Shown here piece after piece: positions 1-35,239 of a stretch of DNA of 35,239 nucleotides. Under the pieces are notes generated by a model. The model was not told the origin of the DNA. It saw only the letters and a list, made by a program, of their open reading frames with translations, and did not search any database. Position numbers and translations under genes: made by a program. Origin of the DNA: PVC group bacterium (GTDB taxonomy: Bacteria; Auribacterota; Erginobacteria; Erginobacterales; Erginobacteraceae); NCBI GenBank assembly GCA_003561965.1, contig PWXJ01000033.1, forward strand, positions 1-35,239, written 5' to 3'. Numbering within the stretch: the stretch's first letter is position 1; each line of letters starts with the position of its first letter.

Positions 1-91
1 AAGGGTTAACGTTAAGCGGGGCATTATTACATATCTCTGGATTTCGAAAAAGCAAGAACTCGGCGACCGGAATGATGCCCCCGACTCCCCT

Positions 92-1912
92 TCACCAGGA
101 GACCGGGAGGTAATCCCCGCCGCCCCAGTAGGAGCGGGTCAACCCCCGGACCGCCCACAATCCGGTTGACGGTCGATAGACCGCCGGGAGGGAGGTCCCG
201 CCGCCCGAATAGTCCCCTGGCTGGGGGTAGTCTCCGGGCGCCCCGAAGTAGAGCCGGGTCAGGCCCCGGATCGCCCACAAGCCCGTCCCCGGCCGGAAGA
301 CCGCGAATTCCCGGCCGCTGCCGGAATAAGCCGCCGGCACCGGGTAATCGCCGGAAGCGCCGAAGTAGAAACGGGTCACGGACCGGACCGCCCAGAGGCC
401 GGAAGAAGGACGGAAGATCCCGACCCGGGCGGGCCCCTCGCCGGAGGGGTCGACCGGGACCGGCAGGTCGCCGCCGGCCCCGAAATAAGCCCGGGTCACT
501 CCCCGGACCGCCCAGAGGCCGGACGACGGCCGGAAGATCGCCGGGTCGGTCCGGCCGTTGCCGCTGTAATCGGCCGGAACCGGGATGTCCCCGGACTTTC
601 CGTAGTAAAGCCGGGTCACGCCCCGGACCGCCCAGAGGCCGGAGGCTGGCCGAAAGACGGCCGGGTCGGTGGTCCCGTCGCCGTCGTAGTCGCCGGACGC
701 CGGCAGGTCCCCCGGTCCGCCGTAGTGAAATATCCGGGGACGAGCGGTTGGATGGGGAGCGATCATCCATCTCCCGTCGGCGGGCCGCCAGACCGCGACG
801 TCATCCCGCCCGTCCCCGTTGTAGTCCTTGCCGTCCACCACCAGCCGCAGCGGCGGGGGCACGGTCTGGGGGGCGAAGGAGACCGTCCAGAGGCCGGGCA
901 GGTCCCTTCCGCCCAGCCTCTCCAGGACCGTCCAGCTCGCCCCGCCGTCTTCCGTCCGCCAGATGCTGCCCTTCCAGCTGTAGGTGACCGCCCAGGCCTG
1001 GCGGGAATCCACGGCGCTGATCCCCATCGTGTACTCGTAGGAGAGATGGGAAGACCAGGTCAGGCCGCCGTCGGTGGTCCAGGAGATCGTCGAGTCGCTG
1101 GCCGCCCAGACGGTTTCGGCGTCCACGGCGTGAATCTCGTTGCCGTCGTGAGCGCCTTCGGTCTGGAGGTTCCAGGTCTCCCCGCCATCGGAGGTCTTGA
1201 GAATGAACCAATCCGCGCTGGCGATGGTCCCCCCGATCGCCCAGGCCGTCTCCCGGTCGACCGCGGAGATCCCCAGGATGTGATGGTAGCCGGGGCGGGC
1301 GACATCCCCGCCGCTCTGGCGGGTCCAGGTCGCCCCGGCGTCCTCGCTCTTGAGGATAACCGGGTAACCGTCCAGGGAGCCGCCGGTCACCCAGACCGTC
1401 TCCGGATCCGGGGCGCTGACCCCCTGGAGCTCGGCTTGCTCGTAGCCGTCCGGGATCCGGTCGTGCCAGGTCCGGCCGCCGTCGGCGGTGTGGAGGATCG
1501 TGCTGGCGCCGACATCCCCCCCCACCGCCCAGACGGTCTTGCCGCCGGGGGAAGTGACTTTCGTCAGGTCGAGATCCGGGATCTCGCCTGCCGTACCCTT
1601 CCGGGTCCAGGTCCGGCCCCCGTCGGTGGTATGGTAAATGGCCCCGTAACCGTCGGACTTTCCCACCACCCAGGCGGTATCGGGATCGACGGCGACCACC
1701 CCGGCCAGGTCAACGTCGGCCAGCTGCCCGACGCCCTGGCGGAACCAGGACCTCCCGCCGTCGGACGATCTCAGGATCGTCCCATAGCCGTCCCGGCTCT
1801 CTCCCACGGTCCAACCGGCGAAATATTCAAGCCCGGCGCCCGCCGGCGCGGCCAGAAACAACCAGCCCGGCGTTAACGTCAGTAACAACGCGGACAGGAA
1901 ACGGTTCTTCAT
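92..1912 (-). CDS. Secreted repeat protein: seven Asp-box (S/T-x-D-x-G-x-[ST]-W; Ycf48/BNR-like) repeats followed by ~six 40-aa FG-GAP/VCBS-like repeats
   Basis: ORF 92..2059 trimmed to internal ATG at 1910-1912 (MKNRFLSALLLTLTPGWLFLAAPAGAG signal peptide) preceded by SD-like GGAAGGAAAG; repeats SSDGGRSW, TTDGGRTW, TADGGRTW, SEDAGATW, TSDGGETW, TTDGGLTW, TEDGGASW; then repeated DYSGxGxxDPAVFRPSSGLWAVRGVTRxYFGxxGDxPVP. Confidence 0.88.
   Translation of the reverse strand: MKNRFLSALLLTLTPGWLFLAAPAGAGLEYFAGWTVGESRDGYGTILRSSDGGRSWFRQGVGQLADVDLAGVVAVDPDTAWVVGKSDGYGAIYHTTDGGRTWTRKGTAGEIPDLDLTKVTSPGGKTVWAVGGDVGASTILHTADGGRTWHDRIPDGYEQAELQGVSAPDPETVWVTGGSLDGYPVILKSEDAGATWTRQSGGDVARPGYHHILGISAVDRETAWAIGGTIASADWFILKTSDGGETWNLQTEGAHDGNEIHAVDAETVWAASDSTISWTTDGGLTWSSHLSYEYTMGISAVDSRQAWAVTYSWKGSIWRTEDGGASWTVLERLGGRDLPGLWTVSFAPQTVPPPLRLVVDGKDYNGDGRDDVAVWRPADGRWMIAPHPTARPRIFHYGGPGDLPASGDYDGDGTTDPAVFRPASGLWAVRGVTRLYYGKSGDIPVPADYSGNGRTDPAIFRPSSGLWAVRGVTRAYFGAGGDLPVPVDPSGEGPARVGIFRPSSGLWAVRSVTRFYFGASGDYPVPAAYSGSGREFAVFRPGTGLWAIRGLTRLYFGAPGDYPQPGDYSGGGTSLPAVYRPSTGLWAVRGLTRSYWGGGDYLPVSW
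95..826 (-). repeat. Intragenic ~120-nt tandem repeats encoding six ~40-aa VCBS/FG-GAP-like units
   Basis: Six consecutive units of 45, 40, 40, 40, 39 and 40 aa by manual count, sharing FRPxSGLWAVRGVTRxYFG. Confidence 0.85.
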
Positions 1913-2019
1913 AATCGACTTTCCTTCCCGATAAACCGGGTTGCATCGAGAGACACCCCGCTGTTGATCGTTACCGGCGCCAGTCTCCGAAAATCCCAAA
2001 CCTTCCGGCCACGAAGCAG

Positions 2020-2049
2020 TTGCCGATTTCCGGCGATATATGGTATAGG
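2020..2049 (+). promoter_or_regulatory. Possible sigma70-like promoter for the chagasin-like gene (TTGCCG-N18-TATAGG)
   Basis: TTGCCG at 2020-2025 and TATAGG at 2044-2049 in the divergent intergenic region, just upstream of ATG 2062. Match is weak. Confidence 0.3.
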
Positions 2050-2061
2050 ATAGTAACATCG

Positions 2062-2539
<478 letters not shown>

Positions 2540-2551
2540 ATTCGCGGAGAT

Positions 2552-2591
2552 TCGCGCCTGCGCGCTGAAGCGCTACGACGCGCAAGCGCGA
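2552..2591. repeat. GC-rich multi-hairpin element (TCGCGC ... GCGC-TGAA-GCGC ... GCGCGA)
   Basis: Outer inverted repeat TCGCGC 2552-2557 / GCGCGA 2586-2591; inner hairpin GCGC-TGAA-GCGC 2562-2573; lies between the convergent genes. Confidence 0.7.
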
Positions 2592-2642
2592 GATTAGTGG
2601 TTAAACCCAAGGGGGCGCGGCTGGGGATTAATTCCATCAGTG

Positions 2643-3749
2643 TCAATTAGTGGAATTAGTGGACTTATTTTCCTCGGGCTCGAAACTTCCGTAAACGGCT
2701 TCAACCGGGTGGAGCCCGTCGAGGATCACCGTCTCGATCATCGTCCCCCGGGTGACCAAGACCGGCGGGAAGAGAACGGCGGGCACCTCCCGGCCGTTAT
2801 GCTTAAGATAGCGCTCCTCCCGGCCCAGCGATCCGGCGATCTCGCCCGGCTCCATCCCCCGGACCAGGCGGATCGCCGCCCGGACCGCCGCCGAGGCCAG
2901 CTCCTCCGGGGGGATGTAGACGGTCAGCAACTGGTCCCCGGCGATGATCCGGCGGGAGGCGGCCAGGCCGGCCCCCCGTCCCGCCACCAGGATCCGGCCG
3001 GAGAGGTTTTCCTCCGCCACCGCCGCGGCCGCCCCGGCGGCCAGCCGGTCGTCGAAGGCGATGACCGCCGAGATCGCCTCCCGGGCCCGGACCGGCCGGG
3101 CGAGCAGTTTTTCCGTCCGGCGCCGGGCCTCTTCCTCGGTGGGGGGGGAGAGGCGGAGGTCGGCGGCGATCCCGGTCTTCTCCCCCCGCAACTCCTCCCA
3201 TTCGGCCAGGGCCCGCAACTGTCCCGACCGGAGCCGCTCCGCCCGGGGGTCGTTATCCGCGCCGCCGAGCAGTACCAGTCCCCGGCCCGGGATCCGCTCC
3301 CGGACGGTCCGGGCCTGGAGATAGCCGGCCGCCTCCAGGTCCGGGCCGACAAAGAGCTCGATATTGACTCCGGGGATCAAGTCGCCGCAGGCGATCACCG
3401 GAACCGGCAGGGAAACCCACTCCCCGGGGGACGGAGCGGAGTAATCCGGGACGGACGGGATCGCCAGCAGGAGGTCGGCCCCGGCCGCGATCAGCTCCCG
3501 GGCCTGGCGCTGTTGGACCTCCCGACCCCCGCCGTCCGCGGTCCGGACCAGGACCTCGAATCCGGCCGTTCGGGACTTCTCGAGCAGGGCGGCCCCCTCC
3601 CACCCCCAGGGCTCGCCGTCGGTACTCTCCAGCAGCAAACCGAGAACGACCCGCTCGCCGGCGGAGAGCCGCTCCCGGGACGAAGCGCAGGCGGCCAGGA
3701 GGAGGATCAGAGCGGATACCACAAACCAGTTACGGAGGATGTTTTTCAT
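2643..3749 (-). CDS. Periplasmic sugar-binding lipoprotein (xylose/ribose-type, Peripla_BP-like)
   Basis: Lipobox LLLAAC; type I SBP layout (VLGLLLES..., AGADLLLAIPSV..., GRGLVLLGGADNDPRAERLRSGQ..., VIAFDDRLAAGAAAAVAE). Confidence 0.75.
   Translation of the reverse strand: MKNILRNWFVVSALILLLAACASSRERLSAGERVVLGLLLESTDGEPWGWEGAALLEKSRTAGFEVLVRTADGGGREVQQRQARELIAAGADLLLAIPSVPDYSAPSPGEWVSLPVPVIACGDLIPGVNIELFVGPDLEAAGYLQARTVRERIPGRGLVLLGGADNDPRAERLRSGQLRALAEWEELRGEKTGIAADLRLSPPTEEEARRRTEKLLARPVRAREAISAVIAFDDRLAAGAAAAVAEENLSGRILVAGRGAGLAASRRIIAGDQLLTVYIPPEELASAAVRAAIRLVRGMEPGEIAGSLGREERYLKHNGREVPAVLFPPVLVTRGTMIETVILDGLHPVEAVYGSFEPEENKSTNSTN
2645..2662. repeat. 9-mer tandem repeat AATTAGTGG x2 at the 3' end of the substrate-binding protein gene
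   Basis: Encodes STNSTN at the C-terminus on the minus strand, directly followed by TGA. Confidence 0.8.
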
Positions 3750-3809
3750 ACGTATTCAGCGGGCCGGTGGAGCAGGCATTCCCGGCTGGCCGGCGGAGGG
3801 CACAGACAG

Positions 3810-3831
3810 AATAAACTGTGCTGCCTATTTT
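3810..3831. other. Short inverted repeat GCACAG-N10-CTGTGC between M16 peptidase stop and SBP start
   Basis: GCACAG 3810-3815 / CTGTGC 3826-3831. Confidence 0.45.
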
Positions 3832-3847
3832 CACGGACAGGAATGGG

Positions 3848-6814
3848 CTAGAGATCGGCGATCGGGAATTCTCCTTTCAGTTTGGCGGCGGCGGTCTTTA
3901 GTTTCTCCCGGGAAGCGATCACGCAGACCGGGGCGGTCTTCAAACTTGGGCGGATGATCTCCGCGGCGGCCCGGCGGACCTGCTCTCCGGTCAGGGCGAG
4001 GAGCCGCCGGCGGAACTCCCGGAGCCGGGCCGGGGTGGTCCGCCGCAGGTGCCGGTAGAGGGCCAGCTCCACCGCCTGGCCGGGACGGATCGGGCGGTCG
4101 AGGGTCTTGACCGCCCCGATGATCGCCTGCTCGACCCCGGGCCCGCTCAGATCCATCTCTTTCTGGATATAGTCGTCGATCCCATCGTAAGCCCGGAGCG
4201 TCTCGACGACATTCGGGTCGCGGTAGCTGGCCAGGGCGAACAGACCCCGCAGGGGATGATAAACGGCCGAGCAGCCGTAGGCCCCGCCCCGGACCCGGAC
4301 CGTCTCCCAGAGGTAACCGTAGCTCAAGTTCTGGGAGATCAGCAGAAGGGCGGGTCCGTCGGGGTGGGTATAGGAGACCGCCGGGAGGGCCCGGGCGACA
4401 AAGGCGACCTCGGCGGGGACGGCGACCCCTTCCCGCCGGGGAACAGCGGGAAGTTCGGGGAGGGGCCCTCCTCCCTCCTCTTCCCGGTTCAAATCCGACA
4501 GCAGGGAGCCGTACCATTCCCGGACCGTCGCGACCGCTTTCTCTCCCCCGACCACGGAGAGGGTAACCCGGTTTCTGGCCTGGAGAGAATCCCGGATCCC
4601 CGCCAGCCGGTTCTCGAGACCCCGGGGATCGGCGGCGAAGGCGTCCGGGAGCCGGTCATAGAGCCTCACCTGGTCGAGGCCCCGGAGGGACTCGTGAAGG
4701 GCGCAGTTGCGGTTCAGGCCCCGGGCGGCGCGGGAGAGGGCGAAACTGTTCCCGGCCGGGACCACCCGGCTCTTCAGGGCCACCTTACCCTGGAGGATCA
4801 CGTCCCGGAGACGGTCCCGGTCGGAGAGGTCGCAACGGGTAAGGCGGTCGGCGAGCATCGCCAGCATCTCCGGGAGTTTCCGGTCGAGGGCCCGGCAGAA
4901 GACGGTCAGGTAAGGGCGGAATTCCCGGTGATCCCCGGAGGTCCCGGCGGCGGCGGGGACGGAGTCGACCCCGCCGGAACAGGCGGCCTCCCGGTCGGCC
5001 ATCGCCGCGAAGTCGTAATCGGCCGCCCCCATCTCGCAGAGGGCGTCGGCCAGCAGCGGGAGGTAGGGATATGCCGCCCCGGGCAGTCCCCGGAGATCGA
5101 AGGCGAGGGCGAGGTAGGTGATCCCGTTGCTGAAGACGTCGGTGGCCAGAAACGGCCGGCCGGCGACGGTCTCGACGGAGGTGGAGAGGAGAAACGGCTC
5201 GGCCGGGACGTCGACGCGGGAAAGCCGGGGGAGCGTGGCCAGGGCCTCGGGCGGGTTGGGCGAGGCCTGGAGTTCTTCGAGTTCTACCGCCTGGCGGGCG
5301 ATCCGCCGCCGCTCGCCGGGGGAGAGAGAATCCCTGATCTCTTTCAGTTCTCTCCGCTCGGCCCGCTCCTTCCTTTCGGCCAGCCCGGGATCGGGGGGGA
5401 AGACCAGCAGGACCCGGTTGGGGTTGTCGACCACCAGCTTCCGGAGGCGTCTTTCGAAGTACCCCTCCTCGCTCTCCCAGCGGCGGCGGACTTCCCGGAT
5501 CTGCCGGTTGAGCCGCATCCAGACCAGGGGGTCGCCGGAAGCGGCCCAGGACTCAAAGGCCCGGTCCATCAGCCGCAGCGGATAGTGGCTCTTGATCTCC
5601 CGGGCGGCCAGCTCGAAATTGTGGAAGGAGGACCCGAGCTTCTCCCGGTCGAGGCCCCGGGCGGCCAGCCGGGAGCAGGTCTCGAGGACCAGTTCGAGGA
5701 TCCGGTCCGCCCGGTCTTCCTCGCTCCCCTTCAGCCCGACGGCGAAACAGGTATCCCGCTGGGAGGAGGAATAGCCGGAGTCGGTCAGTTCCTCGCCCAG
5801 CCGGGAGTCGATCAGGGCCTTGCGCAGCGGCGAGGCGGCATTCCCGAGGAGGTAATGGGAGAGGACGTGGAGGGAGAGCGTCTCCACCGGCCGGATGTTA
5901 CGCCCGGCCCGGAAGGCCGCCACCACCGCCGTCTTCGAGCGGGGGTCTTCCGCCGGCCCGACGGGATAAGGCCGCCGGACCAGCCGGGGCTTCTTCCAGG
6001 CCGGCTGGGGGGAGATCGCGGTATCGATAACGGCGCGGGAATACCCGGAGAGATACTCCCGGTCGAGAAACTCGAGGTGGCGGAGGGTGGGGATCGAACC
6101 GTAGATGAAGACCAGGGAGTTGGAAGGGTGGTAGCGGGTCCGGTGATACTCCCGGAACCGCTCATAGGAGAGAGCGCGGATCGCCTCCGGAAGACCGCCG
6201 TAGTCCCGGCCGTAGGCGTTGGCGGGGAAGAGATTCTTCATCATCTCCCGGTCGATGATCCCGTCGAGATCGGAGTAAACCCCTTTCATCTCGTTGTAGA
6301 CTATTCCCTTGTAGATCAGGTTCCCCGAAGGGCCGGGGGGATCGACAAAGGCCAGGTGACGCCCCTCCTGGCGGAAGTGGGCAAGGCTGATCCGGGGATA
6401 AAAGACGGCGTCGCAGTAAACCCCGGCCAGGTTGAAGAAATCCTTCTCGTTGATACTGGCGCAGGGGTAGATGGTCCGGTCGGGATAGGTCATCGCGTTG
6501 AGGAAGGTGGCCAGGCTGGTCCGGAGGAGTTCGACGAAGGGGTCCTTGACCGGATAGCGCCGCGAACCGCAGAGCACGGTGTGCTCGAGGATGTGGGGCA
6601 GACCGCTGTCGTCGGGGGGCGGGGTCCGGAAACCGATGGCGAAGAGGTTTTCCGGGTCGGCGGCGTGGAGGTGGATCAGCCGGCCGCCGCTCTGAATATG
6701 TTCGGCGCCGTACGCCACCGCCCGGGTCTCCGGCAGGGCGGTCACCCGGGTGATCCGGAAACCGTTGATGACCCCGCCGACGGCGAGATCGGGATGGATA
6801 GGGGGGTGTTTCAC
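3848..6814 (-). CDS. M16C metallopeptidase, presequence protease (PreP/Cym1)-like
   Basis: 988 aa; inverted zinc motif HxxEH (HILEH) in GLPHILEHTVLCGSRRYPVKDPF; long two-half M16C layout. Confidence 0.93.
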   Translation of the reverse strand: MKHPPIHPDLAVGGVINGFRITRVTALPETRAVAYGAEHIQSGGRLIHLHAADPENLFAIGFRTPPPDDSGLPHILEHTVLCGSRRYPVKDPFVELLRTSLATFLNAMTYPDRTIYPCASINEKDFFNLAGVYCDAVFYPRISLAHFRQEGRHLAFVDPPGPSGNLIYKGIVYNEMKGVYSDLDGIIDREMMKNLFPANAYGRDYGGLPEAIRALSYERFREYHRTRYHPSNSLVFIYGSIPTLRHLEFLDREYLSGYSRAVIDTAISPQPAWKKPRLVRRPYPVGPAEDPRSKTAVVAAFRAGRNIRPVETLSLHVLSHYLLGNAASPLRKALIDSRLGEELTDSGYSSSQRDTCFAVGLKGSEEDRADRILELVLETCSRLAARGLDREKLGSSFHNFELAAREIKSHYPLRLMDRAFESWAASGDPLVWMRLNRQIREVRRRWESEEGYFERRLRKLVVDNPNRVLLVFPPDPGLAERKERAERRELKEIRDSLSPGERRRIARQAVELEELQASPNPPEALATLPRLSRVDVPAEPFLLSTSVETVAGRPFLATDVFSNGITYLALAFDLRGLPGAAYPYLPLLADALCEMGAADYDFAAMADREAACSGGVDSVPAAAGTSGDHREFRPYLTVFCRALDRKLPEMLAMLADRLTRCDLSDRDRLRDVILQGKVALKSRVVPAGNSFALSRAARGLNRNCALHESLRGLDQVRLYDRLPDAFAADPRGLENRLAGIRDSLQARNRVTLSVVGGEKAVATVREWYGSLLSDLNREEEGGGPLPELPAVPRREGVAVPAEVAFVARALPAVSYTHPDGPALLLISQNLSYGYLWETVRVRGGAYGCSAVYHPLRGLFALASYRDPNVVETLRAYDGIDDYIQKEMDLSGPGVEQAIIGAVKTLDRPIRPGQAVELALYRHLRRTTPARLREFRRRLLALTGEQVRRAAAEIIRPSLKTAPVCVIASREKLKTAAAKLKGEFPIADL

Positions 6815-6863
6815 GACCGCGATTTCCGGGTGACGGCCCGGAGCCGATCTCCGGGAGCAAAAG

Positions 6864-7481
6864 TCACCGGGCAGCCGGTTTCCCGGGGAGGGAGCGGAGC
6901 TCTTCCGCCGCCGCCAGCTCCTCGACCGCCCGGGCCAACGCCCCGGCGACCGCCGCGCTCATCGCCTTCGCCAGTTCTCCCGCCCCCTCCTGGGGAACCG
7001 AGGAGACAAACCGGCCGCTCCAGACCGCGGAACCGGTATCGGCCCGGACCGCCTCCAGGATCATCGAAAACTCGGCCCGGATCTCCTCCCCCTCGATCAC
7101 CTGGTCGAAACTGAGGATCTCGGCAAGCAGGGAGATATCGGCCCGGGGGTCCTGGCCGATCATTTCCAGCCGGCTGAAGAGACCGGAGCGGTCGAGGGCG
7201 TCGATCAGGGCCCGGCGGACCATAATCGCGGGGAGTTCCGCCCAGCGGCTATGCTCGTAAAAACCGACCCGGTATGTACCCCGGCGGAAGACCATCCGGT
7301 CCTGGTAGCGGAGCGGCACGCGAAAGTCGCTGACGTCAACCGCCAGGGGCAGCGGCTCGGTGACCGCCGGAACAACCGGCTCGGGGTGGAGCAGGTAATA
7401 ATCGGTCGGCCGGGGGGAGCGGCAGCCGCCAAGGATGATCATAATCAACAGCCCGGCAAGTCCGGTTAAGATAGTTCTCAT
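6864..7481 (-). CDS. ABC-transport auxiliary lipoprotein (PqiC/LptE-like ABC_trans_aux)
   Basis: Lipobox ILGGC; PRPTDYYLLHPEP; DQVIEGEEIRAEFSMILEAVRADTGSAVWSGRF; located after mlaD. Confidence 0.82.
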   Translation of the reverse strand: MRTILTGLAGLLIMIILGGCRSPRPTDYYLLHPEPVVPAVTEPLPLAVDVSDFRVPLRYQDRMVFRRGTYRVGFYEHSRWAELPAIMVRRALIDALDRSGLFSRLEMIGQDPRADISLLAEILSFDQVIEGEEIRAEFSMILEAVRADTGSAVWSGRFVSSVPQEGAGELAKAMSAAVAGALARAVEELAAAEELRSLPGKPAAR

Positions 7482-7499
7482 ATTTTCCTCCTGTCGGCT

Positions 7500-8243
7500 T
7501 CAGCGGGCATAGGAGTCCCGGGACCGCTTCCTTCCCCACATCAGGGAAGAGGGGTTCTCCCGAAGATACCGCATCGTGGCGGCGGATTCCAGCATCCCCC
7601 GCTGGAAGGTAATCATCGACTGTTTCAGTTCGTAACCCTGTTCCTGGATATCCCGCCGAACCAGCCGGAGCAGGCCGGTCAGTTCGTCCAGGGAATGTTC
7701 CAGGGCAACCACCGACCCGTCGGCGTTTTCCAGCAGGGCGGTGACCCGGTCGGGGGTATCACCCCCTAGAGTCAGGTTGAGACTGTCGAGGATATCGTGG
7801 ACGTTGTCAAGAATGTCCGGGATATTCCTCAGCAGGTTGGCCAGGACCGAGGGGGAGGAAGGGATCGTCGAACCCGGGGGGAGGTCGGCCGCCCCCGGAT
7901 CTCCGCCGGAGAGTTCCACCACCATCCCCCCCATCAGGTTGCCGAGTTCCAGCTGGGCCATCACCCCTTCCCGGAGATCGACGGTCTCGGTCTCGATCCC
8001 GACCTGAACCACGATCCGGTTGTCCTCCCGGACCCGGATACTCTCGACCTTCCCCACCGGAACCCCCTGATAGAGGACAGAGGAGTCGCGCTGGAGTCCG
8101 CTGACGCTCTCTTCGAAGATAATGTAATAGGTATCCCGGGGAGTCCGGCCCTCGAAGGCGATAACCACCAGGACCAGCACCGTCAGGGCCAACCCGGCCA
8201 AAACGAATATCCCCACCTTGGCTGTCTGCGCTCTGGTTGCCAT
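7500..8243 (-). CDS. mlaD: MCE-domain lipid transport protein (MlaD-like)
   Basis: N-terminal TM, MCE motif YIIFEESVSGLQRDSSVLYQGVPVGKVESIRV; downstream of MlaE/MlaF-type genes. Confidence 0.92.
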   Translation of the reverse strand: MATRAQTAKVGIFVLAGLALTVLVLVVIAFEGRTPRDTYYIIFEESVSGLQRDSSVLYQGVPVGKVESIRVREDNRIVVQVGIETETVDLREGVMAQLELGNLMGGMVVELSGGDPGAADLPPGSTIPSSPSVLANLLRNIPDILDNVHDILDSLNLTLGGDTPDRVTALLENADGSVVALEHSLDELTGLLRLVRRDIQEQGYELKQSMITFQRGMLESAATMRYLRENPSSLMWGRKRSRDSYAR

Positions 8244-8286
8244 AACCTTGCTCCTCCTTGATCCAGGAGTTTATTAACTTTCCACA

Positions 8287-8322
8287 AAGGACGAAAAAGA
8301 CTTAAAGGACCTAAAGGACACA
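8287..8322 (+). repeat. 9-mer tandem module AAGGACGAA-AAAGACTTA-AAGGACCTA-AAGGACACA
   Basis: Four contiguous 9-nt units after CCACA; second copy with shuffled unit order at 19188-19223. Confidence 0.88.
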
Positions 8323-8341
8323 ATACTCCTCACTGCTCGAA

Positions 8342-8370
8342 TCCGCCACAGCCCGGAGGGCGACGGCGGA
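8342..8370. repeat. 29-nt REP-like hairpin TCCGCC-ACA-GCCC-GGA-GGGC-GAC-GGCGGA
   Basis: Two-tier stem; 27/29 identical to 13685-13713. Confidence 0.9.
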
Positions 8371-8379
8371 ACTAATTAC

Positions 8380-8421
8380 CATTCCCCATTCCCTATTCCC
8401 TATTCCCTATTCCCTATTCCC
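8380..8421 (-). repeat. Heptamer tandem array (CATTCCC x2, TATTCCC x4) across the mlaF stop codon
   Basis: Six contiguous 7-nt units; on the coding strand the last codons GGA ATA GGG AAT AGG GAA TAG (GIGNRE*) are array sequence. Confidence 0.95.
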
Positions 8422-9161
8422 CGGTCGGGCTGACGGAGGAAGAACTGGCGGACCCGGGGATGATCGGAGGATTCGGCTTCCTCGAGAGTTCCGATAAAGA
8501 TAATTTTGCCCCCGTCGAGCATCAGGATCCGGTCGGCCACGGTCCGGATCGAGTACAGTTCGTGGGTGACCACCACCATTGTCAGGTCCATCAGCCGCCT
8601 CAGTTCAAGAATAACCTGGTCGAGACCGGCTCCGATGACCGGGTCGAGCCCGGCCGAGGGTTCGTCGAAGAAGACCACTTCGGGATCGGCGGCGATCGCC
8701 CGGGCGAAGCCGACCCGCTTCTTCATCCCCCCGGAGAGTTCTTCCGGGTAACGCCGGCCCTGGTCTCCCAGCCCGACCAGGTTCAGCTTCATCCGGGCCA
8801 GGATTCTCCTCTGCTCCCGGTCGCCGATCCCGTACTCCTCCAGGGGGAGGGCGACATTCTCGCCCACGGTCATCGAGTTGAAGAGGGCCCCGCCCTGGAA
8901 GGAGAGCCCGACCCGGTGAAGCAGCCGGCCCAGTTCGTCCTCCTCCATCCTGGTGATGTCCCTCCCCCAGTAGGAGATCGACCCGGAAAGCGGCGGCTGG
9001 AGGCCGACCAGATGTCTCAGCAGCGTCGACTTCCCGCAGCCGGACCCGCCGACCACCACCAGGATCTCCCCGGGGTGGATGTCGAAAGTTATCTCTTCCA
9101 GGATCACGGTCTCGCCGTAACCGGCTTTCAGATCCCGGACCTTGATGATCGGTGATTTCAC
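8400..9161 (-). CDS. mlaF: Lipid-transport ABC ATPase (MlaF-like)
   Basis: Walker A GGSGCGKST; signature LSGGMKKRVGFARAI; Walker B VVFFDEPSAGLDP. Confidence 0.95.
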   Translation of the reverse strand: MKSPIIKVRDLKAGYGETVILEEITFDIHPGEILVVVGGSGCGKSTLLRHLVGLQPPLSGSISYWGRDITRMEEDELGRLLHRVGLSFQGGALFNSMTVGENVALPLEEYGIGDREQRRILARMKLNLVGLGDQGRRYPEELSGGMKKRVGFARAIAADPEVVFFDEPSAGLDPVIGAGLDQVILELRRLMDLTMVVVTHELYSIRTVADRILMLDGGKIIFIGTLEEAESSDHPRVRQFFLRQPDRGIGNRE

Positions 9162-9171
9162 AATCGCGGTT

Positions 9172-10278
9172 TCAGGTCGTGTAATAAAAGATGGTGGCGA
9201 AGACCATATCGGCGACGATGATCAGGAAGATATCCATCACCACCGCCCGGGTGGTGGCCTTGCCGACCTCGCTGGCTCCGCCCCGGACCCTGAGCCCGTT
9301 ATGACAGCCGACCAGGACGATGATCAGGGCGAAGAAGACCGACTTGACCAGCCCCTGGCTTATGTCTCCCATTGAGACCGCCTGGTGGGTCTGCCACCAC
9401 CAGCGTTCGAAGGTGAAGCCGAGCGAGAAGATCCCGAGGGCAAAACCTCCCGCCACCCCGGAAAGAAACCCGAGGATGGTCAGGATCGGCATCGAGACCA
9501 GGATGGCCAGGATCTTCGGAGCGACCAGGAATCGGGAGACCGACAGTCCCATCCCCTTCAGGGCGTCGATCTCCTCCGAGACCTTCATCGTCGCCAGCTC
9601 GGCGGTGACCGCCGCCCCGGTCCGGGCGGAGACCACGATCCCGGTCATCACCGCGGCCAGTTCCCGGGCGAAGCCGATCACCACCCCGCTGGCGACCAGG
9701 ATCTCCATCCCGAAGAGCCGCAGCTGGGCCGCCGAGAGCATCGCGATCACCAGCCCGAGGAGGAAGTTGATCAGGCAGACGATCCCGATCGCCGAGGAGC
9801 CCATCGCCTGGATCTCGTCGAGCAGCCCCTTCCAGCGGACCCCCTTCCCTTCCAGGGGAGCGATAAACGACCAGTAGAGGGCGTCGACCACCAGGCCCAG
9901 AGCCTGGCGGAACTCTTCCCAGACCGTCAGCCCCCTGTCCCCCATACGTTCCAGGAAACCGGGACGGGGGGAAGGAGGAGGGAGGGGCTCGAAGTTGGGC
10001 CGCATCAGTTCGAGCAGTTCGGCCGGGCGGCCCGCGGCCCCGACCAGTTTCACCTCGGCCCCGGCCGCCTTCCCCGCCCGGACTGCCCGGATCAGCCAGG
10101 CGCAGCCGGGGCTGTCCAGTTCTTCCAGCCCGGCCAGGTCGATCCGGATCTCCCGGTTGCCCCGGGAAATCATCTCGCCGACATCTCTCAGAAGGGTCCG
10201 GCCCAGTTCGTCGGTCAGCGGTTTACGGATGGGAACGATCACGGACCCGCCGGATTCTAAGCGGACGGAATTGGTCAT
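9172..10278 (-). CDS. mlaE: MlaE-family permease with N-terminal STAS (MlaB-like) domain
   Basis: N-terminal ~100 aa STAS-like region (IRIDLAGLEELDSPGCAWLIRAVRAGKAAGAEVKLVG) followed by MlaE core (ELAAVMTGIVVSARTGAAVTAELATMKVSEEIDALKGMG). Confidence 0.92.
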   Translation of the reverse strand: MTNSVRLESGGSVIVPIRKPLTDELGRTLLRDVGEMISRGNREIRIDLAGLEELDSPGCAWLIRAVRAGKAAGAEVKLVGAAGRPAELLELMRPNFEPLPPPSPRPGFLERMGDRGLTVWEEFRQALGLVVDALYWSFIAPLEGKGVRWKGLLDEIQAMGSSAIGIVCLINFLLGLVIAMLSAAQLRLFGMEILVASGVVIGFARELAAVMTGIVVSARTGAAVTAELATMKVSEEIDALKGMGLSVSRFLVAPKILAILVSMPILTILGFLSGVAGGFALGIFSLGFTFERWWWQTHQAVSMGDISQGLVKSVFFALIIVLVGCHNGLRVRGGASEVGKATTRAVVMDIFLIIVADMVFATIFYYTT

Positions 10279-10316
10279 ATAATTCCGGAGACACGATATC
10301 TAATTGTGGCGGCGAA

Positions 10317-10348
10317 GGTCGGGACAGGCAGTCATCCCGGCGCCGACC
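10317..10348. other. Inverted repeat GGTCGG-N20-CCGACC in the mlaE upstream region
   Basis: GGTCGG 10317-10322 / CCGACC 10343-10348, with inner GGGAC...GTCatCCC pairing. Confidence 0.5.
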
Positions 10349-10474
10349 AAGTAAAAATTATCACGAAAACTCTCTTGAAACTTTGAGGAATTGCCGGCGG
10401 AAGAAGGCAAGATTGATCTTAATATCTACGGGAGAATCGTACTGCTGGAGTGAGATACCCCCGGAGGTCTGGAA

Positions 10475-13400
10475 TTAAGTATTGTCTCCCTGTAATTCCT
10501 CCTTCTCCATCCGGATCCGGCAGGCCTCGGAGCGGGTCAGCTCGAAACGGTCGAGGACTTTTTCCTGAACCACCTGCATATAGAGGAAGATCCCGGGGGT
10601 GATGAAGAGGGTGACCACCTGGGCGAAGGCCAGCCCGCCGACGATCAGCAGCCCCAGGGGGCGGCGGGCGGCAGCGTCGGCCCCCAGCCCGATGGCGATC
10701 GGGAGCGCCCCCATAATGGTCGAGCCGCCGGTCATCAGGATCGGGCGGAAGCGGGTCAGGCAGGCGTCGTAAATGGAATCGAAGGCGTTCTTCCCTTCCT
10801 CCATATTCTGCTTGGCAAAGTCGACCATCATAATCCCGTTCTTGGAGACGATCCCCAGGAGCATAAACATCCCGATGTAGGCGTAGAGCGAGAGCTCGGA
10901 ACCGAAGATGTAGAGGGTGAAGAGCCCCCCGACCGCCGCCGGGGGCAGGGTGGTCAGCACGGTGAAGGGGTGGATGTAACTCTCGTAGAGGATGCCGAGG
11001 ATCACGTACATAATGAAGACCGAGACCAGCATCAGGACGGCCAGGCTGTGGACCGCCTCCTCGAACTCCTGGGCCGTCCCCTGGGTCAACCCCCCCACCT
11101 CGGGGGGAACGATTTCACCGGCCAGGTTCTTGAGGGCGGCGGTGGCGTCGCCCAGGGCCACCCCCTCGGCCAGGTTGTAGGAGATGGTGGCGGCGTTGAG
11201 CTGGTTGTAGTGGGGGACGTTGGAGGGGGCGACCGTCTCCTCCCAGCGGGCGACCGCCGCCAGGGGGACCAGCTTCCCGCTGACCGGGGAACGGACGTGG
11301 ACCCGGGAGAGGTCCCGGGGCCGGCGGCGGAACCGGTCGTCGAGGGAGAGGATCACCCAGTACTGGTCGATATCGGTCAGGTAGGTGGTGGCCTGTCCCT
11401 TGGCGAAGGCCAGGGCCAATGTGTTCTCGATGTCGGCCGCGGTGATCCCCAGGTAGGAGGCCCGGTCGCGGAGGAGCTCGACGTTGACCTGGGGGAGGTC
11501 GATCTTGACGCTGTTCTGGACCCCGGCGAAGTAGGGCAGTTCCTTCATCCGCTCTTCCAGCTCCAGGGCCGCCGCGTAAACCTTATCCTTGTCCTCCCCG
11601 GTCAGGACGTAGGAATACATACTCCCCAGGGCGGTGGTCTCGGCCCCGGCGCTGAGCAGCAACGAGGGCATCGGCATCAGGAATACCATCCCCAGGTGAG
11701 CTACCGATTCCAGGGACTGGTTGATCTCCGCCACCACCCGCTCGATCGGGGGGCGGACGGCGGGCGGTTTCAGGGTGGCGATCACCATCCCGGTGGACTG
11801 GTCGGCCCCGGTCTGGACCCCGGTGACGGTGAAGAGGTCCTCGATCGCCGGGTTGGTCAGGACCACCCGGTTGAGCTCGTCCTGGAAATATTGAATCTGC
11901 TCGGAGGAAGTCCCCTGGAGGGCGAGAAACTGTCCGTAGAGGAGGCCGCTGTCGCCGATCGGCATAAAGGTCTTGGGGAGGACGGCAAAGAAGTAGACGA
12001 TCCCGGCCAGGCAGGCCAACCAGCCGAGCACGGAGAAGTACTTCCGCTTCAGGACCCAGAGGAGGAGCCTACCGTAAAACCCCCGGACCGACCCGATAAT
12101 CCGGTCGGCCAGCTTCTCCATCCGGGTCTTGACCGACTTGCCCCCTTTCAGGACCCGGGCGCACATCATCGGGGAGAGGGTGAGGGCGACCACGGTGGAG
12201 ACGGCGACGGCGATGATCACGGTCAGGGCGAACTCCCGGAAGTTCCTCCCCACCACCCCGGCCATAAAGACCAGGGGGATGAAGACAACCATCAGGGCGA
12301 CCGAGGTGGAGATCACCGTCCCGGTGATCTCCTCCATACTCCTGATCGCCGCCCCCAGGGGCTTCATCCCCGCCTGGACGTGGCGGACGGTGTTCTCCAG
12401 GACCACGATGGCGTCGTCGACCAGGAAGCCGATCGAGAGGGTGAGGGCCATCAGGGAGAGGTTGTCGAGGCTGAAGCCGGCGAAGAGCATCACCAGGAAG
12501 GTCCCGAAGAGGGTGACCGGGAGGACGGTGGCCGGGACGGCGGTATCGGAAGCCCGGCCGAGGAAGAGAAAGATGATCAGGACCACCAGGACCAGGGCGA
12601 TCACGATCGTGGTCTTGACGTCGAAGATCGACTCGGAGATCTGGATCGCCTGGTCGTAGAAGATCGAGGTCCGGATCGACCCGGGCAGGGTGGGCTCGAT
12701 CTCCTCCAGCAGCTTCCTCACCTCCCGGGAGAGGGCCACGGTGTTGGCCCCGGCCGAACGGGTGGCGGCCACGATCACCGCCCCGGTCCGCATCCCTTCC
12801 TCCGGGCTCCCGAAGGTGATGTTGACCACGTCGCTGGAGAGGCTGTCGATCGCCCGGCCGACGTCCCGGATCCTCACCGGCCCCCGGTCCCGGTAGGCGA
12901 CGATGATCTCCTCGTACTCGGAGGGCCGGGTCAGCTGTCCCTTCGGCTCGATAGCGAACGCGTGGTAACGGCCGCTGAGGTCCCCGCCCGGGGTGGTGAC
13001 GGTGGCCTGATTGAGGGCTCCATAAACCTGGTCAAGCCCGAGATCGAGGGCGGCCAGCTTCTCCGGGTCGACCAGGATCCGGATCGCCCGCTTGGCCCCG
13101 TAGATGTTGACCTTGGCGATCCCCGAGATCATATTTATCCGCTGGCCGATCGAGCGGTGAGCGTAATCGTAAAGGTCGCCGCTGGTCATCGTCTCCGACT
13201 CGACCATTATGTAGATGATCGGCTGGTCGGAAGGGTTGAACTTGTCGTAGATCGGGGGCATCGGCAGCGGGGGGAGGTTGCCCTGGGCCCGGGTGATCGC
13301 CGCCTGGACGTCGGGGGCGGCCAGGTCGACGTCCTTGTCGAGGTCGAAGGTCAAAGAGATGGTGGTGATCCCCGGCTTGTTGTCGGAGAAGATGGTCTGG

Positions 13401-13630
13401 AGGCCGGGGATCTGCATACACTCCTCCTCCAGGGGGGAGGCCACGGCCGAGGCCATCAGTTCCGGGCTGGCCCCGGGATAGAGGGCGGTGATGGTGATCA
13501 CCGGGTAGTCGACCGAGGGGAGGTCGCTGATCGGCAGCTGGGTGTAGGCGACAAAGCCGCCCAGCAGCAGGCTGATCGTGATCAGGACGGTCATCACCGG
13601 CCGGCGGATGAATTTTTCCGAGAACGCCAT
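10475..13630 (-). CDS. RND multidrug efflux transporter, HAE1/AcrB-MdtB type
   Basis: 1051 aa; FIRRPVMTVLITISLLLGG, PGASPELMASAVASPLEEE, GFLVDDAIVVLENTVRH, LLGIVSKNGIMMVDFA. Confidence 0.97.
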   Translation of the reverse strand: MAFSEKFIRRPVMTVLITISLLLGGFVAYTQLPISDLPSVDYPVITITALYPGASPELMASAVASPLEEECMQIPGLQTIFSDNKPGITTISLTFDLDKDVDLAAPDVQAAITRAQGNLPPLPMPPIYDKFNPSDQPIIYIMVESETMTSGDLYDYAHRSIGQRINMISGIAKVNIYGAKRAIRILVDPEKLAALDLGLDQVYGALNQATVTTPGGDLSGRYHAFAIEPKGQLTRPSEYEEIIVAYRDRGPVRIRDVGRAIDSLSSDVVNITFGSPEEGMRTGAVIVAATRSAGANTVALSREVRKLLEEIEPTLPGSIRTSIFYDQAIQISESIFDVKTTIVIALVLVVLIIFLFLGRASDTAVPATVLPVTLFGTFLVMLFAGFSLDNLSLMALTLSIGFLVDDAIVVLENTVRHVQAGMKPLGAAIRSMEEITGTVISTSVALMVVFIPLVFMAGVVGRNFREFALTVIIAVAVSTVVALTLSPMMCARVLKGGKSVKTRMEKLADRIIGSVRGFYGRLLLWVLKRKYFSVLGWLACLAGIVYFFAVLPKTFMPIGDSGLLYGQFLALQGTSSEQIQYFQDELNRVVLTNPAIEDLFTVTGVQTGADQSTGMVIATLKPPAVRPPIERVVAEINQSLESVAHLGMVFLMPMPSLLLSAGAETTALGSMYSYVLTGEDKDKVYAAALELEERMKELPYFAGVQNSVKIDLPQVNVELLRDRASYLGITAADIENTLALAFAKGQATTYLTDIDQYWVILSLDDRFRRRPRDLSRVHVRSPVSGKLVPLAAVARWEETVAPSNVPHYNQLNAATISYNLAEGVALGDATAALKNLAGEIVPPEVGGLTQGTAQEFEEAVHSLAVLMLVSVFIMYVILGILYESYIHPFTVLTTLPPAAVGGLFTLYIFGSELSLYAYIGMFMLLGIVSKNGIMMVDFAKQNMEEGKNAFDSIYDACLTRFRPILMTGGSTIMGALPIAIGLGADAAARRPLGLLIVGGLAFAQVVTLFITPGIFLYMQVVQEKVLDRFELTRSEACRIRMEKEELQGDNT

Positions 13631-13684
13631 TTTATTTTTTCCTGCGGAAAAACTATCTTAAGAGCACTCTGCCCACTGCCTGAA

Positions 13685-13713
13685 TCCGCCATAGCCCGAA
13701 GGGCGACGGCGGA
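13685..13713. repeat. 29-nt REP-like hairpin TCCGCC-ATA-GCCC-GAA-GGGC-GAC-GGCGGA
   Basis: 27/29 identical to 8342-8370; embedded between heptamer-type repeats. Confidence 0.9.
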
Positions 13714-13716
13714 ACT

Positions 13717-13792
13717 GCCCACTGATTACTACTCCCCACTGCCTACTGCCCACTGCCCACTGATTACTACTCCCCACTGCCTACTGCCCACT
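13717..13792 (-). repeat. Heptamer-derived array containing a perfect 38-bp tandem duplication (GCCCACTGATTACTACTCCCCACTGCCTACTGCCCACT x2)
   Basis: Copies 13717-13754 and 13755-13792; array runs up to the adaptor TAG stop (13795-13797). Confidence 0.93.
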
Positions 13793-13794
13793 CC

Positions 13795-15045
13795 CTACCT
13801 GGTCTGGGGATTGAAATCCACCGGGATATCCGGGGAGAGGCGGTCGACCCGGCCGGTCCGCTCCAGGTGGGGGGGGTGGCGCCGGGGCGGGGCGGTCCGG
13901 GGCGTGACCGGCCGGTCCTCCGGGTCGAGGATCTGGACCCGGACGCCGGGGGAGAGGCCGAGCTGGCCGAAGGTCACCACCAGCTCCCCCTCCTCCACCC
14001 CCTCATTGATCACCAGGTATTCCTCCTCCATCAGGCCGACCTCGATCTCGTCCCTCAGTTCGGCGGTATTGTCTTCAGCGACCACGAAAAGGTAGAGTCC
14101 CTTCTGGCCGAGCTGAACGGCGGATGCCGGGACCAGGACGGCGTCCGTCTGGGTGTAGAGGATCAACCGGACGGTGACGTACTGGCCGGGCCAGAGCCTC
14201 CGTTCCGGGTTGGGGACCAGGGCCCGCAGGGCGATCGTCCCGGTGGCCTCGTCGACCAGGTTGTCGATCAGTTTCAGCTCCCCCGGATAGGGGGCGGCGG
14301 GGTCGCCGGGCGGGGTGACCTCAACCCGGAGGGAACCTTCGGCCATCCACTTCCGGACCTCGGGGACCCGGATCTCGGGGAGGGTGAAGTCGGCGTAGAG
14401 GGGGTCGATCGACCGGATCCGGACCAGGGTTCCGCTATTGGCGGTGACCACGTTGCCGGGGTCGATCAGGCGCTTCCCCGCCACCCCCGCGGAGGGGGCG
14501 GCGATCGTGCAGTAGCCGAGATCGACCTCGGCCTGCTCCACCAAAGCCCGGTTGAGGGCGACCTGGGCTTCGGCGGCCTCGACCTGGGTCTGGAGAATGT
14601 CGAACTCCTGGCGGGAGATCAACTCCCGGGCCAGCAGAGGTCGGTTCCGTTCGAGGGTCTGCCGTTTCAGCTTCAGGTCCGCCTCGGCGGAGGCCAGGGA
14701 CGCCCGGGCCCGGTCAAGGGCGGCCCGGTACTCCCGGGGGTCGATGGTGAAGAGGAGGTCGCCCTTCTCGATCTCGGTCCCCTCCTCGAAGTGGACCTCG
14801 AGGATCTTCCCGGTCACCTGGGAGACGATATCGACCGAGCGGGGGGAGACCAGGTTGCCGAAGTTCTCCAGGTAGATCGGGACGTCCCGGGTGACGGCGG
14901 CCGCCGCCTGGACCGGACGGGGCGGGATCTCGGGGGCCGGCTGCTCTTTGGCGCAGCCGAACAGCGCCAGGAGAATCGGAGCCAGCGGGAGCAAGAAAGC
15001 CGCCGGGAAGGGCCGGTGGTTCAGGGGATCCGAGAATTTTTTCAT
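13795..15045 (-). CDS. RND efflux periplasmic adaptor (membrane fusion) lipoprotein
   Basis: Start at ATG 15043-15045 (MKKFSDPL) preceded by GAGGAAA; lipobox ALFGC; GKILEVHFEEGTEIEKGDLLFTIDPREY; TIAAPSAGVAGKRLIDPGNVV. Confidence 0.93.
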   Translation of the reverse strand: MKKFSDPLNHRPFPAAFLLPLAPILLALFGCAKEQPAPEIPPRPVQAAAAVTRDVPIYLENFGNLVSPRSVDIVSQVTGKILEVHFEEGTEIEKGDLLFTIDPREYRAALDRARASLASAEADLKLKRQTLERNRPLLARELISRQEFDILQTQVEAAEAQVALNRALVEQAEVDLGYCTIAAPSAGVAGKRLIDPGNVVTANSGTLVRIRSIDPLYADFTLPEIRVPEVRKWMAEGSLRVEVTPPGDPAAPYPGELKLIDNLVDEATGTIALRALVPNPERRLWPGQYVTVRLILYTQTDAVLVPASAVQLGQKGLYLFVVAEDNTAELRDEIEVGLMEEEYLVINEGVEEGELVVTFGQLGLSPGVRVQILDPEDRPVTPRTAPPRRHPPHLERTGRVDRLSPDIPVDFNPQTR

Positions 15046-15114
15046 CGGGCGTTTCCTCGTCACTTAGATAGTTGGCGGTAACAATCCGGCCGGAAAACCC
15101 GGACCGGGCATATC

Positions 15115-16575
15115 TTATTCTCCCGCTCCCGGCGGAACGGCCGCCCCCTCCCGGGTCAGGGTCCCGGCGGCGTGGGCCAGTTCGGCCAGGGCGACAAAGA
15201 CGCCCCTTTCCGAGGCGATCAGCTGGCTCCGGGCGGCGGAGAGCGCGGACTGGGACTGGAGGAGGTCGAGGATGCTCTTCAGCCCCGACTCGTATCCTTC
15301 CCGGGCCAATTCGTACGACTCCCGGGCGGAATCGAGAAACGCCCGGCTATAAGTATGTTTCCGGACCGCGGTATTGTAGGCGTAGTAGCGGGTCCAGATC
15401 TCGGCGGCGGCGCCGAGTTCGGCCGCGGCCAGTTCCTCCCGGGCCGCGTCCCGCTCGGCCGCGGCCTGGCGGGCCAGCTCCCGGTCGGCGAAACCGGTGA
15501 AGATATCCCACTTCAGGGCCAGGTAGCCGGTGTAGGAGTAGCTGTCGTCGTAGAGTTCGGGGCCGCGGTTGTAACCGTACCAGAGATGGTCGGCCCTTCC
15601 CCCGAGATTGAGGGAAGGGTAGAGGGCGGAGCGGGCGGCCGAGGCCGCGGACTGACGGGAACGGAGGCCGGCCCGGAGGGCGGCGATATCCGGCCGGAGC
15701 CGGAGCCCATCCTCGACCAGGAGAGCGAGATCGCCCTCCGGCAGCTCGGGGGGGATCTCGGCGTCCGGCCCGGCGATCTCGTATTCGGTCCCGGCGGGGA
15801 AACCGAGCAACCGGGTCAGTTCGGCCCGGGCGGCCTCCAGTCCTCCCCGAGCCTGCTCCAGCCGGTAGAGAGCGTCCTGGTAGGAAGAGCCGGCCTGGAG
15901 CTTGTCCAGTTTCGAGGAGAGACCGGCCTGGAACCTCTCCCGGGCGGCTTCGTCGGCGGTCCGGGCGTCTTCGACGTCCGCCTCGGCGGCCTGGAGAGCG
16001 GCCTCGGCACTGTTCAATCCGTAATAAGCTTTCTGCACTTCCAGAAGCAGATTCTGAAGCGAACGGTTAAAGGAGAAATTGGCGGCCAGCAACGCCTGCC
16101 GGGCCTCCTCGATCCCCCCGGAGACACCGCCGAAGTCGAAAAGCAGATAGGTCAGTTCCAGGGCCGGGCCGTAGGTGAAGACGTCCTGGTCGGCGTCAAT
16201 CCCGAGAACCTCGGTCTGGAGGTTGAAATGATCCCGGCGGTAGTTCACCGAACCGGAGACGCTCAGCCGGGGATAGCGGAGGCTCTCCGCCCGGCCGAGG
16301 CCGGCGGCCGCGGCCCGGGCCTGGTTCCAGGCCTTCCGGGTGGAGGGACTGTTGGCCAGGGCGATATCGACGCACCGGGCCAGGGTCAGGGGTTGAGAGA
16401 GATCGGGCGGCGGCCCCGGGAGCGGTTCCGGATCGCGGGCGGCTTCCCGCCGGGCCCAATCCGGCGGGGTCCAGGGGGAGTCGGGCGCTCCGGGGGGGGC
16501 GACCGACCGGCAGCCCCCGATGAGGAGGGCCAGGCCGAACAGAAGCGCCAGGGCGAGAAAACTCGGTTTGTTCAT
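15115..16575 (-). CDS. TolC-like outer-membrane efflux lipoprotein (OMF)
   Basis: Lipobox LIGGC; duplicated OEP pattern (ARCVDIALANSPSTRKAWNQARAAAAGLGRAESLRYPRLSVSGSV...; LYPSLNLGGRADHLWYGYN...). Confidence 0.92.
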   Translation of the reverse strand: MNKPSFLALALLFGLALLIGGCRSVAPPGAPDSPWTPPDWARREAARDPEPLPGPPPDLSQPLTLARCVDIALANSPSTRKAWNQARAAAAGLGRAESLRYPRLSVSGSVNYRRDHFNLQTEVLGIDADQDVFTYGPALELTYLLFDFGGVSGGIEEARQALLAANFSFNRSLQNLLLEVQKAYYGLNSAEAALQAAEADVEDARTADEAARERFQAGLSSKLDKLQAGSSYQDALYRLEQARGGLEAARAELTRLLGFPAGTEYEIAGPDAEIPPELPEGDLALLVEDGLRLRPDIAALRAGLRSRQSAASAARSALYPSLNLGGRADHLWYGYNRGPELYDDSYSYTGYLALKWDIFTGFADRELARQAAAERDAAREELAAAELGAAAEIWTRYYAYNTAVRKHTYSRAFLDSARESYELAREGYESGLKSILDLLQSQSALSAARSQLIASERGVFVALAELAHAAGTLTREGAAVPPGAGE

Positions 16576-16670
16576 TGTGATTCGGTATCCCCCGGTGGCG
16601 CCGGGCCCGGCCGGTTAATCCGTGAAAGGCAGTTAGAAATCAGAGATTAGCAGACAACCGCCCGGTGGCA

Positions 16671-16716
16671 AGAAAAAACCGACTCAGAAAAAACCAACTC
16701 AGAAAAAAACCGACTC
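16671..16716 (-). repeat. 15/15/16-nt tandem repeat AGAAAAAACC(G/A)ACTC x3 (coding strand GAGTCGGTTTTTTCT)
   Basis: Units 16671-16685, 16686-16700, 16701-16716; overlaps TGA (16715-16717) of the upstream CDS. Confidence 0.9.
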
Positions 16717-17128
16717 AGTCCTCTTCGAAGGTGGCGTTGCCCTCCTCGTCGACCCGGAGGGTCCCCTCGATAGTGGCCCGGCGGGGACTGCGGTCTCTGG
16801 CCACCCGGGAACGGTCGAGGTAGAGGCTGACTTCCACCCGGCCGCAGTCGATCACGGCTTCCAGAAAGAGCCGGGTCCCGTCACCGGCGTAAAACCTCTC
16901 GCTCCACTCGGTAACCCCGGGATCCCTCTCCGTCCGGGTGTTCCCGTTTCTGTCCAGATACTGAACGCGGGAGAGGCATTCCGGACCGCCTTCGATCATC
17001 TCCACCCGGTACTCGACCCTGACCTGTCCGTCGTCCACGTCGCTCCGGCTTCCGCCGCAGGCGCACGGGAGAAGCGGAAGGAGACCGGAGAGGATAACCG
17101 GGATAAATCTGCCGATGTTATTTCTCAT
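16715..17128 (-). CDS. Small lipoprotein resembling MmpS-type RND accessory proteins
   Basis: Signal and lipobox-like LPCAC; VEYRVE...CLSRVQYLDRNGNTRTERDPGVTEWSERFYAGDGTRLFLEAVIDCGRVEVSLYLDRSRVARDRSPRRATIEGTL; immediately 5' of OMF-adaptor-RND genes. Confidence 0.6.
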   Translation of the reverse strand: MRNNIGRFIPVILSGLLPLLPCACGGSRSDVDDGQVRVEYRVEMIEGGPECLSRVQYLDRNGNTRTERDPGVTEWSERFYAGDGTRLFLEAVIDCGRVEVSLYLDRSRVARDRSPRRATIEGTLRVDEEGNATFEED

Positions 17129-17179
17129 ATTTGTTTTCCCTCCTGCCGGAGTGGTTGCCGGCGGCTGATCTTAACACGG

Positions 17180-17194
17180 ACCGCCCCGGGCGGT
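17180..17194. terminator. Perfect hairpin ACCGCCC-C-GGGCGGT touching the stop codon of the CDS at 17194
   Basis: Palindrome 17180-17194; the loop is very tight and there is no clear T-run, so terminator function is uncertain. Confidence 0.35.
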
Positions 17195-17688
17195 CAACGG
17201 ACGGTGAAGCCGGCCCGGGCCAGTAAAGCCCCGTCGAGTTCGACCTCGACCCGCCAGCGGCCGAGGAAACGGCGGGGCCCGATCGGGCCGAGGGGGAGCG
17301 GGAGCCACTCCTCGCCCCGCAGCTCCAGCCAGGACCAGGCCCGATAACCCCCGCCGGGAGAAGTAAACTCCCGGCGGCAGATCTCCTGGACCCCGCCCCG
17401 GGGATTGACCCAGCGGAAAGTCAGAACCCGCTCCCCGGGCTCGACCTCGTCGATCAGGATCGTGGCGTAGATCACCTCGGCGAAATTGAACTCTTCCCGG
17501 CTCCCCCGCTGATCGAAACCGGCCGGGGAGGAATCGAGCAGGAGGACGGCCCGGCGGGCGGAAAGCTCTTCCCCCGGCGGGTGGGCCGGGACGGGGAGCC
17601 GGGGCGAGGGGAGGATTACAATCGACGCGACCCCAGCCGCCAGGAGGACCGAGACGACCAGAAGGGGCAGGTGGAGGAGATTCTTCAC
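17194..17688 (-). CDS. Hypothetical secreted or membrane-anchored protein with Ig-like/DUF2914-like C-terminus
   Basis: N-terminal TM/signal MKNLLHLPLLVVSVLLAAGVASIVIL; beta-rich ...FLGRWRVEVELDGALLARAGFTVR. Confidence 0.6.
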   Translation of the reverse strand: MKNLLHLPLLVVSVLLAAGVASIVILPSPRLPVPAHPPGEELSARRAVLLLDSSPAGFDQRGSREEFNFAEVIYATILIDEVEPGERVLTFRWVNPRGGVQEICRREFTSPGGGYRAWSWLELRGEEWLPLPLGPIGPRRFLGRWRVEVELDGALLARAGFTVR

Positions 17689-17715
17689 CGGCGACGCCTC
17701 GGCCCCGGACCGGCT

Positions 17716-18327
17716 TCAGAGCGGCAACCCCCGCTCGGAAAGCCGGCCGTCGCCGATCTCCCGTTGCAGATACTCGATCGTCGTCTCCAGCCGCCGGTCG
17801 AGACCGCCTTCGATCATCAATTTTCTCCCGGTGAAAGCAGTCCACTTTTCGACGATCAGCTCTTCAATCGCCAGCTGGAACTTCTCGTTGGTCGAGCGGA
17901 CCCCGTCCGCCATCCCCCGGTTGCGACTCAGCCTCAGGTGGTCCTCCAGCCGGATGTAGATCAGGAGGAAGTAGCTCTTCTCCCAGTGAACCGCCGCCTC
18001 GGAGATCACCCGGTAGACGGCGGGGTCGACGTAACCCTTCTCCGCCCCCCGAAGGGCGAAGAGGGTGTTGTCGAAGACGCAGCGGTCGCAGAGCAGGAAG
18101 TCGGGGAGCTTCTCCGCCCCCTCCAGCTCGAGGCGGATCTGTTCCTTGAAGATCCAGTACTGCCCCCGGGTGACCTGGCCCGACTCGTTGATATCGTAGG
18201 GGCAGAGGCGGGAGAGTTCGGGGACCATCTCCACCTGGAAGGCCCGGTACTTCAACTCGCTGAAGAGCCGGTGGAGGAAGGTGGTCTTCCCGACCCCGAA
18301 GGTTCCGATCACGCCGATCTTCCGCAT
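17716..18327 (-). CDS. P-loop kinase-like/AAA_28-type ATPase
   Basis: Walker A GTFGVGKTT at N-terminus; LLCDRCVFDNTLFAL; 203 aa. Confidence 0.72.
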   Translation of the reverse strand: MRKIGVIGTFGVGKTTFLHRLFSELKYRAFQVEMVPELSRLCPYDINESGQVTRGQYWIFKEQIRLELEGAEKLPDFLLCDRCVFDNTLFALRGAEKGYVDPAVYRVISEAAVHWEKSYFLLIYIRLEDHLRLSRNRGMADGVRSTNEKFQLAIEELIVEKWTAFTGRKLMIEGGLDRRLETTIEYLQREIGDGRLSERGLPL

Positions 18328-18366
18328 TATAATATTTTCCTCCGGGAATTTCAGTGGTTTGAAGTT

Positions 18367-19161
18367 TTACTTCCGGCGCTCGAGATCAGACTCCGCATTT
18401 TCCTCCGGACCGCCGGAGGCGACGGGCGGGTCGGCCGGAGCACCGGCCGGCGGGGAGGGGCACTCCGAATCCCGGCTGACGATCGGGGGAACGGTGGAGA
18501 CGGTGCTGTTCCGATGCAGGCGGACGAAGAAGGGACTGAGGGTGGTGTTGGGCAGCACCCTGACCCCGTCGCCGATCCGGATCGCCGCCAGGGAGACCCC
18601 GGAAGCCAGGACGCAGCCGTCGCCGATCTTCACCAGCCCGATCCGGACCTTCCCCGCGCCCTCGTAGGCGTGGGAGGAGATCTTGCAGAAGGCCCCGATC
18701 AGGGAACCCTCCCCGATCTCGATCAGTTCCGGGCAGAAGTGATCGATCCAGGCCGCCTGCATTATCTCGGTGTCTTTCCCGATCCGGACCCCGGCCAGAC
18801 GGTAGAGACGGTTCTTCAGGTCGCCCCCCCGGAAGAACATCGCCCCGATCATCAGGCAGCTGAGCGGAAGCCGTTTCCAGAGCGGGCGGTTGAGGGCGGT
18901 CCAGTGAACGCGGTTCTTTTCCGAGAGGCGGCCCAGGCCGGCGAAGGGGTAGTAGTTGGTCTTCCCCCGGAGCATCCTGGTCAGACGCTCGCGGCCTTCC
19001 GGGGTGTCGGGGTCGAGGAGGCGGATATCGACCGGTTCGGCGGCCGAGGACCGGGCCAGGGTGATGGTCCGGCCCTTCTTCCGGGAGAGCTTGATCCCTC
19101 TCCGGACGATCCTGGTCACCGCCGCCCGCAGGGCGTCGTCGATGGTTTCGAGGGCAGGCAT
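18367..19161 (-). CDS. Left-handed beta-helix (hexapeptide) acyltransferase with Pro/Ala-rich C-terminal tail
   Basis: Hexapeptide repeats IGKDTEIMQAAWIDHFCPELIEIGEGSLIGAFCKISSHAYEG...VRIGLVKIGDGCVLASGVSLAAIRIGDGVRVLPNTTL. Start could be ATG 19161 or the upstream in-frame start at 19188. Confidence 0.82.
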   Translation of the reverse strand: MPALETIDDALRAAVTRIVRRGIKLSRKKGRTITLARSSAAEPVDIRLLDPDTPEGRERLTRMLRGKTNYYPFAGLGRLSEKNRVHWTALNRPLWKRLPLSCLMIGAMFFRGGDLKNRLYRLAGVRIGKDTEIMQAAWIDHFCPELIEIGEGSLIGAFCKISSHAYEGAGKVRIGLVKIGDGCVLASGVSLAAIRIGDGVRVLPNTTLSPFFVRLHRNSTVSTVPPIVSRDSECPSPPAGAPADPPVASGGPEENAESDLERRK

Positions 19162-19187
19162 TTTACCGGCAACTGGACTTTGCCACA

Positions 19188-19223
19188 AAGGACCTAAAGG
19201 ACTTAAAAGACGAAAAGGACACT
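19188..19223 (+). repeat. 9-mer tandem module AAGGACCTA-AAGGACTTA-AAAGACGAA-AAGGACACT
   Basis: Same unit set as 8287-8322 in different order; also preceded by CCACA. Confidence 0.88.
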
Positions 19224-19227
19224 ATAC

Positions 19228-19255
19228 CACTGCCTACTGCCCACTGCCTACTGCC
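19228..19255 (-). repeat. Heptamer array CACTGCC/TACTGCC alternating x4, directly 3' of the purH stop
   Basis: CACTGCC TACTGCC CACTGCC TACTGCC; purH TGA at 19259-19261. Confidence 0.93.
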
Positions 19256-19258
19256 CAA

Positions 19259-20809
19259 TCAATGGCGGAAGTGGCGGATTCCGGTCATCAGCAGAGTGAT
19301 GCCGTGTTCTCCGGCGGCTTCGATCGAATCCCCGTCCCGGATCGAACCCCCGGGCTGGACGATCGCCTTGATCCCCCTCTCCCCGGCCAGATCGACCACG
19401 TCCCGGAAGGGAAAGAAAGCGTCCGAGGCCAGGACCGCGCCGGCGGTCTCCAGCCCGGCCCGGCCGGCCTTCTCGAAGGCGAGCCGGGCGGCGTCGATCC
19501 GGCTCATCTGGCCGGCCCCGATCCCCGCCGTCGCCTTCCCCTTTCCGAGGACGATGGCGTTGGAACGGGTGTGCTTGCAGACCGTCCAGGCGAAGGCCAG
19601 TTCGTCGATAAGATCCTGATCGGGCTCGGGGCCGGCCGCCACGGCGAGACGGGCGGGGTTCCAGAGTTCCAGGTCGGCTTCCTGGACCAGGAGCCCGCCG
19701 TAAACCGACCGCAGGGCAAGGTGCGGCGGCCGGGGGGAGAGCGGACCCAGCTCGAGCAGCCGGAGGTTCTTCTTCCGGGATAAGGTCCGAGCGGCCTCCG
19801 GGGTGAAGCCGGGGGCGGCGACCGCCTCGACAAAAGTCGAGACGACCTCGGCGGCGGTCGGGCCGTCGACCGGCCGGTTGAAAGCGATGATCGAGCCGAA
19901 GGCGGAGTCCGGGTCGGTGGCCCGGGCCCGGGTATAGCTCTCGAGCAGGTTCTCACCCGCGGCCGCGCCGCAGGGGTTGGTGTGTTTGACGATCACGGCC
20001 GCCGGGCCTTCCAGTTCCAGGACCAGGGCCAGGGCGCTCTCCAGGTCGAGGATGTTGTTGTAGGAGAGTTCCTTCCCCTGGAGCTGGCGGGCGGAAGCCA
20101 GGGAACTCCCGGCGGGGATCCGGAGAGAAAAGTAAAATTCCGCTTTCTGGTGCTGGTTTTCCCCGTAGCGGAGTGACCGTTTTCCCGGATAGAGACCGGC
20201 CAGGGCCCCGGACAGATCTCCTTTCTCTTCCCGTTCCCGGCCGAAGGACAGGGCGATCTTCCGGTCATAACGGGCGGTCAATTCAAAAACCTCCCCCGCC
20301 AGCCGGCGCCGGGTGGCCGGGGATACCTCCCCGCCCGAGGACCGGAGCTCGGCGATCACCTCCGGGTACTGGGCGGGGGCGGCCAGGACGGTCACCGCCG
20401 GATGGTTCTTGGCCCCGGCCCGCAACAGCGCCGCCCCCCCGATATCGATCGACTCCGGCTGGACCTCCCCCCCGCCCTCTCCGGACAAAGGATAGAGGTT
20501 GACCGCCAGCAGGTCGATAACGGGAATCCCGGCCCGGGCGAGTTCGGCAAGATGGGCGGGGTTGTCCCGGAGAGCGAGGAGGCCGGCGAAGATCTTCGGA
20601 TGGAGCGACTTCACCCGGCCGTCGAGCAGTTCCGGAAACCCGGTGTAATCGGACAGGTTCTCAACCGGGAAACCCGCTTGCTCGAGGAAACGGGCGGTCC
20701 CCCCGGTGGAGAGAATCCGGTAGCCGGAATCGGTCAGGGCGGCGGCCAGTTCCTCGACCCCGGTCCGGTCGGAGACGCTGATCAACGCTGTCGGCCTGGA
20801 GGATTTCAT
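19259..20809 (-). CDS. purH: Bifunctional AICAR transformylase/IMP cyclohydrolase
   Basis: ALISVSDRTGVEELAAAL; ILSTGGTARFLEQAG; DYTGFPELLDGRVKSLHPKIFAGLLALRDN; LRYGENQHQKAEFY; KHTNPCGAA; SDAFFPFRD. Confidence 0.98.
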   Translation of the reverse strand: MKSSRPTALISVSDRTGVEELAAALTDSGYRILSTGGTARFLEQAGFPVENLSDYTGFPELLDGRVKSLHPKIFAGLLALRDNPAHLAELARAGIPVIDLLAVNLYPLSGEGGGEVQPESIDIGGAALLRAGAKNHPAVTVLAAPAQYPEVIAELRSSGGEVSPATRRRLAGEVFELTARYDRKIALSFGREREEKGDLSGALAGLYPGKRSLRYGENQHQKAEFYFSLRIPAGSSLASARQLQGKELSYNNILDLESALALVLELEGPAAVIVKHTNPCGAAAGENLLESYTRARATDPDSAFGSIIAFNRPVDGPTAAEVVSTFVEAVAAPGFTPEAARTLSRKKNLRLLELGPLSPRPPHLALRSVYGGLLVQEADLELWNPARLAVAAGPEPDQDLIDELAFAWTVCKHTRSNAIVLGKGKATAGIGAGQMSRIDAARLAFEKAGRAGLETAGAVLASDAFFPFRDVVDLAGERGIKAIVQPGGSIRDGDSIEAAGEHGITLLMTGIRHFRH

Positions 20810-21576
20810 AACGGGGGTCCGAAACCATTATATTTCTCCAGACCCCCGCCGGTCAAATAATCCCTGAAGATCCCGATCCTCTCCGGGGTCCCGATATCGA
20901 AAAAGGGGGAGGAGACTTCCGAAGCGGCCAGCTTGCCGGCGGCGATCAGCCGGGGATAGAGGTCCTCCTCGAGAGAGAAGACGTCTCCCGGGGGAAAATA
21001 GCCGATGATTTCCTTCCGGGCCACCCGGACCCCGGCATCGAGATGAGTGAAGATCCCCGAAGCTCCGGATGAACGGACGGCCAGCACCTCCCCCTCCCCG
21101 CCGATTCGGAGGTTGGGCTTCGCCCCCGGCCCGGGACCGGGATAGGCGGCCAGGAACATCAGGGCGTCGGATTCGGCGAACTCCCGCTCCAGCCGCCGGT
21201 AATCCATCGGCAGAAAGGTATCCCCGTTGAGGAGAAAGAACTCGTCCTCCAGCCGGTCCCGGGCCAGTTTCAGCCCCCCCCCGGTCCCCCGGGGAGAACC
21301 TTCCCGGGAGTAACCGATCTTCAGGCCAAAGCGGGAACCATCGCCGAAATGCTCCTCGATCATATTTCCGAGGTAACCCGTGCAGAGCAGGATCTCGGCC
21401 AGGCCCCGGCCGCGGAGGTACAGGAGCAGGTGTTCGAGAAACGGACGGCCGGCGATCCGGACCAGGCCCTTGGGAAGGCGTTCGGTCAGAGGACCGAGGC
21501 GGACGCCCCGGCCCCCGGTCAGGACGACGGCCTGCCGGATAGGCTTGTCCCCGAGAGAGCCGGGTTTCGCGTTCAT
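20806..21576 (-). CDS. Sugar-phosphate nucleotidyltransferase, HddC-like
   Basis: Start at ATG 21574-21576 (MNAKPGSLGDKPIRQAVVLTGGRGVRLGPLTERLPKGLVRIAGRPFLEHLL); NGDTFLPMDY; FFDIGTPE. ATGA overlap with purH start and with upstream GT-C stop. Confidence 0.88.
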   Translation of the reverse strand: MNAKPGSLGDKPIRQAVVLTGGRGVRLGPLTERLPKGLVRIAGRPFLEHLLLYLRGRGLAEILLCTGYLGNMIEEHFGDGSRFGLKIGYSREGSPRGTGGGLKLARDRLEDEFFLLNGDTFLPMDYRRLEREFAESDALMFLAAYPGPGPGAKPNLRIGGEGEVLAVRSSGASGIFTHLDAGVRVARKEIIGYFPPGDVFSLEEDLYPRLIAAGKLAASEVSSPFFDIGTPERIGIFRDYLTGGGLEKYNGFGPPL

Positions 21577-24104
21577 CTCACTGAGGCTCCGAAGGTCCGG
21601 AATGTCCCCCCCCAGCCGATCTCCAGCCAGTCGATGGCCAGAAACGCCGAACCGGCCAGCTCTTCCAGTACCGCCGGATCGGAAACCGCCGGTTCGGCAA
21701 ATACGGTCAAGAGAAACGAACCCTGGCGGGGGAAGAGGGCCGGCCAGGAGAACTTGATTAATTGCCATTCGTCGGTGGCCGGGATGGTCCGGCCGTACAG
21801 CCGGCCGTTTTCCGGCCTGACCGCCAGGTTCACCGGGACTGATTGCGGCAGGATATTTTTTACCCTTAATTTCAGCCACCCCGAGGATTCGGGCGGGATC
21901 AGGCGGGGGAGAATCACGGCCGCCTCGGGGCCCATCACCCGGTAATTCCGGAGGCGGAGGCGGTCAAGGTAAAGGCCCCGGTCGACGAAAAGTTCATCGT
22001 CGATTTCCTTTTCCACCCCGAAATCAACCCGGAACCTGTTCTCCACCGGGAGCAGTCCCCGGAGGATGTCGGAGGGTAGCGGGCGATGGAAAGCGACTTC
22101 CAGCGCGGTCTCGGGAACCGATACCTCCCGGGCCGGGATCAGGACGTAGTTCAGGCCGTCGCCCAGCTCCACCGGAAGCTCCCGGTCGTTGATTCTCACC
22201 CGGGTTTCGGACGCCGGGCCGGCGGGAAGCGGCGGAAACCCGATATCGAGCAAAGCCAGATAGTCGGACCTCTCGGGGGTGGGCAGGGAGAGGACCGCCT
22301 CCGTCCTTGTCCGGCGGCTGACCCGGAAAAGCGTTAATGTCTCCTCATTCGAGTAGTAGGGATTTCGTATTTTCAGCTCCTCACTTCGCCAGCGGCCGAC
22401 CGGTTCCAGGTCGAAATAACGACCGAGATACCTGATCGTGCTCTCCATCGAACGATAGCCGCGATTGTCGAGGGCGAAGACCGGACGGCCGGATTCCTCG
22501 ACGATTACCACCGCCTCGGCCAGTTCCACCCCCAGCGGGGCGGCCAGGTTGCCGGGGGAGATCCCGTGGACCCGGGTATAGGCGTCGACGTTCTGAATCA
22601 GGTAGCGCTCCCCGAGAATAACCGCTTCGGCGGGAACGGATTTTTCCAGTTCCCGGCGGAGGCGCCGGGCGTCCTGCCAGTTGAAACTTTCCCCCCGGGC
22701 GACCATTCCGAAGAAAAAAGGGACCAGCAGCAATCCGGTCCCGGCGGTGAAGACAACTCCCGGCGCCGGCTTCCACCGTGAACCGGGCGCGGACGCGGCG
22801 GAGAGCAGCGCCGCCAGGCCGAATGCGAGAAGAAATACGCCGATATAATCCAGCCCCGCCCCTCCGGCGAACCGGGCGGTAAAGACAACCCCCGCCGCCA
22901 GGGCGCCGACCAGCCCGGCAACCTTCCGGGCGGGCGACGATAATCCCTCCTGATAACCCCGCCAGCGATTGAAGACCCAGATCGCGCCGGCGGCGATGAA
23001 ATAGGCGATAAACGGATAAAGCGGAAACCGGTAGCGGCGGGCCCGGTGGCCGAATGAACTGAAAAGAAGCAGGTTGATCAAGGGCACCGGGAGCATAATC
23101 AGCCAGGTGGAGAGCCGGCGGCGGCAGGCGATGACGCCGGCGGCCAGCAGGAAGAACCCCGGCAGGGTCACCAGGTAATAAATCGAGTTAAGGTTTTTCG
23201 GCAGGTTATCCCGGAGGTTATTCAGGGAAAAAGTATGCCGGGAGACGCCGTCCCCGCGATGAAAAAAACCCTGAAAAGCGCCCAGGGCCCGGCGGGCGAA
23301 GGCTAGAGGATCGCCGAGAAACCGGGCTTCCTCCAGGAACTGAGGGAGGAATACCAGGCCGGCCACCGCGGCGGCCGCCGCCGTTCCGAGGACGATCCTG
23401 CCCCAGCCCCATCCTTTCCCGCGAACGGCGATCAGGACATAGATGGCCGGCGGGATGACCAGAACCAGGTTGGTTAAACGGATCAGGCCGGAAAAGATCA
23501 CGGCGGCCGCCCCCGGCAGCAGGAAGGAAAGGCCGCGGCGACCCGGCCGGAGACCCCGGAGGATTAAATACAACCCCAGCCAGAAGAACGCCAGCGGAGG
23601 AATATCCCGCATCAGGCCCAGGGAATAGCCGATGACGATCTGGTTATCCCAGCCCAGCAAGATGAAGACGGCGGCCAGGGCGGCCAAGTCCGAGCCGGGG
23701 GCTTCCCCGCGGAGAGCCAGGAAATAGGCGATCAGGAAAACCGCCAGGAGAATCACGTTGACGGAGAAGGCCGCGGGCAAACCTCCCAGCCGGATCGCCG
23801 CCGCCAGCAGGAGGGGGAACCCCGGCTCCAGGGTGGAGATGACTTCCCCGTCGGTATAGTAGCGCCGGCCGTAAAAAAGCGGGCGGTGAGAACCCTCGGG
23901 CAGCCGCTCCCGGAGGATATCCAGCAGGGGATATTCGACCGCGAACCCGCCCCGGGCCAGTCCCCGGCCGTAGGTGAGATAGGCGTACTGGTCGGAGTTG
24001 AGCAGGGCGTTGTAGTTGCGAAATCCGCCGGCCAGACAGAGCAGGATCAGCAAGGCCAGAATCGCGGGGATCAGGGGGAAGCGATTTTTTGCTTTCACCG
24101 CCAT
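21573..24104 (-). CDS. Large GT-C/GT39-like integral membrane glycosyltransferase with long C-terminal extracytoplasmic region (paralog 2)
   Basis: 843 aa; about 10 N-terminal hydrophobic helices, then a soluble C-terminal half; ELEKSVPAEAVILGERYLIQNVDAYTRVHGISPGN; RYFDLEPVGRW. Confidence 0.72.
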   Translation of the reverse strand: MAVKAKNRFPLIPAILALLILLCLAGGFRNYNALLNSDQYAYLTYGRGLARGGFAVEYPLLDILRERLPEGSHRPLFYGRRYYTDGEVISTLEPGFPLLLAAAIRLGGLPAAFSVNVILLAVFLIAYFLALRGEAPGSDLAALAAVFILLGWDNQIVIGYSLGLMRDIPPLAFFWLGLYLILRGLRPGRRGLSFLLPGAAAVIFSGLIRLTNLVLVIPPAIYVLIAVRGKGWGWGRIVLGTAAAAAVAGLVFLPQFLEEARFLGDPLAFARRALGAFQGFFHRGDGVSRHTFSLNNLRDNLPKNLNSIYYLVTLPGFFLLAAGVIACRRRLSTWLIMLPVPLINLLLFSSFGHRARRYRFPLYPFIAYFIAAGAIWVFNRWRGYQEGLSSPARKVAGLVGALAAGVVFTARFAGGAGLDYIGVFLLAFGLAALLSAASAPGSRWKPAPGVVFTAGTGLLLVPFFFGMVARGESFNWQDARRLRRELEKSVPAEAVILGERYLIQNVDAYTRVHGISPGNLAAPLGVELAEAVVIVEESGRPVFALDNRGYRSMESTIRYLGRYFDLEPVGRWRSEELKIRNPYYSNEETLTLFRVSRRTRTEAVLSLPTPERSDYLALLDIGFPPLPAGPASETRVRINDRELPVELGDGLNYVLIPAREVSVPETALEVAFHRPLPSDILRGLLPVENRFRVDFGVEKEIDDELFVDRGLYLDRLRLRNYRVMGPEAAVILPRLIPPESSGWLKLRVKNILPQSVPVNLAVRPENGRLYGRTIPATDEWQLIKFSWPALFPRQGSFLLTVFAEPAVSDPAVLEELAGSAFLAIDWLEIGWGGTFRTFGASVR

Positions 24105-24120
24105 TCGTTTTCCCGGCCGC

Positions 24121-27100
24121 TCATTCCCCCGCCGGCCGGTATGCCAGTTCCATCCACTCCAGCATCAGGCCAAGCCGGCGCCGGTCGGCGGTGGGGAAGT
24201 AACTGGAAGGCCGCCAGGGATCGACCCTCAGCTCCAGAAGCGCGACCCGGGGTTCTCCCGATTCGGCGGGCAGAGTCCAGGAGTAAAGAGCGTCTTCCTC
24301 CCGGAGAAAATGTTCGCCCAGATCACGTCCGTCGAGCCGGGCGGAGACCCGGGGGCCGGTCCGGAAGGCCGCCGGCGGACGGATCCGGATCGCCTTCAGG
24401 GTCAGTTTCAGCTCTTTCCCCTCCCGGGGAATCAGCGGAAGGGCGATCCGGGACTCTCCTTTGGTCCAGCGGACCGGGGTCCGCCCGAGGTGGAGTTCGG
24501 GCGGATAGAATCCCCGCTCCAGGAAAGCCCAATCCTCCTCGCCGCCGACCTCGATCCGGAACCGCTCGGAGGCTTCCCGGATCAGGGGCGGCCGGACGAT
24601 CAGCGGACGACAGGCGTCGTCCGGGCTCCGCGCCTCCAGGAGGAGGGCCGGGCGGTCGCCATCCCCCGGCCCCAGGATCAGTCGCTGGACCCCCGGCCCG
24701 GGGGCCGTCGCCTTCTCCTCCCCGTTGACCAGCACCCGGTAGGGTCCGGGACAGGTTTCCCCCGGAGGGGGCGAGAGCGAAAAGGCGATAAACGCGCCCT
24801 GACCGGGCGGGGGGGATATCGAGAATTCTTCGAACCATCGCTGGACGGAGATCGACTCAAAGAACAGGGAACCCCAGTATTCCTCCGACGGGGAGAGCGG
24901 GCGGGTCGGGGGAGGGGAAACCGTGAACTCCAGATCGCCCCGGGGGGAGGAGATCAATCGCCCGGGAAGGGAGAAACGGAAGACCTCGCTCCCGATTCCC
25001 AAGGCAGTCGGGAAACGGCCGACCTTCTCCCCGTTCAGGTCGACCCGGAGGCAGAATGGCTCTTGAAGTTTCTGGGCTCTTCTCACCTTGACTTCCCCGA
25101 CCAGCGCGCTCCCCGGTAGGGAGATGACCGGGATCGCCACCAATCCGGTCCTCTCCCAGCCCATCCGGACCAGATCCCCGTCCCGGAGCCGGTCTTCGGT
25201 AAAAATATCCTCGGCCGCCCGGTCGGGGAATCCCGTCTCCCCGGTCAGGTCGACCGGGTAAGGGGATTTCAGACTCTCCACTCTCAGGTCGAGGTCGCGG
25301 GGCAGCGGGCGGTCGGAGCGGACGGAGAAACGGACCGGGCCGGAGGAGAGATCGTCCCGGGAGACCGGGAGGAAATTAACCCCGTTAACAAACGGACCGG
25401 GAACCTCAACCCCGTCCAGCTCGACTTCCAGCAGTCCCCGCGGGTCATCCGGGTCGTGGATCTTTCTCAGGTTGAAAGCGAGCAGGAAGTCGGACCCCTC
25501 CCCCGGGGGGTCGAACTCCAGGTCCACTTCCTTCACCCGCCAGGGCTCGATCCGGTAGACGGTGCAGACGGGTTTGCCGAACTGGAAACCCAGGTGGTAG
25601 CGGTCGGCCGGAAGTTCCCCGACCGGGGTCAGGTCGTAATAGTCCCGAAAGAGGGGTACGGCCTTGCCGGAGTCGCGCTTGTAACTGCTGTTGTCGAGAA
25701 GGTAGAGACCGGTCCCCCGGGCCAGGAGCCGGTCAAAACCTTTCCGGGAATCGAGCCTGATCCTGGTCATTTCGAAGGGGCGGAGGCTGTAACTGGAGGA
25801 GAAAAGGTTGATGTACTGGAAGATCGGCTTGGTGGAGAAGATGACCGATTCCGGGGGTACCAGGGAATCGATGTCCCCCCCGAATCTTTTCGCTTCGGCC
25901 AGCTGAAATAACGGGGGACGCCTCAGCCAGGGGACGCCGTAGCGGACCAGGAATATGCCGAAGAAGGCCGCGGCCAGGATCGCCGGCGCCCGGCCCGCCG
26001 GCTTAAGCCGCCAACCGCCGACGAACAGCAGCCAGAGCAGAATCCCAACCACCAGGACGGCGAGGTTGAGGTGGGTCATCCGGTGCTGGTAGCGAAACTG
26101 GTTCCGGAACAGATAATCGAGAAATACCACCAGGGCGACCCCGCCCGCCGACCACCAGCGGGGCCGGGACCGGAGAAGGCGCCCGGCGCCGGCGACCATC
26201 AGGACGATGAAAAACGGATGGGCCGCCAGCATATAGCGGGTCATCAGGTGGACCCACATACTGTAAAGGAGGATCAGGATCAGGGGGATCCCGAGCAGGA
26301 GCCATTTGGTCTCCGGCCGGCGGCGGAGGCTGATTATCCCGAGCAGGGCGAGGAAGGTGAAGAGGGGGCCCCAGAGGCGCCAGAAATAGCCGGCCACGTC
26401 GGGGAAGGTGGTGGGAAAAAACCCGATCCAGAGCGGGGGCGGCGATCCGTCCGGCTGGTCGTCCAGCCTTCCCAGGACCGTCCGCTCCCCGCCGACGATC
26501 TCCGGCCGGGGGGGACGAAGGGGATGGCCGCCGGTGAGCTGGTTCTGGATCAGGGCGGGAGAAAGGGCCAGAAAGAAGAGGAATAATCCCAGGAGGGAAA
26601 AAAGAATAATTTTCCACCAGCGCGTCCGGCCGATCACCCGAACCAGGAAATACATCCCCGCCGGAACGGCGGCCAGGACATTGGGGAGCCGCAGGGTCCC
26701 GGCGCAGCCGAAGGCGAAAGCCCCGGCCAGAAGAGCGGGGATCCGGATCCGGGGCGAGTCGCCCAGCGCCCGGACCGCCAGGGCGGCTCCGACGACGATA
26801 AACATTATCCCGGCCAGGTCGTGGGACGGCCGGAGGGCCAGCCGCCAGGCGGGGTCGACCATCACCAAGAGAATCAGGGGCGCGGCCAGGGCCAGCCACC
26901 GGCCGCCGGGGCGACCCCGGAGAAAGAGGAGGGCCAGGCGGAAAAGAGCGAAAAGCAGAATCAGGAGAACGATCAGGTTGAGGAAATAGACGGAATAATC
27001 GCCGAGGATGCGGATGGAAAGGGCGAGCAGGAGGGGAAAGCCGATCGTATACTTGCAGTACATCCGATCGCCGGCCTTGATGTAGTTGCCGCCGAGAACG

Positions 27101-27324
27101 AAGTGGCTCTCGTCGGGCGCCCAGTCGGGTTTCGCCCAGTCGTAGACCGGGAAGTCGCTGTAAAATTTTCCCCGGGCCAGGTGCTGGGCGAAGTGGACGA
27201 TCCCGAAGGGATCGGAACCGAGGGCGGCGGTATAACTGCCGGAGCCGAAAACCAGGACCAGGAGGAGAAAGAGCCCCAGGAGGAGATAAACCGCCGTCTT
27301 TTCCTTGACCGGGCTGAGAATCAT
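24121..27324 (-). CDS. Large GT-C/GT39-like integral membrane glycosyltransferase with very long C-terminal beta-rich region (paralog 1)
   Basis: ~1067 aa from ATG 27324 (MILSPVKEK, SD-like GGAAGAAGAA); DSLVPPESVIFSTKPIFQYINLFSSSYSLRP; DYYDLTPVGEL; LLEVELDGVEVPGPFVNGVNFLPVSRDDL. Confidence 0.72.
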   Translation of the reverse strand: MILSPVKEKTAVYLLLGLFLLLVLVFGSGSYTAALGSDPFGIVHFAQHLARGKFYSDFPVYDWAKPDWAPDESHFVLGGNYIKAGDRMYCKYTIGFPLLLALSIRILGDYSVYFLNLIVLLILLFALFRLALLFLRGRPGGRWLALAAPLILLVMVDPAWRLALRPSHDLAGIMFIVVGAALAVRALGDSPRIRIPALLAGAFAFGCAGTLRLPNVLAAVPAGMYFLVRVIGRTRWWKIILFSLLGLFLFFLALSPALIQNQLTGGHPLRPPRPEIVGGERTVLGRLDDQPDGSPPPLWIGFFPTTFPDVAGYFWRLWGPLFTFLALLGIISLRRRPETKWLLLGIPLILILLYSMWVHLMTRYMLAAHPFFIVLMVAGAGRLLRSRPRWWSAGGVALVVFLDYLFRNQFRYQHRMTHLNLAVLVVGILLWLLFVGGWRLKPAGRAPAILAAAFFGIFLVRYGVPWLRRPPLFQLAEAKRFGGDIDSLVPPESVIFSTKPIFQYINLFSSSYSLRPFEMTRIRLDSRKGFDRLLARGTGLYLLDNSSYKRDSGKAVPLFRDYYDLTPVGELPADRYHLGFQFGKPVCTVYRIEPWRVKEVDLEFDPPGEGSDFLLAFNLRKIHDPDDPRGLLEVELDGVEVPGPFVNGVNFLPVSRDDLSSGPVRFSVRSDRPLPRDLDLRVESLKSPYPVDLTGETGFPDRAAEDIFTEDRLRDGDLVRMGWERTGLVAIPVISLPGSALVGEVKVRRAQKLQEPFCLRVDLNGEKVGRFPTALGIGSEVFRFSLPGRLISSPRGDLEFTVSPPPTRPLSPSEEYWGSLFFESISVQRWFEEFSISPPPGQGAFIAFSLSPPPGETCPGPYRVLVNGEEKATAPGPGVQRLILGPGDGDRPALLLEARSPDDACRPLIVRPPLIREASERFRIEVGGEEDWAFLERGFYPPELHLGRTPVRWTKGESRIALPLIPREGKELKLTLKAIRIRPPAAFRTGPRVSARLDGRDLGEHFLREEDALYSWTLPAESGEPRVALLELRVDPWRPSSYFPTADRRRLGLMLEWMELAYRPAGE

Positions 27325-27380
27325 AGCAATTTCTTCTTCCGGAGGGCGGGAGAACAAATGAGATCGGACAACTGTTGAAA

Positions 27381-27400
27381 ACCCGGGTTCCCCCGGACCC
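27381..27400 (-). terminator. Possible hairpin downstream of the GT2 stop (minus strand GGGTCCGGGGGAACCCGGGT then TTT)
   Basis: CCGGG-GGAA-CCCGG stem followed by GTTTT on the minus strand. Confidence 0.35.
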
Positions 27401-27405
27401 CGAAG

Positions 27406-28356
27406 TTAATCCAGGGTTTCCCGGACGATCCCCTCTTCCTTCTTCCGGTGAATCGACATCGTCATCAACTCGCCGAGCAATCCGGTGGAGAGAAGCTGGA
27501 ACCCGACCAGCATCAGAAGCACCCCGAGAAAGAGCAGCGGCCGGACCCGGATGAAGTCCACCCCCAGGAGGCTGAGCGTGACCAGGTAGCCGTTGATCAC
27601 CAACCCGGCCAGGAAGAGGAGCAGCCCCGCCCCGCCGAAAAGATGAAGCGGTTTCTTGCTGTAGCGGGTCATAAACATCACCGTCAGCAGGTCCATAAAC
27701 CCGGCGAAGAACCGGTAGGCCCCGAACTTACTCTTCCCGAAGGCCCGGGGATGATGACGGACCCGGACCTCGGTCACCCGGTAGCCCTTCCAGTTGGCCA
27801 GCGGAGGGATATAGCGGTGGAGTTCGCCGTAAAGGGAGATGTCATCCACCACCTCTCTCCGGAAGGCCTTGAGGCCGCAGTTGAAGTCGTGGAGCCTCAG
27901 GCCGGTCAGGGTGGAGGTAACCAGATTGTATAACCGGGAGGTCTGCTTCTTGATGAACCGGTCGTGGCGGTCGACCCGCCAGCCGGTGACCAGGTCGTAG
28001 CCCTGGTCGATCCCGGCCAAGAGGGCCGGGATCTCCTCCGGGTCGTCCTGGAGATCGGCGTCCATAATAATCACCCGCTTCCCCCGGACCGCCCGGAAGC
28101 CGACGTCGAGAGCGGCCGACTTCCCGAAATTCCGCCGCAGCCGGAAGACCCGGACCCGGCGGGGATCGGCCTCCCGAAGTTTTTTCAGGACCTCGAAAGA
28201 GCCGTCGTTGGAGCCGTCGTCGACAAATACCGCCTCCCAGGAAACCCCGAGGCCGGCGATTACCTTCCGCAGTTTCTCGAAAAGCGGGCGGAGGTTGTCC
28301 CTTTCGTCGTAGAGCGGGACCAGAATTGACAGTTCCGGATTCGGTTCCTTATTCAT
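27406..28356 (-). CDS. Polyprenyl-phosphate glycosyltransferase (GT2, DPM1/GtrB/ArnC-like)
   Basis: LSILVPLYDERDNLRPLFEKL; VFVDDGSNDGS; NFGKSAALDVGFRAVRGKRVIIMDADLQDDPEEIPAL; two C-terminal TM helices. Confidence 0.93.
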   Translation of the reverse strand: MNKEPNPELSILVPLYDERDNLRPLFEKLRKVIAGLGVSWEAVFVDDGSNDGSFEVLKKLREADPRRVRVFRLRRNFGKSAALDVGFRAVRGKRVIIMDADLQDDPEEIPALLAGIDQGYDLVTGWRVDRHDRFIKKQTSRLYNLVTSTLTGLRLHDFNCGLKAFRREVVDDISLYGELHRYIPPLANWKGYRVTEVRVRHHPRAFGKSKFGAYRFFAGFMDLLTVMFMTRYSKKPLHLFGGAGLLLFLAGLVINGYLVTLSLLGVDFIRVRPLLFLGVLLMLVGFQLLSTGLLGELMTMSIHRKKEEGIVRETLD

Positions 28357-28402
28357 CGGTTTTCCTCCCCGCGATGCCCGCGGGCCGGAGCCGGTCAGGA
28401 TG

Positions 28403-28431
28403 ATTATAATCTTTCTTTGGCGATTGGTAAA
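28403..28431 (-). promoter_or_regulatory. Sigma70-like promoter TTTACC-N17-TATAAT upstream of the GT2 gene
   Basis: -35 GGTAAA (plus) 28426-28431; -10 ATTATA (plus) 28403-28408; 17-nt spacer; good SD (GGGGAGGAAAA) before ATG 28356. Confidence 0.6.
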
Positions 28432-28435
28432 GGCG

Positions 28436-29872
28436 TCAGCGGTGGAAAAAACCCAAGCGGCTGACGATCGAGCGGGTGGAGGCGATGACGCTGCGGAAAT
28501 CGGCCCAGTTGTTGATCGAGAGCGCGGTCTGGAGAATGTAGGACGGGCGGAAATAAAACTCCCGGTAGGCCTTCACCCGGGCCGCTTCGGCCGCTTCCCG
28601 GGGAAATTCCGGGGTCTGGAGCATCCCCCGGCAGGAGGAGAAATCCTCCCATTTATCATAATGGATCCAGCCCCGCTCGGTGGCGGTCCGGAAGAGTTCG
28701 GTCCCCGGGTGGGGGATGGCGACGGCGAACTGGGCCGACCCGGGGCGGAGCTTCTTGGCGAACTCGATCGTCTCCGCCACCGTCTCCCAGGTCTCGCCCG
28801 GGATCCCGAAGAGGAAGAAGGCCTGGGTCCGGATCCCCGCCTGACGGGCCAGGCGGAAAGTCTCCATCACCCGTTCGACGGTAATCCCCTTCCGCATAAT
28901 TTTCAGCATCTTCGGCGAGCCCGACTCGACCCCGAAACGGATATAGCGGCAGCCGGACCGCTTCATCGCCCGCAAAACCTCCCCGTCCATACTGTCCACC
29001 CGGCACTGGGCGATCCACTCGAATTTCAGGTCCCGCTCGACGATCAGCCGGCAGATCTCCAGCATCCGGTCCCGGTCAAGAGCCATCGAGTCGTCGTCGA
29101 AATAAACCTCGTCGACCCCGAAGCGGGTAATCGCCTCTTCCAGTTCGTCGACCACGTTTTCGGCCGAACGGGCCCGGAACTCTCGGCCGTAGAGGGTACT
29201 GGGCCAGAGGCAGTAGGTACAGCGGAAAGGACAGCCCCGGGAGGTGACCACCGTGGTCGGGCGTTTTCCCCGGAAGGTCCCCTGCCGGTAAAAGGGGCTG
29301 GCGACCAGGTCCCGGGCCGGGAAGGGGATCCGGTCGAGGTCCTCGATCGGGGGCCGTTCGGGGTTGACCCGGATCGACTCCCCGTCCCGCCAGGTCAGGC
29401 CCTCCACCCCGTCCCAGGGCTGTCCGGCGGCTTCCGCCCGGACCAGGTCCCGGACAGTGTAGTCGAACTCGCCCCGGCAGATCGCGTCCACCGCCGGGTT
29501 TTCGCCGATAATTTCCCGGTGATAGACCGTGGGATGGGAACCGATCAGGACCGTCTTCAGGGATTCCAGCCGCCTTTTCAGCGCCGAGACGGTCTCCAGA
29601 TCATAATCGATTGACGGCGTCGAGCACTCCAGGACCGCCAGGTCGGGGGCGATCCTCTCCACCCGCCGGGCAAACTCCTCGATCCCCAGTTCCTCGATGA
29701 CGGCGTCGAGAAATATCGGTTGGTGTCCGCTTTCCCGGACGATCGCCACCAGGTAGGCGAGGTAGATCGGGTACTCGATGAACTTGTCCGACCGCTTGTG
29801 CGGCCAGCGGACATCGGAACGGGCCCCGAAACCTTGGCCCGGCCAGGGCGGATTGGTAATGAGAACCTTCAC
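28436..29872 (-). CDS. B12-binding-domain radical SAM protein
   Basis: MKVLITNPPWPGQG N-terminus; SRGCPFRCTYCLWP (CxxxCxxC); YIRFGVESGSPKMLKIMRKG; FLFGIPGETWETVAET. Confidence 0.93.
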   Translation of the reverse strand: MKVLITNPPWPGQGFGARSDVRWPHKRSDKFIEYPIYLAYLVAIVRESGHQPIFLDAVIEELGIEEFARRVERIAPDLAVLECSTPSIDYDLETVSALKRRLESLKTVLIGSHPTVYHREIIGENPAVDAICRGEFDYTVRDLVRAEAAGQPWDGVEGLTWRDGESIRVNPERPPIEDLDRIPFPARDLVASPFYRQGTFRGKRPTTVVTSRGCPFRCTYCLWPSTLYGREFRARSAENVVDELEEAITRFGVDEVYFDDDSMALDRDRMLEICRLIVERDLKFEWIAQCRVDSMDGEVLRAMKRSGCRYIRFGVESGSPKMLKIMRKGITVERVMETFRLARQAGIRTQAFFLFGIPGETWETVAETIEFAKKLRPGSAQFAVAIPHPGTELFRTATERGWIHYDKWEDFSSCRGMLQTPEFPREAAEAARVKAYREFYFRPSYILQTALSINNWADFRSVIASTRSIVSRLGFFHR

Positions 29873-29890
29873 GGCAATTGCCTAAAGCAG

Positions 29891-29910
29891 GGTCGAGACA
29901 CGCCTCGACC
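29891..29910. repeat. Palindromic element GGTCGAG-ACACGC-CTCGACC
   Basis: Perfect 7-bp stem, immediately 3' of the GT4 stop; related copies at 31124-31145 and 31169-31190. Confidence 0.8.
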
Positions 29911-29915
29911 ACGAA

Positions 29916-31103
29916 TCACCCGGTACTGAGTTCGACAAACCGGTCGGCCAGGCGGTTCCACTGATATTGTTCCTCGACCAGCCGGGCGCCGGTCGCGGCC
30001 ATCCGCCGGGCGCGGGCGGGGTCGGCGATCAGGGCCTCGATCTTTTCCGCCAGGTCCCCGGAGTCGCCGGGGCGGTAAAAGAGGCCGGTCTTCCCTTCCT
30101 CGATCACTTCCTGAAGCGCCGGGAGACGGGGGGCGACCACCGCCAGCCCGCAGGCCCAGTACTCGAACTCCTTCAGGGTCACCCGGCCCCGGGCCGAGAC
30201 GATATCGGGAAGGATGACCAGGCCGATGTCCCCGGCCGACATATAACGGGCCACCTCGGCCTGGGACAGCCAGCCGGAGAAGTAGAAATCATCGGTCAGG
30301 CCGGCTGCTTCGACCATCTGTTTCAGGGCGGGGATCGCGGTCCCGGCGCCGACGATCCAGACCGCGGTGGCCGGGTGACGGTCGAGCAGGGTCCGGGCGG
30401 CGGAGACCAGGAGATCGGGGCCGTCCTGGGGGTCGATCACCCCCTGGAAGACCAGGACCGTCTCCCGGCCGGGGGCCAGTTGTTTTCTCAGGTCGCCGCT
30501 TTCATACTTCCGGAAGATCGAGAGATCAACCCCGTCGCAGACAATCCCGATCCGCTCCGGGGACGCCCCGTAACCGGCCACGATCTCCTTCATCGCCCGG
30601 CTGATGGTGATTATCCGTTCCGACCCCCGGATGGCCGCCCGCTCGATCCTCCGCCCCAGCTTCTGGACCAGGGATAGCCAGCCCCCGGAGGAGTAATCAT
30701 CGAGGTACTCGAAGAGGACGTCGGTCAGGTTCAGGATTATCCGGGGCCGGACCCGGGTCAGCCTCCTTCCCCAGAGCGCCCCGTAACCGACGATCGTGTT
30801 ATGGGCCACGACCAGGTCGGGCCGGTGGCGCCGGATCGCCCGGATCAGCCGGAAGATATTGACCGGGTGGGCGACCAGGTATTTTCTCATCTTGGCCGGG
30901 TCCAGCCGGCTGACCGCCCGGAGGCGGACCAGTTCGGCGGCGCCCAGGTATTCCTTCGCCTCGGCCGCGGAACCGGAGATGCCGCCGGCGACGATGACTT
31001 CGTGCCCCCGCCGGCTGAAGGCCCGGGCGATGTTGGAGATCCGGGGTGAACCGCCGCCGGAGATCGGGTAGAGTTCCTCAAAGATGGCGACCAGAACTTT
31101 CAA
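29916..31103 (-). CDS. Glycosyltransferase family 4 protein
   Basis: MKVLVAIFEELYPISGGGSPRISNIARAFSRRGHEVIV; VLVFQGVIDPQDGPDLLVSAA; SAGDIGLVILPDIVSARGRVTLKEFEYWACGLAVVAPRLPALQEVIEEGKTGLFY. Confidence 0.93.
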   Translation of the reverse strand: MKVLVAIFEELYPISGGGSPRISNIARAFSRRGHEVIVAGGISGSAAEAKEYLGAAELVRLRAVSRLDPAKMRKYLVAHPVNIFRLIRAIRRHRPDLVVAHNTIVGYGALWGRRLTRVRPRIILNLTDVLFEYLDDYSSGGWLSLVQKLGRRIERAAIRGSERIITISRAMKEIVAGYGASPERIGIVCDGVDLSIFRKYESGDLRKQLAPGRETVLVFQGVIDPQDGPDLLVSAARTLLDRHPATAVWIVGAGTAIPALKQMVEAAGLTDDFYFSGWLSQAEVARYMSAGDIGLVILPDIVSARGRVTLKEFEYWACGLAVVAPRLPALQEVIEEGKTGLFYRPGDSGDLAEKIEALIADPARARRMAATGARLVEEQYQWNRLADRFVELSTG

Positions 31104-31123
31104 GGTAATTAATGCCTGCCGTC

Positions 31124-31145
31124 GGTTCGAGGCGCGTCTCGACCG
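31124..31145. repeat. Imperfect palindrome GGTTCGAGGCGCGTCTCGACCG
   Basis: Same family as 29891-29910. Confidence 0.7.
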
Positions 31146-31168
31146 TAAATTTTAAAATTCCTGATGCC

Positions 31169-31190
31169 GGATCGAGACCCGCCTCGACCG
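31169..31190. repeat. Imperfect palindrome GGATCGAGACCCGCCTCGACCG
   Basis: Same family as 29891-29910 and 31124-31145. Confidence 0.7.
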
Positions 31191-31273
31191 CGGATTTGCC
31201 CGGACCAGAGCCACGGGACGAAGAAGCATCTTAGCAGATTACCGGGAGGGGGCAAGGGGAGATTGGGCGGGGC

Positions 31274-32008
31274 TTACTCTCCGCCCCGGAACCGGAGCAC
31301 CCGGGCGGGCACGCCGGCGGCCACGGCCCGGGGGGGGAGGTCGGAGGTGACCACCGCCCCGGCCCCGATCACCGCCCCCTCCCCCACCGTAACTCCGCCC
31401 AGGATCACCGCCCGGGTCCCGATCCAGACGTCCTCCCCGATCGTGACCGGGCGGGGGGACCGGCCCGAGAACCGCATCGGCCGGGAGAGGTCGTCGACGG
31501 TATGGTCGCCGCCGATAATCTCCACCCCGTTGGCGATCAGGCAGTAATCGCCGATGGAGATATCGCCGTAGCCGTAGATGAAGGACCCGGCCCCGAGATT
31601 GACCTTCTTACCGATCTCCACCTTCCCCAGTTGGGTCCGGACGGTGACCGATCGGGCAAGGTGGCTGTCATCCCCGACGACAACCGGCCCCGCCGAACGG
31701 CCGACATCGATAAAGGAACCCTCGCCGATAAATATCCGGTCGCCGATATGGATAGCTCCGGGGTTGAAAAACCGGAGGTTCTTCTCCAGGAAACACTTGG
31801 TCCCCAGCCTTCCCAGGACCAGGCGGTAGATCTTCCCGCGGAGCAGGGCGCCGGCCACCGTGGGGAAAGAGGAAAATAAGGTCAGGAGCAGGCCCTGCCC
31901 GAAGAACCGGGCCAGGGATTTCGAGCCATAGACCCGCTCCCGGTAGGCCCGGAAACTCTCTCTCAGGCCTCCGGGGGGGATGGTGCCCTGGCCGTCGTAA
32001 CCGGTCAT
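31274..32008 (-). CDS. LbH hexapeptide-repeat acyltransferase
   Basis: IHIGDRIFIGEGSFIDVGRSAGPVVVGDDSHLARSV...IGDYCLIANGVEIIGGDH...PVTIGEDVWIGTRAVILGGVTVGEGAVIGAGAVVTSDLPPRAVAAGVPARVL. Confidence 0.94.
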   Translation of the reverse strand: MTGYDGQGTIPPGGLRESFRAYRERVYGSKSLARFFGQGLLLTLFSSFPTVAGALLRGKIYRLVLGRLGTKCFLEKNLRFFNPGAIHIGDRIFIGEGSFIDVGRSAGPVVVGDDSHLARSVTVRTQLGKVEIGKKVNLGAGSFIYGYGDISIGDYCLIANGVEIIGGDHTVDDLSRPMRFSGRSPRPVTIGEDVWIGTRAVILGGVTVGEGAVIGAGAVVTSDLPPRAVAAGVPARVLRFRGGE

Positions 32009-32027
32009 AGTGTTTTAGCCTTGATTT

Positions 32028-33791
32028 TCAACCCCGATTTCCCGTGATTGCCGGAGCCGGCTTCCCGGAGACCTCGATCCCGGCGGGGGTGAAGGTCAGT
32101 TCTTTCTCGATCAGCGCCTCACCCTTCTCTGAAACCGCCAGTTTCAGTTCGGGCTCCCGGTGAGCCAGGGGGCGTCCGGTTACCCGGGAATCGCTCCCCT
32201 GTTCCAGTTCGATGAGCAACTCCGTCCCGGCCCCCGCCCCGCCGGCGGTTATCCGGTCCCGGACCAGGATCCGGCCGGCCCCGAAGTCGATCGACCGCTC
32301 CAGCCGCCAGGCCGAGGTCGCACCGGCCGCCGAGGTCAGCTGGAGAGAAGCTTTCTTCCGGCGGCGGATAAAGTCAATTCCTTTCTTCAGAAGCAGATAG
32401 CCGTAAGGCAGGGACCCGAGGACAGACAACACCGCCCGGGAGAAACGGCCGGGGAAAAAATACCTTCCCCGACGGAATGGGACCTCAATCCTCAGGGGTC
32501 CCCCCTCCCACTCCCCGGCCGGGGCCCCGCCGGAGAGGAGAAAAGAATGAAGGGTGGCCCCTGTGGCCCCTGTGGCCCCTGTGGCTCCTGTGGCTCCTGT
32601 GGCTCCGGCCGCCGGCCGGAGCGGCCGGAGACTGTAACCCCGGTCAAGGCAGCAGGAGTAACCGGATTCAGCGGGTCCGGGGGAAGCGAAGGCCTTGATC
32701 ATCCCCCCCCGGGAGAGCGAGACCACCGCGTAATACCCCTCTTCCCGGACCGCGGCCAACCCGGCCCGGGGAAACACCTTCCGGAAGGGCTCCCTCCCGT
32801 AAGGTAGCGGGGGGTCGGCCGACTGCCAGCACTCCCGGACCTCCCGGGCGTAATCATAAGTCCGCAGGCCGGTGTAGAGATGGTAACAGCGGCTCAAATC
32901 GTCCTGGGCCAGCTGCCGGAGGAGATTTTCGCGGGAGACTCCCTCGGAGAAGAGCCGGCGGGCGACCGGAGAGACCGGGGCCAGCAGGACCGCCGCCAGC
33001 AGGGAGACATAGGAGTTGCCGCAGAGGTTGTACTCCCGCCCGGTGGCGATCTCGGGGTGGACGAAGAAAGAGAGAAAATCCAGGGACTTCAGAAGCGCTT
33101 CCTCCAGGCGCCGGGAAGGGGAAAACCGCCGGCAGCGGGCCAGGTACTCCAGGGTCAGGAAGCCGTAGCCGGTGTCGACCCCGCCCAGCTCGGGAAACCA
33201 GCCTTCCTTGGTCTGCCGTTCGAGCACCGATTCCACCTTCCTTCCGGCCGCCCCGGCCAGGGCGGGATCGCCGAGCAGTTCCCCCAGGCCGTAGAGGGCG
33301 GCGGCGGCCACCGCCTGGTGATTGATCTTATCGAGATCGCCGTGCCGGGCCAGCCAGCCGCCGGCCCGCCGGAAGGTCTCCCGGAGCGATTCCCGGTCGC
33401 CCGGTTCCAGCAGCTCTTCGAGGAGGGGATAGGCCCGGGAGAGGGCGTAGGAGGAGAAGGCGGTGGCGGCGAAACCGTGTTCGCCCCGGTACCACTCGTC
33501 GAACGAACCGTCGGGGTGCTGGAGGGCCGCCCACCGCAGCAGCCCGGCCCGGGCCAGCTCCCCCACTTCGAGCAGCCCCCGCCAGCGGTTCCCGGGGTAA
33601 TCGTTCCGGTAGAGCAGGGCCAGGGTGTAGGCCGCCTCCTGGAGGCGGCCGTTGGCGAAGCCGACGGTCTTGCTCCGCCAGTAGTGGTAGTCGAAGCAAC
33701 CGTATGACGGCGAATGCCGGTCGCGGTCGACCAGCTCCAGCAGCTCCCCGGCCGCCCCGGCCATCTCCCTGCCATAACGGTTCAGGTCCAT
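32028..33791 (-). CDS. Heparinase II/III- or lyase-like alpha/alpha-toroid protein
   Basis: 587 aa; SPSYGCFDYHYWRSKTVGFANGRLQEAAYTLALLYR; repeated helical pattern; C-terminal beta region interrupted by (GAT)n. Confidence 0.62.
   Translation of the reverse strand: MDLNRYGREMAGAAGELLELVDRDRHSPSYGCFDYHYWRSKTVGFANGRLQEAAYTLALLYRNDYPGNRWRGLLEVGELARAGLLRWAALQHPDGSFDEWYRGEHGFAATAFSSYALSRAYPLLEELLEPGDRESLRETFRRAGGWLARHGDLDKINHQAVAAAALYGLGELLGDPALAGAAGRKVESVLERQTKEGWFPELGGVDTGYGFLTLEYLARCRRFSPSRRLEEALLKSLDFLSFFVHPEIATGREYNLCGNSYVSLLAAVLLAPVSPVARRLFSEGVSRENLLRQLAQDDLSRCYHLYTGLRTYDYAREVRECWQSADPPLPYGREPFRKVFPRAGLAAVREEGYYAVVSLSRGGMIKAFASPGPAESGYSCCLDRGYSLRPLRPAAGATGATGATGATGATGATLHSFLLSGGAPAGEWEGGPLRIEVPFRRGRYFFPGRFSRAVLSVLGSLPYGYLLLKKGIDFIRRRKKASLQLTSAAGATSAWRLERSIDFGAGRILVRDRITAGGAGAGTELLIELEQGSDSRVTGRPLAHREPELKLAVSEKGEALIEKELTFTPAGIEVSGKPAPAITGNRG
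32555..32608. repeat. Intragenic 9-bp VNTR-like repeat TGGCCCCTG x3, TGGCTCCTG x2, TGGCTCCGG
   Basis: Six 9-nt units encoding (Gly-Ala-Thr)6 on the minus strand. Confidence 0.95.
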
Positions 33792-33822
33792 CTCAACTCG
33801 AGCCTCCCCTCAAGGGACAATA

Positions 33823-35052
33823 CTACCGGGAATTCCGGGATCGGGAAAGACTTTCCAGCAGGCGATAATACCGCCGGAGAAATTTTTCGGGGGTATACTC
33901 GTCCCGGTACGCCCGGAGGGCCGGTTCGAGGAATCTCTCCCGGACCGACGGTTTCTCCATCTCGGCCATCGCCGCGATCAACTCTTCCCCGGTCTGGAAA
34001 ACGATCCCCGCCCGGTGATCTTCCACCAGTTCCGGCAGGAGCCCCACCCGGGAGGCGATCACCGGGGTCCCGCAGGAGAAGGCCTGGAGCACGGTCTGGT
34101 TTCCCATCTCCGGCCAGATCGAGGGGGCGAGGAGGGCGACGGCGTTCTGATAGAGCCAGTCGAGCCGGTCCGGGGCGACGTAGCGCAAGAACCGGATCCG
34201 GGGATCGGAAGCGGCCAGCTGACGCAGTTCCCGCTCCAGGCTCCCGGTCCCGACCATCACCAGCCGGGAGGAACCGCTTTTCTTCAGGAAAGCCTCAACC
34301 GCCACCCGGGCCCCCTTATACTCCTCGAGCCGGGCGACAAAGAGGAAGAAGGGCCGGAGCCCGGAAAAATCCCGCTCCGCCCGCTCCGGGTCTTTGACCT
34401 CCACCGGGTTGACGAAATAGGGCAGGCAGTCCATCCGCTGCCCGAACCCCTCCTCCCGGTGCCGGTGGAGCATATACCGGCAGGGCATCACCAGGGAATC
34501 GATCCCGGATAACATCCGGTCCCGGAGACCGCCCCACCGCCAGAACTGGGGGGGGCGGCGGTAGCTGATCAGGCAGCGGAGACAGTCCTTCCGGTCGCAG
34601 ACCCGCCGATTATTCTTCCAGAGGTAATGAGTGGGGCAGAAGAGCCAGTAGGTATGCTGGGTGAACAACTTCAGGCCGGTACCCGCCCCCAGAAGACGGA
34701 TCCCCCCGAAGAGGGAGATATTGTGGTAGTGGATAACATCGAAACCCCGGTCGAGAATCCGGTTGATCCCGGTCCGGGAGAAGAAAGGCCCGCCGGAGAG
34801 ATAAGTCAGCAACGGCTCCAGCCGGCCCCCGGGGCTCCGGAGCCGATGGACGGTGACGTTCCGGTGGCGGGGGTAGCCGCCCGCTCTTTTCCCCCGCAGC
34901 TTGTGCCGGTGGGCGTCCCCGGAGCAGATCACCTCCACCCGGTGGCCGTTCCGGGCCAGCAGTTCGGCCAGGTGGTAGACGTGGAGGCCGCAGCCCCCGG
35001 GATGAAAAGGCGGGTAGAAGGTCGTGACCAGGCAGAAACGTAAATTTTCCAT
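33823..35052 (-). CDS. Glycosyltransferase family 4 protein with Cys-rich insertion
   Basis: FCLVTTFYPPFHPGGCGLHVYHLAELLARNGHRVEVICSG; FLFVARLEEYKGARVAVEAF; ALLAPSIWPEMGNQTVLQAFSCGTPVIASRVGLLPELVEDHRAGIVF. Confidence 0.94.
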   Translation of the reverse strand: MENLRFCLVTTFYPPFHPGGCGLHVYHLAELLARNGHRVEVICSGDAHRHKLRGKRAGGYPRHRNVTVHRLRSPGGRLEPLLTYLSGGPFFSRTGINRILDRGFDVIHYHNISLFGGIRLLGAGTGLKLFTQHTYWLFCPTHYLWKNNRRVCDRKDCLRCLISYRRPPQFWRWGGLRDRMLSGIDSLVMPCRYMLHRHREEGFGQRMDCLPYFVNPVEVKDPERAERDFSGLRPFFLFVARLEEYKGARVAVEAFLKKSGSSRLVMVGTGSLERELRQLAASDPRIRFLRYVAPDRLDWLYQNAVALLAPSIWPEMGNQTVLQAFSCGTPVIASRVGLLPELVEDHRAGIVFQTGEELIAAMAEMEKPSVRERFLEPALRAYRDEYTPEKFLRRYYRLLESLSRSRNSR

Positions 35053-35239
35053 AACCGCGGTAATCCTGTCCCGCCGGAGTTCAATCAGCCGGGAGCCGGG
35101 TCCGTCCCGGAGAAATTATGGCTATATCCGGATTTCCCAAAGCCTGGCGTTTGCCTAAATAAATGATGGTGGGGCGTTGAAGGCAGTTACTGAAGTACAG
35201 AATCAAGGTGAAATTTGCTCAAGGTTAATCTTATCCTGC

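Follow-up and report, generated by a model that had tools for sequence, protein, structure and literature searches.

Heptamer arrays beside stop codons in an uncultured Auribacterota bacterium occupy gene ends shared with a sister species, mostly with different units

Previous studies have described tandem heptamers dispersed in bacterial genomes. In Xanthomonas and Nostoc, Rehm et al. (2015) found the G-rich heptamers GGGNATC and GGGGA(C/T)T, mostly in intergenic DNA, where coding-strand repeats lie within 50 bp of stop codons, some overlapping the stop, and non-coding-strand repeats lie upstream of starts; 83% of the repeat positions were common to sister species when searched with the same G-rich pattern (PMC4692102). 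MacGregor (2015) described TAACTGA heptamers in Beggiatoaceae, Cyanobacteria, and Bacteroidetes, which have forward-strand stops in all three frames and are dominated by one unit; most sets lie before starts, in some cases immediately and with no ribosome-binding site, and 13 sets overlap an upstream stop (PMC4679880). Heptamers near stops similar to those reported here are already published for Xanthomonas, Nostoc, and Beggiatoaceae. The short tandemly repeated repetitive sequences (STRRs) of cyanobacteria are also heptanucleotide arrays dispersed in intergenic DNA; the arrays studied here are alike in period and intergenic dispersal, but differ in unit sequences and lineage.

The window, by which we mean the whole analysed stretch of 35,239 nucleotides, is contig 264 within a 2.3 Mb MAG of an uncultured bacterium of the Auribacterota (G000), a sister species of its nearest named relative, Ca. 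Erginobacter occultus (MlaF identity 86-87%). The array census covered 475 kb of G000 in stretches picked for containing arrays, so the array densities are not genome averages; most stretches of the sister species G001 were taken in contig order and a few were chosen. Genes were called by ORF and codon-usage score, with no trained gene finder, and start positions are approximate. Orthologs were compared in 101 G000/G001 pairs and in nine G003 orthologs of array genes, the G003 DNA being partly N. Because related sequences of one genome are not independent, all p-values are only indicative. The window holds four heptamer arrays, all in sense orientation, at the 3' ends of a chagasin-like gene, mlaF, an HlyD-type adaptor gene, and purH:

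2020 to 2496, plus strand: chagasin-family (I42) peptidase inhibitor-like gene (Pfam Inhibitor_I42, 1.8e-28)
2477 to 2525, plus strand: chagasin-like array, five CAGTAGG units, then CAGTGGG and CAATGGG; gives the stop (third TAG) and the residues GSVGSRQ
8381 to 8421, minus strand: mlaF array, four GAATAGG units, then GAATGGG; gives the mlaF stop and roughly the last 3-5 codons
8400 to 8402, minus strand: mlaF stop TAG, the third TAG of its array
8400 to 9161, minus strand: mlaF, ABC ATPase of an Mla-type lipid transport operon (Pfam ABC_tran, 1.5e-30; neighbours MlaD and MlaE)
13735 to 13797, minus strand: adaptor array of mixed heptamers (GAGTGGG, CAGTAGG, CAGTGGG), whose first partial unit, TAGG, is the adaptor stop
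13795 to 13797, minus strand: adaptor stop TAG, the first triplet of its array
13795 to 15063, minus strand: HlyD/RND-type periplasmic adaptor (Pfam HlyD_D23, 8.3e-14)
19229 to 19257, minus strand: purH array (CAGTAGG, CAGTGGG), starting a few bases past the native stop; protein unaltered
19259 to 19261, minus strand: native purH stop TGA, followed by TTGGG CAGTAGG
19259 to 20809, minus strand: purH (AICARFT/IMPCHase; Pfam AICARFT_IMPCHas, 6.2e-107), a counter-example to overwriting

The last codons given in the first-pass annotation were confirmed exactly on re-reading the sequence: GGA ATA GGG AAT AGG GAA TAG in mlaF, TCA GTA GGC AGT AGG CAG TAG in the chagasin-like gene, both within their arrays, and AGG TAG in the adaptor gene, which leads at once into GGAGTGGGCAGTAGG. 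Its statement that the arrays supply the stop and C-terminal residues of the first two genes, and the stop of the third, also stands. Other repeats accompany the arrays. Nonamer repeats (AAAGGACCT/AAAGGACTT) lie in the same gaps as two of the heptamer arrays (8286-8319 and 19187-19220), and a palindromic stretch, TCCGCCGTCGCCCTYCGGGC, with a matching GGCGGA arm lies beside two arrays (8351-8370 and 13694-13713). With four exact copies in the genome, the palindrome is too rare to define the element and was rejected as such.

Period 7 was the commonest tandem period in the array-chosen stretches of G000, with 74 arrays vs. 9 for the next period; block-shuffled G000 sequence gave no period-7 arrays, and none of the 313 intragenic windows contained a heptamer array. 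Two-unit matches to SARTRGGSARTRGG numbered 196 in the genome itself and zero for the reversed control. The arrays are therefore no chance occurrence. Period 7 was again the commonest in G001 (34 of 58 arrays), and among the relatives only members of the same family (G001, G002, and G003) were rich in a three-unit pattern. A survey of 80 named loci (511 kb, other phyla) found period-7 arrays in three loci only, two of them from this family. The main units in G000 are AATGGGG, AATAGGG, AGGCAGT, and AGTGGGC, accompanied by AATCAGT, AATCGGT, and AAGCAGT; a handful of unit families turn up at dozens of genes unrelated to one another, and a single array of the 74 is of the TAACTGA type (AACTGAT). 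The G000 arrays thus resemble the repeats of Rehm et al. in their units of exactly 7 nt at many loci, in the position of coding-strand arrays near stops (0-50 bp) and of non-coding-strand arrays close to starts, and in their occurrence in the same gene context in sister species. They differ in that the units are neither GGGNATC nor GGGGA(C/T)T and often carry TAG in sense, that one genome holds several families, that sister species mostly have different unit families at the same gene ends, that about half of the arrays encode the stop itself, and in belonging to a different phylum. Like the TAACTGA repeats, they overlap upstream stops and some abut starts; unlike them, G-rich units dominate and most arrays lie at stops.

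One rule of placement covers both orientations of the array: the purine-rich strand has its 5' end towards a gene. In 43 co-directional cases, purine-sense arrays hug the upstream stop, mostly at no more than 10 nt from it, and those starting after the stop have a mean relative position in the gap of 0.24; pyrimidine-sense arrays occupy the far end of the gap, beside the start or stop of the next gene (mean 0.85). Some of the latter abut the ATG directly, as in CCCCACTGCCCACTATG. At loci of the same genome such as L184 and L169, pyrimidine-sense arrays touch the ATG with no visible Shine-Dalgarno sequence, as described for the TAACTGA repeats. The gaps have a median length of 28 nt without arrays and 85 nt with them. 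Setting aside 20 nt ahead of each co-directional gene for a ribosome-binding site removed the significance of the closeness to the stop seen for the G000 after-stop arrays (mean 0.44, p 0.16), so that gap compaction may explain part or much of it; the closeness in G001 was still significant (p 0.02, 5 arrays). An inverted partner array, as a MITE or REP-type mobile palindrome with inverted ends would have, was found nearby in only 12 of 58 G000 cases and 1 of 34 G001 cases, so a simple element with inverted ends probably does not explain the polarity. The low count in G000 also led us to reject the idea that inverted pairs of arrays generally serve as terminators.

The arrays are associated with TAG stops. 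Among the 53 G000 genes with an array at the stop, 35 (66%) end in TAG, compared with 55 of 352 other genes (16%, p 1e-13); the corresponding numbers in G001 are 16 of 26 and 101 of 533 (p 4e-6). Of these 53 genes, 28 have their stop inside the array, preceded by 0-12 array codons (mostly under 8), and in the remaining 25 the array begins at or after the stop. The idea that a stop is captured blindly, in whatever frame the array happens to enter, does not agree with the frames used: the first stop of the array serves in 19 of the 28 genes against one third expected by frame-random capture (p 2e-4), which indicates that the array is aligned with the stop, and in 9 of 17 genes in G001 (p 0.08). 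The mlaF and chagasin-like genes, which use the third TAG, are the less usual case. This first-stop bias and the TAG excess could also stem from selection for early termination. A unit containing TAG had been expected to close all three frames, which holds for pure TAG units and for the mlaF and chagasin-like arrays; overall, only 32 of the 74 arrays close the three frames on the purine strand, again unlike the TAACTGA repeats, and 7 close none. Units without a stop (AATGGGG, AGTGGGC, and AGTGGGG) are the consensus of 29 of the 74 arrays, and two genes partly read through their own array, so the broader claim that an array ends translation in any frame fails.

Native C-termini were compared with those of orthologs, as had been proposed for the genes in the window. 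The 14 genes with a comparable ortholog are divided evenly, seven with a changed tail and seven keeping the native C-terminus; the tally consists of nine G003 comparisons, including the chagasin-like gene (six changed, three intact), three genes compared via G001 (LVEI, ELTG, and WWETE, all intact), MlaF (changed), and PurH (intact). The earlier view that native C-termini were overwritten is therefore right for half of these genes and does not hold as a rule. MlaF ends in PDRGIGNRE in G000 and in PDREIGNRG in the sister species, which has a short array at the same place, whereas array-free orthologs end in PDKTIL, PDKTIQ, or PDASIQ, and G031 ends in PDAAIGEQV. GIGNRE had appeared to replace the native end; its Ile and first Gly fit the native PD-x-x-I(-G) motif of the array-free orthologs. 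The conserved Ile is thus kept, the Gly after it is common to some relatives, and the last residues are encoded by the array. Where the array begins, the mlaF genes of relatives read ATA GGG (G031) or ATC GGG (G002). The chagasin-like tail likewise differs from its array-free ortholog, which ends in FTVVAEKSADAGSDIPNPE in G002; the G001 ortholog ends in EEISER, within a different heptamer (CAGTGAG CGGTAAG). The adaptor tail varies among relatives and is uninformative on overwriting. PurH ends in RHFRH or RHFKH in every ortholog whose end was read. Changes relative to G003 include DPRIRYSSR to DPRIRYDRQ and GEFMRRYFNVLEFQ to GEFFRRYLGNGE; the intact ends are RDW, LTGLGYLG (TAA in G003, TAG in G000), and LDYI (TAG in both). 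The stop type also differs at IADGLI (TAA or TGA vs. TAG at such sites), and the LVEI stop is TAG in G001. Downstream of its own stop, the WWETE ortholog in G001 carries a different, irregular heptamer stretch. In relatives that lack the array, the native end is kept at the same position. Downstream of the inspected arrays, no remnant of a native stop could be recognised, the lost tails being too short for such a test. About half of the testable genes thus have a C-terminus altered by an intergenic repeat, a point of relevance to annotation.

The gene ends that carry arrays are shared between G000 and G001. In 101 reciprocal best pairs with usable 3' ends, the array was present in both species at 19, in G000 only at 8, in G001 only at 4, and in neither at 70 (odds ratio 42, p 8e-11); a stricter score on the same pairs gave 10 shared vs. 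14 and 5 unshared, and 72 with neither. At the 19 shared ends, the unit agrees to within one base in only 5 and differs at two or more of the seven bases in 14, compared with an agreement of about 10% at non-orthologous ends. Examples of such swaps are CAGTGGG vs. AAAGAGC and CAGTAGG vs. GCATAGC, and the purH units are CAGTRGG vs. GAATGGG with CAGTRAG. This combination of shared sites and swapped units was unexpected and is not described in the heptamer-repeat literature compared here (PMC4692102, PMC4679880). The sister species thus retain the location and the period of an array although its unit changes. This argues less for a function tied to one sequence, for instance a particular protein-binding site or a quadruplex, than for a process acting on the DNA itself, combined with tolerance at gene borders. 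The pattern also bears on why the published heptamer arrays adjoin stops.

We consider it reasonably probable that the arrays are dispersed intergenic heptamer repeats that fill gaps up to the coding sequences with a fixed polarity, instead of purpose-built stop cassettes. At a 3' end, this polarity would lay an NNN-TRR-N unit on the stop codon; the stop would become, or remain, one of the TAGs of the array, with possible replacement of 0-12 dispensable codons at the C-terminus. The arrays may propagate and be renewed as DNA, one array recombining with another or slipping against it; the seed is possibly a native TAGG-like context at the stop or, for mlaF, a native ATAGGG, and purifying selection on the coding sequence would set their boundaries. 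Supply of a stop would then follow from TRR-bearing units lying over it, a by-product that renders the array edge harmless and not the function that placed the array. We identified no mobilising enzyme or mechanism for the arrays, which counts against this account.

Growth anchored at the stop is possible rather than probable as a general account, but at part of the sites a native TAGG as the anchor competes seriously with the reading above. Here, a native TAGG or a nearby ATAGGG seeds an array that grows 3'-ward, so that the native stop stays first. The first-stop bias agrees with this, as do the native TAG in array-free orthologs of some genes (LVEI in G001, LDYI in G003) and the ATA GGG or ATC GGG at the array start in mlaF relatives. 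However, purely local seeding does not predict a few unit families at dozens of unrelated genes, some sites have TAA or TGA against TAG (LTGLGYLG, IADGLI), and the bias is weaker in G001.

Selection for a stop cassette, in which arrays are kept at 3' ends because TAG units guarantee termination in every frame, seems unlikely. The stops inside arrays and the TAG excess speak for it, a stop is present in the common units as read on the purine strand but absent from the pyrimidine strand of 53 of the 74 arrays, and forward TAACTGA repeats give three-frame stops and end ORFs (PMC4679880). The limited closure of frames, the stop-free consensus units, and the partial readthrough speak against it, and arrays also lie behind intact native stops and beside starts. 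Stop supply had been offered as the reason why arrays are tolerated at 3' ends; opposite-orientation arrays of the same families adjoin start codons and supply no stop, and the Xanthomonas and Nostoc units GGGAATC, GGGGATT, and GGGGACT, which on reading of their sequences appear to have no sense-strand stop, are placed alike (PMC4692102).

An RNA-level element of the 3' UTR, a G-quadruplex or terminator hairpin after the stop, is similarly improbable: units such as GGGGAAT and GGGCAGT give at least four G-tracts per array, and heptamers of the types (GGGAATC) and (GGGGAYT) fold into quadruplexes in vitro (PMC4692102), but the same gene ends carry swapped units without G-tracts (CGGTAAT, AAAGAGC, AAAAGTT), so a quadruplex cannot be the conserved property, and predicted folding in the 120 nt after the stop showed no excess in array-bearing G000 genes (mean z -0.54 vs. 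-0.44 in other genes) and was less in G001 array genes than in others. We are equally doubtful of a cellular process stepping in 7 nt that would repeatedly rewrite fixed gene ends with the reading-frame stop as its anchor, under which orthologous ends keep the array and the period with unrelated units.

Further repeats were seen in and beyond the window. An imperfect tandem repeat with a 120-bp unit (2.8 copies) lies at 372-712, and a 9-nt repeat, GTGGCCCCT, of 5.6 copies lies within a long ORF at 32554-32603. In two more distant relatives, L124 (a Chlamydiae-labelled MAG, about 3780-3960) and L072 (about 3760-3862), the stop of mlaF is followed by heptamers of other families (GTTGTGA and CAGTGAG/CGGTAAG), with sense and inverted arrays together.
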